This document shows positions 1 through 59,111 of a stretch of 59,111 nucleotides of DNA, in pieces. The notes beneath the pieces were generated by a model, which made no database searches, was not told where the DNA came from, and saw only the letters and a list, made by a program, of their open reading frames with translations. Position 1 is the stretch's first letter. The number at the start of each line of letters is the position of its first letter. The translations under genes were made by a program, and so were the position numbers. Source of the stretch: Spirochaetales bacterium (GTDB lineage Bacteria > Spirochaetota > Spirochaetia > SZUA-6 > RPPD01); contig JAFGJO010000056.1 in NCBI GenBank assembly GCA_016929065.1, forward strand, positions 1-59,111. The letters are read 5' to 3'.

Positions 1-1
1 G

Positions 2-86
2 GGAGAGGTGTCCGAGTGGTCGAAGGAGGCGGTCTTGAAAACCGTTGTGGGGCAACTCACCGGGGGTTCGAATCCCTCCCTCTCCG
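2..86 (+). tRNA. tRNA-Ser(UGA)
   Basis: Class II tRNA. The acceptor stem GGAGAGG pairs with CCTCTCC and is followed by discriminator G; no CCA is encoded. The anticodon loop CTTGAAA gives anticodon TGA, which reads UCA and UCG. The variable arm is short and ordinary. It is the first of four serine tRNAs packed into 570 bases with nearly identical acceptor stems, which suggests tandem duplication. Confidence 0.95.
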
Positions 87-111
87 TAGATATACAGAGT
101 AATTTTTTTTT

Positions 112-198
112 GGAGAGGTGCGAGAGCGGCCGAATCGGGCTCCCTGCTAAGGAGTTGTGCGGGTAACTGTACCGGGGGTTCGAATCCCCCCCTCTCCG
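112..198 (+). tRNA. tRNA-Ser(GCU)
   Basis: Class II tRNA with acceptor pair GGAGAGG/CCTCTCC and discriminator G, no encoded CCA. The anticodon loop CTGCTAA carries GCT and reads AGC and AGU. The variable arm is of normal length. It lies 25 nt after the Ser(UGA) gene, so the two are probably co-transcribed. Confidence 0.95.
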
Positions 199-202
199 AT
201 AT

Positions 203-276
203 GTGCCTATAGCTCAGCTGGATAGAGTATTAGATTGCGGATCTAAAGGTCAGAGGTTCGAATCCTCTTAGGCACG
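203..276 (+). tRNA. tRNA-Arg(GCG)
   Basis: Class I tRNA with acceptor GTGCCTA/TAGGCAC, discriminator G and no CCA. The anticodon stem TTAGA/TCTAA encloses the loop TTGCGGA, giving anticodon GCG. Most bacteria read CGN with an ACG anticodon edited to ICG. A G34 version would read CGC and CGU without editing. The rest of the body is a normal bacterial arginine tRNA. Confidence 0.9.
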
Positions 277-285
277 AGATCCTAT

Positions 286-444
286 GGAGAGATGCGAGAG
301 CGGTTGAATCGGGCGGTCTCGAAAACCGTTGCCCCGCACTCAACCCATTAGCAAAAGCCACTGATGGCTCAGGGTTATTTTATTTCACCCTGTTGAGTTT
401 ATGCGTTGAGTGCGGGGCCGGGGGTTCGAATCCCCCTCTCTCCG
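286..444 (+). tRNA. tRNA-Ser(CGA) with giant variable arm
   Basis: The acceptor GGAGAGA/TCTCTCC, discriminator G444 and T arm (stem 420-424/432-436, loop TTCGAAT) are normal. The anticodon stem 313-317/325-329 encloses CTCGAAA, so the anticodon is CGA (320-322), reading UCG. The variable region 330-419 is about 90 nt instead of the usual 15-20. A perfect 14-bp stem (GCCCCGCACTCAAC at 331-344 with 405-418) encloses two further hairpins: AGCCA/TGGCT at 356-369 and CAGGGT/ACCCTG at 370-392. The insert is not in the anticodon loop, so it is not a typical tRNA intron. Whether it is processed or kept is unknown. Confidence 0.85.
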
Positions 445-479
445 CAAAACGCCTTCTTTTCATAATCCTTGTGACAAGG

Positions 480-567
480 GGAGAGATGACCGAGAGGCCG
501 AAGGTGTACGCTTGGAAAGCGTATGTACTCTAACCGGGTACCGAGGGTTCGAATCCCTCTCTCTCCG
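480..567 (+). tRNA. tRNA-Ser(GGA)
   Basis: Class II tRNA with acceptor GGAGAGA/TCTCTCC, discriminator G and no CCA. The anticodon stem ACGC/GCGT encloses TTGGAAA, giving anticodon GGA, which reads UCC and UCU. The variable arm is normal. With UGA, GCU and CGA it completes the serine set within this cluster. Confidence 0.95.
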
Positions 568-570
568 ATT

Positions 571-700
571 TCCCCTTTAGTGTTTGAATCAGGCCCTGCG
601 CTATCTGTGATTGCCCAACCCCGTCAGGCCCGGAAGGGAGCAGCGGTAAGTGATTTTCAGTTGAGACGCAAACGGTCTGGCTCACGCTGAAGGGGTTTTT
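571..700 (+). ncRNA. ffs: SRP RNA (4.5S-like)
   Basis: The conserved signal-recognition-particle core is visible at about 619-651: a CCGTCAGGCCCGGAAGGGAG block, then AGCAGCGGTAAGT. This is the Ffh-binding domain with its GGAA tetraloop. Outer arms near 571-581 (CCCCTTTAGTG) and 682-696 (CACGCTGAAGGGG) can pair, followed by a T run that may act as terminator. The RNA scaffolds the bacterial signal recognition particle for co-translational membrane targeting. The position directly before dnaX is common. The ends are estimated from pairing, not known. Confidence 0.88.
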
Positions 701-750
701 AAAAGGATTTGAAAAAGAGGAATTCTTTCAAAGGTAATGAAAAATACTCT

Positions 751-2355
751 ATGAATTATGAAGTTACTGCGTTAAAAAAAAGACCTCAAAACTTTGATGA
801 TTTCGTCGGACAGGATTTTGTCGTTGAAACGTTGAAAAACTCACTTGAATCAAAAAGAATCGCCAATGCATTTTTATTTTCAGGGCCCCGCGGTGTCGGA
901 AAAACCTCTGCTGCCCGGGTATTGGCAAAAGCACTTAATTGTAGTGCAGGCATCACGTCTTCCCCCTGCGGAAAATGCAGCTCCTGTACAGAGATCACTG
1001 CGGGAAATGCACTTGATGTGATAGAGATTGACGGAGCCTCACATACCAGCGTGAATGATGTCCGGGAAATCAGGGATGAGGTGCTCTTTGCGCCGTCAAG
1101 CAGTAGATATAAAATATATATCATTGACGAAGTGCATATGCTCTCCAACAATGCCTTTAATGCTCTTTTAAAAACGATTGAAGAACCACCGCCGTATATA
1201 GTCTTTATCTTTGCAACAACCGAGATTCACAAGGTGCCGGCGACAATCCGCTCGCGGTGCCAGCAGTATAATTTCCGTCTTATTTCCATTGATGAAATCA
1301 TAAATAAATTGCAGACAGCAATCCAGGATATGAAAATTGAAGCCGATGCCGAATCACTCATATGGATAGCAAAAGAAGCGACCGGCTCACTCAGAGATGC
1401 CTACACATTATTTGACCAGGTTGTCTCCTTCGCCGATGGTAAAATTCAGTTGAAAAAAATACAGGAAAAACTCGGTATAGTCGGAATGGAGGAGATTGAG
1501 GTTCTGATTGCTGCGATCGCGGAAAAAAAATCAAAACCCGTTATAGAAATTGTCAACACCATCATCGCGAAAGGGATTTCCGAGGAACAAGTGTTGATCA
1601 GTCTTGCTGAATATTTTCGTAACCTATTGCTTTTAAACTCAGGCATCACCAAGGAATCACTTTTGGGGTATTCGCTTGAAAGCTTTAAAAAAGATATTAT
1701 CAATGCTTTTACTACTGCACAGATAGAAAAATCGCTCACCCTTATATTTGAACTGCTGCGCAGCCTGAAATTCTCACTCAATCAGAAATTTGAGCTTGAA
1801 CTGCTTGTACAAAGACTCTGCAATATTTCACGATATATTACACCAGAGGAAATTCTGCATCGCCTGGAGCATTTAAAAAACCAGCTGGGTGCAGGTACTG
1901 TCAATCCTGTATCCGCTCCGGCTTCATTACCCAAACACCCGATACAGGTTGACTCTTCCGATGATTATGAAGAAGATGACGATCAGGAAGAATCAGATTC
2001 GTATTCTGTCATGGAACCAGGAATTCTTACAGGCGATACCCTTCTTGTAAAAATGATTGAAGCAATACGCAGAAAAAAACTTGCTCTCGCTTCTGCTTTA
2101 CAGAAAAATGTACAGGCAAAAATAGACGGTACTGCCCTTTCCATATTTTTTCATGAAGCAGACAGGTATTCATTTGAATTCGTGACAAAGGAAAGAATGA
2201 CACTCACCGAACTCGCAGGATCAATCTCCGGAAAAAAGCTGTCTGTCGAGACGTTGCTGATGGAAAAGGACCTTTCAGCCCGAAAAGAAGATCAAGATGA
2301 CAGCGAAAATATTATCAAGAAAGTATTTAAAGGCAGTGTCATCCAGGAAAATTAA
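751..2355 (+). CDS. dnaX: DNA polymerase III subunits gamma/tau
   Basis: Clamp-loader ATPase that loads the DnaN sliding clamp onto primed DNA. Seen: a typical DnaX start (MNYEVTALKKRPQNFDDFVG), Walker A GPRGVGKT at about residue 45, a four-cysteine zinc module with CGKCSSC, Walker B IIDEVHML, and the sensor/arginine-finger RSRCQQYNF. A C-terminal domain and an acidic linker (DDYEEDDDQEESD) give about 534 residues, short for tau but in range for spirochaetes. I chose ATG 751 because family homology begins there. An in-frame TTG at 709 would add 14 residues, but AAAAGG lies too close to it. It leads a compact dnaX-ybaB-recR operon right after the SRP RNA. I saw no obvious slippery frameshift site, but did not search systematically. 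Confidence 0.93.
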   Translation: MNYEVTALKKRPQNFDDFVGQDFVVETLKNSLESKRIANAFLFSGPRGVGKTSAARVLAKALNCSAGITSSPCGKCSSCTEITAGNALDVIEIDGASHTSVNDVREIRDEVLFAPSSSRYKIYIIDEVHMLSNNAFNALLKTIEEPPPYIVFIFATTEIHKVPATIRSRCQQYNFRLISIDEIINKLQTAIQDMKIEADAESLIWIAKEATGSLRDAYTLFDQVVSFADGKIQLKKIQEKLGIVGMEEIEVLIAAIAEKKSKPVIEIVNTIIAKGISEEQVLISLAEYFRNLLLLNSGITKESLLGYSLESFKKDIINAFTTAQIEKSLTLIFELLRSLKFSLNQKFELELLVQRLCNISRYITPEEILHRLEHLKNQLGAGTVNPVSAPASLPKHPIQVDSSDDYEEDDDQEESDSYSVMEPGILTGDTLLVKMIEAIRRKKLALASALQKNVQAKIDGTALSIFFHEADRYSFEFVTKERMTLTELAGSISGKKLSVETLLMEKDLSARKEDQDDSENIIKKVFKGSVIQEN

Positions 2356-2364
2356 GAGGTAATT

Positions 2365-2694
2365 ATGAATCCCTTTGAGTTAATGAAAAATTTTAAAAAC
2401 ATTCAGTCCAAAATGAGTGAAATGCAGTCAAAAATGGATACCATCACCGCGATCGGCTCGGCAGGCGGCGGAATGGTAAAAATAACCCTCAATGGAAAAA
2501 TGGATATGGTTTCGACAGAAATCAGCGATGAAGTCTTTTCCGGAGAAGACCGGCTCATGCTTCAGGACCTGATACGTGCAGCATACACAGATGCTTCTGT
2601 GAAAATAAAGGAAAAACTGAGGGAGGAAATGTCTTCGCTCACCGGGGGAATGGACATTCCAGGGATGGATATACCGCCGAATATGTTTGGATAG
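2365..2694 (+). CDS. ybaB: YbaB/EbfC nucleoid-associated protein
   Basis: Small DNA-binding protein of 109 residues, the usual length for the YbaB/EbfC family, whose homodimer grips DNA with tweezer-like helices. Seen: an N-terminal helix rich in Met, Lys and Gln (MKNFKNIQSKMSEMQSKMD), the central strand region GGGMVKITLNGKMDM, and a Gly/Met/Pro-rich C-terminal tail. The ribosome site AGAGG sits 6 nt before the ATG. It lies 9 nt after dnaX, and its stop overlaps the upstream alternative start of recR. The dnaX-ybaB-recR order is widely conserved. Confidence 0.92.
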   Translation: MNPFELMKNFKNIQSKMSEMQSKMDTITAIGSAGGGMVKITLNGKMDMVSTEISDEVFSGEDRLMLQDLIRAAYTDASVKIKEKLREEMSSLTGGMDIPGMDIPPNMFG

Positions 2695-2698
2695 TCAC

Positions 2699-3283
2699 AT
2701 GAACAGTCTTGAACGGTTGATCCAGGAATTCTCAAAACTCCCCGGTCTGGGAAAAAAAAGTGCCTCAAGAATTGCCTATCATCTTCTGAAAACCGATGAA
2801 CATAAGGTGGATGCGCTTGTCAACGCAATTACAACAGTAAAAAAGACCCTGAAGGAATGCGGTGTCTGCGGAAATTACGCAGATTCCAATCCATGCCCAT
2901 TGTGCAGTGATCCGCATCGGGACAATTCCGTTATTTGTATCGTTGAAGAAGCCAGGGACATCCTGACGATTGAGGCAACCCATGAATATAAAGGGCTGTA
3001 TCATGTTCTGGGAGGTGTTCTTTCCCCCATTCAGGGTATTGGTCCGAATGAACTGAGGATACGCGAACTATTGATACGGATACAACCCCCTGTTCAGGAA
3101 TGTATTATTGCCACAAATCCGACAGTCGAAGGGGATACAACCGCCTTGTACCTCGGGAAAATTGTCAAAGATACCGGCATTGTGGTGTCAAGAATTGCAC
3201 TCGGGCTCCCGGTCGGCGGCGACATCGAGTATGCGGACAGGCTCACCATCCTGCAGGCAATGAAGGCACGAACAAGACTGTAA
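2699..3283 (+). CDS. recR: Recombination mediator RecR
   Basis: RecR works with RecF and RecO to load RecA on gapped DNA; recF lies 3 kb downstream here. Seen: an N-terminal helix-hairpin-helix (FSKLPGLGKKSASRIAYHLL), a C4 zinc finger (CGVCGNY...CPLC), and a Toprim domain with VEEARDIL and a conserved C-terminal GGDIEYADRLTI. The length of 194 residues is normal. ATG 2699 gives the standard N terminus. An upstream in-frame TTG at 2687, inside the end of ybaB, is possible but less likely. Confidence 0.93.
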   Translation: MNSLERLIQEFSKLPGLGKKSASRIAYHLLKTDEHKVDALVNAITTVKKTLKECGVCGNYADSNPCPLCSDPHRDNSVICIVEEARDILTIEATHEYKGLYHVLGGVLSPIQGIGPNELRIRELLIRIQPPVQECIIATNPTVEGDTTALYLGKIVKDTGIVVSRIALGLPVGGDIEYADRLTILQAMKARTRL

Positions 3284-3650
3284 TCCGCCCGTCAATTGTG
3301 TAGGTTTTTTAGCGAATATTTATACTTCAATACCTGAATAATTGTTGAAAAGTACTTGATATTTATATACAATAAGCGTCTATCCTAGTTGTTAACAACT
3401 TGTGGATAAATTAAGCAGTCCCGTTGTTGGACATAACAGTATTTATTTATACAGTATAGAATTATGTAAATATATAAAATTGCAGCGGTAATCATCATAA
3501 TTACCTACTATATATAGAATTAGAAGATTATAGTCTTGATTTATTTTTTTTTGGCAAATTATTGTATACAATTGTATAAAATTTAATACAATGCAAAAAT
3601 CAAAAATGTGGATAAGTTGTTAATTATTTTGTGTGAATCCGGAGAATGCG
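3284..3650 (+). promoter_or_regulatory. dnaA upstream region with DnaA boxes and promoter
   Basis: AT-rich stretch with no gene. It holds two perfect DnaA boxes in the TGTGGATAA orientation (3401-3409 and 3607-3615). A candidate sigma70 promoter is TTGGCA 3551-3556, 18-nt spacer, TATAAA 3575-3580. The second box lies between this promoter and the dnaA start, which would suit autorepression of dnaA. A palindrome GTTGTTAACAAC lies just before the first box. The promoter assignment is inference. Confidence 0.6.
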
Positions 3651-5030
3651 ATGCCGAACCAGAAATGGGATTATGAAGTATTTTGGAAAGAAGTGACAAA
3701 TACAATCCGACATGAGATATCGGAGCAGGAATATGTGATGTGGTTTAATAATATGGAATACTCTTCGTCGGCCGAAGAGGAAATAAGACTTTCGGTCCCC
3801 TCATCATTTTATAAAGACCAGGTATCCAAACGGTATCTGCCATTTATCGAAGAAAAACTGTTCGAACTCTCCGGCCAGCCGGTAAAAATATCCTTCACGG
3901 TCAAGGCCAAATCAAAAACTTCGTCATCCGAGGAGAAAAAAACAGCCGCAAAGGAAAAAGAAAAGAAACCGGCTCCAAAAGTGATAAAAACTCACCCCCG
4001 CCTCAACTCGGAATACAGTTTTGAAAAGTATGTTATTGGAGAAAACAATTCATTTGCTGCGAATGCCGCTTTTGCGATATCCAAGAACCCGGGGACAGCC
4101 TACAATCCATGTCTCATTTATGGCGGAGTCGGACTGGGAAAGACCCATCTGATTCAGGCAATCGGAAATCAGGCCTATAACGAGTTTTCCACCATGAAAA
4201 TTGTGTATGTTACCGCAGAAGAATTCACAAACGAATTTATTCTTTCTATTAAAGAAAAATCCTCCCATAAATTCAAAAATAAATACAGAAAGGTAGACAT
4301 TCTTCTTGTCGATGACATCCATTTTCTGCCGGGCAAAGTCGAAACCCAGGAAGAGCTGTTTCACACCTTTAATGCGCTGTATGATGCAAACAAGCAGATG
4401 GTATTTACCTGCGACCGGCCGGTATCAGAATTGAAGGCGCTCTCGGACCGGCTTCGAAACCGTTTTGAACGGGGTTTGAATGTCGATCTGCAGCCGCCAA
4501 GTTTTGAGACACGGATCGCGATTCTCAAACAAAAGATCGAGAACAAAAATGTGGACATTCCGGATGAAGTCATAGAACTTATCTGTAAAAACATCACGAC
4601 GAATGTCCGAGACCTTGAGAAAGCACTCACCAAACTCGTTGCTTATGCAGACCTGGTTAATAAAAAAATAACCCTTGAAATTGCCCAGCGTCAGCTCCAG
4701 GACTTTTTTACCCAGCCATCGCAGAAAAATATCTCACTCGATTTGATTCAAAAAGTGGTTGCCGATTACTTTGGCGTGTCGAGTAACGACCTGAAAGGCA
4801 AAAAAAGGACGAAAGCAATTGCTTTTCCCCGTCAGGTTGCGATGTTTATCAGCCGGGAAATCACCGAATATTCCACAACAGAGGTTGGACTGGACTTTGG
4901 CGGCAGGGATCATACCACCGTCATGCATGCGTGTCAAAAAATAGAAAACACACAAAAAACAGATCCGACGCTGGAACCGACAATTCAGCACTTGATTAGA
5001 ATGATACGAGAATATAAAATAAACAACTAA
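3651..5030 (+). CDS. dnaA: Chromosomal replication initiator DnaA
   Basis: AAA+ initiator that binds DnaA boxes and melts the origin. Seen: domain I at about 1-90 (WKEVTNTIRHEISEQEYVMWF), a charged Lys/Glu linker as domain II, Walker A GGVGLGKTH, Walker B ILLVDDIHFL, sensor motifs, and the C-terminal helix-turn-helix with signature DFGGRDHTTVMHACQKIE. Length 459, normal. ATG 3651 is preceded by GGAGA with good spacing. A GTG at 3633 would add six residues but lacks a site. Perfect DnaA boxes lie on both sides of the gene. Confidence 0.96.
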   Translation: MPNQKWDYEVFWKEVTNTIRHEISEQEYVMWFNNMEYSSSAEEEIRLSVPSSFYKDQVSKRYLPFIEEKLFELSGQPVKISFTVKAKSKTSSSEEKKTAAKEKEKKPAPKVIKTHPRLNSEYSFEKYVIGENNSFAANAAFAISKNPGTAYNPCLIYGGVGLGKTHLIQAIGNQAYNEFSTMKIVYVTAEEFTNEFILSIKEKSSHKFKNKYRKVDILLVDDIHFLPGKVETQEELFHTFNALYDANKQMVFTCDRPVSELKALSDRLRNRFERGLNVDLQPPSFETRIAILKQKIENKNVDIPDEVIELICKNITTNVRDLEKALTKLVAYADLVNKKITLEIAQRQLQDFFTQPSQKNISLDLIQKVVADYFGVSSNDLKGKKRTKAIAFPRQVAMFISREITEYSTTEVGLDFGGRDHTTVMHACQKIENTQKTDPTLEPTIQHLIRMIREYKINN

Positions 5031-5227
5031 TAGTATGTGAAAACATTGTGGAAAAAGCAGGCACATACCAAGAGTTGTTGAATACCTTAATAATATGTTA
5101 ATAAGAACATAATGTTATCCACAATATATTTTGTTTTTATATAAAGAATTATTATGGTTATCAACAATTATCCTGTGCCTACTACCACTACTACTAATAT
5201 TAATATTAATTAATAGGAGTAAGAGAA
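5031..5227 (+). other. oriC: Probable replication origin (oriC) unwinding region
   Basis: The dnaA-dnaN gap holds a perfect DnaA box TTATCCACA (5115-5123), a one-mismatch box TTATCAACA (5158-5166) and a reverse one-mismatch box TGTGGAAAA (5047-5055). Right after the last box comes a short GC-richer spacer, then a run of trinucleotides of the CTA type (5179-5196) running into ATATTAATATTAATTAAT. This order (DnaA boxes, GC-rich cluster, DnaA-trio, AT-rich tract) matches the bacterial basal unwinding system described for Bacillus subtilis. Calling it the working origin is inference. Confidence 0.8.
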
Positions 5228-6334
5228 ATGATATTTAATGTTGATAAAGACATTCTTCTAAAAGAAATGGCAATTTCCCATGAAACAATTTCCACAAAGA
5301 GTACGATATCAATTCTCTCGAATGTATTGATTATCGCTGAAAATGATTCTCTTGTTATAAAAGCAACAGATTTAAAAATATCATTTTCTACAAAAATACC
5401 AGTGACGGTAAAACAGCCGGGAAGTGTAGCAGTTTTTTGTGATCGTCTTCTTGATATCCTCAGGTCGTTGCCTTCCGGAGAAATTGAGTTTGCATTACAG
5501 GAAAATCTTGTATTGCTGATCACCCCAAAATCGACCCGTGCACATTTTGAACTCAAATGCATACAGGCCGATAAATTCCCACCGCAGCAGGAAGTTGACA
5601 AAGCCCTGTTTTTTGAGTTTTCGCAAAAAGATTTCATTGAAATGATTTCAAAAACAATATTTGCCATTTCCGATGATGAAACACGGTTTTTTTTAAATGG
5701 TGTTTATTTTGAAAAAAATGATTCTAAACTCAATATGGTAGCATCGGATGGAAGACGGTTATCTTTTATTTCAAAAGACATAAAAGCGGATATTGACGAC
5801 ATTAATGGCATTATTATTCCACCCAAAATCCTGAATATTGTCAAAAAAAATACTCCCGGTGAAGGGAATTTATCACTGGCAGTAACCGATAAAAATATTT
5901 TTGTAAAAATTGACAACAGGCTTTATACATCAAACCTGATTGACGGTAAATTTCCAAATTATAAAAAGATCATTCCCGAACAAAATGAACATTTTTTTCT
6001 TGTAAAAAAACAGATACTGGCGGAGTCATTAAAACGCGTTTCGGTCCTTGTGGAAAACAAGACAAGGAGCGTATTTTTTAATATCACAGAAAATTTGATA
6101 TCAGTGAGTTCTGAAGAGAGTGATATAGGGATGGCCCGTGAGGAACTTGAGTGTGAGTATAGCGGACCGGAATATACCCTGACATTTAATTATTTATATA
6201 TACTCGAACCGTTGAATGTCATCGATGACGAATATATCCGGATGGATTTTAATGATCCAAAAAAAGCAGTAATCATGAAAGCGAAAGGCGAACAGGATTA
6301 CATGAATATCGTGATGCCGCTGCAAAGTGAATAA
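5228..6334 (+). CDS. dnaN: DNA polymerase III beta sliding clamp
   Basis: Ring-shaped processivity clamp. The 368 residues have the three-fold repeated clamp fold: typical N terminus (MIFNVDKDILLKEMAISHET), the central FLNGVYFE and SDGRRLSFI strands, and the C-terminal ending YMNIVMPLQ. GGAGTAAGAGAA before the ATG supplies the ribosome site. The stop codon overlaps the recF start (TAATG), so the two are translationally coupled. The gene follows the origin directly. Confidence 0.95.
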   Translation: MIFNVDKDILLKEMAISHETISTKSTISILSNVLIIAENDSLVIKATDLKISFSTKIPVTVKQPGSVAVFCDRLLDILRSLPSGEIEFALQENLVLLITPKSTRAHFELKCIQADKFPPQQEVDKALFFEFSQKDFIEMISKTIFAISDDETRFFLNGVYFEKNDSKLNMVASDGRRLSFISKDIKADIDDINGIIIPPKILNIVKKNTPGEGNLSLAVTDKNIFVKIDNRLYTSNLIDGKFPNYKKIIPEQNEHFFLVKKQILAESLKRVSVLVENKTRSVFFNITENLISVSSEESDIGMAREELECEYSGPEYTLTFNYLYILEPLNVIDDEYIRMDFNDPKKAVIMKAKGEQDYMNIVMPLQSE

Positions 6335-7437
6335 TGGGTTTTGCATCACTCAGATTCAGCAATTACAGAAATCTTGAAAATGAATCAATAACATTCTCGT
6401 CTGAACAGATATTTCTTATTGGAGAAAACGGCCAGGGGAAAACAAACTGTATTGAAGCACTTTATTCCTTGTGTTACGGCTCATCGTTCAGAACGCACAA
6501 TGACAGGGATATTATAAAACTTGATGAAGATACCTCATATGTTGTTGGAACGATTGTTGATGAAGAGAGCAGTGAACAGGATATCTGTGTTTCACTCTTT
6601 GCAAATAAAAAAAAAGAAATACTGGTAAACGGAAAAAAAATACATGACCGGAAAGATCTTCTCCAGATAATTCCCTGTGTTGTTTTTTCACATGATGATC
6701 TTGAATTTATCAAAGGAACACCTGCCTCAAAACGCAAGTTTTTTAATCAGACTTTGTGTTTGTATGATATTTATTATCTTGATGCGCTGAGAAATTATTC
6801 CAAAGTGGTTTCTGCCCGAAATCTTTTGCTGAAACAGAGAAAAAATGAACTTCTCGATGTCTATACACATCAGGTTGCAGAAATAGGATTTCACATCCAG
6901 ATGCAGCGCAGGGAGATGATTGAAAAATTCAATATTGTATTCAGGGATTATTTCAAGAAAGTTTCGCGGCTTCCCGGTGAGATTTCAATTGTGTATTCAC
7001 CATCCTGGAAACAGACTGAAAGTTATGAAACAGCAATGAGTATCATGAATAAATCCATCAACCGGGATATGCAGTACGGAACGACGACGACCGGGCCGCA
7101 CCGTGATACTTTTTTATTTTTGTATGACGGCAAGGATTTTTGCAGTATCGGTTCAACCGGACAGCTGCGGCTGTTATCGATTATTCTTCGGGTTGCCCAG
7201 GCGCATTTTTTTCATGAATATACCGGGAAAAAACCATTGCTGCTGCTCGATGATGTTCTTTTGGAACTCGACAAGAAGCGTCGCGAGTTGTTTGTAAACA
7301 ACCTGCCTGAATACGAACAGGCATTCTTTACTTTTTTGCCGGATGAAGACTATAATGCCTTTAAAAGGGATACTACCGAAATATTCCGGGTGGAAAAAGG
7401 ACGATTCAGGCTGTGGACAAAGCAGGACATATTTTAA
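6334..7437 (+). CDS. recF: DNA replication/repair protein RecF
   Basis: SMC-like ATPase that acts with RecR and RecO at gaps. Seen: N-terminal LRFSNYRNLENESITF, Walker A GENGQGKTN at about residue 31, an ABC-type signature STGQLRLLS at about 270, and Walker B LLLLDDVLLELD. Length 367 is normal. The start codon shares bases with the dnaN stop. The end overlaps the next gene by 25 nt, so dnaN-recF-DUF721 forms one tightly coupled unit. Confidence 0.95.
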   Translation: MGFASLRFSNYRNLENESITFSSEQIFLIGENGQGKTNCIEALYSLCYGSSFRTHNDRDIIKLDEDTSYVVGTIVDEESSEQDICVSLFANKKKEILVNGKKIHDRKDLLQIIPCVVFSHDDLEFIKGTPASKRKFFNQTLCLYDIYYLDALRNYSKVVSARNLLLKQRKNELLDVYTHQVAEIGFHIQMQRREMIEKFNIVFRDYFKKVSRLPGEISIVYSPSWKQTESYETAMSIMNKSINRDMQYGTTTTGPHRDTFLFLYDGKDFCSIGSTGQLRLLSIILRVAQAHFFHEYTGKKPLLLLDDVLLELDKKRRELFVNNLPEYEQAFFTFLPDEDYNAFKRDTTEIFRVEKGRFRLWTKQDIF

Positions 7438-7835
7438 AGCATATTCTTGGTTCGGCTCTTTCAAAAGAAGCGCAGAAATATTCATCGTTTTTTCATTTTT
7501 TCCATGATCTGCTCGGCCAGCGGCTTTCCGCCCAGATTGAAATCAGGGATATTGTCAATAATGTCATTATCGCAGAAGCCTCGCATCCCGGCTGGATTCA
7601 GACCTTTGCCATGAAAAAGCAGTATTACTTGAAAAAAATACAGGAACGGTATCCGGATTTAAAAATTAAGGATATCCAGGTGAAACTGGGCAAGGCCGCG
7701 AAAAAAAAGCCGGCTGCCCAGGAACAGGCGCGCACAGAATCAGTTGAAACAACCATGAACCGGCTCGATGAAGCGGAACAGCAGAAGGTAATCAGGCATA
7801 TTTTCTCTGAAAAAAAAAGGAATAATATTTTTTAG
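7413..7835 (+). CDS. DUF721 (DciA-like) protein
   Basis: 140-residue protein at the place where many bacteria carry a DUF721/DciA-type gene after recF. DciA proteins help load the replicative helicase. Seen: an N-terminal helical part, then the conserved KH-like core with VIIAEASHPGWIQTFAMKKQ and LKIKDIQVKLG, which fits the family pattern of Trp plus strand motifs. A Lys/Ala-rich linker and a helical tail follow. The start is GTG inside the end of recF. The DUF721 assignment is from pattern and position; a DciA role here is inference. Confidence 0.75.
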   Translation: MDKAGHILKHILGSALSKEAQKYSSFFHFFHDLLGQRLSAQIEIRDIVNNVIIAEASHPGWIQTFAMKKQYYLKKIQERYPDLKIKDIQVKLGKAAKKKPAAQEQARTESVETTMNRLDEAEQQKVIRHIFSEKKRNNIF

Positions 7836-8145
7836 TGAGTGATCCCGGGTGGTTTTCGATGGCAGAACATGATGATGATGACGGCGCGCTTTCATTCCCA
7901 ACAGATGCATGATGACCGATGACTCTGCGCAACTGTTTTTGATTTGAAGACCCGCAGGCTTTTGATGACTAAGGAGCCGGTCTGTCGATTAAAATAAAAT
8001 AACGGAAATTGATAGAGTTTTTGGAGATATCCGCTCGTTTGCATGCAATGAAAATTATTGACACTGGAAGATTATCTTTGTATACTACATATTCTTTGTA
8101 GTAGCGTCCATTAATTCTTTTAACAACGAAAGCAGGAGAACATAT
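7836..8145 (+). promoter_or_regulatory. rpmH promoter and leader
   Basis: 310 bases with no convincing gene. The first 220 bases show no clear signal. The strong feature is TTGACA at 8058-8063, a 17-nt spacer and TATACT at 8081-8086, an excellent sigma70 promoter. It leaves a leader of about 55 nt with AGGAGA before the rpmH ATG. It probably drives rpmH-rnpA-yidD-yidC-jag. Confidence 0.8.
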
Positions 8146-8301
8146 ATGAAAAGACCTTATCAGCCCAGCCGGGTGAAGAGAAACAGGAAATTTGGGTTTA
8201 GAGCCCGAATGGCAACCAAGAATGGCCGACTTGTTTTAAAACGCCGAAGACAAAAGGGCAGAGTAAAGCTTACTGTCGCAAATGAGAAAAAGCCTTACTA
8301 A
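8146..8301 (+). CDS. rpmH: Ribosomal protein bL34
   Basis: 51-residue basic protein of the large ribosomal subunit. The sequence begins [18 protein letters not shown] and continues [19 protein letters not shown], unmistakable for bL34. It is slightly longer than the usual 44-47 residues because of a C-terminal tail. AGGAGA lies 6-7 nt before the ATG. Its last 20 bases overlap the start of rnpA in another frame, the classic rpmH-rnpA arrangement. Confidence 0.97.
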
Positions 8302-8635
8302 AAGCGAAAGGATACATAAAAAGCAGGATATAAGGAATGTATTCAGGCATTCCCGGAGGATAGAAAGAGAAGGGCTTGTTATTCGATGCCGTGAAAACGG
8401 GATGAATTATAACAGAGTGTGTATTTCGCTTCGCCGCGGATTTAAAAATGCGGTAAAGCGGAACAGGGCAAAACGTATTTTGCGTGAGATCTATCGTACC
8501 AATAAATACCAAATGAAACAGGGTTTTGATTTAGTGTTTATTCTTTCACCAGGGGAATATTCTTTTTTTGAATTGGAAAAGAAAGTTCTTGCTCTGTTAC
8601 AAAGCAATAATCAGCTGGAACATGAAGGCGAATAG
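8282..8635 (+). CDS. rnpA: Ribonuclease P protein component
   Basis: Protein subunit of RNase P, which matures tRNA 5' ends. Seen: N-terminal [21 protein letters not shown], the central [18 protein letters not shown] (family RNR motif) and about 117 residues, the normal size. The start lies within the end of rpmH. There is no separate strong ribosome site, so it is probably translated by coupling. The RNase P RNA gene is not in this window. Confidence 0.93.
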
Positions 8636-8638
8636 GAC

Positions 8639-8848
8639 ATGAAATACATTTTTGTATTTCTTATCACGATATATCAAAAGGGGATTTCTCCTCTTTTTCC
8701 GCCTTCCTGCAGGTTTATCCCCACTTGTTCGCATTATGCAAAAGAGGCATTGCTGAAATACGGCTTTTTCAAAGGCGGATGGATGGCAATAAAACGGCTT
8801 TTAAAGTGTCATCCGTTTCATCCAGGAGGGTACGATCCTGTGGAGTAA
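8639..8848 (+). CDS. yidD: Membrane protein insertion efficiency factor YidD
   Basis: 69-residue protein that accompanies YidC in membrane protein insertion. Seen: the family core [28 protein letters not shown], with the CR..PTCS..A pattern, and the ending [13 protein letters not shown]. It starts 3 nt after rnpA and precedes yidC, the conserved order rpmH-rnpA-yidD-yidC. Confidence 0.95.
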
Positions 8849-8899
8849 AAGTCGTGGAGTGATCAGAGAATATCAACTTGAAAGAGGATAGTAATAGTT

Positions 8900-10615
8900 A
8901 TGGATAGACGAACAATAATCTTTTTTGCCTTGGCGGGAGTTTTCATGCTCCTGTCTGTTTTTGTAATTCCCCAGTTTTTACAGAACAACCAGAAGCAGGT
9001 GCCTGCTCAAAACCAGGAACAGGAACAGGTCCCGGTTGAGGAAGTGGCAAAGGTTCCGGATTTACAAGCTGTTCCGTTAACCAAACAAATTGAGGAGCAG
9101 ACAAAAACATATCACTTGAATGCATATGATGTCACCTTTTCCAACAAGGGTGCAGTGGTTACATCCTTCAAAATAAATGATCTGGAAAAAGATCCAAACA
9201 ACGAATCATCAGATGACAGTATAGAAATGATCAATTCCTTTGATCTGACAGATCCCATCGCACAGGCAAAAATAGCGCAGTATCCGTTTGCATTGCATTT
9301 TGGGGATTTTGAGACTGCACCGTCCATGGATTTATATGAAATGAAGGAAGTCGATGATCATACGCTCGAGTTTACCCGAATGTATGATTATAAAGGTGTT
9401 CCGTTTACCGTGAAAAAAACCTACAGGGTTGTTGACGATGAATATATCCTGCACCTTTATATTGAATTGTCCAACAGTAAAAATGATTATCTGCCGAATC
9501 TTGACGGGCTGTTGTACACGATGGAAATTGGGCCGCAGATCGGCCCCGATTTTACCGGGGAGGCTCCGTCCGACCGGGTTGATTACCGCAAGTTTCGCTA
9601 CATCAACAGCAACGGAACCCAGGAAACTGTACTTGGTAAAGGCGCAGAGCCAAAAATTGAAAAGGGCAGTTTCAGCTGGATTTCAATCACCGGAAAATAT
9701 TATGCGTTGATCGCCTCCACAAATGCACAGACAAAACGGTTTGTTTTTGACAGCCGGAATGATTTTTATGTTCCCAAACTGCGTTCAGCGATGTATATCG
9801 AAAGAAAGTTCGAAGGAACGCCGAAACGGCTTGATGAATATACTTTTTTTATCGGCCCCAAAAAACAGGAAATTCTTGCAAAATACAGCGACCAGAAATA
9901 CGGAGAAGTTGCGCCGATTGACTTTCCCTTTGGAACTATTGGTGAACTGTTCAAATACCCGCTGGATTTTTTTGCAGGGGTAACCGGAAACTATGGTATC
10001 TCGATAATCATACTGACAATTCTTATCAAAATATTGTTTTATCCGCTGACCAAAAAAGGCCAGGATTCCATGAAGCGGATGCAGAGCCTGAATCCGAAAA
10101 TTGCTGAAATCCGGGAAAAATTCAAGGATGATCCAAAACGGATGAACATGGAAATTGCGGATCTCTACAAACGGGAAAAAATCAGTCCGCTTGGCGGTTG
10201 TCTGCCACAGCTTCTGCAGCTTCCCATCATGTTTGCATTGTATAACCTGTTTAACAACCATTTTGGCCTGAAGGGTGCACCGTTTATCGGATGGATAACC
10301 GATTTATCGATACCGGAAAGTTTATTCAAACTTCCGTTTGAAATACCGTTTTTGGGTGACCAATTCCGGCTTCTTCCGTTTATCATGCTTGCGACACAGC
10401 TGTTATCAACCTTGACCACTCAGTCAACACAGGCGACGACTGGTGACAACAAAATGAAATATCTGCCCTATATTTTAATGGGTGTGTTCTTTTTCGTTCT
10501 GTACAACCTGCCGTCAGGGCTGGTACTCTACTGGACAGTGCAGAACTTTTTGACGGTTCTGATTATTGTAATTCGGAATTTTGTCAAAGAGCGGAAATTA
10601 AGCTTTCAAATGTAA
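8900..10615 (+). CDS. yidC: Membrane protein insertase YidC
   Basis: Inner-membrane insertase and chaperone that works alone or with SecYEG. Seen: an N-terminal membrane helix at about 5-25, a Gln/Pro/Val-rich linker, a large periplasmic beta domain (about 60-350) as in Gram-negative YidC, then the conserved five-helix core from YPLDFFAGVTGNYGISIIILT to the end. The hydrophilic hairpin SLNPKIAEIREKFKDDPKR and GGCLPQLLQLPIMFALY are typical. At 571 residues it is the Gram-negative type. Confidence 0.95.
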   Translation: MDRRTIIFFALAGVFMLLSVFVIPQFLQNNQKQVPAQNQEQEQVPVEEVAKVPDLQAVPLTKQIEEQTKTYHLNAYDVTFSNKGAVVTSFKINDLEKDPNNESSDDSIEMINSFDLTDPIAQAKIAQYPFALHFGDFETAPSMDLYEMKEVDDHTLEFTRMYDYKGVPFTVKKTYRVVDDEYILHLYIELSNSKNDYLPNLDGLLYTMEIGPQIGPDFTGEAPSDRVDYRKFRYINSNGTQETVLGKGAEPKIEKGSFSWISITGKYYALIASTNAQTKRFVFDSRNDFYVPKLRSAMYIERKFEGTPKRLDEYTFFIGPKKQEILAKYSDQKYGEVAPIDFPFGTIGELFKYPLDFFAGVTGNYGISIIILTILIKILFYPLTKKGQDSMKRMQSLNPKIAEIREKFKDDPKRMNMEIADLYKREKISPLGGCLPQLLQLPIMFALYNLFNNHFGLKGAPFIGWITDLSIPESLFKLPFEIPFLGDQFRLLPFIMLATQLLSTLTTQSTQATTGDNKMKYLPYILMGVFFFVLYNLPSGLVLYWTVQNFLTVLIIVIRNFVKERKLSFQM

Positions 10616-10644
10616 TTGAGGTCCTTGCAATAGAGGAGGAAAAT

Positions 10645-11295
10645 ATGGCAATGAAAATATTTACCGGTGTATCCGAGGGAGAAGCAGTGAAAATTGCTTC
10701 TCTAGAGCTGGGGATTCCAGCTGAAAATCTGAAGTATGAAGTTGTTGATGTGAAAAAGAAAGGACTGTTCTCCAAGGGGGAAGTCCGGATTGGTGTTGAA
10801 GTGGCCGGGGATGTTGCCGGTGATATTGATGAGACGGTAGTTTCTAAAGTACAGGAATTTATTTCAAATGTGGTTGATAAAATGGAGCTTGACGGGAAGG
10901 TGTCTATCAGCTCTGCAATGGGAAACAAGATCTGTCTGGCGATTGAGAGTGAAGATTCCCGTATTCTGATCGGGAAAAAGGGCAAAACCCTCGATGCACT
11001 GCAGGTGCTGGCAAACAGTGTTGCGCAGAACTTGTCACAGAACGGGGTGCGCACGATTATTGATTGCGAAAATTATCGTCAGCGCCGCCAGGAAAAAATT
11101 CTTGATTTTGCGGAACAGGTTGCAGATACCGTACGCCGCACACGCAGTTCCCGCTTGTTGGAGCCAATGAACCCGTATGAACGCAGGCTTATTCATACAG
11201 CATTGACACGCTACAGCGATATTGAAACTGTCAGTGAAGGTGAAGGATTATACAAACAGGTTCGCGTTCGCTATCGAAGCCGGGATTATTCATAA
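10645..11295 (+). CDS. jag: Jag/KhpB RNA-binding protein
   Basis: 216 residues with the standard domain order: an N-terminal Jag_N domain (about 1-50, with VDVKKKGLFSKGEVRIGVEV), a KH domain around LIGKKGKTLDALQVLANSV, and a C-terminal R3H domain with LEPMNPYERRLIHTAL. KhpB proteins bind RNA and affect envelope and division genes. AGAGGAGG precedes the ATG. The gene follows yidC as in most bacteria. Confidence 0.93.
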   Translation: MAMKIFTGVSEGEAVKIASLELGIPAENLKYEVVDVKKKGLFSKGEVRIGVEVAGDVAGDIDETVVSKVQEFISNVVDKMELDGKVSISSAMGNKICLAIESEDSRILIGKKGKTLDALQVLANSVAQNLSQNGVRTIIDCENYRQRRQEKILDFAEQVADTVRRTRSSRLLEPMNPYERRLIHTALTRYSDIETVSEGEGLYKQVRVRYRSRDYS

Positions 11296-11314
11296 TATAT
11301 AATACTACTCACGC

Positions 11315-12103
11315 TTATTCTTTTTTGGCTTCTTCCCAAAGTGCATCCAGTTCTTCCAGGGTTGCATCTTGAAGAGGAAGCCCTTTTTTTTGGAGTTTTT
11401 CTTCTATTTTTTGAAATCGTGAAATAAACTTTTGATTTGTATGATTGAGAGCAATTGACGGGTCAGTATTAAAATGACGGGAAATATTCACCAGGGTGAA
11501 CAGCATGTCTCCGATTTCTTCTTCTATCGCTTTTTCATCGTTGTTCCGTGCTGCTTCCTTTAATTCCTTTGTTTCTTCCTCAAGTTTTTCGAAAACCGGA
11601 TCAATATTGGGCCAGTCAAATCCGGCTTTTGCCGCTTTTTTCTGCAGTTTTACTGCCTTTTCGAGCGGCGGGAGCGATTTTTTTACATTACTTAAGATAG
11701 AAGGATTTTTCTTTTTTCCTTCAACATGTTCTTTGATATATTCCCAGTTCTCCATTATTTTCGGAATACTGATTGCTTTTTTCTCTGCAAATACATGGGG
11801 GTGCCGACGGATGAGTTTTTCACCAATTTCGTCAAGGACAGCATCGACAGAAAAATTTCCCAGTTGTTCGTTCATATATGAAATCATGGTGATCAACAGG
11901 TACAGATCTCCCAGTTCTTCACGGAGATTATGAATACTTCCGGTATCGATTGCTTCGATGCATTCATATGTTTCTTCGATCAGGCTTTCCCGGAGAGTTC
12001 GGGGAGACTGCTCCCTGTCCCAGGGACAGCCTTCCGGACTTCGGAGAATTTGAATGATCTTATATAACCTGTCAAATGGATGGATATTTTCATGATTGTT
12101 CAT
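11315..12103 (-). CDS. mazG: Nucleoside triphosphate pyrophosphohydrolase MazG
   Basis: Hydrolyses (d)NTPs to monophosphate and pyrophosphate, a house-cleaning role. The 262 residues contain two tandem MazG domains: the first with GCPWDREQSPRTLRESLIEE and metal-binding EE(T)YE...E..D, the second with EEIGDMLFTLVNISR. It is convergent with jag, with 19 nt between, and divergent from the TPR lipoprotein. AGGAG lies upstream of the ATG. Confidence 0.93.
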   Translation of the reverse strand: MNNHENIHPFDRLYKIIQILRSPEGCPWDREQSPRTLRESLIEETYECIEAIDTGSIHNLREELGDLYLLITMISYMNEQLGNFSVDAVLDEIGEKLIRRHPHVFAEKKAISIPKIMENWEYIKEHVEGKKKNPSILSNVKKSLPPLEKAVKLQKKAAKAGFDWPNIDPVFEKLEEETKELKEAARNNDEKAIEEEIGDMLFTLVNISRHFNTDPSIALNHTNQKFISRFQKIEEKLQKKGLPLQDATLEELDALWEEAKKE

Positions 12104-12372
12104 TGCTGCTCCTGAGTGTTTATTGTTTCTGCAGTTGGCGTCGTCGGGTTAGCATTTCAAACCTTCAGAAATGTCTGCAGTATTTTCTTGTTTCATTAAT
12201 GTACAATTTATTTGTATGGCAAATTGTACAATCAGTCAATGAAAAACCGGGTTATAATGTCTCTTGTCTAAACATCCGTGTCTTTGTATATTGTAGCAAC
12301 ATAAAAAGTAGACAGACTTTTGCATAGAATAATCAAATCCAAGCTGATTTCAAACGGTCTGAGAGGTGTGTC

Positions 12373-13725
12373 ATGTTTGTGAGATATATATTCTGTATCA
12401 TCTGTATTGTTGTATTGGTCGGTTGTGCGACAACAGAAAAAACAGGACAGCAGGATACAGATTCTCCTTTTGAAAGTATTTCCTCGTCTTTGCTCCTGGG
12501 AGATCCTCAGAAGGCAATCAACGCCTATGAAGCGGCCTATGCCGAGAAGCCCGACGATAGTGTCACGCGGGTACTTTATGCACGGCTGCTGATTCTGGCA
12601 GGAAAATATACACAAGCACGTAATGAAATTGAAAGTATCCTGACCCTTGAACCGGAAAATGCCGATGCCTTGTATGCCCTGTCACTGCTTGAGGGACTGG
12701 AAGGAAAAAAAGAAAAAGAGAAGGAACTTCTGGAGCAGGTCACCAGGGAAAATAATGGAAATCCGGAGGCAATGTCTTCACTGGGAAAAATATATCTCGA
12801 AGAAAAAAAATATGATCAGGCGAAGGATCTCTTTTTAAAAGTGAAAAAAGAGGACGAGAAAAGTATTGTCGCATTGTTGGGGCTTGGAAACATTTCATAC
12901 CGGGAAAAAAAATATGATGAAGCGGAATCATATTTCACCGCTGCAATTGAAGCAGATGAACAGTATCCCTTTTCCTATATTGATCGTGCGAGAGTAAGAA
13001 AAAGGCAGGGTGATGTAGCCGGGGCACTTCAGGATCTTCAAACAGCAATAGAACTTGATCCGGAATATCCATATTCCCATTACGACCGCGGCAGAATATT
13101 GATGGACAAGGGTGAACGGGAGCAGGCAATTGCCGATTTTTCAAAGGCAATTGAACTGGATCCTGAAATCTTTATCGCATATGTGATGCGCGGCGGATTG
13201 TATGATGAAATGGATAACTACCAGCGGGCAATTGAAGATTATGAGATGACCCTCACATTGAAACCGGCTTACTATTTTTCTTATAGTGCGCTGGGGACGC
13301 TTTATTTGCTTACCGGGCAGTATGAACCGGCATCGTTAATGTATTTGAATGCGTATAACCATGAAAAAGACCGGCATGAATATGTGTTATTGGCGGCACT
13401 CGCGTTAAAGTGGGCAGGAAAAGAAAAGGAAGCATTTGCTGTGTTAAAAGAGAAACAGAAATTGCTGCCGCGCGATTCGTGGTATTATCCACTTTCAAAT
13501 TATTACATGAATCCGCAGAATGATTTCAATGTGGTGAGCATCGCAAACCAGGAAAAGAATGCTGTTACCAAGGGAAGAATATTATTTTATATTGCCGCAC
13601 AATATTTATTTCAAAACAAGGAAAAACCGGCTGTTACGTATTTGATTGAGACGAAGAATATTGACCGTAACGGGATCATTGAAAAACGTCTTGCAGGGAA
13701 CCTGCTTGAGAAATATAAAAAATAA
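12373..13725 (+). CDS. TPR-repeat lipoprotein
   Basis: Starts with a lipoprotein signal: hydrophobic MFVRYIFCIICIVVLVG, then the lipidated Cys in the box LVGC, so the mature protein is membrane-anchored outside the cytoplasm. The rest is a chain of at least seven TPR units (about 60-360), with repeats such as AIELDPEYPYSHYDRGRILM and AIADFSKAIELDPEIFIAY. TPR arrays are protein-docking scaffolds. The specific partner is unknown. A candidate -10 TATAAT lies at 12253-12258 without a well-spaced -35. Confidence 0.85.
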   Translation: MFVRYIFCIICIVVLVGCATTEKTGQQDTDSPFESISSSLLLGDPQKAINAYEAAYAEKPDDSVTRVLYARLLILAGKYTQARNEIESILTLEPENADALYALSLLEGLEGKKEKEKELLEQVTRENNGNPEAMSSLGKIYLEEKKYDQAKDLFLKVKKEDEKSIVALLGLGNISYREKKYDEAESYFTAAIEADEQYPFSYIDRARVRKRQGDVAGALQDLQTAIELDPEYPYSHYDRGRILMDKGEREQAIADFSKAIELDPEIFIAYVMRGGLYDEMDNYQRAIEDYEMTLTLKPAYYFSYSALGTLYLLTGQYEPASLMYLNAYNHEKDRHEYVLLAALALKWAGKEKEAFAVLKEKQKLLPRDSWYYPLSNYYMNPQNDFNVVSIANQEKNAVTKGRILFYIAAQYLFQNKEKPAVTYLIETKNIDRNGIIEKRLAGNLLEKYKK

Positions 13726-13770
13726 CGAATCCGAATTCATTTAGTGTGAAAACCAACAAGGAGTTTATAC

Positions 13771-14967
13771 ATGGCAAATACAAAACAAACCGGAGAAAGT
13801 ATGATTTCCCGGGTTTCATTAAAGGGGCGTGAAATTATACTGGTGGGGACGGCTCATATTTCACAGGCGAGTGTCGAAGAGGTAGAACAAACCATTCGTG
13901 ATGAAAAGCCCGATACAGTGTGTGTTGAATTGGACCAGGCGCGGTATCAGACAATAGTAGACAATTCCTCATGGAAAAACCTGAATATTTCCAAGGTAAT
14001 TAAAGATGGAAAAGGATTTCTTTTATTTGCAAATATAATTCTTTCATCGTTTCAGAAACGGCTTGGCCTGGATGTCGGGACAAAACCGGGAGAAGAAATG
14101 GTGCGTGCGCTCAATGTTGCAAAAGAACTGAATATTCCGTTTGAGTTTTGTGACCGGGAAGTACAGACAACGCTCCGGAGAGCATGGGCAAAGTCGTCTT
14201 TTTGGGGGAAAAATAAAATGCTTGCAGCACTGCTTTCCTCGATGTTTTCCAAGGAAACACTATCGGTCGAGGAGATGGAAAAACTGAAGGAAAAAAGCCT
14301 TATGCACAACATGCTCGAGGAGCTTTCCAGTTTTCTGCCCAAAGTAAAGGAAGTCTTGATTGATGAACGCGACCGGTATCTCGCAACAAAAATATTCAGA
14401 GTGAAAACAAAAAAGGTTGTTGCTGTACTTGGGGCGGGGCATATTGACGGCGTGATCAGAAATCTCGATTTACTCGAGAAAAAAGAATTGGAAGACAATA
14501 TCGAGGATTTGGAAGTAATTCCGAAGAAAAAGATAATTGGAAAAATATTACCCTGGTTTATCCCGGTGCTGGTTCCGGCGCTTCTTGTGCTTGGGTATTT
14601 GCGCGGCGGGATGGAAACCACTCTTAACGGCATTTTAAGCTGGGTCATCGCCACGAGTGTATTCTCGTTTGTCGGGTCAGTTGTTTCATTAAGTCATCCG
14701 CTCGCAATTCTGTTAGCGGTAATTTCTGCACCCATTACCACATTTCTACCCATCATTGGTCCGGGAACTGTCGGCGGATTGGTTGAATATCGGCTGCGCA
14801 GGCCCCGTGTTCAGGATTTTGAAGCGGTAAAAGATGATATGGTGAAAATACGCACATGGTATAAAAACAGAATCATGAAGGTGCTGCTCGTGTACTTGTT
14901 CACGAATCTGGGGGGGATCGTCGGAAAAGTTGTCGGTATTTCCTATATCAGTTCTTTGCTGCCGTAG
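13771..14967 (+). CDS. TraB/PrgY family membrane protein
   Basis: 398 residues. The N-terminal part matches the TraB family: IILVGTAHISQASVEEVEQTI, CVELDQARYQ, and a later GAGHIDGV near residue 220. The C terminus has several hydrophobic segments (about 265-350 and 370-395). The family includes the enterococcal pheromone-shutdown protein PrgY and widespread proteins of uncertain function with metal-protease-like motifs. Ribosome site AAGGAG. The role here is unknown. Confidence 0.82.
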   Translation: MANTKQTGESMISRVSLKGREIILVGTAHISQASVEEVEQTIRDEKPDTVCVELDQARYQTIVDNSSWKNLNISKVIKDGKGFLLFANIILSSFQKRLGLDVGTKPGEEMVRALNVAKELNIPFEFCDREVQTTLRRAWAKSSFWGKNKMLAALLSSMFSKETLSVEEMEKLKEKSLMHNMLEELSSFLPKVKEVLIDERDRYLATKIFRVKTKKVVAVLGAGHIDGVIRNLDLLEKKELEDNIEDLEVIPKKKIIGKILPWFIPVLVPALLVLGYLRGGMETTLNGILSWVIATSVFSFVGSVVSLSHPLAILLAVISAPITTFLPIIGPGTVGGLVEYRLRRPRVQDFEAVKDDMVKIRTWYKNRIMKVLLVYLFTNLGGIVGKVVGISYISSLLP

Positions 14968-14981
14968 CAGTATTGGTTGTC

Positions 14982-15030
14982 ATTGTTCAATAACTTTGTT
15001 TTTTCATTCCTGTCGGGGTTATTGAACAAT
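14982..15030. terminator. Bidirectional terminator
   Basis: A perfect 13-bp inverted repeat (ATTGTTCAATAAC at 14982-14994 with 15018-15030) lies between two convergent genes. A T-rich loop region and AT-rich flanks fit termination in both directions. Confidence 0.75.
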
Positions 15031-15035
15031 TTGTA

Positions 15036-18000
15036 TCATCCCCAGAATACCAGATTGAGATCGATGTTATCATCGATTTCAGGGTGGAACGGCAGAATTC
15101 GGATCCCGTAATTGAATTTTCCCGATTTTGTTGCGGTAAATACACACGAATATTTTATAATATCCATCGCTTCTTCTTTCTGCTCCATTGCAACAACGGT
15201 AATATCTTCATGGGGGAGACTGCCTTCGCCCAAGAAGGTGAGCGTATCCTCTTCCATGTCCTGGAAAATAATAACCTCGGCTGTAATCTCTGTTCTTTCC
15301 ACTTTCCCCTTATGGACTTCAAGTGAAAAGGTCAGTTCATCCTTTACATTAAGGATATCTCCATCAATTCCCGAAATTGAAATATTGTTGATATGAATAC
15401 TGGGGAACCGGGCACGGATGGATTTTTTCCACTGTGAAATGTCTTTGGCCTTTTTGAAATTTTCCGCTGAATAAGCTGCATATTTTTCTGCAGTAGGAAT
15501 GTACATCGTTTCGCTGTAATCTTTCAGCATACGGTGTGTATTGAATATTGATATAATTTTGGACATGGAATTCTTCATCATTTTAATCCATTTTTCGGGG
15601 ACCCCTTTTGAGTTCCGTGCATAATACAGGGGAATTATTTCGTTTTCCATAAGATCGTAAAAGGAATCACAGTCGTTGATGTCTTGTGTTTCAGGATTTT
15701 TATATTCTTTTTTATTGCCCATCGCCCAGCCAAGGTCGTCTGCATAACATTCATCCCACCATCCGTCAAGAATGCTCATGTTGAGCACGCCGTTCATTCC
15801 TGCTTTTTGTCCGCTTGTTCCGCTTGCTTCCAGCGGCCTGCGCGGGTTGTTGAGCCAAATGTCAACACCGGAAATCAGACGGCGGGCAAACCGCATATCG
15901 TAGTTCTCGACAAAAATTATTTTTCCCAAAAATTCTTCCTTTTTGGAGAGTTCAACGATTTCCTTGATGAGGCCGAATGCAGCCTTGTCGTTTGGATGTG
16001 CTTTTCCTGCAAAAATAAACTGAACAGGAACCTTTGGGTTTAAAAGAATCTTTTTCAGGCGTTCCATGTCACGGAATATCAATGTTGCCCGCTTATAGGA
16101 TGCGAATCGCCGTGCAAATCCAATGGTCAGTGGACTGGAAGACATATTTACCAAAAAACTGTCCAGCAGTGTGGGGTCCTCGCCTTCACGCATCCAGTTT
16201 GAGGTTATTCTGTCCTTGATCATGTTAAACAGTTTATTTTTCAGGGCAACATGGTTCTGCCAAAGCAGGTCATCCGGTATATTGTGGATTTTTTCCCAAT
16301 CATCGGTTTTGAGGAGATCTGTGTTCAAATCGAGTGAACAGTATTTGTTGATAAGGGCCTTGATTTCCGTTGTAATCCAGGTTGAGGCATGAACCCCGTT
16401 TGTAATATGAGAAATGGGAACTTCATCGATCAGAAAGCCCGACCAGATATCTGCCCACATTTTTCGGGAAACGACTCCATGCAGCTTGCTGACCCCGTTT
16501 CGCCGGTTGGTATTTTTCAACGCAAGGGCAGTCATCTCGTAGGGGCCGGAATCGGATATACTCTTATGACCCAGATCAACGACCTCCTGCCAGCTGAGTC
16601 CATGGCTTTCTACATAATTTTTCAGATAGTTTTCCACCAAGGGCATGTCAAATGTTTCATTTCCGGCAGGTACTGGTGTATGGGTAGTAAACACTGTACT
16701 TGATTTTATCACTTCTTTTGCTGTTTCAATATCCAGACTGTGTTCTTTGCAAAGATTGATGAGCCGTTCGATAATAAGGAATGCGGAATGGCCCTCATTT
16801 AAATGGTATACTGAGGGGAAAATGCCAAGGTGGTGCAGCAGCCGGATTCCTCCGATACCCAGAAGGATTTCCTGTTCGATTCGTACCTGTTTGCCGCCGC
16901 CGTATAATTTGGAGGTTATATTTCTGTCAGCGGAGCTGTTTTCGGGAATATCAGTGTCAAAAAAGAACACCTTGACCCGTCCGACATGCGCCTCCCATAC
17001 CCGGGCGTTGACTTTTCTGCCGGGAAATTCAATGGAAACAATTATTTTCTCTCCGTCACGGTGGCATTCCTGAAGCGGCATCCTGAAAAAATCATTATAA
17101 TAATACTCGACAAGCTGTTCCCCTTCGCGTGAAATACCCTGTTTGAAATACCCGTTTTTATACAGAAGGCCGACACCGATCATTTTTACATTCAGATCAG
17201 AGGCAGACTTGATATGATCGCCGGATAAAATGCCCAGCCCGCCTGAATAAATGGGCAGAGATTCATGAAATCCATATTCCATGGAAAAATAAGCGACTGG
17301 ATGTTCCTTGAATGTTTCCTCCGCTTTTTCTACCGGACTGGTAAGTTGCTGCATATACCGGTCATATTTTGTAACAATGTTTTTATATAATTGCAGATAA
17401 TTGTCATTCTTTGAAAATTCTTCCAATCGTGCGGGATTTAATGTTTCGATGAGCGCGACCGGATTGTTACCGGTCTTTTCATACAGCAATGCATTCAGCA
17501 AGGAAAAAAGTTCCTGGGATTCTGTGTTCCAGCTCCACCAAAGGTTGTACGAAATATCCCTCAGGCGGGAAAGTACTTTTGGAATGGAGGTTTTTACGGA
17601 AAATTTTCTAAAGCGCGGGCGCTGACTGTCTGCACCGCGGTATTCAATCTCCTTGAACTCGATGACTTTCTTTTTTGCTCTTCCCTGAAGCCGGTTTTTG
17701 CATTCCCGTTTTGCCATGGCAAAAGCTGAAATGTAATGCTGGAAAAAAATATTCCATTCCGCTTTCATCGCTGTCTGACGGACTTCGGCCCTTATTTCCT
17801 TTATTTTTTCATGCGAAAACGAGATAAACTGCATGATATAATTTTTCAGCTCTTCCGTTGAATCTGTGTAGGTCCGGTCGAATCGTTTTAATATTTTAAT
17901 TCCGTTTGATTCAAGTTTTTGATTGATAATCCACCGTCCGAAACCGGCAAGGTCGGTGCTCACCGTGGGAATCGAATACGCGATGCTCTCAAGAGGGGTG

Positions 18001-19304
18001 TATCCCCATGGTTCATAGTAAGATGGATAAACAGTGAGGTCACAACCGGAAAGTGCTTCATAGTATTCCATATTGAATATTCCGTCATTACCGTTCAGGT
18101 ATACAGGAACAAAAACAAGGTTCAATTTATCATTAATGTTGTTTTGGAGGTTGTGCCGCTTGCTGGTGTTGACAATCGGGTCATGATTTGGTTCCCACAA
18201 TGGATGAGTGGAAATTTGGGAATAAATCGGGAGAGGGTCAACGGATTCATTATCGGTTTTTCGTTTTGACAGGTCGATTGCACCGGTCAGAATAAATAAA
18301 TATACAAGTATATGTTTATTCCCCAACAGTTCAGGATTCTTGTTTATTTGCCCAAGGGCATCAAGAAACAAATCGATGCCCTTATTACGGAATTCATACC
18401 GTCCGGAAGTTGAAATGATGATGGTGTCTTCTGGTGGAAGTTCCCGCCGAAGGAATCTCGAAGCAAAGGAAATAAGCCGTTCCCTGTTTTTTCGGTAAAA
18501 ATCCGGAGTGGTTGTACAACTTGGTGCAGCAGAAACATTAAATCCATTCGGAAGAGTCACATCAGGATGGGTTTTTAACAGATACTGGGCCTCTATCGCA
18601 GTAATTTCACTGACGGTCGTAAAGCAGTCAGCTTCCCGTGCAGTGATCTGTTCGATTGAATGTTTTGCCAGGACATGAAAACGGGTTGATTCAAGTTCCG
18701 GATTGATATCTGAAAGCATTTTATAGATATCGATGCCGTTTCCGCACATGGAACGCCCAAGTACGGTCGCATGGGTCGTGAAAATGGTAGAAACGCGGGG
18801 AACCCTTTTTTTGATATACAGCAGTCCTGCACCGCACATCCATTCATGAAACTGTGCAACAATTGCCATATTGGGGAGATGATTGCTTAGTGCTTCAATT
18901 ATTTTTCCGGCCATCGTTGAAAAAATAACCGGTTCAATATAGTCCCATCCGCCAGTCATGGAATCGACACTGTAATCCTCCCATAGCTGATAGAGAAGTT
19001 TGTTTTGATCGATCGAGTTTTTATACCCGACAAGGATGACGAGCGGTTTTTCAGAAGTTTTCCATCTCCCCACTTTCATATGATAGCCGTAGCGCGTCAG
19101 TTCCTTTCTCAGTTCTTCGGTTTGAACGTCCTTTGTTTCTTCAAACTCGGGATTATTGTCCATCAACGGCCCGATAAAACAGCAATGCTCATTGAATTGT
19201 TTTTTGACTTCGGATATTTTACTTTTTATAACTGTATAAATACCGCCAACTTTATTGCAGACTTCCCAGGAAACCTCGCAAAAAAAAGTGTATTGATCTG
19301 ACAT
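15036..19304 (-). CDS. Glycogen synthase (GT3)-glucan phosphorylase (GT35) fusion
   Basis: 1422 residues in two enzyme halves. Residues 1 to about 560 resemble GT3, the animal/yeast-type glycogen synthase: EVSWEVCNKVGGIYTVIKSK at the N terminus and YEPWGYTPLESIAYSIPTVS in the donor-binding part. From about 590 the protein is an alpha-glucan phosphorylase: LRDISYNLWWSWN, YFSMEYGFHESLPIYSGGLG, HLNEGHSAF, GVHASTW, RFASYKR, and the pyridoxal-phosphate lysine region EASGTSGQKAGMNG. About 120 C-terminal residues form a beta-rich tail. One chain would thus carry chain-extending and chain-shortening activities. Large proteins of this type are, as I recall, known in Bacteroidetes, so the fusion itself is not new. 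It is the last gene of the glycogen operon; GGGGG precedes the ATG. Confidence 0.88.
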   Translation of the reverse strand: MSDQYTFFCEVSWEVCNKVGGIYTVIKSKISEVKKQFNEHCCFIGPLMDNNPEFEETKDVQTEELRKELTRYGYHMKVGRWKTSEKPLVILVGYKNSIDQNKLLYQLWEDYSVDSMTGGWDYIEPVIFSTMAGKIIEALSNHLPNMAIVAQFHEWMCGAGLLYIKKRVPRVSTIFTTHATVLGRSMCGNGIDIYKMLSDINPELESTRFHVLAKHSIEQITAREADCFTTVSEITAIEAQYLLKTHPDVTLPNGFNVSAAPSCTTTPDFYRKNRERLISFASRFLRRELPPEDTIIISTSGRYEFRNKGIDLFLDALGQINKNPELLGNKHILVYLFILTGAIDLSKRKTDNESVDPLPIYSQISTHPLWEPNHDPIVNTSKRHNLQNNINDKLNLVFVPVYLNGNDGIFNMEYYEALSGCDLTVYPSYYEPWGYTPLESIAYSIPTVSTDLAGFGRWIINQKLESNGIKILKRFDRTYTDSTEELKNYIMQFISFSHEKIKEIRAEVRQTAMKAEWNIFFQHYISAFAMAKRECKNRLQGRAKKKVIEFKEIEYRGADSQRPRFRKFSVKTSIPKVLSRLRDISYNLWWSWNTESQELFSLLNALLYEKTGNNPVALIETLNPARLEEFSKNDNYLQLYKNIVTKYDRYMQQLTSPVEKAEETFKEHPVAYFSMEYGFHESLPIYSGGLGILSGDHIKSASDLNVKMIGVGLLYKNGYFKQGISREGEQLVEYYYNDFFRMPLQECHRDGEKIIVSIEFPGRKVNARVWEAHVGRVKVFFFDTDIPENSSADRNITSKLYGGGKQVRIEQEILLGIGGIRLLHHLGIFPSVYHLNEGHSAFLIIERLINLCKEHSLDIETAKEVIKSSTVFTTHTPVPAGNETFDMPLVENYLKNYVESHGLSWQEVVDLGHKSISDSGPYEMTALALKNTNRRNGVSKLHGVVSRKMWADIWSGFLIDEVPISHITNGVHASTWITTEIKALINKYCSLDLNTDLLKTDDWEKIHNIPDDLLWQNHVALKNKLFNMIKDRITSNWMREGEDPTLLDSFLVNMSSSPLTIGFARRFASYKRATLIFRDMERLKKILLNPKVPVQFIFAGKAHPNDKAAFGLIKEIVELSKKEEFLGKIIFVENYDMRFARRLISGVDIWLNNPRRPLEASGTSGQKAGMNGVLNMSILDGWWDECYADDLGWAMGNKKEYKNPETQDINDCDSFYDLMENEIIPLYYARNSKGVPEKWIKMMKNSMSKIISIFNTHRMLKDYSETMYIPTAEKYAAYSAENFKKAKDISQWKKSIRARFPSIHINNISISGIDGDILNVKDELTFSLEVHKGKVERTEITAEVIIFQDMEEDTLTFLGEGSLPHEDITVVAMEQKEEAMDIIKYSCVFTATKSGKFNYGIRILPFHPEIDDNIDLNLVFWG

Positions 19305-19335
19305 ACATGCCCCCGTTTTGGATATAACGTTTCTG

Positions 19336-20586
19336 CTACAAAGAACGATCCGGAATTGGCTGATTTACCTTTTTTTGTTTTCGTACGGCACGTGATTTCA
19401 GCCTGTTCTTTACTGTTTCTTTCAAATCATTTAAAACATTTACGAATACAATATATGCATCAAACGGAGTGTCATACGGATTGAAATATTTATGAACATC
19501 TCCATCAGAAAACCATTTCGTGCACATATAATAAAAATGATCGGAAGTGAGCAATTTGTGCCAGATACTGATAAGATTCTGGTCTTTTGTTTTCACGATA
19601 TCCTGTTCGAGGGCATACACCATTTCGCTTGCTGAATTCTGCATTGGGTTGCCGAGCCATGCGGTGAGGTCCCGTTCGATATCAGCCCATGAAATGAAGT
19701 TGGGAACATCTATTTTCGAGACCGGTGTATAGTGCATTGCGGCCTCGTGCGGATTAATAAAAGAAAAATCGGGATGCTTGAATACTTCATCAGGAAACTT
19801 CCGCATGAAATTGAATATTCCCGTATCTTCCCATTGATGTTCGCCGAAGGTTTCATAGTCCATGAACAGATTGATCAATTCGCCGTTTCCGTTTATCGAA
19901 TGCAGCCAGCCAGCATACTTTTCCGCTTTCAAGGGGTGTTCACTCCAGCCCTTGTTTGAAAAACGAAATGCAATATCATCAGAGAGTTTGTAATTTTTCA
20001 GCAGCAAATTGAGTTTGTAGCAGTCTTTCGGCTGGTAAAGAAAATTTGGGCTCCGCCATCCAAGCACATGGTCTGCGCCTTCGGCGATAATTGTTTTGTA
20101 CCCCATTTCTTCTATGAATTTGGCAAGGTCATTATTGTAAATCAGTTCCGTATTCCGAAAAGTGGTCGGCGTCTGGCCGAACAAATCATGAATCATTTGT
20201 TTATGCTGAAGAACCTGTTTTTTGAAATCGGGCCGGGAGAACAAAAAAGCCAGAGAGTGGTAGTAAGTTTCGCTTAAAAACTCGACACAGCCGGTGTCAG
20301 CCAATGCTTTGAAGAGTTCAATTACTTCAGGATTGAACCGCTGAAGCTGTTCAATGGCTACTCCGGTAATTGAAAAGGATACTTTAAATTTGCCCTTATG
20401 TTTTTCAATGAGTTCAAGCAGAAGCCTGTTCATGGGGATATAACATTTGCTGCTGACTTTATTGCAAATCTCGCGATTTGCTGTTTCATCTTCATAAAAA
20501 TGATTAGCCCCGATATCAAAGAATGAATAACCTTTATGCAGCCGGAAAGGCTGGTGTACCTGAAAGTAGAAACAAATCGAAACCAT
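19336..20586 (-). CDS. GH57 alpha-glucan-acting enzyme
   Basis: 416 residues of the glycoside hydrolase 57 family, which includes amylases, 4-alpha-glucanotransferases and branching enzymes. Seen: motif 1 with FQVHQPFRLH, the motif around CVEFLSETYYHSLAFL, the likely nucleophile Glu in FRNTELIYNN, and the likely acid Asp in FMDYETFGEHQW. It starts 11 nt after the end of the GT4 gene. A glycogen-remodelling or branching role is inferred from the operon. Sequence alone does not settle hydrolase versus transferase. Confidence 0.87.
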   Translation of the reverse strand: MVSICFYFQVHQPFRLHKGYSFFDIGANHFYEDETANREICNKVSSKCYIPMNRLLLELIEKHKGKFKVSFSITGVAIEQLQRFNPEVIELFKALADTGCVEFLSETYYHSLAFLFSRPDFKKQVLQHKQMIHDLFGQTPTTFRNTELIYNNDLAKFIEEMGYKTIIAEGADHVLGWRSPNFLYQPKDCYKLNLLLKNYKLSDDIAFRFSNKGWSEHPLKAEKYAGWLHSINGNGELINLFMDYETFGEHQWEDTGIFNFMRKFPDEVFKHPDFSFINPHEAAMHYTPVSKIDVPNFISWADIERDLTAWLGNPMQNSASEMVYALEQDIVKTKDQNLISIWHKLLTSDHFYYMCTKWFSDGDVHKYFNPYDTPFDAYIVFVNVLNDLKETVKNRLKSRAVRKQKKVNQPIPDRSL

Positions 20587-20597
20587 GAACCGCTCCG

Positions 20598-21902
20598 TTA
20601 ATGTGAATTGTGAAACAATAATGAATGATACAGATTTTTTATTTTTTGTGATGCCGTGTTCCAGTGAATATCCTGAAGCTCATGTTTACAGCTTTCAACC
20701 ATCTCTTTTGAGAGTTTTTCATCTTCGAGCAGGGTAACAATTGCTGACGCAAGTTTCGGGACATCCCAGAAATCAACTTTCATGGCACCGCGGAGGACTT
20801 CTGCAACACCGGACTGTTTTGAAAGAATGATCGGAACGTCATACAATAATGCCTCAAACGCGGTTATTCCGAAAGGTTCTGAAACAGACGGCATGACATA
20901 TAAATCACTCATCGCGTACATGCGTTCCACCTGCTGCCGGTTATTTAAAAAACCGGTAAAGTGGAACCGGTCTGTTATTTTTAATGCAGCAGCGCGCTCA
21001 ATCAGGCGCGGCATCATGTCTCCGCTTCCCGCCATGACAAACCTGATGTTCTTTATTTTTTTTAATACCAGATTCGCCGCTTCTATGAAGTAATCGGGAC
21101 CTTTCTGCATGGTTACCCGGCCAAGAAACAAGACATATTTTTCATCAAGGTTTTTTTGAATACCCAAACGCTCAAGTTGGGTTTTTTTCTCAACCGCGTT
21201 GTGCACTACTGTCACTTTATGAGGATCAATGCCGTATTTATTGACGATAATATTTTTTGTATAATAACTCACTGCAATAATTCGGTCCGCCTGTTCCATC
21301 CCGTATTTTTCAATATTGAAAATATTTGAATTGATACTGCTCCCGCTTCGGTCAACTTCCGTCGCATGGATCTGAATAACTAATGGTTTTCCGGACAGTC
21401 GCTTTGCCCCGACACCGGCAAGAATAGTAAGCCAGTCATGTGCATGAATGATGTCAAAATCACCCAGCGACCCCAGAAATTCCCCGATAATACTGTACCG
21501 AAAGACCTCTGCCATGAGATCGCGGCCGTAATTACCGGTAAACGCCAGTATTGTATCCTTCCCCTGAATATTCAGTTCATTGATCATATTCTGGTATCTG
21601 TTAAAGAAATCTCCGCCCGAGACTGATGTCTCATAGGGAGATATAATTCCTGAAAGCATTTCCTTGCCTGTGGTAGAGGACATTGTTTGAGCGAGTTTTT
21701 TTTTGTATGTTTCACTGATGACAATTTTATCCGCAGGGCAAATTTCAACAGGTAAATCGGTTTTTTGGCCTCCGGTGGTGGGGAGTACAAGTTTTATTTC
21801 AACATTATTATTATTTAGTCCTTTTACTATTCCGTAACACGCCACCCCCAGGCCGCCGCTTATAAATGGCGGAAACTCCCATCCAAACATAAGTACTTTC
21901 AT
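20598..21902 (-). CDS. GT4 glycosyltransferase, glycogen-synthase-like
   Basis: 434 residues with the two-domain GT-B fold. N-terminal MFGWEFPPFISGGLGVACYG with the GGLG glycine loop is typical of starch/glycogen synthase-like enzymes. IIHAHDWLT follows, and the C-terminal domain has LFLGRVTMQKGPDYFIEAA and MPSVSEPFGITAFEALL with the E-x7-E pattern. In related Bacteroidetes clusters this enzyme lies next to GH57 and debranching genes, as here. The donor (UDP- or ADP-glucose) is not known. AGAGGA precedes the ATG. Confidence 0.85.
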   Translation of the reverse strand: MKVLMFGWEFPPFISGGLGVACYGIVKGLNNNNVEIKLVLPTTGGQKTDLPVEICPADKIVISETYKKKLAQTMSSTTGKEMLSGIISPYETSVSGGDFFNRYQNMINELNIQGKDTILAFTGNYGRDLMAEVFRYSIIGEFLGSLGDFDIIHAHDWLTILAGVGAKRLSGKPLVIQIHATEVDRSGSSINSNIFNIEKYGMEQADRIIAVSYYTKNIIVNKYGIDPHKVTVVHNAVEKKTQLERLGIQKNLDEKYVLFLGRVTMQKGPDYFIEAANLVLKKIKNIRFVMAGSGDMMPRLIERAAALKITDRFHFTGFLNNRQQVERMYAMSDLYVMPSVSEPFGITAFEALLYDVPIILSKQSGVAEVLRGAMKVDFWDVPKLASAIVTLLEDEKLSKEMVESCKHELQDIHWNTASQKIKNLYHSLLFHNSH

Positions 21903-22011
21903 GATTGGGTTCCTCTTTCATTTTTTTTTGCAATCGTATTTCTATAATATACGTTTGTTAAAAATGGATTGCAAATAAATCATTCGATAAATTGTAAAAA
22001 AAAACCGGTTT

Positions 22012-23973
22012 CTATACATTCTCTGTTACGAGCATGATTGTACGAAGCAGCTCGGCAGCACTCCATGCCTGTGCGGGACAGCCTTTCGGAAGGAAAGGAT
22101 CGGCGGCATCAAACAATTCGGAAACATGATACACACAACCTTCATGAAGGTGCGAGGAAAACAGGAGTGAAAATTGATTGTAAATTTCCTTTTTCATACT
22201 GGAAATATTTCTCCCAAATTTCAGGCAGGCATCGGTGTAAATACCAATCAGCCACGGCCAGACAATTCCCTGATGGTACGAGGAATCTCTTTTTTCCTGA
22301 TTTCCTGAATATTCGGCAACATAGCGTGAATCCTGGGGAGAGAGAGTGCGCAGGCCGTATGGAGTAAGCAAATGCTGTTTCACGGTTTCAATTATAGTGC
22401 GCGCTTTTTCTTCAGAAATGCAGCAATACGGTAATCCAATTGCAAACAGCTGGTTTGGACGAATGGCCCTGTCAATATCGTTTTCTTCCCGGAATACGTC
22501 CGCAAGGCATTGTGCTTCCTCATTCCAGAAAAGCTTTTCAAACGATTGGCTGAATGTATTAATTGCCTGCAGGCAGGTTTCCCGAAACCCTTCCGGCAGA
22601 CTGGCGGTAAATGATTCGGTGATATAACAGAGTGCGTTATAAAAAAGGGCATTGATCTCAACGGCTGCTCCATGCCGTGGAGTTACCGGGCCGCTGGCAG
22701 TTTGAGCATCCATCCATGTCAGCTGGGTAGTCTGGTCGCCTGCATACAAGAGCCCGTTTTCGTGAAGGAAAGCCAGCGGCTGACTGCCGCCCAGAATCGG
22801 TTCTATGATGGAAATCATTGCAGGCAATAGCCTGGATTCTATGAAATTTAAATCACCGCCCGCAGCATGATATTGCTGAATTGCCCTGATGAATAAAAAC
22901 GGGGTGTCAATTGTGTTGTACCCGAAGTTGCGGGAAGGTGAAAGGGTGTTCGGCAGGAGTCCGTCTTTGATATATTGCGCATAGGCACCCAGGATTTCCT
23001 GTGTTTCCCTGGTGTTGCCGTGCAACAGGGTACAGCCCGCAAGGGAAATCATGGTATCCCGGCCCCATTCTCCAAACCATGGATACCCCGCGATGATTCC
23101 ATTCGGATTTTTTGTTATATACTGCTGCACACTTGCCTTGAGCGTTTGTATTGGTTCAGGATCTTTTACAAGACTCTTCTTGAGCTGATAAATTCTCGTT
23201 TCCTCGGTTTTCCAGGCAGTCTCGATTTTTGTTTGTACAGGATTACAGGAGCCTCGCAGTATCACTGATTCTCCTTTTTTCAGTTTCACCTCGAATATAC
23301 CGGGACAAAACAAGTCTTCTTTATATGGATATCCCCTCTGCATTTCTTTACGATAGGTAAAATCTTTCCACCAGTCTGGAGCGGGAAAAAAAACCGAGAC
23401 CTTTGATGTCTGCATGAACAGGGGCGGGGTGTTTTGATAGGGTTCTATTTTAAACCCGTCTGTTTCAAAATAGGTTCGGGGCCGAATTTCAATATTCTGG
23501 TTCGACAATGAGTGCATATTACGGTATGCCAGAAATGGAGCCAGTTTCAGGACAATCGGCTTTCTTGCCTCCTGTACCGAATATTTTACTAGGATGGTAT
23601 TCTCATTCTGCGGCATAAGGATCTGTTTTACAATCAATGCGTCCTCTGCCCTGTAGTACATTGTGGGAACGTAATCCATTTCGATTTTTTCACAATATGT
23701 GTACCCCTTTGGAAAAAAATTTCCGGGAAATTCGTTCACAGAAAAATCAAACTGCGTTTTTCCGATTATTGCAGAGAGTTCGATTTTCGAGAGAAGTACA
23801 TATACAGCATCAAGCTGGGGGAGCGGAACGACAAGCAGGCCGTGGTATTTTCTGGTGTGGCAGTCAAGCAGTGTTGATGAGCAGTATCCCCCTTTTCCAT
23901 TTGTTAACAGGTATTCGTGTTGTAAAAACTGTTCAAAATCTGAAATTTGTTCTTTTGTATAGACAACCTGCAT
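22012..23973 (-). CDS. Glycogen debranching enzyme (amylo-alpha-1,6-glucosidase)
   Basis: 653 residues. The N-terminal part (about 1-250) is the beta-rich N domain of archaeal/bacterial debranching enzymes (LLTNGKGGYCSSTLLDCHTR). The C-terminal (alpha/alpha)6 catalytic domain carries IIAGYPWFGEWGRDTMISL and the late GIVWPWLIGIYTDA. It removes alpha-1,6 branches and limits chain growth. It is the first gene of the minus-strand operon, 109 nt before the GT4 gene, with GAGG before the ATG. Confidence 0.9.
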   Translation of the reverse strand: MQVVYTKEQISDFEQFLQHEYLLTNGKGGYCSSTLLDCHTRKYHGLLVVPLPQLDAVYVLLSKIELSAIIGKTQFDFSVNEFPGNFFPKGYTYCEKIEMDYVPTMYYRAEDALIVKQILMPQNENTILVKYSVQEARKPIVLKLAPFLAYRNMHSLSNQNIEIRPRTYFETDGFKIEPYQNTPPLFMQTSKVSVFFPAPDWWKDFTYRKEMQRGYPYKEDLFCPGIFEVKLKKGESVILRGSCNPVQTKIETAWKTEETRIYQLKKSLVKDPEPIQTLKASVQQYITKNPNGIIAGYPWFGEWGRDTMISLAGCTLLHGNTRETQEILGAYAQYIKDGLLPNTLSPSRNFGYNTIDTPFLFIRAIQQYHAAGGDLNFIESRLLPAMISIIEPILGGSQPLAFLHENGLLYAGDQTTQLTWMDAQTASGPVTPRHGAAVEINALFYNALCYITESFTASLPEGFRETCLQAINTFSQSFEKLFWNEEAQCLADVFREENDIDRAIRPNQLFAIGLPYCCISEEKARTIIETVKQHLLTPYGLRTLSPQDSRYVAEYSGNQEKRDSSYHQGIVWPWLIGIYTDACLKFGRNISSMKKEIYNQFSLLFSSHLHEGCVYHVSELFDAADPFLPKGCPAQAWSAAELLRTIMLVTENV

Positions 23974-24168
23974 TATAAACCTCGCAGAATCATGATATGA
24001 TATTAATTGTCGTGAAAGAAATATGAAAAATCAAATATACTTATCTATTAATGTAATAAAAAAAAGATGGGAGGTGAATATTTTAAAATTATATTATTGT
24101 TATTGATGATATACTGCTTTGAAAATAAGTTTGTCATTGCGGTCTAATTTTCGAAAAAGGGGGACATA

Positions 24169-25206
24169 GTGGATTTTTTACAGCATCCGCATAGACGCTA
24201 CAATCCGCTGACAGATGAATGGATCCTGTGTTCACCGCACCGGACTCAACGTCCCTGGCAGGGAAAGGTTGATGAGACACAGCAGGGAAGCGGTATTTCT
24301 CATGATCCGGGCTGTTATCTGTGTCCTGGAAACTCCCGGGCAAACAAAGAAAAAAATCCGGCCTATACCGACACCTTTGTATTTACAAACGATTTTTCCG
24401 CTCTCTATACCGAAATGCCTCCAGGTAGACTGAATCAACATTCTTTGATACAGGCAGAGAGTGAGAAGGGTATTTGCAGGGTGATATGTTATTCTCCCCT
24501 TCATGACAAAACCATGGCGCTACTGGAATATACAGCAGTGGAAAAGGTAATGCAGACATGGATAGCAGAGTATCAATCCCTTTCAGAGCATCCGGAAATA
24601 AGCTATGTACAGATTTTCGAGAACAAGGGTGCAATTATGGGGTGCTCAAATCCGCATCCTCATGGACAGATTTGGGCAAATCAAACGGTTCCCGTGATCC
24701 CGGCCAAAGAGGACAGTATGCAAAAACAATATGCTGAACAGCAGCATAAATGTCTGCTTTGTGACTACCTTGCATATGAGCTGAAGGAAAAAACACGGAT
24801 CGTAATTGAAAACGGCTCTTTCTGTGTGCTCGTTCCGTACTGGGCGGTCTGGCCTTTCGAGGTGATGGTACTTCCCAAAAAACATTATACCGGGATCGAC
24901 AAGCTGGAGCCCGCGACGGTGAACGACTGTGCAGATATTTTAAAACGATTGTGCATCCGGTATGACAATATTTTTCACACTTCATTCCCGTTTTCAATGG
25001 GGATTCACCAGCGGCCGGTGACCGGAGAAGCTTTTAATTACTGGCATTTCCATTTTCACTATTATCCACGGTTGCTCCGGTCCGCAACCATACAGAAGTT
25101 TATGGTGGGCTATGAGATGCTCGCCATGCCCCAGAGAGATATTACTGCAGAATCAGCAGCAGAGCTGATGCGCGGACTACCGGATGTGCACTATAGCGCC
25201 GGGTAA
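24169..25206 (+). CDS. galT: Galactose-1-phosphate uridylyltransferase
   Basis: Leloir enzyme that exchanges UMP between UDP-glucose and galactose-1-phosphate. Seen: RRYNPLTDEWILCSPHRTQRPW, a Cys pair (CYLCPG), the active-site NPHPHGQIWA with the nucleophilic His, and the C-terminal HFHYYPRLLRS metal/active-site segment. Length 345 is normal. Start GTG 24169 has AGGGGGA upstream. It is divergent from the glycogen operon and would feed UDP-glucose metabolism. Other gal genes are not in view. Confidence 0.93.
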   Translation: MDFLQHPHRRYNPLTDEWILCSPHRTQRPWQGKVDETQQGSGISHDPGCYLCPGNSRANKEKNPAYTDTFVFTNDFSALYTEMPPGRLNQHSLIQAESEKGICRVICYSPLHDKTMALLEYTAVEKVMQTWIAEYQSLSEHPEISYVQIFENKGAIMGCSNPHPHGQIWANQTVPVIPAKEDSMQKQYAEQQHKCLLCDYLAYELKEKTRIVIENGSFCVLVPYWAVWPFEVMVLPKKHYTGIDKLEPATVNDCADILKRLCIRYDNIFHTSFPFSMGIHQRPVTGEAFNYWHFHFHYYPRLLRSATIQKFMVGYEMLAMPQRDITAESAAELMRGLPDVHYSAG

Positions 25207-25256
25207 AATGCCAAGCCCTTGAAATCCCGACACAGCAGGTCTATAATGCGCGCACA

Positions 25257-27506
25257 ATGGACAATATAGTGTCTGCAGATACAAAATTGAAGAGCAACTT
25301 AAATTCTCCGGTCCCCGAACTTCTCGCCCCGGCCGGAGGATTTATGAGCGGGTATTATGCATTCGAAGCAGGCGCAGACGCCGTGTATCTGGGGCTCCAG
25401 AAGTTCAGTGCCCGGGAGCGGGCGCAGAATTTTTCCCAAACCGAACTGTTAAAACTGAAAGAACTCGCAGTAAAAAAAAATAAAAAGATCTATATTGCAC
25501 TGAATACAATTATCAAAGATGATGAATTTGACCGTCTTAATGATGAATTGTATTTGCTTGATCAAATAAAAGTCGATGGAATAATTGTTCAGGATATCGG
25601 GCTGGTGTATGTTTTGAGACGGAATTTCCCCGTTCTCCGTGTTCATGCTTCGACCCAGATGGCATTACACACGAATGACGGAGTCATGATGGCCAAAGAA
25701 ATGGGTGTCCGGCGCATTGTCCTTCCCCGGGAACTCGACAAAGATACGGTAAAGGATTTTGCCGACAGGTTCCCTGATATGGAGTTTGAAGTCTTCATTC
25801 ATGGAGCAGTTTGTTATTCCTTCTCAGGGGTCTGCCTGGCATCGGGCCTGCTTTATGGCAGGTCCGGAAACCGCGGGGAGTGCGCACAGTTGTGCAGGTG
25901 TAGATTCGAGGGAAAAAACACCAGGGATTTCCCGTTTGCATGTCGCGATTTGTTTTCCGGTTCAAGAGTCCGTGAACTTGTCTCGTGCAGGGTGAAAAGC
26001 CTCAAGATCGAAGGCCGATTAAAGCAGCCGAATTATGTATTTCACACGGTGAAATATTACCGGTATATTATAGATACATTACAGGAAGACACTGATCCTG
26101 AAAAACTCAAAACACTTGAAAATAATGTTCACTATGTTTTTTCCCGGGAGCATAATCAGGGAAAACTGTTTTGTGCGCCTGCAGAATCTCTGATTGTCAA
26201 AAAATACCAGCGGCACAGGGGAAAAAAAGCAGGTGAAGTAGTTGCTGCAACACAATCTGGATTTATATTTCAGGCTGAAGTTTCAATATCCCGGCAGGAT
26301 GTCATCTCGGTATATCTGACCAGGGATGAAGAGGTCCCCTTCAAGATTCCGGTTCGGGAAATGATGGTTCACAATATACATACAGAGAAATGCAGAGCAG
26401 GGGATCTGGTGACTATTGATTCAGAAAAAATCCCGGACATTGGTCAGGAAGTATATAAGTTGTATTCCCGGGAGCTTGAACTACCCGGAATACGTCATGA
26501 CAATTTTGATGAATTCAAACTTTCTTTACCGTGCCGGGTGGAGGTGCATTCTGATTCTCGGGAAATGTTTCTTTCTTTATCGTTTACGATATACGGGCAG
26601 CAGTATACGAAAAAATTCACAGTGAACACAAAAGGGTATGAAGAGAAAGAGAACCTGCAAAAAAGGATATCTGCAGCCAACCTGAAAACAATGAGGGGTA
26701 TTTGGCAATTGATTCTGGAATTAAACGCTGCCGGGGCTAAAGAAAAGACAACGGTAAAAATACAGTCAAAGCAGCTGATATCTATATTTAAGCAGGTGTA
26801 TGAGTTGTTACAGACTATCCAGGAAGAGGAACAAAAACAACTGCAGAAGCGTATTCCGGCAGGGGTTGTTTTTGCTGACAAGAAGGAATTATCGGGTGAA
26901 TTGTATACCTTTGTATCAGACCGCACAAATTTAAACCCCCGGTCTTCCCGTACGACATTTGTTTCTGCGGGAACGAAATATGAAGAATTGGCTGAATATG
27001 ATGGAACAAAATTTATTTCGTTGCCTCCGGTAATGCTGACAGATGATATAAAAAACCATGTTCGTGAAATTATTCTGTTACACCCGGATACGAGATTTCT
27101 CATTGGTCTGAACAATATCGGACACCTTGCTTTGTGCAATGAGTTTTCTTCATCGGCAAACGTTGTTTTTTTTGTTGATTATTTTCTTTATATTGCGAAC
27201 CGTTATACAATGAAATTCCTTTCCGCGATTTCGGATAAGATTCAGTTTGGATATTACTGGATCGAGGGCAAAATCGAAGAGTATACGTGTGTTCGGGAAT
27301 TAAGTGCATTTCCGATTGTATTTGCCGATTTGTCATTTACTCCGCCTCTCTTTGTAAGGGCTGGTGATTTCTCATTGGAAAGTATGCTTGACGGGGTTGT
27401 GCCTGAAATGGAGCAATTTTGCCTGGAGAATGCCGGAAAAAAATTTACCGTTTCTGTGGAAAATAAAGTAACCTATATCTTTTCACGTAAGCAAAAAGAC
27501 AGATAA
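25257..27506 (+). CDS. U32 peptidase family protein, RlhA-like
   Basis: 749 residues. The N-terminal U32 domain has PELLAPAGGFMSGYYAFEAGADAVYLGL and the signature EVFIHGAVCYSFSGVCLASG, followed by a Cys-rich GECAQLCRCRF stretch. The long C-terminal part fits the multi-domain U32 members such as RlhA, a 23S rRNA cytidine hydroxylation factor, rather than the short collagenase-like ones. Cysteines around the U32 core may bind an iron-sulfur cluster. Assignment within U32 is by length and layout, so RlhA function is a guess. No clear ribosome site. Confidence 0.8.
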   Translation: MDNIVSADTKLKSNLNSPVPELLAPAGGFMSGYYAFEAGADAVYLGLQKFSARERAQNFSQTELLKLKELAVKKNKKIYIALNTIIKDDEFDRLNDELYLLDQIKVDGIIVQDIGLVYVLRRNFPVLRVHASTQMALHTNDGVMMAKEMGVRRIVLPRELDKDTVKDFADRFPDMEFEVFIHGAVCYSFSGVCLASGLLYGRSGNRGECAQLCRCRFEGKNTRDFPFACRDLFSGSRVRELVSCRVKSLKIEGRLKQPNYVFHTVKYYRYIIDTLQEDTDPEKLKTLENNVHYVFSREHNQGKLFCAPAESLIVKKYQRHRGKKAGEVVAATQSGFIFQAEVSISRQDVISVYLTRDEEVPFKIPVREMMVHNIHTEKCRAGDLVTIDSEKIPDIGQEVYKLYSRELELPGIRHDNFDEFKLSLPCRVEVHSDSREMFLSLSFTIYGQQYTKKFTVNTKGYEEKENLQKRISAANLKTMRGIWQLILELNAAGAKEKTTVKIQSKQLISIFKQVYELLQTIQEEEQKQLQKRIPAGVVFADKKELSGELYTFVSDRTNLNPRSSRTTFVSAGTKYEELAEYDGTKFISLPPVMLTDDIKNHVREIILLHPDTRFLIGLNNIGHLALCNEFSSSANVVFFVDYFLYIANRYTMKFLSAISDKIQFGYYWIEGKIEEYTCVRELSAFPIVFADLSFTPPLFVRAGDFSLESMLDGVVPEMEQFCLENAGKKFTVSVENKVTYIFSRKQKDR

Positions 27507-27683
27507 AAATATGTTATTTATTTTTCATCAAAATAACCTTGAAAATCTTTCTCCTTAGCTATTGTGCTTGTAATGCTCCTTGTTGCGATTATAATTTAAA
27601 GATAAGCAGAAAATGGATGTACAGGTATGTTGAAGGGTTTGTGCAGACCGGAAACCCTGATCCAGGCTGTACGAGGAGGCATT

Positions 27684-28301
27684 ATGAAAAAAATATTTCC
27701 CTATTTTGGCATGTCAGCACCAATTGTGTATTTGGCAACTGTACTCATCGGCGGTATCCTGAACTCCGGATATAACCATATCTATAATTCGGTGAGTGAA
27801 CTTACCATGACCGGAGCACCAAACAGTATTATACTCTTTATCATGTTCGGCATTTACAACCTTCTTTTAGTGTTGTTCGGATTCATGGGGATGATTTATC
27901 TGGCCAGGCTCTCCATCCGGACTGTATTTTTACTGCTTGGAATCTGCGGATTGCTGGGTATTGTCATGCTTGCGGCAGGCCAGGACCCCCGGGGACAGGA
28001 ATTCTCTGCAGGTGGTGTTCTGCATATTATTGCGGCTGGAATTACTGCGCTTCTTTCGATTATTACACCAATTGTCGCTGGTGTTTCAAAACGGAATATC
28101 ACGGGTATGGGGGTTTATATAAAAATCTCCTTTATGCTTGCAGTATTCATTTTCGTTTCCGGCGGGCTTACTTCAGTTGCATTCGGTTCAGGATGGCCTT
28201 CTGGGGGACTCATGGAACGATTCACTATCGGGTTTTTTCTCTTATGGGTATTTATCACCGGCTATTTTTCAACGAGGTTCCAGTTGCGTACACTTGAATA
28301 A
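27684..28301 (+). CDS. DUF998-like integral membrane protein
   Basis: 205 residues with about six hydrophobic helices, including APIVYLATVLIGGILNSGY, ILFIMFGIYNLLLVLFGFMG and the C-terminal FTIGFFLLWVFITGYF. The NSVSELTMTGAPN loop after helix 1 matches DUF998 proteins. ATG 27684 is chosen because AGGAGG precedes it. An earlier in-frame start at 27627 lacks a site and would spoil the first helix. Function unknown. Confidence 0.72.
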   Translation: MKKIFPYFGMSAPIVYLATVLIGGILNSGYNHIYNSVSELTMTGAPNSIILFIMFGIYNLLLVLFGFMGMIYLARLSIRTVFLLLGICGLLGIVMLAAGQDPRGQEFSAGGVLHIIAAGITALLSIITPIVAGVSKRNITGMGVYIKISFMLAVFIFVSGGLTSVAFGSGWPSGGLMERFTIGFFLLWVFITGYFSTRFQLRTLE

Positions 28302-28387
28302 TTTCCAAAAAAAGCAAAACCATGGACATTATTTGTCCACTATCCTCCTGTATTATAAACATATTCTACATTGATAAGGGGGATGTC

Positions 28388-28687
28388 ATGCATCAACATG
28401 AGTGTATTGAAAAAGGTTTGCATAAAATCAGGTCACTTGAACAAAAAGCCGTCTGGCTCCGCGAAAACCTGCCAGAACTAAAGTCAGAAATCAAATATGG
28501 AGTGATCTGGATACAGGTTGATACCAGCGAAGATTTTTCCAATCTTCTCTGCGCCGGATACACCTGGCGGTCAATAAACGGATTTTGCTACCGGAGCATT
28601 GAAGATTCAATGATCTGCTGTGAGATTTCGTGGCGTTTTCTGCGGGAATTCCTGAGTGGGCAGCTTGAACAACTTCTTGTGGCATAG
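28388..28687 (+). CDS. Hypothetical protein, 99 residues
   Basis: I do not recognise this protein. ATG 28388 follows GGGGG with good spacing. The N-terminal half is a charged helix (HKIRSLEQKAVWLRENLPEL). The C-terminal half is rich in Trp and Cys (NLLCAGYTWRS, FCYRSIEDSMICCEISWRF). No signal peptide or membrane helix is seen. Flanking genes give no clue. Confidence 0.6.
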   Translation: MHQHECIEKGLHKIRSLEQKAVWLRENLPELKSEIKYGVIWIQVDTSEDFSNLLCAGYTWRSINGFCYRSIEDSMICCEISWRFLREFLSGQLEQLLVA

Positions 28688-28725
28688 GCTGAAGGAAAAT
28701 TTACTGAAAGATATCAAGTGAATTT

Positions 28726-29160
28726 TCAGGAAACAGGTGAAGATTCAGTTGCAGCTTTCAGCTTAATCCATTCAACGGCCGAGTCAAATTCATTGAATAT
28801 CTGGTAACGTCCCTTGATTTTACCAAAAAATATTTTGGTATCAATTTCAGCCAGAAAAAGCTTGTAATTCATATACGTCTCTGATTGTGTGTCAAACAGA
28901 ACAGCGCAGTAATAGACCCGGTCATTCATGTTGTATCGAATAATCCGTTCGGGGCCTTTGACAATTTGCAGGACAGACTGATCATAAATCATCTTCCGGT
29001 AATCGAGAATGAGTTTGTTGGTGTTGTATTTGATAAACAGTTCGGAAACAGTTTTAAAGTGTTGGTCTATTTCGTTGTTTGTCACAGGAAACCTGCCGAT
29101 TACACTCACTAAAAGTGCGTTCACTTCTTGCAGATAATCATAGAGTATTTTATCTTCCAT
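28726..29160 (-). CDS. STAS/SpoIIAA-like hypothetical protein
   Basis: 144-residue soluble protein. An alternating strand-helix pattern and the ending RYQIFNEFDSAVEWIKL resemble SpoIIAA-like/STAS-type proteins, in which a helix with an A..W motif closes the fold. Residues such as ILDYRKMIYD fit the central strand of that fold. The family call is from shape only; a regulatory role is unproven. Confidence 0.55.
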   Translation of the reverse strand: MEDKILYDYLQEVNALLVSVIGRFPVTNNEIDQHFKTVSELFIKYNTNKLILDYRKMIYDQSVLQIVKGPERIIRYNMNDRVYYCAVLFDTQSETYMNYKLFLAEIDTKIFFGKIKGRYQIFNEFDSAVEWIKLKAATESSPVS

Positions 29161-29381
29161 TTATAATCCAATCCTGAAAATAATATTTTACTTTTTTTGG
29201 AATTTCCATTTGCTTTTGAGTTCACATTACTTGGTTGGATATATTACTTTTAAAATACTTTTTCGGTTGTGATTTTAAATATTATAGTCCAGTATTTTTG
29301 TTAATATAATATTAGTATTTTATTAAGACAATATTTATTTTTAACCACAAATGGCAACAAACGGTCTGCAATTCAATTCTT

Positions 29382-29951
29382 TTAATCATCAAGTCGCCAA
29401 TCATCAAACCGCACAAGAAAGGCGGGTTTAGAGACATCATTGTTTAAAAAGATTATTTCAAACCGGTGGCTGAATTCAGAAAGAATTTCATTCAGTTTCT
29501 TCTGAACCTGTTGTTCATCAACCAGATCTGTGCCGGCATGTTTTGACTGAAGCTGTTCGACCCTGACTTTTATTTTTTCTGAATCTTCTTCTGCGATTCC
29601 TGCAAAATAGATATCTTTCAGTTTCTTTTCCAATCGCATAATACATTTATGTGCAATTTTGATACTGCCGATCGTGAATTCCCTCTGTTCTGATCCCTTA
29701 ATGGTGAGCGCAATATATTCAACAAGCCCGCTGTGCTTATACACAGAAATCGGTTTCTCACCCAATTTTATTTTATACAGCTCAAAGAATTTATCCTGCT
29801 CCTCCGGGGAAAGAGTGCGCAACGGTGCAAGCCGGGACATGATATTTTTATGTGCGTCATTTTTTTTGGATCTATTAACCAGATATGCAGCAAGGCTGAT
29901 AATGCTTATCGCCAATGCTGCTGCAAATAATAATAGTCTGAGTGCTTCCAT
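29382..29951 (-). CDS. Hypothetical protein with N-terminal membrane anchor
   Basis: 189 residues. One membrane helix at about 4-25 (LRLLLFAAALAISIISLAAYLV) is followed by a charged, mostly helical domain with a likely coiled coil around KCIMRLEKKLKDIYF and KIKVRVEQLQSK. The C terminus is FLVRFDDWRLDD. I do not recognise the family. It lies upstream of uvrC in the uvrC reading direction, but with a large gap between. Confidence 0.6.
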   Translation of the reverse strand: MEALRLLLFAAALAISIISLAAYLVNRSKKNDAHKNIMSRLAPLRTLSPEEQDKFFELYKIKLGEKPISVYKHSGLVEYIALTIKGSEQREFTIGSIKIAHKCIMRLEKKLKDIYFAGIAEEDSEKIKVRVEQLQSKHAGTDLVDEQQVQKKLNEILSEFSHRFEIIFLNNDVSKPAFLVRFDDWRLDD

Positions 29952-30043
29952 ACCGATCCTCCAGAAATAGTATAACTCCGGAAATGGGAACTATCAGTTA
30001 TGATTGATGAAAGAATTGTATAAAAAAAAGCCTGCTGGTGAAT

Positions 30044-31843
30044 TTATTTTTCTTCTGTTACATCCTCGCCCAGTTCAGCTTTCAGCTGCGCAACAAGAAG
30101 TAGAGCGTCATGTTCCGGTATTTTTGCACACGCTGCTACTTTTTTTATCTCAGTTGCAATAATCGCATCCAACGATCCAAACTCTGTGAGCAGTTTTTTT
30201 GCTTTTTTCTTTCCGATCCCTTTTATTTTTTCCAGCAACGATGTACTCATGTCCCTGTCCCTGAGCAGTTTGTGGAAGGTGTTTGCAAATCGGTGAGATT
30301 CATTCCGCACTGCAACGAGGATCCGCAGAGCCGGAGAGGTCAAAGGGAATTGCAGTGGTGAGTCCATTTCGGGAATGTAAATCTCTTCATGTTTTTTTGC
30401 AAGGCCGATAATCGGAATCGATGCAACGTCCAGGCCCTTCAGGATTGACCGTGCGGCTTCAAGCTGGCCTTTTCCGCCGTCAATAAGGATCAGGTTCGGC
30501 AATTCAAGTTCTTCATTGATCAGCCGCATGTACCGCCGGGCAATCACTTCCCGCATGGCTTCAAAATCGTCGATTTTCCCGTCCAGGGATTTTATTTTAA
30601 ACCGTCGGTAAGAAGTGGGGTCCGGTTTTCCCTGAAAAAAGCTCACCATCGAGGCAACCGTATGGGTGCCGGAGAGATGAGCAATGTCGAACCCTTCTAT
30701 ACGGAGCGGCAGTTCAGACAGTGAGAGCTTTTCTTTCAGATCCACCAGGCCGTCCACGTGTGAGATCATCAGTTCCTGATTTGCGTTCTGGATTGCCATC
30801 CGAATGGTTTTTTTATCATGATCTGATTCTGCGGTGCGGAATTTGATATTTTTATGCAGCTCATTTTTCAGCGCCTCGATCAGCTCTGGTTTCAAAACAA
30901 CAGGCACAAACACAAGATGCGGCAGGCCGGGCCGTTTTGAGTAATACTGATAAATAAACTGACCGAGTGCTTCCTGCGGATCAAGCTCATATATAGGTGA
31001 ACGGAAAATCTCTTTGGTAAGAATATTTCCATCCTGAATTCTGACAATGGTAAAACAGATAAAATTGTCTTTGTGGGCATACCCAATATAATCTTCACGG
31101 GGTGCTTCGAAAGAAAGCATGTTCTGGGTATCCTGAGTTTGTTTTACCGCATTTATTTGATCCCGGAAAACAGCTGCCTTCTCAAAATCAAGGTCTTTGG
31201 CTGCTGATCGCATCTTCTTTTCAAGATCAGCGAGGAGCTTTGAAGTATCACCGGCAAGAAGCTGCTTTATTTTGTTTACTCTTTCCCGGTATGCTTCCTT
31301 TGTGATTTTTCCGGCGCAGGGAGCAGCACATCGGTTGATATGGAAATACAGGCAGGGGTGAACTCTTTTTTTCAAATGCCCCTTGCATTTTCTAAGCGGA
31401 TACAGTTTTTCGATTAGTTCAAGGGTGATATCAAGCTCTTCGATGCTGGGAAACGGCCCGTAATAGGATGAGCCGTCAAAAACCAGCCGCCGGGTTCTAA
31501 AAATACGCGGGAATTCCTCGTTGGTAATGCGGATCACTGGATATGTCTTCCCGTCTTTCAGATTGATGTTGTATTTGGGCTGGTGTTTTTTTATCAGGTT
31601 ATTTTCAGTTATCAGTGCTTCATATTCGTCACGGGTAATAATGATTTCGATATCGCAAACCTGCTGCATCAAAAACTGTGTTTTTAAATCCCGGTCCTTT
31701 CGGAAATACGACTGGACTCTTTTTTTTATATCCTTTGCCTTGCCGATATAGATGATTTTATTATTTGCATCCTTCATGATGTATACACCGGATTCGTTTG
31801 AGAGCGATTTTATTTTGATTTCAAGCGGTTCGATGTTTTTCAT
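30044..31843 (-). CDS. uvrC: Excinuclease ABC subunit UvrC
   Basis: Makes both incisions in nucleotide excision repair. Seen: the N-terminal GIY-YIG nuclease (SGVYIMKDANNKIIYIGKAK), a central Cys cluster (HPCLYFHINRCAAPCAG), a UVR motif at about 200-235, the RNase H-like second nuclease with LILIDGGKGQL, and C-terminal helix-hairpin-helix motifs (LEKIKGIGKKKAKKLL). I use ATG 31843, where homology begins. A TTG at 31885 would add 14 residues. Length about 599, normal. Confidence 0.95.
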   Translation of the reverse strand: MKNIEPLEIKIKSLSNESGVYIMKDANNKIIYIGKAKDIKKRVQSYFRKDRDLKTQFLMQQVCDIEIIITRDEYEALITENNLIKKHQPKYNINLKDGKTYPVIRITNEEFPRIFRTRRLVFDGSSYYGPFPSIEELDITLELIEKLYPLRKCKGHLKKRVHPCLYFHINRCAAPCAGKITKEAYRERVNKIKQLLAGDTSKLLADLEKKMRSAAKDLDFEKAAVFRDQINAVKQTQDTQNMLSFEAPREDYIGYAHKDNFICFTIVRIQDGNILTKEIFRSPIYELDPQEALGQFIYQYYSKRPGLPHLVFVPVVLKPELIEALKNELHKNIKFRTAESDHDKKTIRMAIQNANQELMISHVDGLVDLKEKLSLSELPLRIEGFDIAHLSGTHTVASMVSFFQGKPDPTSYRRFKIKSLDGKIDDFEAMREVIARRYMRLINEELELPNLILIDGGKGQLEAARSILKGLDVASIPIIGLAKKHEEIYIPEMDSPLQFPLTSPALRILVAVRNESHRFANTFHKLLRDRDMSTSLLEKIKGIGKKKAKKLLTEFGSLDAIIATEIKKVAACAKIPEHDALLLVAQLKAELGEDVTEEK

Positions 31844-31899
31844 GGGCTGTTCTAAAAAAGTAATCGTGGTGACGCACGGTGTCAAGGAAGATCTGTTGA

Positions 31900-32265
31900 T
31901 TATCTATTTTTATCCATGGCTTTTTTCTTTTGATCGTCGGGAAAGGGTGTTTCTTCTAATTGCGGCGTCAGCTCTTTTAAATGCCGCCAGGACAGAATAA
32001 ACCGGACCATCCCGAATAAAAAAAGCAGGATTGAACCGGGAATGAGAAATAAGGATAAAACAACAAAGTAGATTTCTTCTGAAAACAATTTTAAAAAAGT
32101 AATCCCGGTGACCAGCAGCATAAGGGAAGTCCTGCTGTAAGAAAGCAAGGTTCGCTCTGCAGCCATCTTTGTCCTGTCAGCGGCAAGATGGTCACGGAGA
32201 ATCATTGTCTCTTTTTTAAAGATTGAGTAGCGGAGTTCTGTAAGTTTCTTTAAAAATTTTCTCAT
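31900..32265 (-). CDS. DUF202 membrane protein
   Basis: 121 residues. The segment DHLAADRTKMAAERTLLSYSRTSL is the DUF202 signature, an ERT.L...RT.L pattern before the first helix. Three hydrophobic helices follow, ending with FGMVRFILSWRHL. DUF202 proteins are small membrane proteins, some fused to polyphosphate polymerase domains; function otherwise unclear. Located just before uvrC in the same direction. Confidence 0.82.
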   Translation of the reverse strand: MRKFLKKLTELRYSIFKKETMILRDHLAADRTKMAAERTLLSYSRTSLMLLVTGITFLKLFSEEIYFVVLSLFLIPGSILLFLFGMVRFILSWRHLKELTPQLEETPFPDDQKKKAMDKNR

Positions 32266-32400
32266 AATTGGCAGTAAAAAGGTAATATAATCGGTGTTAT
32301 CATGTCAAGGATACAGTGTGGCGGGGGTATGCTTGTCCTTTCAATACTCCAATGATACAAGCTTCTGGGCCATGTTGCAACATCCGGTGTGTGACTCCCG

Positions 32401-32428
32401 TTGACATACCGAGGCTTTTTTCTATAGA
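32401..32428 (+). promoter_or_regulatory. murA promoter, very close to start
   Basis: A perfect TTGACA at 32401-32406, a 16-nt spacer and TATAGA at 32423-32428. Transcription should begin near 32435, only about five bases before the murA ATG, and no Shine-Dalgarno sequence is visible. Confidence 0.6.
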
Positions 32429-32439
32429 GTTCATGTCAA

Positions 32440-33720
32440 ATGCAGAAATATTATATTGAAGGCAGTTATCCTCTTAAAGGCACAGTCAAGGCCAGCGGCA
32501 ATAAAAATGCCGCTCTTCCCTGTCTTGCAGCCGCGTTGCTGACAGATGAGGCTGTCCTGTTAAAAAATATACCCGAAATCGAAGATACCCATGTCATGCT
32601 TGATATTTTAAAGCTTCTGGGAGCAAAAGTAGAAAAAAAAGCGGAAAATGAGTATCAGATCACCACAAAAGCCATCACGACCCATGAGATGCCGGTAGAG
32701 GAATCCAGGAAGGTTCGTGCGTCCATCCTGTTCGCCGGTCCGCTTTTGGCGCGTACCGGGAAAGTGATTCTCCCGCCGCCGGGGGGGGATGTCATCGGCC
32801 GCCGGCGCCTTGATACCCATTTTCATGCATTCAAGTCTTTGGGCGCCCAGGTTGAAATTGATGGTATTTTCCAGGTCAAGGCGGGGAAACTGGTTGGTGA
32901 TGATATTTTTCTCGATGAAGCATCGGTAACCGCAACCGAAAATGCCGTTATGGCGGCTGTTCTTGCGGATGGAAAAACAATTATCCGCAACGCAGCATCT
33001 GAACCGCATGTTCAGGATCTTTGTGACATGCTCAACAAAATGGGTGCAAAAATCACCGGAATGGGATCGAATATTCTCTGTATCGAGGGAGTGAAAACCC
33101 TGCATGGAACCGAATTTTCAATCGGATCAGATTACATTGAGGTCGGATCGTTTATCGGGCTTGCTGCAGTTACCCACAGTGAGCTTGAAATACAAAACGT
33201 CTCTCCCGACCATTTGCGGATGATAAAAATCGCTTTTGCAAAACTTGGTATTCATTGGGAGACAGATGGCTCCTCTATTAATGTTCCTTCGACCCAGGAA
33301 CTTCGCGTTTGTCCTGATATCGGGGGGATGATTCCAAAAATTGATGATGCTCCCTGGCCTGGTTTCCCGACAGATTTAATGAGCATTCTCCTGGTGGTTG
33401 CCACACAGGTTGAAGGGACCGTTCTTATTCATGAAAAAATGTTTGAATCACGGATGTTTTATGTAGACAAATTGATTGGTATGGGAGCACGGATAATTTT
33501 GTGTGACCCGCACCGGGCCGTCATTTCCGGACCCTGCAGGCTTCGGGGGTCGGAAATGACGTCACCGGATGTCCGCGCCGGTATGGCAATGGTGATTGCA
33601 GCCCTTTGCGCGGACGGGAAAAGCACCATACATAATGTATATCAGATCGAACGCGGCTACGAAAAGCTTGTCTCCCGGCTTGCACGTCTGGGAGCGAAAA
33701 TCAAGGCCATGAAAGAATAA
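32440..33720 (+). CDS. murA: UDP-GlcNAc 1-carboxyvinyltransferase MurA, Asp-type active site
   Basis: First committed enzyme of peptidoglycan synthesis. 426 residues with the usual start ([24 protein letters not shown]) and repeated EPSP-synthase-like units. The catalytic loop, PGGCxIGxR in most bacteria, reads PGGDVIGRR here, so the fosfomycin-reactive Cys is Asp117 (codon 32788-32790). The same replacement is known in Chlamydia, Mycobacterium and Borrelia MurA and makes them insensitive to fosfomycin. The promoter lies so close that the mRNA may be nearly leaderless. Confidence 0.95.
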
Positions 33721-33723
33721 TTT

Positions 33724-35469
33724 TTAAAAAACAGTTTTATTCCTGAGTTTTACTTTTCCCGAAAAATATCCCAACACGAGAATCAGCAGGACAATATGAA
33801 CAATTGACAGGAGAATGATACAAAACACAAACCCCATTGCATAAAATGAAAAACTGATGAAAATGCGGTGCAGAAAAAGAAAAAATCCGATGATGTTGGC
33901 CATGACAAACGGAACCACAGGAACAAGAAGATACAAATGCCGTACCGATGAGGCCTCCTGCTGTACTGAGTGTTTCATGCCGATGACCAGGCATATCAAT
34001 GTAAGCATAATGATGAAAAATGGAGTCAATACTCTTCCCGCTATTTCAATATAAATGAGTTCGGGCAGCTGAGCGTGATGAGCTACAAACGGCAGCACGA
34101 GAACCAGATCCGCGATATTCATGGTGTCAAAATCTTTTTGGGTTGATCCAAAAACTGTAATATTTTTTGGACGGTTTTCCATCTTGGTATCGGGAAATAA
34201 TAAAATGCCATATAGTTGATCGATTGGCGGGGTTCCCTGATACACCGTGAGCCGGGTTTGTTTTTTTGGATCGATCCGGTCAATGCCATTGATAATAATA
34301 TGGTCTTCCAGAATTTTTCCAATTGGTGCCAGATAATGATACTGCACTGCATCCGATGCGTTAAGTCCGATCACTTCAATATTTTTCAAGAAAATTCCGT
34401 CACCTATCTGTACAATCGACTCAATGGTAATGATTTCACGGACTGTGTTTGTATCTCTGTTGAAAAAAACTATCGGGCCGGTTTTCAATGCATCAAACGA
34501 CAGTATGAGTTCCGCTTCATGGGTGAAAAAGGATACCTGGGGCAGCAATTGGCGGCTTTGCTGGAGGTAATCCCTGATTGTCTCATCAAAAGGAAATTGT
34601 CTGTTAAGATCAAGAAAAATAAAATAGGCCCTGATAAAATCAGGATGGTCGGTGCTGGTCAGTGCATCATAGCCCTGCTGTTTTGTGGAAAACAGGTATG
34701 CTGCGCGGGATTTTTCCCTGGACTCGATCCCTTCAAAATCGGATTCACGGGCAATACTTGAAATCCGTAATGCCTCCTTGTGGGAGTTGTCAATTGCAAG
34801 GACCTGCCGGGCAAAATAATATGCATCGACATAATTCTTTTTTTCAAGTGCGTTTTCTGCCCGGGTCAGTAATTGTGTTGAATCAAAACTTTCGAGTCCT
34901 GATTCACCTGCTGTTCTGAATACATACTCCCTGAATTCAGCAGGGGATAACTCGGCGATAAGCCTGGAATTTTCACTTATGGTAAGCGGATTGTGCCTGT
35001 CCACGGCAAGGGACAGCCGAATATATTCAACCGCAGTGACAAGATCATTTTCTTTTTCTTTTTCATGTGCTTTTTTGAAAATAGAGGTGGAAAAAGTACT
35101 TAATGCCTTTTTCTCGGACAGGTTTTTTCGGACGACCGGGACAAGCGCTTCGTGGAACACGATATACATTGAAGTCAGCAATACGATCGAAATGATGATG
35201 GAAGTCATTTTTTTACTGGCAATAATTTTTTGCTGGTAAACAGGAGGCGATAAAAACAAGGAATAAGCTATAAGTGCTCCTGCGCACTGGAGTGCTGCAA
35301 AGTGTGCGATAAAATTCAAGAATGCATTCCCCCAGATCACTTCCGGACGAAAGGGTACTATGATCTGATTTGTTTCACCGTTCAGGAAGGCCATAAGAAC
35401 AAAAAAACCGAAACCGAGGACAAGAATGCCAAATATGACTGATGCAGGTGTTGCAACCGGATTACGCAT
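33724..35469 (-). CDS. Membrane protein, 3 TM - TPR/beta domain - 3 TM
   Basis: About 581 residues from ATG 35469. Three helices at the N terminus are followed by a large hydrophilic part. Its first half has TPR-like helices (NDLVTAVEYIRLSLAVDRHN; EKKNYVDAYYFARQVLAIDN) and its second half is beta-rich. Three helices end the protein. The segment before the last helices, YIEIAGRVLTPFFIIMLTL, resembles the R..P motif at that point in LptF/LptG permeases. The start overlaps the stop of the upstream gene (ATGCGTAA), so the two proteins are made together. The LptFG-like idea is inference from topology; a spirochaete-specific orphan is the alternative. Confidence 0.7.
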   Translation of the reverse strand: MRNPVATPASVIFGILVLGFGFFVLMAFLNGETNQIIVPFRPEVIWGNAFLNFIAHFAALQCAGALIAYSLFLSPPVYQQKIIASKKMTSIIISIVLLTSMYIVFHEALVPVVRKNLSEKKALSTFSTSIFKKAHEKEKENDLVTAVEYIRLSLAVDRHNPLTISENSRLIAELSPAEFREYVFRTAGESGLESFDSTQLLTRAENALEKKNYVDAYYFARQVLAIDNSHKEALRISSIARESDFEGIESREKSRAAYLFSTKQQGYDALTSTDHPDFIRAYFIFLDLNRQFPFDETIRDYLQQSRQLLPQVSFFTHEAELILSFDALKTGPIVFFNRDTNTVREIITIESIVQIGDGIFLKNIEVIGLNASDAVQYHYLAPIGKILEDHIIINGIDRIDPKKQTRLTVYQGTPPIDQLYGILLFPDTKMENRPKNITVFGSTQKDFDTMNIADLVLVLPFVAHHAQLPELIYIEIAGRVLTPFFIIMLTLICLVIGMKHSVQQEASSVRHLYLLVPVVPFVMANIIGFFLFLHRIFISFSFYAMGFVFCIILLSIVHIVLLILVLGYFSGKVKLRNKTVF

Positions 35470-36454
35470 TGGGGTTTTCGCTCCTTCTGCGTGGAAATAA
35501 TATAAAATCAAAAAGGAAAAACAAACTGCTGAAAAATATCAGAATGGAATAGGGAATAAGACTGATGAGTGACAAATCGCTTGTTATGTATTTTGCCTGC
35601 GGGAGAAGGGTAAATGAGATAAAGTTATACAATGTCAGTACCAGAAATAAAACAAGCAGTGTCAGCATGATATTTGCTATTCTCCACCGTGAAAAGCGCA
35701 GAAACACAGATGAACTGAGCACCAATGCGACGAGCATAACACACAAAAGCAGCCGTTCCTGGTTCTCTGCCCAAAGCAGGGTATCAAAATGTTTCTGCAG
35801 CGGGGTGTACAGGTCATAAAGACTCTGAAATGATTGTTCCGGCTGAAACAGATTGGCTTCCGTTTTTCGGGGTGAAAGCGAAATTCTTTTTGTGCCTGCT
35901 TTATCAAGAAATATGGTACCGGTCTCTGTGGAATGAAACTGAATCCGGTCAAACGCTGTAATTCTTGGATATGCTCCGGAGTCTTTGATGACGATCAGGG
36001 GAGAAAGAGATATTCCAGTCCTGGTACCAAAGAAAAAATATCCCTCATTGACTGCGACAAGCTGTTGAGGATAGGTGAGGTCTCGCAATCCGGTTTTCAG
36101 CTCTTCACCGCGGAGCATTTCTGTCAGCTGCGGGTTTATGTTCTTTTTAATCAATGCCGGGGCGAATATGAGTACACCCACTGCCAATGCTCCAATAGAC
36201 AAATACGAAATGATTCTGATACCCGGATTTTTCTGCATTCGAATACTGGTGAGAAACAGTGAAATCAGCACCGAGGGAAGGATCATCACCAGAAATGCGT
36301 TTGGAATCAGAGTGAGTATATTTTCAAAATTAATGGAAGGGAAAAGGAAAAGCCGTGAGCCCATGAAACCAATACTGTAAAAAAAAGAGGAAACAATGAG
36401 TACACCAACCAGTACAATTACGAATAATACTATGACGATAATACTGTCTTTCAT
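35462..36454 (-). CDS. Membrane protein, 3 TM - soluble domain - 3 TM
   Basis: 330 residues, the upstream partner of the previous gene. Helices at about 5-27, 45-67 and 77-98, then a soluble beta-rich domain of about 110 residues (VNEGYFFFGTRTGISLSPLI), then three helices (LLLCVMLVALVLSSSVFL; IMLTLLVLFLVLTLYNFISF; LIPYSILIFFSSLFFLFDFI). Its last 8 bases overlap the start of the next gene. I do not recognise the family. The matching topology of the pair suggests a heterodimeric envelope machine. Confidence 0.7.
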   Translation of the reverse strand: MKDSIIVIVLFVIVLVGVLIVSSFFYSIGFMGSRLFLFPSINFENILTLIPNAFLVMILPSVLISLFLTSIRMQKNPGIRIISYLSIGALAVGVLIFAPALIKKNINPQLTEMLRGEELKTGLRDLTYPQQLVAVNEGYFFFGTRTGISLSPLIVIKDSGAYPRITAFDRIQFHSTETGTIFLDKAGTKRISLSPRKTEANLFQPEQSFQSLYDLYTPLQKHFDTLLWAENQERLLLCVMLVALVLSSSVFLRFSRWRIANIMLTLLVLFLVLTLYNFISFTLLPQAKYITSDLSLISLIPYSILIFFSSLFFLFDFILFPRRRSENPNA

Positions 36455-36593
36455 GAACCCTCTCTATTGTATCCCATAAAAGCATGAGTTTTACAAGCAG
36501 AACCTGTCCTTATTATCATCGTCATTTTTTGCAAATTCGTAAAAAGTAAAAAAACAGGAATTTTAAGTTTCTTTACCGGTAAAAACAGTTTTA

Positions 36594-38036
36594 TTGCCGC
36601 ACCTTTACTTTGAATTGTTTTCATTGTATTCTCAAACCGCCGTGATTGCTATTTTATCCAAGCTTTTTAAACATAAACGGGTAGTTTTGCCTATCATCTA
36701 TCTTTTTTTCCTCGTGGTCGGAATCCTTGTGTTCAATCTGGTTGTTGTGGACTACATTGACGGATTTTCTGTCTCTATCAATTCCATTGATTTGGGAATT
36801 GTAAAAAGCAAAAGCGATGTACAGTCCAGACTTTCGGTGATCGAAAAACAGATTGAATATGAGAAGAATATTGATATTGAATTTGAGGATCATCTGATTC
36901 TCTATTCACCAATTGAAACAACCCTTGATCGGTTCACCGTGCAGCAGACACTCGATCAGAATTTGAAAAACCATATCAGCTATAAATGCAAAGTGTGGGC
37001 ACTTGTGGTGAACAACAAGGAATCTGTCTTTTGCCGGACAAAGGAAGAAATTGAAGAATTGGTGAATCGGATTGAAAAAAAATTCGTTCCAAAGGCCGGG
37101 AGAGGCGAGGTCATCGAAAACCTGACGATGCGGATAATGGAACCATATACCATCGAGCAGGCATATTCATATTATGATGCTATAAAAACACTGGATGAAG
37201 CGGTTGATTATGCACTACAGGGAACTCAGGAGATTGAAACATACGCTGTACAGCAGGGAGACAATTTTTTTACGATTGCGAAAAAATTTGATATCAATTT
37301 TACCCAGCTTGTTCGGGCAAATGAAGAGTTTGATCCCGAAAAATTGAAAGCAGGTGATAAAATCAGCCTTTCTCTTAAAAAACCTGTTCTTAATGTCGAG
37401 TCAAAATACCGGTTTATCAAGGAGGTGACCATTCCGCCGCCGGTACGGGTCGTTCTGGATTCAGAATTACTTCGTACGGAACGAAAGGTTGATATTCAGG
37501 GAGAAAGTGGAAGAAAACAGATTTTTGCTGATAAAACGTATATCAATGAAAAGCAGTTTGAAGTAGTGATTGTGAAAGAAATCCCCATTAAGGCTCCGAA
37601 ATTGAGACAGCTCCGGATCGGAACACGCCGGACACCGAATGATATTCTAGTCTCCGGGGCGGTTCTCCCTCCGGGGATGGGTGTTATTTCAGATTATTTC
37701 GGTGCGCCACGCGGGGGCGGCCGGCGTCATCTCGGGATCGACATTGCAATACCCACCGGTGCGAGTGTGCTTGCCTATAGGCCAGGGACAATTCTTCGCG
37801 CAGGGTGGGATGGTACCGGATACGGAAATCTTGTAACAATTGCCCATGATGACGGGACCGAGACCAGGTATGCCCACAACAGTAAAATTCTCGTGGAGGT
37901 GGGACAGCGAGTGGCCAAAGGCGATATTATTGCATTGTCGGGGAATACAGGAAAAAGTACCGGGCCTCACATCCACTTTGAAATTCGGGTGGGCGGGAAA
38001 CCGGTTGATCCCCTCCTCTATCTCAGATCACATTAA
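36594..38036 (+). CDS. M23 peptidase with LysM and G5 domains
   Basis: 480 residues. An N-terminal membrane anchor (LPIIYLFFLVVGILVFNLVV) is followed by a domain of about 170 residues, a LysM motif (YAVQQGDNFFTIAKKF), a G5-type domain (about 285-345) and a C-terminal M23 metallopeptidase. Zinc ligands are intact: HLGIDIAIP for the H..xD pair and the late GPHIHFEIR for HxH. Such proteins cut peptidoglycan cross-links or activate amidases during growth. The start is uncertain: TTG 36594 has no good ribosome site, and other TTG/GTG codons follow closely. Confidence 0.87.
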   Translation: MPHLYFELFSLYSQTAVIAILSKLFKHKRVVLPIIYLFFLVVGILVFNLVVVDYIDGFSVSINSIDLGIVKSKSDVQSRLSVIEKQIEYEKNIDIEFEDHLILYSPIETTLDRFTVQQTLDQNLKNHISYKCKVWALVVNNKESVFCRTKEEIEELVNRIEKKFVPKAGRGEVIENLTMRIMEPYTIEQAYSYYDAIKTLDEAVDYALQGTQEIETYAVQQGDNFFTIAKKFDINFTQLVRANEEFDPEKLKAGDKISLSLKKPVLNVESKYRFIKEVTIPPPVRVVLDSELLRTERKVDIQGESGRKQIFADKTYINEKQFEVVIVKEIPIKAPKLRQLRIGTRRTPNDILVSGAVLPPGMGVISDYFGAPRGGGRRHLGIDIAIPTGASVLAYRPGTILRAGWDGTGYGNLVTIAHDDGTETRYAHNSKILVEVGQRVAKGDIIALSGNTGKSTGPHIHFEIRVGGKPVDPLLYLRSH

Positions 38037-38085
38037 CAAAGGTCATTATGGCTCTTGGTGTCTTTTTTAATTCGAGGTATAGCTG

Positions 38086-38754
38086 ATGTTACAGGCTGTA
38101 ATTTTTGACCTTGACGGAACATTATTGAATACAATTGCTGATATTACCTCGGTGATCAACCGGGGGCTGGCCTTGTATAATCTGCCGCAGCTTACTATTC
38201 AGGCGTGCGCTACTATTGTCGGTGAGGGGATCGAAAAACTTGTGCGACGTGCGCTCCCTCCAGGTTTTTCAGATGAGAAAGCGTATAATACCATACTTTC
38301 CTCAGTAAAAAAGAATTATCAGGCTGCCCCTGTGGGGAAAACGACGCTCTATCCCGGGGTTGGTGAATGTCTGGATTATCTGGCAAGAAAAAAAATACCC
38401 ATGGCAATATTGTCCAATAAACCGCATGACATCGCAGTGCAGAGTGTAGCCGGGCTTCTGGCTGACTGGCAGTTTGTCAGGATACAGGGCGCCCTGGAAG
38501 GAAGCGCACCAAAACCGGAGAAATCCGCTGCTCTGAATATTGCAGCACAAATGCAAAAATCACCTGATATGATCGCATTTATTGGTGATTCCGAGATCGA
38601 CATTCAGACTGCCCGGAATGCGGGGATGTATGCTGTGGCGGTAACCTGGGGGTTTCGTTCACGGGAGCTTTTATCCCATTCCGGACCTGATATTATTGTC
38701 GATTCACCTGCTGAAATAATTGAACTTTTCGCTGTACACGAAAAAAACTTTTAA
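38086..38754 (+). CDS. gph: HAD-family phosphatase, phosphoglycolate-type
   Basis: 222 residues with all HAD motifs: FDLDGTLLNT (nucleophile Asp), LSNKP (motif II Ser), a motif III Lys (GSAPKPEK) and FIGDSEIDIQTARNAGM (motif IV). The helical cap after motif I and the length match Gph, which clears 2-phosphoglycolate formed in DNA repair. Other small phosphatases of the same family are possible. CGAGGT lies upstream of the ATG. Confidence 0.8.
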   Translation: MLQAVIFDLDGTLLNTIADITSVINRGLALYNLPQLTIQACATIVGEGIEKLVRRALPPGFSDEKAYNTILSSVKKNYQAAPVGKTTLYPGVGECLDYLARKKIPMAILSNKPHDIAVQSVAGLLADWQFVRIQGALEGSAPKPEKSAALNIAAQMQKSPDMIAFIGDSEIDIQTARNAGMYAVAVTWGFRSRELLSHSGPDIIVDSPAEIIELFAVHEKNF

Positions 38755-38773
38755 GAATAGAAAATTCCGGCAC

Positions 38774-38802
38774 TTGATATTTTTAAATCAATTAATTATG
38801 AT
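38774..38802 (+). promoter_or_regulatory. Promoter of the diguanylate cyclase gene
   Basis: TTGATA 38774-38779, a 17-nt spacer and TATGAT 38797-38802, a good sigma70 match about 75 nt before the ATG. Confidence 0.55.
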
Positions 38803-38877
38803 CGTGGAAGGGTTGTCCAAAAGTCATTGTTGAGTGTTCAACAGAAATCACGGGATATTCCAAACAGGCCTACTATT

Positions 38878-40017
38878 ATGATAAAGAAGAATCTCTATAT
38901 CCTGCTCGATAATTTAAGCGAGTTTGAAGATATTTTTACCCGTCTCAAACAGGATGCTCCCTTTGTGGTCGACATTATCACCTTTGATGATTTTAAAAGC
39001 GATAAGTATAAGGCTATATTTCAGGAACTGGATTTTGGAAATTTGTTTATTTCTGTGGATGAATCGGTTTACACGAATAATAAAAAAGAAATTCATGAAT
39101 ATATGCGTTCTATCTACAACCATCTTTTTTCCAATTTTCTGATCTTGTCTTCTGCTCCGGATTTTATTCAGGATGATGATATTGTCCTCGGGAAAAAACA
39201 CTGCTTCTATATTCACAAGGATGCAGATATCCAGGTACTTGCTCATAATCTGATTTTGTACATGTTCAAGCTCTTCAACGAAACGGTGCTTTCCACCAGG
39301 CTGCTCGACTATATTACTCATTCATTCGATCATATCGTCACCTCGGAGCTACTGCGGAAGAAAAAGGATGAAATTGAACTGCTGAACAAGGAACTGGAGT
39401 GGAAAAATAAAACAGACAGTTTGACCAATTTATACAATCGACAGGCTATGTTTGATTTTCTGGATGTTGAGTCAAAACGGACCATAAGAGATCTCTGGCG
39501 TATTTCGAATGCAATTCAGGAGAAACAGGCGGAACAGCTGAAAGAGGTGCGTGAACGCTTCGAAAATGTCCCGGTCGGGGAAATACTCGACCACATTGGT
39601 GTATACACCGTCATGATGCTCGATGTTGACCATTTCAAGAAAATAAATGATACGTATGGACATCTGGTGGGGGATCAGGTATTGAAGGTTATCGGTGAAT
39701 TATTGCGGGACAATACCATTTTCCGTGAATCCGATATTCTTGGCCGTTTTGGTGGTGAAGAGTTTATTGGTATTTTCCCTTCAACGAATGTAAATAATGC
39801 CATCGGCCCTGCACAGCGTTTTACCAGGGCGTTGAAGGAACATTTGTTTAAAGGGCCGGCGGGAGAAGAGTTTCATGTTACCGTATCGGTTGGAATATCC
39901 GAGTTCCATCCGGGTGACCAGACAAAAGAAGAAGTCATCCACCGGGCCGATAAGGCTCTGTATTGGGTCAAAGAACACGGCCGCGACCAGATTGCGGTAT
40001 ATGAAAAAATATTCTAG
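38878..40017 (+). CDS. Diguanylate cyclase (GGDEF domain)
   Basis: About 379 residues from ATG 38878; a TTG at 38827 is an alternative. The N-terminal part (about 1-165) is a receiver-like or orphan sensor domain with no membrane helix. A helical linker (ELLRKKKDEIELLNKELEWKN) follows, then a GGDEF domain with TDSLTNLYNRQAM and signature FGGEEF. A RESD inhibitory site lies five residues before it, so product feedback is expected. An insertion between DSLTNLYNR and LDVDHFKKIN makes the catalytic domain longer than usual. It synthesises cyclic di-GMP. Its end overlaps the end of radA by 4 nt. Confidence 0.9.
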   Translation: MIKKNLYILLDNLSEFEDIFTRLKQDAPFVVDIITFDDFKSDKYKAIFQELDFGNLFISVDESVYTNNKKEIHEYMRSIYNHLFSNFLILSSAPDFIQDDDIVLGKKHCFYIHKDADIQVLAHNLILYMFKLFNETVLSTRLLDYITHSFDHIVTSELLRKKKDEIELLNKELEWKNKTDSLTNLYNRQAMFDFLDVESKRTIRDLWRISNAIQEKQAEQLKEVRERFENVPVGEILDHIGVYTVMMLDVDHFKKINDTYGHLVGDQVLKVIGELLRDNTIFRESDILGRFGGEEFIGIFPSTNVNNAIGPAQRFTRALKEHLFKGPAGEEFHVTVSVGISEFHPGDQTKEEVIHRADKALYWVKEHGRDQIAVYEKIF

Positions 40018-41363
40018 TCTGCATTGGTGAAAACGCCCCGGACTGCTTCCTGAATCAGCGAAACTCCCAGGTAATTTTTATTATTCCCCATACTGGCCTG
40101 GAACGGCCCGATCATTTTTGAAAAACCGAGCTCGGCCGCTGTTTTTACCCGTTTTTCCAGATGCTTGACGTTTCGAATTTCTCCTGCAAGGCTGACCTCA
40201 CCGGTTACAGTGGTATGGGAGGGAAATGGGATACCGGTTCGTGCGGAAAACAAGGCCAGGCAGAGCGGTAATTCAATGCCCACTTCTTTTATTGAAAGCC
40301 CCCCGGCAACATTGACATACATATCATAACTTCCAAACTGCAGGCTGCAGTGTTTTTCAAGGACTGCCTGGGCTTTCCAGACAACGCGGGCGTCTATCCG
40401 GTCAGAATAAACACGGGATATCCCTCCTTTTGCGGGAACCACAAGACTCTGAATTTCAAGCAGGATCACTCTTGAGCCTTCATATACCGGAGCAACGACC
40501 ACACCGGCAGGCAGTACCCCGTTTCGTTTTTCCAGAAACAGAGATTCGGAATCATCAGGCTGGACAAGGCCGTTTTCAAGCATCTGGAAAATACCAATCT
40601 CATCTATGGAACCAAACCGGTTTTTTGAAGCGCGGAGAAGTCGGATATCGTTATCCGCTGATTCAAACTGCAGTACTGTATCCACCATATGTTCGATTAC
40701 TTTTGGCCCTGCAATGGTTCCTTCTTTTGTGACGTGACCTACCATAAAAAGTGAGGTATTGTGCTGCTTTGTCCAGTCTATCAGTTCCTGTGCAGTAAAT
40801 TTGATTTGATTGACTGTGCCCGCGACCAGGCCGAGTTCCTGTTTTTTTAAAGTCTGGATTGAATCCACGATGACCATAACCGGTTTCAGTTTATTCAGAA
40901 TATGGATAATGCTTTCCACATCGGTTTCAATGCACAGTTCAATGTGATCGGCAAGAGCATTAATCCGCTGGGCCCGCAATTTTATCTGTTCCGGTGATTC
41001 TTCACCAGAGATATACAATACTTTTCCCATTGTGGATAAACGGGAAGCAGCCATGAGCATTAAGGTAGACTTGCCGATACCCGGTTCGCCGCCTACCAGT
41101 ACGGTCGCGCTTTTCATGATTCCGCCGCCAAGCACGCGGTCCAGCTCGGTTAATCCGGAACTGATACGTAATGCTTGAGTTGATTCAACAATGTTGAGCG
41201 GAATCGTTTTCATGGTATGCTGCGGTGTATTTGATTTTTGGGACTTTTTTTGCTGCGTTGATTCAAAAAGGGTATTCCAGTTGCCGCAGTCAGGACAGCG
41301 CCCGAGCCATTTTGGTTCGGCATGCCCGCACTCACTGCATAAAAATATTGTTTTTTCTGTCAT
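40014..41363 (-). CDS. radA: DNA repair protein RadA
   Basis: RecA-like helicase that promotes branch migration. Seen: N-terminal C4 zinc finger (CSECGHAEPKWLGRCPDCGNW), Walker A GGEPGIGKSTL, the RadA-specific KNRFG motif (ASKNRFGSIDEIG) and a C-terminal Lon-like domain (YVNVAGGLSIKEVGIELPLC). Length 449 is normal. Confidence 0.95.
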   Translation of the reverse strand: MTEKTIFLCSECGHAEPKWLGRCPDCGNWNTLFESTQQKKSQKSNTPQHTMKTIPLNIVESTQALRISSGLTELDRVLGGGIMKSATVLVGGEPGIGKSTLMLMAASRLSTMGKVLYISGEESPEQIKLRAQRINALADHIELCIETDVESIIHILNKLKPVMVIVDSIQTLKKQELGLVAGTVNQIKFTAQELIDWTKQHNTSLFMVGHVTKEGTIAGPKVIEHMVDTVLQFESADNDIRLLRASKNRFGSIDEIGIFQMLENGLVQPDDSESLFLEKRNGVLPAGVVVAPVYEGSRVILLEIQSLVVPAKGGISRVYSDRIDARVVWKAQAVLEKHCSLQFGSYDMYVNVAGGLSIKEVGIELPLCLALFSARTGIPFPSHTTVTGEVSLAGEIRNVKHLEKRVKTAAELGFSKMIGPFQASMGNNKNYLGVSLIQEAVRGVFTNAD

Positions 41364-41576
41364 GTTAATTGGATTATAGGAGATTTTTTTTGATCAGAGC
41401 AAGTGCAGGTTATTGGGAAGTCCGTGTTAAAATAACTATAAATATTAATAATGAATTGCTGAATAAAAAGGAATCTGGTAGAATACCATCCGAAGAAACA
41501 GTTCTTTTTGGCAAAGCATACAGTTTCGTTTGCTCATAATTCTTTAAAAGAAAACCCGTTAAAAGGAAGAATCATC

Positions 41577-44500
41577 ATGATACGGAAAGCACGACCCCAG
41601 GCTGGATATACATTAACGGAAAAAATCAGTCATTTTTTTAAAACCTTTCAGCAGCGAATAAAGAATGTGGCAATGCTTATAAAAAAACCGGTTGTCTCTT
41701 TCATAAACAGGATCAAGACTGTTTTTGGCGATGAGCATAAACCGGTTTACAAAATATATTCCAGAATAAAAGACGCCAATACATTCCTTTCGCCAAAGAA
41801 ATTTATCCTTCCGGATGTTGTGGTCTATTTCATTGCAATGTTTTTATTTTCCTTCCTGGTCATCGCTTTGGAAACAATTCAGTTTCATGTACTCATGGTC
41901 GTGACCAGCTACCTGAAGGCGACCTTTATTATTTCCATTGCGATGCTGGGCATTGCATTGGGGAGCCTTATCGGCTTTTATCTGAACCGGTTTAATGTGC
42001 ACCGGGTAATGTTTGTCTCGAGTGTGTGTCTGTTTTTCTCCATCATTCTCGCATACTACAATATTATCAATATCGGGGTTCTGGGATATCCCTATCTGCT
42101 TGTTTTGCCGTTTGTGTTTGCCTCGATAAATATTTCTTCAATTTTCGCGAAAGGGAATTCAAATACCACCTATTTCATCAATCTTGCGGCATCAGCTCTG
42201 GGAGTCATTTTTCCGATTGTGTTTCTCCCGGTATTTAAAAGCGAAAGCAGCATGATGATTCTCATGCTGGTTCCAATTGTGTTTATATTTATCCAGTCGT
42301 TCAGGATTTCTCATCTTGTAGTGAAGGGGTTGTTTGCGATTGCAGTGCTGATTGTGATCGTTCAGTTCACAGGTACCATTTCCAATAATGTCTCAACTCC
42401 GGATGTGATTTCTGCGGATATATTTGAAAATAAAATAATAGCCGAGTTCGATAAGGATGTTGAAAAAGTAGAATTTAGAAAAAACATCCCGCTTGAGTTT
42501 TTTCAGCGGGTGTATATGGTCGATAAAGAGTCCGGAAACTATATATTTTCCGGTGATGAATATGACCTGAAGCGTGCTGATTATTTTTTAAAAGTACTTG
42601 GTTTCAGAGAGCGCTGGGGTATTTCCCAAATACCATTTCTGGAAAAGCGGACAATTGTTGACTCAGCTGAAAAACTAAATAAAATATTTTTCGAAGCAGA
42701 ACTGTTGCCCCTGCTGCAGAAAAAATATGACACGCTTTTTTTCCGCAACTATGACCTGCTTTTCATGCAGCGGGTGTACACGAAGCAGTCTGATGGAAAT
42801 TATCATATGACCGGGGACGGGTATGACGCAAAGCGTGCGCGGTATCTCTTGACACAGCTGGGGCATATGGAAACGATCGACCTGAACTTTGATGTGCGGT
42901 ATCACGCTTCCCTTCTTGATGAACGCAAGATATTTACCGGGAGCGACAGAATATTACTGAGCGAGGATTCAACTCTTGGCCGTCTTGAATACACCGGGCA
43001 ATTAGCCGGCGGTATGGAGGGGGTTATTCCCAACAAGGATGAATACTATATGTACATGAACGGGGTCGCACTGGATTCCATCGATGCGTACAATGGCTCC
43101 ATCAAAGACCCGCGTGTGCCCTGGATGACCGATTCACCGAAGATGTTTATTGTCGGACTTTCCGCAGACGGAATTGTGAAATCGTGTAAACGAATCAAAG
43201 GCGCACAGGTGAGTGGTATCGAAATAAATCCCGGAATATACCATACCATGATTGAAGACGGCCCTTTTGCCTACGCTGCGGGATATCCATATAAAGACGT
43301 GGAAGTCTACAAGGGCGAGGGACGGGGATTTCTTGAAACGACCCGGGAACAGTATGATGCGATATATTTAATGAATATTCACATGGAGCATGGACCAATC
43401 TCCACCCTGGCTCCGGAGTATTTTCATACTATTGAAGGAACTCAATTGCTGTTAAATAAAATTACCGATCGTGGATACGTTGTCTATGAGGAAATTATCG
43501 ATTCGTTTCGCAGCCGTCTGGCGATGTACAAGATGATGAATACCATAAAAGCGGCGATGCGCAAAAGGGGCATCGAAAATCCCGAAAAATATATTTATAT
43601 CTATAAATGGGGATTCAGCACCTACAGCGATGTATTTCGGACGATCATTATCAAACGGACACCATTTAATATGGAAGAAAAGAAAACTCTGGACAGCTAT
43701 ATAGATACAGTGACCAACAAGGAGCCCTTCAGTGCCTATAATGTACAGATGGTGTTTGACCCGTACGGCACCCGGTATGGAAGTGATATAGAACCATTTA
43801 TACTTGACGAGATCGAATATAAAGAGATTTTTCCAAACTTTTTATCGTCCCATGAGTTTCAAAATAAAATTATGGCAAAACTGGATGATCCTGAAGATAT
43901 CAGATTCATGCTCTCCCTGTATTTTTACAACCGCAGTTATAATCGTTTCGAATTATACACCTCCCGGATGAATGATGCAGATACCTACAAACTGGCACAG
44001 GTTTTACAAAAAGCTGAATATTCCTGGCACTTCGATTTGCGTCCTGCTACTGACGACCAGCCGTTTCCGTTTAATGTACACAAGGAAAAGTATGAAGTGC
44101 TGGAGATATTGCGGATCGTGTTTCTGTTGAGTCTGCTGTTAATTGTGCCGGTATTCTTTTTGATTATTAATAAAAGCGGACACTACAAAATGAATTTGTT
44201 TGTGCCGAACCTTTTCATGGCGGCTACCGGATTTGGTTATATGCTCGTTGAAATTGTGCTTATGCAGAAGTTCCAGCAGTTTATCGGAAATCCGACTTAC
44301 GCACTGATTGTAACCCTGGGCGGTTTGCTGTTGTTCAGCGGGATTGGCAGCTTTGTCAGTCGTTATTTCAATAAAAAACTGGTGATCGGACTTGTTGCAC
44401 TTATTCCTGTCATTCTCCTGATAATGCTTATTACCCTGGATGGTATTTTTCTTGCTTTCGGAAGTATGGGGTTTGAAACGAAAATATTCATTTCTGCGCT

Positions 44501-44759
44501 GCTGCTGCTGCCGGTGACATTTCTTATGGGAATACCGTTTCCCAATGCACTCGAAATAATCCGCAAGAATACATCATCAGAATACGGCACGCTCATGTTC
44601 GGAGTGAGCGGCGCTTTTTCCACACTTGGCGCAACTTCGGGAATTTTTTTAAATGTCTCCTATGGATACAGCATGTCTTTTCTGGCGGGAACAGGTTGTT
44701 ATGCTGCCGGACTGGTATTATTCATTATACTCATGCTTGGAAAAAGAAAGACAGCATGA
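41577..44759 (+). CDS. Large membrane protein with spermidine-synthase-like core
   Basis: About 1060 residues from ATG 41577 (AGGAAGA upstream); a TTG at 41508 would add 23. A first block of about seven membrane helices (about 75-270) is followed by a soluble domain of about 550 residues, then a second block of seven helices. The soluble domain has a Rossmann-like stretch (FIVGLSADGIVKS...VSGIEINP) and YDAIYLMNIH, the layout of spermidine synthases fused to transporter-like helices. The usual GGGDG glycine motif is degenerate, so aminopropyl transfer is doubtful. Residues with QRVY...GNY...GD.YD.KRA..L occur twice (about 42498-42606 and 42759-42867). The stop overlaps the next start (ATGA). 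Confidence 0.75.
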   Translation: MIRKARPQAGYTLTEKISHFFKTFQQRIKNVAMLIKKPVVSFINRIKTVFGDEHKPVYKIYSRIKDANTFLSPKKFILPDVVVYFIAMFLFSFLVIALETIQFHVLMVVTSYLKATFIISIAMLGIALGSLIGFYLNRFNVHRVMFVSSVCLFFSIILAYYNIINIGVLGYPYLLVLPFVFASINISSIFAKGNSNTTYFINLAASALGVIFPIVFLPVFKSESSMMILMLVPIVFIFIQSFRISHLVVKGLFAIAVLIVIVQFTGTISNNVSTPDVISADIFENKIIAEFDKDVEKVEFRKNIPLEFFQRVYMVDKESGNYIFSGDEYDLKRADYFLKVLGFRERWGISQIPFLEKRTIVDSAEKLNKIFFEAELLPLLQKKYDTLFFRNYDLLFMQRVYTKQSDGNYHMTGDGYDAKRARYLLTQLGHMETIDLNFDVRYHASLLDERKIFTGSDRILLSEDSTLGRLEYTGQLAGGMEGVIPNKDEYYMYMNGVALDSIDAYNGSIKDPRVPWMTDSPKMFIVGLSADGIVKSCKRIKGAQVSGIEINPGIYHTMIEDGPFAYAAGYPYKDVEVYKGEGRGFLETTREQYDAIYLMNIHMEHGPISTLAPEYFHTIEGTQLLLNKITDRGYVVYEEIIDSFRSRLAMYKMMNTIKAAMRKRGIENPEKYIYIYKWGFSTYSDVFRTIIIKRTPFNMEEKKTLDSYIDTVTNKEPFSAYNVQMVFDPYGTRYGSDIEPFILDEIEYKEIFPNFLSSHEFQNKIMAKLDDPEDIRFMLSLYFYNRSYNRFELYTSRMNDADTYKLAQVLQKAEYSWHFDLRPATDDQPFPFNVHKEKYEVLEILRIVFLLSLLLIVPVFFLIINKSGHYKMNLFVPNLFMAATGFGYMLVEIVLMQKFQQFIGNPTYALIVTLGGLLLFSGIGSFVSRYFNKKLVIGLVALIPVILLIMLITLDGIFLAFGSMGFETKIFISALLLLPVTFLMGIPFPNALEIIRKNTSSEYGTLMFGVSGAFSTLGATSGIFLNVSYGYSMSFLAGTGCYAAGLVLFIILMLGKRKTA

Positions 44760-45565
44760 AAGCTCTTAATTTCTGTTGTTTTCTGCTCGCCGTTGTGACA
44801 ATATTTGGCTGCGGTGATAATTCTCCCAAAAGCAAAGAGCTTCAATCTGCAGGAAACAATGTGCGGCTTTATGCAATCCGCTACGGAGTTTCCGGCTTTT
44901 CAACCAAAGAATTGTTTGCAGAACCGGAAGAAATTAAAAATGTGCCCTTTCACTGGCTTTTTTACCTTATCATTTCCCCGGAAAAGAAAATACTTGTTGA
45001 CACCGGGTTTTACCAGGAACAATTCAGAAATCTTTTTGGTATTTCACTTGAAAATCCCGATGCAATTCTGACCAGGATGGGATATCCGCCCAAAAGCATT
45101 ACCGACGTTATTCTTACCCACGGCCACTTTGATCATATCGGCGGGGTGGTGAAATACCCTGAGGCACGCATTCATATTACAAAAAAAGCCTTTAATGTTA
45201 TTCAATCGCAAAAACAGCTCCCGGAGGTGCGGCGATTTCTGAAAGAAAGTCAACATGTCACACAGTATGACGGTTCATACGCTCTTGATGAAAATATATT
45301 TATACAGGAAATCGGCGGGCACTCTCCGGGATCGTGTGTGGTATACATTAATCTTGATGGAGAGAAAATCCTGCTCACCGGTGATGAAGCATATGTTGAC
45401 GAGAATATTATTGACAAAAAACCTGTGGGATCGGCGGTCGATCCCGCAGCCAATAAACGGTTTATTGAACAGGCAGCAGAATCAAAAATCCGGTTTTTTA
45501 CGTTTCATTCTCCGAATGTTGTTAAAGGCGAAGAGTCCTGGAGAGAGATAAAAAAAGCAAAATAA
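44756..45565 (+). CDS. Metallo-beta-lactamase-fold lipoprotein
   Basis: 269 residues. A lipoprotein signal (LLAVVTIFGC) is followed by an MBL fold with HGHFDHIGG as the HxHxDH metal site, plus LLTGDEAYVDE and a C-terminal FFTFHSPN segment where homologues have their last metal His. The layout resembles lactonase-like MBL enzymes (AHL lactonase group), but here it is exported and lipid-anchored. Substrate unknown. The ATG overlaps the stop of the large membrane protein, so the two are coupled. Confidence 0.82.
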   Translation: MKALNFCCFLLAVVTIFGCGDNSPKSKELQSAGNNVRLYAIRYGVSGFSTKELFAEPEEIKNVPFHWLFYLIISPEKKILVDTGFYQEQFRNLFGISLENPDAILTRMGYPPKSITDVILTHGHFDHIGGVVKYPEARIHITKKAFNVIQSQKQLPEVRRFLKESQHVTQYDGSYALDENIFIQEIGGHSPGSCVVYINLDGEKILLTGDEAYVDENIIDKKPVGSAVDPAANKRFIEQAAESKIRFFTFHSPNVVKGEESWREIKKAK

Positions 45566-45687
45566 AGCCAATCTGCTTTACATGCCGTATAGATCGCAAA
45601 ATTATACTTTTTCCAGATAATACCGAATGATTGAAATCCCGCTTTGTTCAGGAGGTTCATATGTTCGGGGAGACTGAGCGGGGAGTC

Positions 45688-46788
45688 TTACCAGAAACAT
45701 TTATTGTAGACAAACCAGTCATATTTACAGGCAACCCGCAGAGTCCCGGATTTGTCAATCAATCCCCATTTATTGTTCATCCGTACTCCTGCATACCCGT
45801 TTGAAAATGCAAGCGCGTCCTGATACTGGACCGGAATAACGACCTTTCCTGTTTTATCAATATAACCGCATTTTTGCGGGCTCATTTTAACATGACGAAC
45901 CCGCGCCAATCCCTCGCAAAAGCTGTACGATGTGTAGATGTCGGGGTAAGCAAACTTTACGATCCAGTTCCCTGTTTTGTCGATCATGCCCCATGAGTCT
46001 GTTGTAAGGCTTCCCCCTGTTTTGACAAAGGCGCTGTTGTTGTGGAAGGGGACGGCAAAATTATAATCGAAAGGAACGGAAATTTCACCGCGTGTATTGA
46101 GGTATCCAACCTTCATGTCGTCATTTCTCACCCAGATCATGTCTTCAGAAAAATCACTGACCCGGTCGAACTGAAAATCAACAACAACCTTTCCGGTTTT
46201 GTCGATAAAACCCCAGGTGCCTTTTTTTTGTACAGGGGCCAGGCCGTTTTGAAACTGGAGCGGATTCGTGTATACAAAGGGAATAACCCTGTTTCCGTTT
46301 CTGTCGATATAACCCATGGTGGTGGTGCTGTTTCCCACCGCGGCCAGACCGTTGGAAAAACCCGGACCAGCGGTGCTGTATTGAAAATCGATCACTACAT
46401 TGCCGGCAATATCGATAAACCCGTATTTGCCGTTTTTGCGGACACAGGCGAGCCCCTCAGCAAAAGGTTTGCTCGGGTTCTCGTAGATAAGCGGAATGAC
46501 TACCTCGCCTTGGGGATTAATATAGCCGAATTTCTCATCCTTGTTGGCGACGACCGCGAGGCCATCGGTAAATGGTTTTGTGTATGTATATTTGAGCGGG
46601 ATTACCTCCGTACCGGTATAATCAATAAAACCCCAATGCTCACCGGTCTTGTCAATTGTCGCCACTGCGATAAGGTATGACCCGTCAGCATTATTTTCCT
46701 GTGCGTGTATTGGATTCTGCGCAGCCGGAAGAAAGAGCTGCACACAGATAAAAAGTAAAAGACCATTCAAAGATACCTGTAATTTCAT
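45688..46788 (-). CDS. WG-repeat secreted protein
   Basis: 366 residues from ATG 46788, with AGGGAG upstream; longer in-frame starts would bury the signal peptide. The N terminus is a signal peptide (LNGLLLFICVQLFLPAAQ). At least eight WG-type repeats follow, each with a G-[FYLM]-I-D..G..V.P..Y core (for example KYGFIDIAGNVVIDFQY and KCGYIDKTGKVVIPVQYQ), which form beta-propeller-like structures. Binding partner unknown. Divergent from the ankyrin gene. Confidence 0.87.
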   Translation of the reverse strand: MKLQVSLNGLLLFICVQLFLPAAQNPIHAQENNADGSYLIAVATIDKTGEHWGFIDYTGTEVIPLKYTYTKPFTDGLAVVANKDEKFGYINPQGEVVIPLIYENPSKPFAEGLACVRKNGKYGFIDIAGNVVIDFQYSTAGPGFSNGLAAVGNSTTTMGYIDRNGNRVIPFVYTNPLQFQNGLAPVQKKGTWGFIDKTGKVVVDFQFDRVSDFSEDMIWVRNDDMKVGYLNTRGEISVPFDYNFAVPFHNNSAFVKTGGSLTTDSWGMIDKTGNWIVKFAYPDIYTSYSFCEGLARVRHVKMSPQKCGYIDKTGKVVIPVQYQDALAFSNGYAGVRMNNKWGLIDKSGTLRVACKYDWFVYNKCFW

Positions 46789-46909
46789 GATGATATTTTC
46801 TCCCTGTATAAAGATATAAAAAAAGCATAATCGATTTTCCATTGGAAATCCAATTTTCATGCGGTTCCGGTCCTTGATTTTTTTTGGTTCCATCAGAACG
46901 CCAATTTAT

Positions 46910-46938
46910 TTGAAAACTGTGCAAACAAATTCTATAGT
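46910..46938 (+). promoter_or_regulatory. Promoter of the ankyrin gene
   Basis: TTGAAA 46910-46915, a 17-nt spacer and TATAGT 46933-46938, ending about 20 nt before the ATG. GGAG follows as ribosome site. Confidence 0.55.
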
Positions 46939-46959
46939 TCATTGTTACAGGAGCGTGAA

Positions 46960-48465
46960 ATGAAATTCCGGTTTGTTATTATGGTATTGATTTGTACTAC
47001 AGCGGTTTCTTTCCTGTCAGCGGATACGTTCGACAAGTATTCCGAGCCGAGCAAGATGTACATGTTTATCGAGGCGGTATCAAAAATGCAGATTGACGAT
47101 GTCAAATACATGATACCGAAAATCAAGGACATCAATGCATCCAATTCCTCAGGAAGCATCGCAATCGTCGAGGCCGCTGGACCGATGTTTTCAACCGACA
47201 GTTATTCTGAGGAACAGCGAAAAAAGATGATTGCGCTGCTTGTCAGCGGCGGTGCGGATGTTAACAGACAGGACGCAAGAGGGGCGACCGCGCTGGGAAG
47301 AGCCGCGGAGCATGAATATATTGAAATCGTCGAATTTCTTCTGGATAAAAAGGCAGAGGTAAACAAAAAAGACAATTATGGCATTTCACCGTTGTATTGG
47401 GCCCTGCAGAAAAAGAATGAAAAACTGATTGAAATTTTTGTAACCCATGGGGCAGATATTAATATCCGCGACAGTCTCGGCAACACCCCCCTTCTCTTGG
47501 CGTTGATAGAAAAAGACCGGAACCTTGCGGTCATGCTTATAAACGCAGGAGCGGATCTTCAGTCCAAAAATAAAAACGGGTTGTCGATTCTTCAGGCGGC
47601 GGTGAAACTGGGAGATAAAAAATTTCTTGAACTGCTGCTTTCAAGGGGGGTAAAGACAGACAAACAGGACAGACTCCTGTACATCGCGATGGATGCGGGT
47701 GAATATGACCTGTTTCTTTTTCTTTTGGAAAAAAATGCAGATCCGGATGAACAGTGGCGAGACGGTGAACCGCTTTTAATTCATTCGCTCAGGATGGCAG
47801 CAGAGGTGCCGGACTGGCGGAAAAACGAACTCCGGTATGTCCGCGCATTGCTCGATCATGATGCGGATGTCAATGTCATTGGAAACACCAGCGACACTGC
47901 CCTTCTGCTTGCTCTTAAAAGCGGGGACGCTGATGTCATTCGCGCGATATATAAAAAGACAAAAAATGCGGCACAAAAAGGGGAATACCGCCGGACCGCA
48001 CTCATGCTCGCGGCCGAATATGGAGACAGCACTCTGGTAAAGGATATCGCTGCAAAGGCGGGCGGAGTGAATGAAAAGGATGATTTCGGCTGGACACCGC
48101 TTATGTACGCGGCTAATAAAGAAATCATGGATTTTCTTGTTTCCAAAAAAGCAGTATTGGGAAGTGTGAATACAGCTGATGAAACCGGGACATTTCCGCT
48201 TTTTTTCACAATCGAAAAAGGCAACGCGGCGCTTGCACGGCAGCTCCTCGATGCCGGTGCCAATGTGAATCAGGTAATGCATCGTCCGGGATGGAACGGG
48301 GTCACCCCGTTGATCATGGCCGCCGGGCTCGACAAGCGTGAAATTGCACAATTACTGCTTGAACGAAAAGCCGTGATAAACCAGAAAGACAGTGACGGCA
48401 TGACCGCACTCGATTATGCCGGGCCTGAAACAAGAAAGCTTCTGGTCTCACTCGGCGGGAAATAA
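46960..48465 (+). CDS. Exported ankyrin-repeat protein
   Basis: 501 residues from ATG 46960 with GGAG at good spacing. The signal peptide MKFRFVIMVLICTTAVSFLSA is followed by about ten ankyrin repeats, such as GADVNRQDARGATALGRAAE and GADINIRDSLGNTPLLLALI. These form a protein-binding solenoid outside the cytoplasm. Ankyrin exports occur in host-associated and free-living bacteria, so no lifestyle follows from this. No membrane anchor is seen. Confidence 0.87.
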   Translation: MKFRFVIMVLICTTAVSFLSADTFDKYSEPSKMYMFIEAVSKMQIDDVKYMIPKIKDINASNSSGSIAIVEAAGPMFSTDSYSEEQRKKMIALLVSGGADVNRQDARGATALGRAAEHEYIEIVEFLLDKKAEVNKKDNYGISPLYWALQKKNEKLIEIFVTHGADINIRDSLGNTPLLLALIEKDRNLAVMLINAGADLQSKNKNGLSILQAAVKLGDKKFLELLLSRGVKTDKQDRLLYIAMDAGEYDLFLFLLEKNADPDEQWRDGEPLLIHSLRMAAEVPDWRKNELRYVRALLDHDADVNVIGNTSDTALLLALKSGDADVIRAIYKKTKNAAQKGEYRRTALMLAAEYGDSTLVKDIAAKAGGVNEKDDFGWTPLMYAANKEIMDFLVSKKAVLGSVNTADETGTFPLFFTIEKGNAALARQLLDAGANVNQVMHRPGWNGVTPLIMAAGLDKREIAQLLLERKAVINQKDSDGMTALDYAGPETRKLLVSLGGK

Positions 48466-48575
48466 CAGGTTTTTTTACCACGTAAGATGAGTATTCAATG
48501 AATACAGGATAACCGTATGAATGCTTCCCGGCCTTATTGACAAAATTGGGCGTGATCAGTAGTATATCGACACTC

Positions 48576-48659
48576 GCTGTGGTGGTGAAATTGGTATACA
48601 CGCTAGCTTGAGGGGCTAGTGGGGGTTACCCCGTGGAGGTTCAAGTCCTCTCCACAGCA
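48576..48659 (+). tRNA. tRNA-Leu(GAG)
   Basis: Class II tRNA with acceptor GCTGTGG/CCACAGC and discriminator A; CCA is not encoded. The anticodon stem CTAGC/GCTAG encloses TTGAGGG, giving anticodon GAG, which reads CUC and CUU. It is intact and marks the left edge of the restriction-modification island. Confidence 0.95.
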
Positions 48660-48665
48660 GAAAAA

Positions 48666-48695
48666 CAGGCTGTCCCAAAGGGGCAGCCTGTTTTT
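48666..48695 (+). terminator. tRNA-Leu terminator
   Basis: A hairpin ACAGGCTG-tCCC/GGGG-CAGCCTGT followed by TTTTT, directly after the tRNA. A similar but diverged hairpin follows the decayed copy near 52885-52915. Confidence 0.85.
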
Positions 48696-48699
48696 ATTT

Positions 48700-48832
48700 A
48701 TGGAGAGGGCTTGAACCGAGTGAGCGCAGAGCGGCTGCGAGGAAGAGCCGCCATGGATGGCGGCGGAAGCGAACGAGGCGGCCTGGAAGGAGCCGGATGA
48801 TCCGGCGACTGGAAGGCAAGTCCTCTCACCCA
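48700..48832 (+). repeat. Inverted tRNA 3' end and tandem-hairpin repeat
   Basis: 48700-48716 is the inverted copy, with one mismatch, of the tRNA-Leu bases 48639-48655. It is followed by a GC-rich element with two adjacent hairpins, GCCGCC/GGCGGC (48747-48764) and GCCGGA/TCCGGC (48792-48806). Then comes GCAAGTCCTCTCACC, which again resembles the tRNA 3' end. It resembles REP-type palindromic repeats and does not look coding. Confidence 0.6.
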
Positions 48833-48854
48833 AATTTGGTAATTTTCTACAGAT

Positions 48855-49298
48855 TTATAGTGTTTTTGTTTTTTTATCAGAAAGTAACCATTCAGCAAGC
48901 CTGGTAATCAGGGTATCAAGTTTTTGCTCTTTGCTTTTCCCTTTCAAGGAGCATTCCCAAATAGTACAAATCCTGTAATTCATTTTCAACAAATACTTTC
49001 TGGTTCTTTTATCTCTCTCGGCATTTGAATTAATTTTGGTTTCCCAGAATTCTTTTCTTGTGGATGGCCATTTGAAGTATTTGCAGCCATGAGCATGCCA
49101 AAAACAGCCATTTACAAATACGAGGGCGTTATATTTTTTAAGAAACAAATCCGGTGTTCCCGGAATTCCTTTTTTATGACAACTGTATCGAAATCCCCTC
49201 CGGTGCAGGCCCTTCCGGATCAGCAATTCTGCTGTTGTGTTGGTGTTTTTTATTCCGGACATCATCCGGCTTCTGGTGTTCTTGTCTACAACATCCAT
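48855..49298 (-). CDS. vsr: Very-short-patch repair endonuclease Vsr
   Basis: 147 residues. Vsr nicks beside the T of T:G mismatches made by deamination of methylated CCWGG sites. Seen: RSRMMSGIKNTNTTAE at the N terminus, IPGTPDLFLKKY with the catalytic Asp, FVNGCFWHAHGC with the zinc/active-site His and Cys, and RKYLLKMNYRICTIWEC. It follows dcm by 2 nt on the same strand, as Vsr genes usually do. Confidence 0.95.
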   Translation of the reverse strand: MDVVDKNTRSRMMSGIKNTNTTAELLIRKGLHRRGFRYSCHKKGIPGTPDLFLKKYNALVFVNGCFWHAHGCKYFKWPSTRKEFWETKINSNAERDKRTRKYLLKMNYRICTIWECSLKGKSKEQKLDTLITRLAEWLLSDKKTKTL

Positions 49299-49300
49299 TA

Positions 49301-50533
49301 TCAGTTTTTTATTTCATCATGAACAATTAACGGTTTTAAAAATTTAGCCACTTCTGAAAACATGGGAACGACTACGGAATTTCCAAATTGTTGATATGCT
49401 CGTGTATCTGAAACCGGAATAATAAAATCATCAGGAAAACCCATTAACCGGGCACATTCCCGGGGGGTTAATCTTCTTGGGTTTTTTCTTTTACCCTGAT
49501 CAACAAGAATTTCCGAACCATCTTTGTAATACCTTGCAGACAGGGTTCTTGTGACCGATTCTTCAGTTACCAACCCGAAACCAAATCCATTTCCCATGGA
49601 TCGGTGTTTCGCAGCATAAGCCTGAAGATATTCCCATAAATGGTCAGTGAGAGTATATTTTGATTGTACTTTATTGTTTTTAAAATCAAAATATTTGTCT
49701 TCATCATGGTCAAGCCATGGTTCTGTGGCGACAGTTCTATGCAAAATTGATCCCAGTTTTATTTCGTTTTTGTTGGGTAATTTCAGATTTTCCAGACTGA
49801 AATCCCTGGGTTCCCTTAATCCGACAATTACTATTCTCTCACGATGTTGTGGAACCCAGTGTTGGCCATCGATTACCTTGAAATCAAGAGTATACCCAAG
49901 TTCCTGTTGAAGCGTTCCTGTAATTATTTCGAATGTTTTTCCCTTGTCATGGGATTTCAGATTTTTGACATTTTCAAGAACAAAAGCTTTTGGTTTCTTT
50001 GTCTCGATTATACGGGCAACATCAAAAAACAGGGTTCCCTGTGTTTCATCCAGAAAACCATGGGCACGGCCCAATGCCTTTTTTTTGGATACACCGGCAA
50101 TTGAGAATGGCTGGCAGGGAAAACCGGCCAACAGGACATCATGATCCGGGATCTCATTTACATCGATTTTGGTAATATCTCCATGTATTTTTTCTATTTC
50201 CGGGAAATTGGACAGATATGTCTTTTGGGCATAATCATTCCATTCGCTGGTAAAGACACATTCTCCTCCTGCGTTTTCAAACCCTCTCCTCATGCCACCT
50301 ATACCGGCAAACAAATCAATAAAGGAAAAAGATTTTTTCTCTGTTTCATTTTTCAGATATTTGTTGAGCATATTGAACAAGCGGTCTGTTACATATGGTT
50401 TTGGTTCTGCTTGTCTGTTAAGCCAACGATATATTGTGGTTGCATTAACTTCCAGCTCATCAGCAATTTCAGGTACACTGTAGAATCTTTTTACCTGTTC
50501 AAGTTTTTCCAGAATTGCCGAATCGTTTTTCAT
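49301..50533 (-). CDS. dcm: DNA (cytosine-5) methyltransferase, Dcm-like
   Basis: 410 residues. The body is strikingly like E. coli Dcm: FIDLFAGIGGMRRGFENAGG, LLAGFPCQPFSIAGVSKKKA with the catalytic Cys, FVLENVKNLKSHD and RLTPRECARLMGF, so CCWGG is the likely target. The N-terminal 60 residues form a helix-turn-helix (YSVPEIADELEVNATTIYRWL). Such domains repress the gene itself in M.SsoII and M.EcoRII-type enzymes. It is divergent from the endonuclease gene, with an inverted repeat between them. Confidence 0.94.
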   Translation of the reverse strand: MKNDSAILEKLEQVKRFYSVPEIADELEVNATTIYRWLNRQAEPKPYVTDRLFNMLNKYLKNETEKKSFSFIDLFAGIGGMRRGFENAGGECVFTSEWNDYAQKTYLSNFPEIEKIHGDITKIDVNEIPDHDVLLAGFPCQPFSIAGVSKKKALGRAHGFLDETQGTLFFDVARIIETKKPKAFVLENVKNLKSHDKGKTFEIITGTLQQELGYTLDFKVIDGQHWVPQHRERIVIVGLREPRDFSLENLKLPNKNEIKLGSILHRTVATEPWLDHDEDKYFDFKNNKVQSKYTLTDHLWEYLQAYAAKHRSMGNGFGFGLVTEESVTRTLSARYYKDGSEILVDQGKRKNPRRLTPRECARLMGFPDDFIIPVSDTRAYQQFGNSVVVPMFSEVAKFLKPLIVHDEIKN

Positions 50534-50625
50534 TATGATTTCTCCCTCCCCCGGCTGCGGGGAATATTTATTGCATTGTGCAACATTGTGTCCCCTTTGT
50601 CAACAAGCTCTATTTGTCTGAAAAT
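50534..50625. promoter_or_regulatory. Shared control region of dcm and endonuclease genes
   Basis: 92 bases between the divergent starts. The inverted repeat TCCCC/GGGGA (50547-50563, 7-base spacer) lies near the dcm start and could be the operator for its helix-turn-helix. Two ATTGTG words (50575-50580 and 50585-50590) follow. No strong -35/-10 pair stands out. Confidence 0.45.
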
Positions 50626-51954
50626 ATGCCGATAACAATGATGGAGATACAATTGGCTTTTACAGATTATACAAAACTGATGGATTTTTTTACCTCTCTT
50701 GGTGTCACCCGTGCTTTCATGAAAGAATTGTCTGAAAATGACAATGCAAAGCAACAAATATATCTTGGTGGTAGTTTTGAAGCCCTGAACAAAATCCCGT
50801 ATGGATCTGTCAGGATTGGTAATCTTGAAGGGAAGCAGAATTTCAAGGCTCCACTGGATTTATTCTGGGTGTCAGATGATGCCGAGACCGCACCAGCCCC
50901 ACATGCACAATTGATACTATATCCCAAATATCCTGAAGTCAGACTATCCGGTTTTTTGAGAGAATGTGCAATCGCCCCTTCAACCCATTTGCAGCCGATT
51001 CCAAAATCAAGAAGAAAAGGAAAGGATGGCAGGTTATTGATATTCGGGGTAACCAGTAGAAACCGAATTTATATATTTCTTGCTCCAAATAATTCCCCGG
51101 TTGCAAACAGTTTAAAAAAAGATGGATTTCTTGATGAAGATAAGCATGAATTGTTTGTTGCACTCCCAATGGTATTTCATACAAATACAAAGGAAATATT
51201 ATTGGCAAAACTGTCCGGGATCATCAGGAGCGGATGGCGCCAATCCTGCAAGCTTGATACCAAAGGCGGAATAAAAGTGTACAAGGCAAGAAATGGTGGC
51301 GGATATACCCTTGAAGCTTTATTGGGAGTAATACCAAACGGGGTTTCGGAACCTGATATTCTGGGATGGGAAATCAAGGCATTCTCAAGAGACAGAATTA
51401 CCCTCATGACACCAGAGCCGGACAAGGGATTTTATGGTGAATATGGTGTGAAAGAATTTGTCAGAAAATATGGACACGATGCTGGAGATGATACCCTTTA
51501 TTTTACTGGCAGCTACAAGGTGAATACGAAATATGACAAACTGGAATTGAAAATATCAGGATTTAATTCCAGTAAAAGAATAATTAGTAATCCCGGAGGA
51601 GGCATATACTTGCAAACAGCAACTGGTGACATTGCTGCAATGTGGTCATTTGAGAAGCTGCTTGAAAAATGGGGCCGCAAACATGCCCAAGCAGCATATA
51701 TTAAATATTTGATATCAAGTGAGCCCGGGATTCCGGAATACTATTATCAGAGCCCGGTATGGATGGGAGAAGGAACAGACTTCATTTTATTTCTTTCTGC
51801 CCTTGAAGAAGGAAATATTATATATGATCCGGCTTCAAAGATAATGAATGCGAATTCATCAAAATCAAAAGTAAAAGCAAGAAGCCAATTCAGAATACCT
51901 TTTAAAAAGGTGAATGCATTATATAGAGATTTTAATGCATATCCAATAATTTGA
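50626..51954 (+). CDS. MvaI/BcnI-family restriction endonuclease
   Basis: About 442 residues. The catalytic part has GGGYTLEALLGVIPNGVSEP and DILGWEIKAFSR, the D...E.K (PD-ExK) nuclease site of MvaI/BcnI enzymes, which cut CCWGG or CCSGG as monomers. Paired with a Dcm-like methylase and Vsr, CCWGG is expected. An N-terminal part of about 200 residues is extra compared with MvaI. The start is uncertain: GTG 50578, ATG 50626 and ATG 50638 are all in frame without a good ribosome site. Confidence 0.85.
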   Translation: MPITMMEIQLAFTDYTKLMDFFTSLGVTRAFMKELSENDNAKQQIYLGGSFEALNKIPYGSVRIGNLEGKQNFKAPLDLFWVSDDAETAPAPHAQLILYPKYPEVRLSGFLRECAIAPSTHLQPIPKSRRKGKDGRLLIFGVTSRNRIYIFLAPNNSPVANSLKKDGFLDEDKHELFVALPMVFHTNTKEILLAKLSGIIRSGWRQSCKLDTKGGIKVYKARNGGGYTLEALLGVIPNGVSEPDILGWEIKAFSRDRITLMTPEPDKGFYGEYGVKEFVRKYGHDAGDDTLYFTGSYKVNTKYDKLELKISGFNSSKRIISNPGGGIYLQTATGDIAAMWSFEKLLEKWGRKHAQAAYIKYLISSEPGIPEYYYQSPVWMGEGTDFILFLSALEEGNIIYDPASKIMNANSSKSKVKARSQFRIPFKKVNALYRDFNAYPII

Positions 51955-51981
51955 AAATTGATATAAAACAAGGGGAGTAGA

Positions 51982-52443
51982 ATGGAAAAAATGTTTGATA
52001 TTTTGTACAGCAAGTTTTTTCTCAGAGATGTATTATCTATTTTTGCACCTGGAATTGTTTTTATGTTCACTATATGTGAATTGATAGGTGAAAATTATGT
52101 TCAAGAATTATTTAAAAAATTACTTGAAAATAATAGTGCCGGATTTATTTTTTATATTCTAATGATACTCGCAATAACAATTTTATACTGCTTTGGTCTG
52201 ATTATTAACTCTTTAAGGGATTATTTGTTTTTTCGATTTAGTAAATTATCAGAAGAAAAATTTAAAAAAGAAAAAAATGATTGCTGGATTGTAGTTGCAT
52301 ATAAATGGGTAAAATTTATTCTTTTTGGAAAATATTTGTTGAATGTAGAATGCTATTACAAATGGCATTTGGATTTTGAAGCAAGTGAGAAGAAGAATGA
52401 GTATTTTGCTTCGACAAGCAATAGATCTGTAGTCATTTTTTAA
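51982..52443 (+). CDS. Hypothetical membrane protein in R-M island
   Basis: 153 residues, preceded by AGGGGAG. Two strong hydrophobic helices (VLSIFAPGIVFMFTICELIG and FIFYILMILAITILYCFGLII) are followed by a basic helix and a charged tail. Base composition is more AT-rich than the neighbouring genes. It is unrecognised and sits 27 nt after the endonuclease gene, so it is probably co-transcribed with it. Confidence 0.55.
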   Translation: MEKMFDILYSKFFLRDVLSIFAPGIVFMFTICELIGENYVQELFKKLLENNSAGFIFYILMILAITILYCFGLIINSLRDYLFFRFSKLSEEKFKKEKNDCWIVVAYKWVKFILFGKYLLNVECYYKWHLDFEASEKKNEYFASTSNRSVVIF

Positions 52444-52509
52444 GTATTGGGAAATCTTGGTTTTTCTTTTTTTCTGTTAGGCTAAATAGAATGTCTCAAA
52501 TATTGGAGA

Positions 52510-52668
52510 ATGGATTTTGAAATTATAATAATTGGTTTGGTAATGTTTTTTATTTCCGTTAGAGCATTTATAAATCATAAAAAATTAAATTTGACTATGG
52601 AAGAAATTTACAAAAAAAAAGACATAAACTCGGAAAAGAAAAAAAATTATAAGATTACCAATAAATAA
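52510..52668 (+). CDS. Small membrane ORF, 52 residues
   Basis: ATG 52510 to TAA 52668. One hydrophobic helix (FEIIIIGLVMFFISVRAFI) is followed by a Lys-rich tail. GGAG lies only one base from the ATG, so translation is uncertain. It is AT-rich like the preceding ORF. Unrecognised. Confidence 0.35.
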   Translation: MDFEIIIIGLVMFFISVRAFINHKKLNLTMEEIYKKKDINSEKKKNYKITNK

Positions 52669-52754
52669 TCAAAACAGGTTAAAACACATCCAACTCAATC
52701 AATTGAAAACATGCTTAAAATAGCTTATATTCAAAACAGGGGGAAACAGGTAAT

Positions 52755-52942
52755 AACATGTACAAGGTGTGCTACTATCTTGAACCTCCACGGGCAGGGG
52801 TATCTCGTGGAGTTTTTCGCAGAAAAACTCCCAATCCGAATCAGCGAAGCTGATTTGGATCGTCTTCTCCACAGCAGAATAAAAAAGGCCGTGCTGCCCA
52901 AAAGACAGCCTTTTTAATTATATTTATAGAGAAGACTTGATC
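52755..52942 (+). repeat. Decayed tRNA-Leu copy with tandem-hairpin insert
   Basis: The 3' part (52862-52879) copies the intact tRNA-Leu end, followed by a diverged terminator hairpin and an inverted arm at 52930-52941. Upstream, CTTGAACCTCCACGG and a GGGGTATCTCGTGGAG stretch weakly match the anticodon-to-T-arm part. Between them is an insert of two adjacent hairpins: GGAGTTTTT/AAAAACTCC (52809-52831) and a 12-bp stem with a GAA loop (52834-52860). It cannot fold as a working tRNA. Confidence 0.55.
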
Positions 52943-52986
52943 CACAGCATTTGCATAAATCTCTGATTTCTGTATACTCGACTGCT

Positions 52987-53268
52987 ATGGGAAATCACCG
53001 GGCCGGCGGCAAAATAACTCGAAGTCATACCACTCTTATTGATCATGCCGCACGTATTGTGGATGCGATCCATGACAGGCCGGAGGTGACAAAAATATCC
53101 CTTGGGATGATCTCGAACATTGGACGGGGAAAGCCGGGGATCAAATTTCTCCCGATAACCGGGGGATTCAAGCTCGTTGTCCGGGGAAATATCAGCAAGC
53201 AGGAACTGTTTGTTTATACAAAAGACCCGGAAGTCACCCGGATGGAAGTGTTATCTGCGATTCGCTAA
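52987..53268 (+). CDS. DUF2103-like protein
   Basis: 93 residues from ATG 52987 (MGNHRAGGKITRSHTTLID). His-rich start, then a compact alpha/beta pattern ending KQELFVYTKDPEVTRMEV. It resembles DUF2103, annotated as predicted metal-binding proteins. An upstream in-frame start at 52951 would reach into the repeat and is less likely. It lies just outside the right edge of the island. Confidence 0.65.
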   Translation: MGNHRAGGKITRSHTTLIDHAARIVDAIHDRPEVTKISLGMISNIGRGKPGIKFLPITGGFKLVVRGNISKQELFVYTKDPEVTRMEVLSAIR

Positions 53269-53424
53269 GATGTGAAAACTACTCTCTGCCATCTAAAGAG
53301 AATCTCAATTACGAACGTTGAAGAAGGGTTTCAAAAGAAAATAATACCATAATAATCATATTAATGATTACTTGAGGTTATTTTCAGTTTTGTTCACAAT
53401 TTTTCTCCCTCATTATTACGACGA
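53269..53424. other. Gene-free stretch before repeat copy A
   Basis: AT-rich sequence with no gene, tRNA or clear promoter. It contains short dyads around 53350-53375 (AATAATCATATTAATGATTA) but nothing I can assign. Confidence 0.4.
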
Positions 53425-54037
53425 AGACCGGAATACAGCGGTGAGGTTTTGAAAACCCCGCACCACATTAGTATGTATATCACTATGTGGCGGCACTCTC
53501 TTGTACAGTAAAGAAAATTGAAACTCCTCAACACCAGTATCAATCCAGACAGAAAAATGTCATTCAACAGCTGTTCCGGAACCGGTTTGCCTGCTTTGAA
53601 GCAATGTATGAAGAGCAGTATGCGGCTTCATGCGGCAAATACCGGTTCCTTGTAATCCAGCGGGCAACATAAACATTAAGGCTCTGCGGGCAAAAGCGGA
53701 CATTGCTTCTATGCGCAATTTCTAAAATAAAGGAATCTTTTGAAAAACCTCAACAGTTTTTTCAAAAGAACACACGACCTGCTTTTACAGCTGCCACACC
53801 GTCTCTTTTGCCTGGACTATCACGAAATGCCTGCGTGCAAAAGCGGACATTGCTTCTCGGCGAATAGGGGAGCGGTTTGTCTTTCTAAATTTGGGTTTCA
53901 AGATATTCGTGTTGATATGTCGCTTTTAGCGTGCTATACTCAGAACAGAGTGATTGTGGGCGAAGTAATCATATGCGCACGGGGCGAAAATTGGACAAAA
54001 AATAGTACATGCCGGCGCGGATAGGTTATAACAATTC
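53425..54037 (+). repeat. Composite repeat, copy A
   Basis: About 610 bases shared in order with copy B. Parts in order: GAAGACCGGAATA edge, dyad CCACAT/ATGTGG (53463-53490), a transposase-like reading-frame fragment, the motif GCGGGCAAAAGCGGACATTG (about 53689), a long hairpin CTTTTGAAAAAcCT/AGtTTTTTCAAAAG (53737-53768), and a conserved 3' module from about 53898 containing CAGAACAGAGTGATTGTGGG and ending GGTTATAACAATTC. This copy lacks the tandem-hairpin insert of copies B and C. Confidence 0.75.
53487..53672 (+). pseudogene. Transposase N-terminal fragment in repeat A (IS91-like?)
   Basis: 61 codons with the pattern NVIQQLFRNRFACFEAMYEE, then QYAASCGKYR. The F..FE..YEE.Y...G..R pattern recalls the N terminus of IS91-type (Y1) transposases. 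It stops soon after, before any catalytic or zinc motif. The parallel fragment in copy B shares the core and has a different end, so both are dead. The family link is from pattern only. Confidence 0.4.
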
Positions 54038-54203
54038 TTATCATTTGAACCAATTTAAACCTAAGGAGTAATTATAAACAAGAACGGCCACACAACCATG
54101 GAATGGTTTGCCAGCTCGGTGCTCGGGGACATCCCCAAAAAGATCCGCCAGGTAATAATTTCACAGTAGTCGCGGTTAAAAATTATATTCAAGTGAGGTA
54201 TGT
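54038..54203 (+). other. Linker with decayed small ORF
   Basis: AAGGAG at 54063-54068 is followed at normal spacing by ATA AAC AAG..., a frame open to TAG (54166-54168) that includes MEWFASSVLGDIPKK. An ATG may have been lost. Nothing else is recognisable. Confidence 0.3.
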
Positions 54204-54668
54204 ATGGGCGCAGATATTATTCTCCGCATTGAACTGACTTTTCCCGATACCGCAAAGGCAAAAGCCTTTCTGCAAACCGAACTGAATGAGGCGCCAAAAA
54301 AACTCCGCGCGCCCTTCGACGACGAGTTGCCTGGAAGGCCTGTAGACGAGGTGATCGAGGAATGGGGCAACATGGGCGCAATCGACCTTCGGACAGGGAG
54401 CAAACGATGGCATCTCGATGGCTTGTTCGGCGAGGACGCATTCAATGACCTCGCTTCCGAGCTCGCATCACTTGTTTTTCACGCCGGCCTTGCGGGTGCG
54501 ACGGGTGAGGTGCTCGCTGTCTGCATCGAGTTTGCGGACGGGTGGCGGCTCGAACCGGGCAAACCTGTCAAAAGACTTACGGCAGCAGAAGCTGCTGAAA
54601 TCCAGGCACAACCCTGGTTCCGTAAAACCGCCATCGATCTTATGGAGCAGACATGCAAAACCAATTGA
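54204..54668 (+). CDS. Hypothetical protein, 154 residues
   Basis: Not recognised. ATG 54204 has GAGG upstream. It appears GC-richer than the neighbouring repeats, with an acidic alpha/beta sequence: LRIELTFPDTAKAKAFLQTE, a central WGNMGAIDLRTGSKRWHLDG, and FADGWRLEPGKPVKRLTAAE near the end. No signal or membrane helix. Its end overlaps the next ORF by 16 nt, so the two may be one functional unit brought in together. Confidence 0.6.
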   Translation: MGADIILRIELTFPDTAKAKAFLQTELNEAPKKLRAPFDDELPGRPVDEVIEEWGNMGAIDLRTGSKRWHLDGLFGEDAFNDLASELASLVFHAGLAGATGEVLAVCIEFADGWRLEPGKPVKRLTAAEAAEIQAQPWFRKTAIDLMEQTCKTN

Positions 54669-55306
54669 AAGCCAGAGAAAAAAATGTTCTCAATCAAACA
54701 TTCAATTTGATAAGGACAAAGGCATTTGAAAAAGCCCTGAAACTTATTGAAGACTTCCTGGACGAGGGAGGAAAAAAGAGCCCGGGTATTGTTGCCAATC
54801 TCTCCTATCTTTATAATGCATTCAAGACGCCTGACAAATCCAAACTTGACGTATATGTAGCCGAGGTGAGCTCATACCTCCGGGAAAACCAGGAATATCA
54901 GATTACCGCGGTCATGGAGAATTTTTTATCGCTGACAAGTTCAAAAGGTTATGCGAGAGAAACCATGGAACTTTTTGAATTCCTGTTGCGCGCCGCCGCG
55001 CCGATCACGGTCTTTTGTTGGATCAATTATACCTATGCGGCTGGCCTGCTTGATGATGAGTCGAAAGACAGGGTCTCCGCTCTGGTCGATTCTCGCATGC
55101 CCAAGGAAGAACGGTACTTCGGCGAGTTTCCAATGATTTTCGGGAATACCGCATCACTATTAGCCCTCCGGGGAAAACATGACAGGGCTCTCCACTATTT
55201 GAGACTCTGCAAAAAGTGGGATTATGATAATTTTAACTCATTGCGAAACAGCAAGGATTTTAAAAGCATGACAGGTCTTGATGAATTTCAACGGTTGTTT
55301 GAATAA
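54653..55306 (+). CDS. TPR-like helical protein, 217 residues
   Basis: Almost entirely helical. The N-terminal TFNLIRTKAFEKALKLIEDF and later ALRGKHDRALHYLRLCKKWD have TPR-like spacing. The ending FNSLRNSKDFKSMTGLDEFQRL resembles the last repeat of TPR proteins. No signal peptide. It overlaps the upstream ORF and probably depends on it for translation. Exact function unknown. Confidence 0.65.
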   Translation: MQNQLKAREKNVLNQTFNLIRTKAFEKALKLIEDFLDEGGKKSPGIVANLSYLYNAFKTPDKSKLDVYVAEVSSYLRENQEYQITAVMENFLSLTSSKGYARETMELFEFLLRAAAPITVFCWINYTYAAGLLDDESKDRVSALVDSRMPKEERYFGEFPMIFGNTASLLALRGKHDRALHYLRLCKKWDYDNFNSLRNSKDFKSMTGLDEFQRLFE

Positions 55307-55630
55307 AAGGAGCAGCCCATGACAAATAAAAATACTTATTACTAAAATCAGGATTATCAACAAAATTATTACGTACATCACCTAATAAATCTCCAGCCAA
55401 AAGCGAACCTTCTTCAAGATATCTTAATGCTTGAAATAATAATTCCTTATCTTCGAATTTGGGCGGAGCAGGTTGAGGTGTACCAGTTTTAATTTTCCTC
55501 TGAAAATCCAGGTTTGAATATAGTTTTGTTGTTTTTGACGAACAGCATTTCGTCTGGATGACCCGCATGCAGGGCAAATACAGCTGGCAGGAGCGATGCG
55601 GGCGGGAAGAATACCGGAATGCGGTGCTGG
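55307..55630. pseudogene. Two gene fragments before repeat B
   Basis: On the minus strand, about 55340-55510 encodes a fragment with PPKFEDKELLFQALRYLEEG and SLLAGDLLGDVRNNFVDNP, without proper ends. On the plus strand, about 55545-55638 encodes MTRMQGKYSWQERCGREEYR followed by NAVLGY and a stop. Neither has a start with a ribosome site. Both look like remains of larger genes. Confidence 0.45.
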
Positions 55631-56385
55631 GGTATTGAAAGCCCTACACCACATTAGTATGTATATCAGAATGTGGCAGCACTCTCTTGTACAGTAAAGA
55701 AAAATATATCATCCCAAAACCATTACCATCCAAGGCAGAAAAATGTCATTCAACGGTTGTTTCAAAACAGTTTTGCCCGCTTTGAAGCAATGTATGAAGA
55801 GCAGTATGCGGCTTCATGCGGAAAATACCGTTTTACTCCTCGTTTCACTCGGAGTAAATTTGGAGAATTACTTTCGTAATTCTCCACACCTCCCGGTAAT
55901 CCAGCGTAAAGCACAAGCATTCGGGCTGTGCGGCGACTGGTATGGAAGGCATTGCAAGTATCAGGTGCAGGGATTAGCGGATACGATTTTTTCGTCCCTT
56001 CTTCTGCAAGAGTTTTTTTCTGTACCCCTCATGCGGGCAAAAGCGGACATTGCTTCTCGGCGAATAAAGGAATCTTTTGAAAAACCTCAACAGGTTTTTC
56101 AAAAGTACACACGATCTGCTTTTGCCGCTGCCGCACCGTCAATTCGTCTGGACGATACCGGAGTGCCGGCGTGTGCTCCTGTAGCACGACCGGGAATTAA
56201 ACACATTTTTCAGGAGAACGGTTTGTCTTTTTAAAATTGGATTTCAAGATATTCGTGTTGATATGGCGCTTTTAGTGTGCTGTACTCAGAACAGAGTGAT
56301 TGTGGGCGAAGTAATCATATGCGCACGGCGAAAATTGGTTAAAAAATGGTACATGCCGGCACGGATAGGTTATAACAATTCCACT
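55631..56385 (+). repeat. Composite repeat, copy B
   Basis: Same order of parts as copy A: dyad CCACAT/ATGTGG (55649-55676), transposase-like fragment, GCGGGCAAAAGCGGACATTG at about 56034, a perfect 14-bp hairpin (56074-56105), and the 3' module from about 56243 ending GGTTATAACAATTC. Unlike A it carries a tandem-hairpin insert (55832-55886: TTTACTCC/GGAGTAAA, then an 11-bp perfect stem) and about 110 extra bases after it. Confidence 0.75.
55673..55879 (+). pseudogene. Transposase N-terminal fragment in repeat B
   Basis: Same core as in copy A (NVIQRLFQNSFARFEAMYEE, then QYAASCGKYR), but the frame then runs into the tandem-hairpin insert and stops. The insert thus lies within the old reading frame. 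Family (IS91-like) uncertain. Confidence 0.4.
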
Positions 56386-56513
56386 ATCATTTTATGCGGC
56401 TCGGCCAATGTCTCCAAGCGCGACAAACCGAACCGAAAAACATGAGCGGTTTGGAGCGTGCAGGGCGGAGCCGCAACCGGAGGTTGCGAGCGGAGATAAA
56501 CATGCTGTTGTAC
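56372..56513 (+). repeat. Nested palindrome, possibly attC-like
   Basis: Begins TATAACAATTC at the end of repeat B and ends GTTGTAC. It contains the pairs TGCGGCTC/GAGCCGCA (56395-56402 with 56468-56475), CAAACCG/CGGTTTG (56424-56430 with 56447-56453) and a short AACC/GGTT hairpin. Nested, bulged palindromes between AAC and GTT are typical of integron attC sites, but the core boxes fit the consensus poorly. Confidence 0.3.
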
Positions 56514-56526
56514 GCCGCTTGGCAAC

Positions 56527-56715
56527 TTATTTGAGTTTTTCGATTCCAAGATCTTTGCATATTTTATTAACAAGAATATCTTTAATTTCAGAATGACGCG
56601 GGATGGCTGATCTTAAATTCTTTGAAGGATTGTGCCACCAGGAATGACGACCACCTTCACGCAGTAAAGAGCAGTTGTTGGCTTGTAGATGTTTAATTAA
56701 AGCAGAACGCTTCAT
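56527..56715 (-). CDS. hicA: HicA mRNA interferase toxin
   Basis: 62 residues, the size of HicA. LLREGGRHSWWHNPSKNLRS contains the catalytic His in the GGRH motif, and IPRHSEIKDILVNKICKDLG is the family C-terminal part. HicA cleaves mRNA and is neutralised by HicB. It overlaps hicB by 4 nt (ATGA), with the antitoxin gene first, hicBA order. Confidence 0.9.
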   Translation of the reverse strand: MKRSALIKHLQANNCSLLREGGRHSWWHNPSKNLRSAIPRHSEIKDILVNKICKDLGIEKLK

Positions 56716-56918
56716 ACTGCAATTATTTCTTCTTTAAAGCCTTGGCCTGCAGAAGAAATTGCATCATTTTTATTGAATTCAAGAGCTTCTATTAAGGAAA
56801 TTCTAAGAGTCTCTAATAGCTCATCATGTGATTTTTCTTGGCAGTTGACACCGGGGACTTCTTCAATCCAGCCGTACCACCAATCATCGTCATTTTTTAC
56901 AATAGCTGTATATTGCAT
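56712..56918 (-). CDS. hicB: HicB antitoxin, short form
   Basis: 68 residues with the HicB-like fold: YTAIVKNDDDWWYGWIEEVP and GVNCQEKSHDELLETLRISL match the family pattern (strand, W, P-G-C/N, helix). There is no C-terminal DNA-binding domain, so it is the short form. It is first in the operon, behind a strong promoter. Confidence 0.87.
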   Translation of the reverse strand: MQYTAIVKNDDDWWYGWIEEVPGVNCQEKSHDELLETLRISLIEALEFNKNDAISSAGQGFKEEIIAV

Positions 56919-56941
56919 GTAAACTCCTAAACAATTATTAA

Positions 56942-56970
56942 ATTATAATAGAAAAACAAAGTTTTGCCAA
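56942..56970 (-). promoter_or_regulatory. hicBA promoter
   Basis: On the minus strand, TTGGCA (56965-56970), a 17-nt spacer and TATAAT (56942-56947), about 25 nt before the hicB ATG. A near-consensus sigma70 promoter. Confidence 0.7.
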
Positions 56971-57167
56971 GTTGTGTATAACGGTCAGGATTGAATCTCT
57001 CCGTTCATGGAAGATTTACTCCCGAGTTGAATGAAACCGCTGCAAGAATTACATTCTTCTATTATGTGTTTGAATAATTTTCCTGTGCCTGTTAAAAGGT
57101 ATACAATACAGGTGTGTTCCATAACTCTGTTAAAAATCATAGCAGTTGAACAGTATTTTGTAAAGAT
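56971..57167. other. Gene-free stretch between hicBA and repeat C
   Basis: Begins with GTTGTGTATAACGG on the plus strand, again a TATAAC word at a cassette edge. No gene with a ribosome site is visible. Confidence 0.35.
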
Positions 57168-57302
57168 TAAGAGCAGTATGCGGCTTCATGCAGCAAATAC
57201 CGTTTTACTCCTCGTTTCACTCGGAGTAAATTTGGAGAATTACATTCTTAATTCTCCACGCCTCCCTGTAATCCTGCGGGCAAAAGCGGACATTGCTTCT
57301 CG
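57168..57302 (+). repeat. Composite repeat, copy C, 5' fragment
   Basis: Shares AGAGCAGTATGCGGCTTCATG with copies A and B. It has the same tandem-hairpin insert as copy B (57204-57242 and beyond, stems TTTACTCC/GGAGTAAA and TGGAGAATTA/TAATTCTCCA with a changed loop) and the GCGGGCAAAAGCGGACATTG motif at 57277. The 3' module is not here but at 59030, so the copy is split by about 1.7 kb. Confidence 0.7.
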
Positions 57303-57319
57303 CGGTGGTGTGAGAGGTC

Positions 57320-57343
57320 GGCTGATGAATTATTTCATCAGCC
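57320..57343. terminator. Hairpin after the TIGR03032-like gene
   Basis: Perfect 10-bp stem GGCTGATGAA/TTCATCAGCC with loop TTAT, just past the stop of the minus-strand gene. No T run follows on that strand, so termination is uncertain. Confidence 0.45.
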
Positions 57344-57345
57344 TC

Positions 57346-58440
57346 CTACTCGATTTTTTTCTCTTCTTCCGGCTTTGCCCAGAAGGATGTGCCCGGGATG
57401 ACCAGGCTCAAACGGTGAACCTCCTGGTCCGGGCTGACGATTCCCGGCCGCTTGAGCCCCGGGATTACCTGGATGTCAAAGATCTCGTCAACTGTCGTCT
57501 CATACTTCAGTTCCGCGACCCGGGCGCCGGTGGGCAGGTGAAAAATCGTCACACCCGAGGTGACGGCCTTTTTCGCAATTGGCAGGTCCTTGAACGTGGA
57601 GGAGTTCTGCCTGAGTTTTGAGTGGGCCACAAAGATATGATCAGCGTGCCTGGCCAGGCCGCGGACAAAACCGTCCACCTTGTTGACAACATCATAGGTC
57701 CGCTTTTCCGGATCAGCCGCGACAATCTCGCCGGTTGCAGAGAAGAGCATGTAGAGCTTTCCGTCGTAAAGCCGGGGAGAATGGGGCATGGGAAGGTTTT
57801 CCATGATGATCTCGTTTGTCCGGACATTGATGACAGTACCGCCGTTCGGAATTGTTTTTCGCCAGCTCTGGAAGCTGTCGTCATGTCCCATGGTGGTTAC
57901 ATAGAGGGGTTCCCCGTCATTCATGGCGACGCCGTTCAAGTGACAGCGGTCCTCTGAAGCAAGACCGCTGATGAACGAAGGCTTCCAGCGCGGGATGAAA
58001 CTGTACTGGTCATTCAACAGGCACAGGCAGGAAAAACTGGTGTTGACAGCCCATAGCCCGGCCTTGCCCCACTCCAGCCCATGGATGTCCACGGCGCCCG
58101 TGTAATAACTTGCCCTTGGCACAAAGAGGCTGTCATAGGTGTTTGGCTGTTTTGGATACGCTGCCGCGAGACCCGGATCATGTGCCAGCACAATGACCTC
58201 GTGCTTGGCCGCGACAGCCAGCCTGTTGCCGTACAAACCCAATGCCATCGCATGGTTGAAATTGCGGGGCAGCTGGATGAGCTTGTCCGCGTCCTGGGCG
58301 CTTACAAACACGACCTTGCCCGCCTGGTATGTGCTGAGTGCTATTGTACAGTTCATCTGCATGAGCAGCTCGGGCAGGTTTGGGGAATAGGTGCAGCTGA
58401 ACGGGCCCTTGGCCTGGCCCTGGGGATGCTGTCTGTTCAT
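57346..58440 (-). CDS. TIGR03032-like beta-propeller protein
   Basis: About 364 residues from ATG 58440, which has GAGGT upstream; a longer frame to 58503 is possible. N-terminal YSPNLPELLMQMNCTIALST followed by YQAGKVVF is typical of TIGR03032/DUF4915 proteins. HDPGLAAAYPKQPNTYDSLF, GGTVINVRTNEIIMENLPMP and MPHSPRLYDGKLYML follow the propeller-blade pattern. Function unknown. GC-richer than the core genes, suggesting transfer. It lies 13 nt after a broken acetylesterase gene. Confidence 0.75.
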   Translation of the reverse strand: MNRQHPQGQAKGPFSCTYSPNLPELLMQMNCTIALSTYQAGKVVFVSAQDADKLIQLPRNFNHAMALGLYGNRLAVAAKHEVIVLAHDPGLAAAYPKQPNTYDSLFVPRASYYTGAVDIHGLEWGKAGLWAVNTSFSCLCLLNDQYSFIPRWKPSFISGLASEDRCHLNGVAMNDGEPLYVTTMGHDDSFQSWRKTIPNGGTVINVRTNEIIMENLPMPHSPRLYDGKLYMLFSATGEIVAADPEKRTYDVVNKVDGFVRGLARHADHIFVAHSKLRQNSSTFKDLPIAKKAVTSGVTIFHLPTGARVAELKYETTVDEIFDIQVIPGLKRPGIVSPDQEVHRLSLVIPGTSFWAKPEEEKKIE

Positions 58441-58453
58441 GTTTACCTCGACT

Positions 58454-59010
58454 CTACTTGATACACGGTACCAGTAAAGGAACCTTGGCTTTAATTTCTT
58501 CAATCATCAGGCGGCAGACTTCATGCGCGCCTGAGATTTGAAAATGGGTGTCATCAGAGATTCCCCTTGGATAATAGGGGTATTCGCCTGCTTTTGTCCA
58601 GAGAAATATTTTTTTGGCGCCCTCGGGTCCGGCCTTTTCAAGCAGGATGCGTGTCTGCTCGATCATGTCGAGTACGGGAATCTTTAGAGCTTCCCCAAGT
58701 TCACGGATCGCCCTGGGGTAATCACCGTGCGAATTGGTGCCCTCTCCCTGGCTGTTGAAGGTGCGGCGGTTGACCGGGGTGAGCAATATCGGGAAAGCGC
58801 CTGCCTTGCGCGCTCCCTCGATGTAGATGGTGAGGGTCTCGTTGAAGGTGGTGAAGGGCGCGGCATAGCGGTCCGGATCGCTCTGCTTCTCATCATTGTG
58901 CGCTCACTGAATGAGCAGGTAATCACCGGGTTTTATTTCAGCGAAAATGTGGTCGAGGAATTTTTCCGCGATAAAGCTTCTTGAACTCCTGCCTGAGGTT
59001 GCAAAATTTT
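58454..59010 (-). pseudogene. Truncated rhamnogalacturonan-acetylesterase-like SGNH hydrolase
   Basis: The minus-strand frame begins without a start near 59010 at ATSGRSSRSF and continues to AEIKPGDYLLIQ. There it meets TGA (58904-58906), then resumes AHNDEKQSDPDRYAAPFTTF and runs to the normal C terminus with LTPVNRRTF and the catalytic DDTHF. The order GRSS, HND and D..H is that of the RGAE family. The N-terminal GDS block is missing where repeat C begins. So it is both truncated and nonsense-mutated. Confidence 0.75.
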
Positions 59011-59029
59011 TCAAAATGAATTTCAGTAT

Positions 59030-59111
59030 TTTCAGATTGATATGGCGCTTTTAGTGTGCTGTACTCAGAACAGAGTGATTGTGGGCGAAGTAATCATATG
59101 CGCACGGCGAA
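59030..59111 (+). repeat. Composite repeat, copy C, 3' module (runs off window)
   Basis: From about 59037 it is nearly identical to the 3' modules at 53915 and 56261, including CAGAACAGAGTGATTGTGGG and ATCATATGCGCACGGCGAA. The window ends inside it. Its junction has displaced the 5' end of the acetylesterase gene. Confidence 0.8.

Follow-up and report, generated by a model that had tools for sequence, protein, structure and literature searches.

The window analysed here, a contig of 59,111 nucleotides, belongs to a draft spirochaete assembly (G000; 3.49 Mb in 69 contigs), and it opens with a cluster of tRNA genes on the forward strand. Positions 2–277 hold tRNA-Ser(UGA), tRNA-Ser(GCU) and tRNA-Arg(GCG), all normal by ARAGORN, and positions 480–685 hold tRNA-Ser(GGA) (480–567; ARAGORN) and the small SRP RNA (587–685; Rfam), followed by dnaX. 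Between tRNA-Arg(GCG) and tRNA-Ser(GGA), at 286–444 on the same strand, the sequence and a cloverleaf finder place a 159-nt gene for tRNA-Ser(CGA) with a giant variable (V) arm. The contig itself starts one base ahead of tRNA-Ser(UGA) (window 1–86), and an identical tRNA gene ends another contig of the assembly (G000:C12:1–85, minus strand); thus, this gene probably marks the junction of the two contigs.

Structurally, the body of tRNA-Ser(CGA) is canonical throughout: the 5′ strand of the acceptor stem (286–292) pairs with 437–443 (100% of cells paired in the alignment described below), the D and anticodon stems are regular, the anticodon CGA at 320–322 reads UCG, and the T arm (GGGGG-TTCGAAT-CCCCC) is followed by the 3′ acceptor strand and the discriminator G444 (420–444 in all; sequence and covariation). 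The V region, by comparison, spans 90 nt (330–419), against 16–19 nt in the other serine tRNAs of the window. Its base is a perfect 14-bp stem (331–344 with 405–418), found by folding, by inverted-repeat search and by covariation, which continues past a single C·C mismatch (345/404) into CAT/ATG (346–348 with 401–403) to form an 18-nt inverted repeat at 94%, the sole one of at least 12 nt within 200–600. Two inner hairpins, at 356–369 (356–360/365–369) and 370–392 (370–375/387–392), are predictions in this one species and are not conserved in relatives. Energetically, the whole tRNA folds at −79.2 kcal/mol (z = −7.37, equalled by none of 200 shuffles) and the V arm alone at −44.9 (z = −7.85). 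A preliminary description of this DNA had proposed a tRNA-Ser(CGA) with a V region of about 90 nt, a perfect 14-bp stem and two hairpins, all other parts being normal; the 90 nt read here and the fold (z = −7.4) bear out the arm, and the canonical stems and discriminator bear out the rest.

Standard annotation passes the gene over: ARAGORN made no call at 286–444, and neither did Rfam at its gathering threshold. A lax Rfam scan aligned 286–443 to the tRNA clan, with 34 bits against the tRNA-Sec model (cut-off 47). This score, and a long V arm of the kind recognised by SerRS, are the points of likeness to tRNA-Sec and allo-tRNAs, but the giant-arm genes described here have a 7/5 branch, the anticodon of an ordinary sense codon and an arm that is longer several-fold. 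We rejected that identity, there being no 8/5 or 9/3 branch, no UCA anticodon and a model score below cut-off. Within the arm, the same lax scan returned only sub-threshold, implausible matches to known RNA families, and a search for a terminator or promoter in the arm found none. Group I introns of bacterial tRNA genes likewise hide their hosts from gene finders (PMC8450103), although they interrupt the anticodon loop rather than the V arm; as no Rfam intron family matched and about 90 nt of insert could not accommodate a ribozyme, a group I or group II intron was rejected as well.

Compared with class II bacterial tRNA-Ser, the giant-arm genes share the 7/5 cloverleaf, the CGA or UGA anticodon, the discriminator G, a V stem that opens with G at the normal place and a gene cluster as in relatives. 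They depart from it in a V region of 50–105 nt, versus 16–21 nt, and in closing stems of 10–25 bp that sometimes carry further hairpins. From its sequence, we place 286–444 in class II despite its V length, since the structural features of that class are all present and the usual V length is not an essential one.

Relatives provided the material for comparison. With the window gene as query, matches were found in 53 of 61 genomes, its own included (that match at 100%), and five assemblies proved to carry the giant arm: G000, with the window, and four others. These are G002, of the same family as G000 (V region 105 nt, gene 174 nt), G018 (= L064; 71 and 140 nt), G003 (50 and 119 nt for its Ser(CGA)) and G461 (= L075; 57 and 126 nt), which belongs to another class; the five represent different genera and two classes, and the four other than G461 belong to one order. 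Every other Ser(CGA) read among the relatives had a V region of 16–21 nt. All five carriers share the neighbourhood of serine and arginine tRNAs, SRP RNA and dnaX, its order slightly changed in L075. Five further assemblies of the order (G001, G013, G020, G022 and G024) yielded no SRP RNA and gave no match or one weak match in the serine-tRNA DNA search, which probably reflects assembly gaps.

Wider scans confirmed how narrow the distribution is. A search of 84,980 species for long-armed Ser(CGA) returned 13 matches, among which only L064 and L075 formed a long-armed cloverleaf; four (L063, L065, L068 and L073) were normal Ser(CGA) genes in which the match extends as far as another sequence resembling a T arm, and the remaining seven gave no cloverleaf. 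Two scans of the class, each over 395 genomes (V 24–84 nt for Ser-CGA; V 79–139 nt for Ser-CGA/UGA), found true long arms only in G003 and G018 and in G000 and G002, the other matches listed in the long scan starting in a normal tRNA and running beyond its own T arm. A phylum scan for V regions of 24–84 nt found only G461. Among the genomes scanned, the giant V arm is restricted to a few uncultured spirochaetes, in one or two serine tRNAs each. Separately, the second stretches resembling a T arm and 3′ end in L073 (minus strand, ~2850–2960), L063, L065 and L068 lie within about 100 nt of the normal Ser(CGA), and may be scars of mobile-element integration. Tandem or truncated copies resembling tRNA-Ser(UGA) were also seen at G246:C1:537209–537464 and G340:C19:8825–8960, with the 3′ acceptor strand seemingly absent after the T arm.

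To assess covariation, the six long genes were aligned by hand after removal of the distal arm, with the alignment cut so that stem ends correspond, a procedure that leans towards structure and uses few sequences. In this alignment, 93.3% of cells in the V base stem are paired and 10 of 15 pairs have changed on both sides, while the acceptor, D, anticodon and T stems are 100% paired in all six genes; none of 500 shuffles reached any measure of the whole-structure alignment, and slid controls dropped to 35–53% paired. The closest comparison, G000 against G002, has no difference across 71 positions of the tRNA body and seven across the 15 of the 5′ V-stem strand, and yet the first 14 V-stem pairs are standard in both. 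Since the base of the arm stays paired while its letters change, the arm is, judged by these sequences, a real inherited part of the tRNA genes rather than an error of sequencing. The view that the perfect stem points to selection is supported by these compensatory changes in five species, and the test set beforehand, whether the two 14-base arms persist and covary, came out positive across the carriers.

For the same reasons, we give next to no credence to an assembly chimera or a degenerating pseudogene. In favour of an artefact, all carriers are known from draft genomes, probably assembled from metagenomes, and standard gene finders miss the window gene; against this stand five assemblies with the same locus, covarying stems and intact bodies (identical between G000 and G002), as well as the two arms of G003, which differ in their loops and so are not one repeat assembled twice. 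Comparison of the same locus among relatives, which had been suggested at the outset as a check, revealed no sign of a chimera and gave the giant arm in four other metagenome-assembled genomes.

Beyond its base, the arm is far less constrained. The number of closing base pairs before the first interruption is 14 in G000, 13 in G018, 25 in G002 and 10 in both G003 and G461, and past that point neither length, sequence nor hairpin number is conserved among the carriers. A CAT(T) motif after the base stem recurs in G000, G002, G003 and G018, and the lower stem is similar in sequence between G000 and G018 (12 of 14 positions; shuffle p 0.00025) and between G003 and either of them (10 of 14; p up to 0.003). 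This similarity favours a common origin of the arm within the order, G461 lying outside that argument. Evolutionarily, the history is not simple: a DnaX tree built by a quick method makes G008 the sister of G003 (support 94), yet the V region of G008 is of ordinary length, at 19 nt. Parsimony on this tree, in which many forks are open, requires four changes in arm state, which implies losses, repeated gains or conversion.

These patterns bear on the idea of an added functional domain, for example a protein site through which the tRNA is sequestered, localised or regulated, or a source of small RNA. The CAT(T) motif shared by four carriers of the order and the similar lower stems could be read in this way, and hairpins grafted onto V arms can recruit proteins (PMC7590224). 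A specific binding site, though, would hardly lack any conserved sequence or hairpin number past the base stem, the motif is not clear in G461, and the sister G008 has lost the arm or never had it; we consider such a domain improbable.

The preliminary description had further raised the possibility of a mobile hairpin tolerated in a minor isoacceptor; we considered it as a MITE-, attC- or REP-like element recently inserted into a dispensable isoacceptor. The near-perfect stem, the chance fit of the G000 stem to attC boxes (ACTCAAC…GTTGAGT) and the pair of near-identical copies that G003 carries in different tRNAs would suit such an origin. However, G000 holds no second copy of the hairpin, other matches across eight genomes are no more than chance would give, and the collections of phages, plasmids and viral contigs searched contain no match to the arm; the attC boxes are not kept in the arms of relatives, stem covariation in five species points to age, and the G003 copies are confined to serine tRNAs 336 nt apart. 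The gene also keeps its synteny throughout the five carriers; the proposal of a mobile hairpin is not supported, and we regard it as very unlikely. The specific candidates fared no better: an integron attC site was rejected because RYYYAAC/GTTRRRY boxes occur in G000 only and without other copies, and a MITE or REP repeat because the dispersed copies it requires are lacking in G000.

From a decoding perspective, both the Ser(UGA) gene of G003 (120 nt, V region 51 nt) and its Ser(CGA) gene are long-armed, each scoring about 50 bits against RF00005 (cut-off 29). Apart from these two, the type II tRNAs of the assembly, which is 95% complete, comprise only Leu, Tyr, Ser(GCU) and Ser(GGA). UCA codons in G003 thus look to depend on the long-armed Ser(UGA), apparently the sole UCA decoder in an assembly of this completeness, where a second Ser(UGA) could have been missed. 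Both codons are well used: UCA and UCG together make up 36 of 87 serine codons in three G003 reading frames, and in the genes of the window they account for 25% and 12% of serine codons, respectively. The two G003 arms share 46 of 50 positions, whereas their tRNA bodies show 13 differences in 71, and, at a distance of 336 nt, this near-identity in differing bodies would be explained most simply by gene conversion. It had been suggested that the arm is tolerated in Ser(CGA) because Ser(UGA) can also read UCG; G003 contradicts this, its only Ser(UGA) being itself long-armed, so that redundancy of the isoacceptor is unlikely to be all that lets the arm persist.

Taken at about even odds, our preferred reading is that the giant arm is a vertically inherited V-arm expansion in a functional class II tRNA-Ser, one that would be transcribed, charged and used on the ribosome with the arm retained. 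We posit that the V arm expanded in this spirochaete lineage from a hairpin of 5–6 bp to a giant stem-loop, and that selection keeps the proximal 10–25 bp paired, as SerRS recognises the shape of the arm and misfolding there would disrupt the cloverleaf. Further out, the arm would be nearly free to vary in length and sequence, and the whole would pass on with the gene, with gene conversion producing the copy in Ser(UGA) of G003; the mature tRNA would keep the arm as a long protruding helix, with whatever benefit that might bring. Two lines of published work make such retention plausible: SerRS recognises the V arm more by shape and position than by sequence (PMC7609411, a review; PMC9561287), so that charging could still work on an extended helix whose base is normal, and engineered tRNAs with hairpins added at the tip of the V arm stay translationally active in E. 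coli (PMC7590224). Those aptamer-tagged tRNAs differ from the present genes in that their additions are smaller, and the giant arms are natural and sit in ordinary serine tRNAs.

Adaptation of the partners of the tRNA was also sought. Each genome has one SerRS gene at the cut-off, and no insertion in SerRS is linked to long arms; 23S rRNA, sought for a change in the A-site finger, was not found in six of these assemblies. Two divergent types of SerRS occur in the order (loci L133–L144), one in G003, G008, G018 and G010 and the other in G000, G002, G007, G012, G016 and G006, and both types occur with long and with normal arms; their distribution suggests replacement or transfer of SerRS within the order.

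The main alternative to retention is that an RNase III-like nuclease cuts the helix and the distal part is degraded, leaving a two-piece tRNA held together by the V stem and the tertiary core, which we consider possible though doubtful. In Leptospira, Coxiella and others, intervening sequences of 23S rRNA are excised by RNase III without religation (PMC4990558). The giant arm matches the anatomy of bacterial rRNA intervening sequences (known from Salmonella as well as the two genera just named) in its complementary ends, its long closing stem, its freely varying interior and its place in a peripheral arm, and across the five species interior length varies widely while the closing stem is kept. 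Fragmented 23S rRNAs, moreover, work in pieces as the two-piece tRNA would. It also counts in favour of excision that long V arms are expected to hinder translocation, during which a rigid one can collide with the A-site finger (PMC9561287). By this analogy, UCG (in G003 also UCA) might, tentatively, be decoded by a never-religated two-piece serine tRNA whose V arm carries an intervening sequence.

Every arm is a plausible substrate for a double-strand RNase, which counts against retention; the helix is, however, interrupted after 10–14 bp in four of the five species, a length that is short for an efficient RNase III substrate, and a nicked tRNA would be open to exonuclease attack. The likeness to 23S intervening sequences also has its limits, in that the giant arm is short, lies in a tRNA and encodes no S23 protein. 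We know of no bacterial tRNA that undergoes V-arm excision, and a bacterial tRNA with a nuclease-excised V arm was not found in the literature searched. On balance, we lean towards retention of the expanded arm, at about one half, over its excision.

In the open-licence literature, we found no earlier description of V arms this large in any natural tRNA of bacteria, and, as gene finders overlook long-armed genes, more of them may have been missed. If the arms are retained, the translation machinery would tolerate far bigger arms than has been believed, which would be useful for tRNA engineering; if, alternatively, they are cut, these bacteria would run on split tRNAs.

Follow-up and report, generated by a model that had tools for sequence, protein, structure and literature searches.

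Two overlapping genes encode a pair of membrane proteins

In the window, by which we mean the whole 59,111-nucleotide stretch of DNA that was analyzed, two overlapping genes encode membrane proteins that we refer to as A and B (Table 1). Two starts were considered for the B gene: the ATG at 35469, which yields a product of 581 aa that matches the relatives, and the first in-frame TTG at 35511, which would yield 595 aa. An AAGGAG sequence is present 11 bases upstream of the ATG, and the overlap of exactly 8 bases between the two genes, which had been part of the original prediction for this locus, holds for this start. The divergent neighbor of A (36594-38036) is the gene of an M23 peptidase that also contains LysM and G5 domains. 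At 703-7437 of the window there are consecutive ORFs with the P-loops GPRGVGKT, GGVGLGKT and GENGQGKT, which we take to resemble those of dnaX, dnaA and recF, and which perhaps mark a replication-origin region.

Table 1. Coordinates of the A and B genes and of the parts of B in the window
Feature	Positions	Strand	Basis and description
Protein A gene	35462..36454	(-)	ORF call; 330 aa, predicted six-TM LptF/LptG fold with periplasmic beta domain; coupling helix absent between TM2 and TM3
Protein B gene	33724..35469	(-)	ORF call; 581 aa, predicted LptG-like six-TM protein; start set by alignment with relatives
A/B gene overlap	35462..35469	(-)	8 bases, the last of A and the first of B
TPR-like helical insertion of B	34500..35154	(-)	Residues ~106-323; helices in the model, fold and profile matches
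Jellyroll-like beta part of B	34200..34473	(-)	Residues ~333-423; strands in the model, inside the LptG structural alignment

A and B are distant homologues of LptF and LptG in their predicted folds

Template-free AlphaFold models were produced for both proteins, with 19 aligned sequences as input for A and 22 for B, and in each model there were three transmembrane (TM) helices, a soluble domain containing beta strands and a further three TM helices (A: pLDDT 78.1, pTM 0.74; B: pLDDT 79.4, pTM 0.68). When the A model was searched with Foldseek, LptF and LptG accounted for each of the best 12 rows (E 4.6e-6 to 0.13), and in the VIA-align comparison 15 LptF/LptG entries scored Z 12.2-10.5, with the next fold at 6.5. 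For B, seven Foldseek rows had E<=0.001, every one of them LptG, and the best VIA-align match was 8ufh_G, an LptG (Z 18.2, rmsd 5.5, 314/327 aligned), among 12 LptF/G entries at Z 18.2-14.4 that were followed by TPR proteins. The rmsd values of the LptF/G rows were large, at 3.8-11.5 for A and 4.3-8.5 for B. The segment YIEIAGRVLTPFF is located at the start of TM4 and aligns with the 'E....R...P'-like segment found there in canonical LptF/LptG.

At the level of sequence, hhalign scored A against canonical LptF/G at 97.2% and 95.5%, with reversed controls at 0.4% and 0.5%. The profile-profile score of B against canonical LptF/G was weak (33.6%, reversed 1.8%; with another alignment 25.5%, reversed 5.7%) and insufficient by itself, and the identity of B rests on Pfam and fold. 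In a PF03739 search of its own genome the B protein of the window scored 27.8 bits, or 28.4 with neighbors, against a cut-off of 27.9. Across the order, 23 genomes have B and PF03739 matched it in 17, 10 of them above the curated cut-off and the best at 46.5 bits; these matches were to the C-terminal half of the profile, and one A protein (G008) matched its N-terminal positions 5-77 at 20.1 bits. Scanning of single proteins (E<=0.01 for A) gave LptF_LptG matches for 13/22 B members (best 9.7e-12) and for only 2/19 A members, and TIGR04408 (LptG) matches for 4/22 B members. There was no Pfam and no NCBIfam match to the A and B of the window by hmmscan, and a single-sequence search of genome contigs returned no match. 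Against solved structures, the A sequence gave three chance-level matches only and the B family gave TPR matches together with LptG at E 0.012.

As such, A and B were assigned as distant homologues of LptF and LptG on the basis of their modeled folds, and for B homology is also apparent from profile matches to the sequences of many of its relatives. Since direct comparison of the A and B profiles gave weak scores (13.5% and 1.0%), the designation of the two proteins as sisters rests on their common fold.

Net charges of the predicted loops were +7 (cytoplasmic) and +1 (periplasmic) for the A of the window and +6 and -11 for its B, and across the families the cytoplasmic charge was the higher in 15 of 19 A rows and 19 of 22 B rows. 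Based on this bias, the soluble domains of both proteins are predicted to be periplasmic, as in LptFG, and the models and charges together describe the arrangement of an LptF/LptG fold: N-terminus inside, three TM helices, a periplasmic jellyroll and three TM helices. These results bear out the original prediction of two proteins with LptF/LptG-like topology and a permease-like motif before the last helices, and neither of the two results named as refuting it was obtained, as structure prediction and fold search recovered a jellyroll-like domain and the loop charges did not indicate the opposite membrane orientation.

B has a TPR-like insertion

The TPR-like section that had been noticed in one partner corresponds to an alpha-helical stretch of the B model that precedes the beta strands. 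Since the LptG alignment spans model range 2-572, this block appears to be inserted after TM3 and before the beta domain. TPR chains were the second-best fold for B (Z 10.5, residues 193-245, 53 residues, rmsd 1.6) and the B family profile matched designed or engineered TPR proteins (E 9.3e-14); both the profile and the fold matches identify tandem 34-residue helix-turn-helix repeats. Scanned singly, few of the 22 B members matched Pfam TPR models, and the B of the window matched none.

A and B form a second pair that is widespread in spirochaetes

Canonical LptF and LptG are present elsewhere in the genome of the window (contig C60; 248.7 and 230.4 bits to PF03739), and A and B are thus a second, divergent pair. 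PF03739 matches outside A/B were identified in 26/26 genomes of the order and 30/30 class genomes probed. In five of five f24 genomes there were exactly two such matches, on the opposite side of the chromosome from A/B, so that A/B is additional to them. The canonical LptF of the order (for instance L001 1435-2766) is ~420-450 aa, longer than the adjoining LptG, and its jellyroll is separated from TM4 by a long charged stretch. Other ORFs of ~450-520 aa in G048 (G048:C1:740780-741016), G071, G036 and G314 also matched PF03739 weakly (19-25 bits, profile 54-137), and are possibly a further relative or chance matches.

Of the 26 genomes of the order, 23 have a relative of B that shares its layout, and in 39 of 39 class loci, from regions that had been selected for having B, A was immediately upstream on the same strand (30 by profile and 9 by position and hydrophobic layout), so that every one of these loci has two subunits in adjacent genes. 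This degree of conservation is beyond chance and agrees with the proposal that the two proteins are coupled. The genes overlap in 33 of the 39 loci and their spacing is between -150 and +25 bases in 37, with the leftmost start taken. The order-wide alignment was too divergent for a pattern search and a narrower one of 22 loci was therefore used. Of 22 named spirochaete loci, 20 had a recognizable A in the adjacent-gene arrangement, with the match in L138 covering a small part only; the other two were L124, a locus that begins within B, and L137, in which A was not detected.

The spirochaete distribution that had been suggested for the pair is borne out by relatives of B in ~246 of 394 sampled class genomes. 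This number derives from a recount with a class-wide alignment (269/394), from which 23 weak rows, counted by hand, were subtracted as likely TPR cross-matches; their E values were 8.6e-11 to 8.6e-4, and those of all others were 2.1e-37 or better. An earlier class count of 257/394 was discarded because TPR-only matches had inflated it, and the phylum scan (236/392) contains weak rows likewise, so that its total is not usable. The pair is present in family f24, whose genomes are ~0.9-1.9 Mb and which we infer to be Borreliaceae, and in the Treponema-like family f29. Weak rows aside, B was missing in the class scan from families f14, f31, f22 and others. One f29 genome, G098 (1.1 Mb, 99%-complete), which is probably that of a T. 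pallidum relative, has no B homologue, though its genus mates G314 and G324 have B, and this may reflect loss of the pair in a reduced, host-bound lineage. The absences from whole families and from G098 indicate that the pair is dispensable in some spirochaetes.

The LptB-coupling helix is absent from both proteins

In E. coli the coupling glutamates E84/E88 are strictly conserved, LptB affinity depends on them, and their replacement by arginine is lethal, as described in PMC5082905. By eye, all 30 aligned canonical LptF/G sequences have a coupling segment with a glutamate between TM2 and TM3, and a motif search identified it in 26 of these (15/17 LptF and 11/13 LptG, a split made by length in which L155 of the F set looks LptG-like). 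Conversely, the motif search found no instance in 38 and 39 A rows, two sets that have genomes in common, or in 57 B rows. TM2 and TM3 of A are joined by a direct turn, 'R-I-L-x-K-P-G-x-R', with an 8-residue gap relative to canonical LptF/G, and alignment of B with canonical LptF/G revealed no such motif between these helices; the linkers in the models have only 4 (A) and 7 (B) residues. The LptB-coupling helix and its conserved glutamate are therefore absent from both A and B.

An ABC ATPase gene was not a conserved neighbor of the pair either, as ABC-like ORFs were found in only 3 of 39 class loci and none was found in the window. One LptB per genome scored above the cut-off in all eight genomes tested. 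In the genome of the window it is on C12, apart from A/B and from canonical LptFG, and since the canonical proteins are thus also unlinked from LptB, linkage is not decisive. Taken together, the missing helix and the lack of a conserved nearby ABC ATPase indicate that A/B is not an ordinary LptB2FG exporter, and led us to file the two proteins as LptF/LptG-fold homologues, not as subunits of such an exporter. The original suggestion of an exporter with a linked LptB-like ATPase was consequently not sustained.

The explanation that we prefer, although we hold it with no more than even confidence, is that A and B together make up a heterodimeric lipid gate of the inner membrane, one that lacks direct LptB coupling and whose TPR domain recruits a periplasmic partner; the dimer, the lipid cargo and the absence of ATP drive are each what we infer. 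The heterodimer would resemble LptFG in having two periplasmic jellyrolls and a cavity that faces the membrane, and it would gate an amphiphile, either a phospholipid or a glycolipid, or pass it out of the inner membrane to an acceptor in the periplasm. Docking of this acceptor, or of an envelope partner, might fall to the TPR domain of B, and with no direct coupling to LptB the transfer would be passive, following a gradient, or else a partner protein would drive it. Somewhat more tentatively, we propose that the pair is an ATPase-free lipid conduit of LptFG type in the inner membrane, a widespread spirochaete paralogue of the canonical exporter whose TPR arm reaches to a dedicated periplasmic partner.

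ATPase binding by another route would be compatible with the missing coupling helix. A/B could then be a genuine second ABC permease, working through a rebuilt contact either with the LptB that serves the canonical pair or with a different ATPase. This idea draws on the LptF/LptG fold, on the conserved basic turn of A ('RIL-KPG-R') that replaces the coupling helix and could be such a contact, and on the presence of LptB in each of the eight genomes, but we judge it to be unlikely given that the coupling motif is in none of the A or B rows, that no linked ABC gene is conserved among the 39 loci and that the eight genomes have a single LptB each above the cut-off.

Gene neighborhood and other possible functions

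The gene most often found near the pair was murA (EPSP_synthase family; 27/39 loci, mostly convergent). Other neighbors, for which the family names each come from one example, were STAS (20 loci), WecG/TagA glycosyltransferase (17), sigma-54 activator (16), DnaJ-domain protein (14), S41 protease (13), PspA/IM30 (13) and a Trans_reg_C protein (12). The PspA/IM30 gene is upstream of A/B on the same strand, at a distance of ~2-4.4 kb, or 7 kb in L113 (L077-L115), and together with the Trans_reg_C neighbors it possibly reflects a link to envelope stress. A small CesT_Tir_1/YbjN-like protein is encoded upstream of the pair in 9/39 loci (for example, L113 1320-1706). The neighborhood is envelope-flavored and an ATPase is not among the recurrent neighbors.

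The PspA/IM30, STAS, sigma-54 activator and Trans_reg_C neighbors, and the lack of a linked ATPase, would also suit a non-transporting envelope scaffold or sensor that reuses the LptFG fold, recruits periplasmic proteins through the TPR domain and reports the state of the membrane, for example to PspA. We consider such a role improbable, however, as the jellyroll-like domain and the TM4 motif have been retained, which a mere scaffold would not need, and 26 of the 39 loci showed no PspA linkage. That the pair exports spirochaete lipoproteins is very unlikely: it is carried by spirochaetes rich in surface lipoproteins (f24, the inferred Borreliaceae), but nothing in this analysis ties A/B to lipoproteins, the 1.1-Mb Treponema-like genome is without it, and the canonical Borrelia Lpt system has been argued not to transport lipoproteins (PMC10353723). 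A function in periplasmic flagella or the spiral cell body was rejected as the main explanation on FliF co-occurrence counts and seems extremely improbable, for although FliF was present in 28/31 probed genomes with the pair, and the 10 probed f14 genomes had neither, it was also present in 20/37 without the pair and absent in 3 with it, and presence of the pair tracks clades.

If the lipid-gate explanation is correct and no ABC ATPase is involved, the LptFG fold would be able to serve as a lipid gate that is passive or driven by a partner, a role that is new for the family as far as the literature searched shows. A second LptF/LptG-fold pair that has acquired helical repeats and no longer has the helix for holding the ATPase motor may handle envelope lipids without that motor. 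For the supply of lipids to the spirochaete outer membrane, which in many species is without LPS, A/B offers a concrete gene pair for study, one that has been kept from the order of the window to Treponema-like and Borrelia-like genomes and that is called hypothetical where it has been noticed.

Comparison with known systems

No description of the A/B pair was found in the literature searched. AsmA/TamB proteins are bridge-like lipid carriers, and if our best explanation holds A/B would likewise carry lipid through the periplasm with no ABC motor, but the architectures are different. The insertion of B resembles tetratricopeptide repeat domains in its helix-turn-helix repeats, but these are degenerate.

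In locus L084 (genome G217) the gene order is S41 protease, an ORF that we take to be CarD-like, A and B. This fits the order around BB_0354/BB_0353 and, presuming that these tags are the counterparts of A and B, the second pair in B. burgdorferi appears by gene order to be BB_0354/BB_0353. BB_0353 and BB_0354 are listed as hypothetical proteins in PMC6711536, which was the only source in the literature searched in which the tags BB0353/BB0354 occurred. The B. burgdorferi proteins BB0807/BB0808 (PMC10353723) also have the LptF/LptG fold and are from a spirochaete without LPS, but they are the canonical Borrelia pair, whereas A/B is the second pair; that paper contains none of the terms 'BB0352', 'TPR' or 'paralog'. 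In T. pallidum, LptF/LptG have been reported as TP0883/TP0884 (PMC8407342).

The closest known system is LptF/LptG of the LptB2FGC LPS exporter (PF03739, with TIGR04408 for LptG). A/B has in common with it adjacent genes, the motif at the start of TM4 and, in the models, a fold in which a periplasmic jellyroll follows the first three of six TM helices. It differs in that neither subunit has the coupling helix or its glutamate, that a linked LptB is lacking, that B has the TPR-like insertion and that A/B coexists with the canonical pair.
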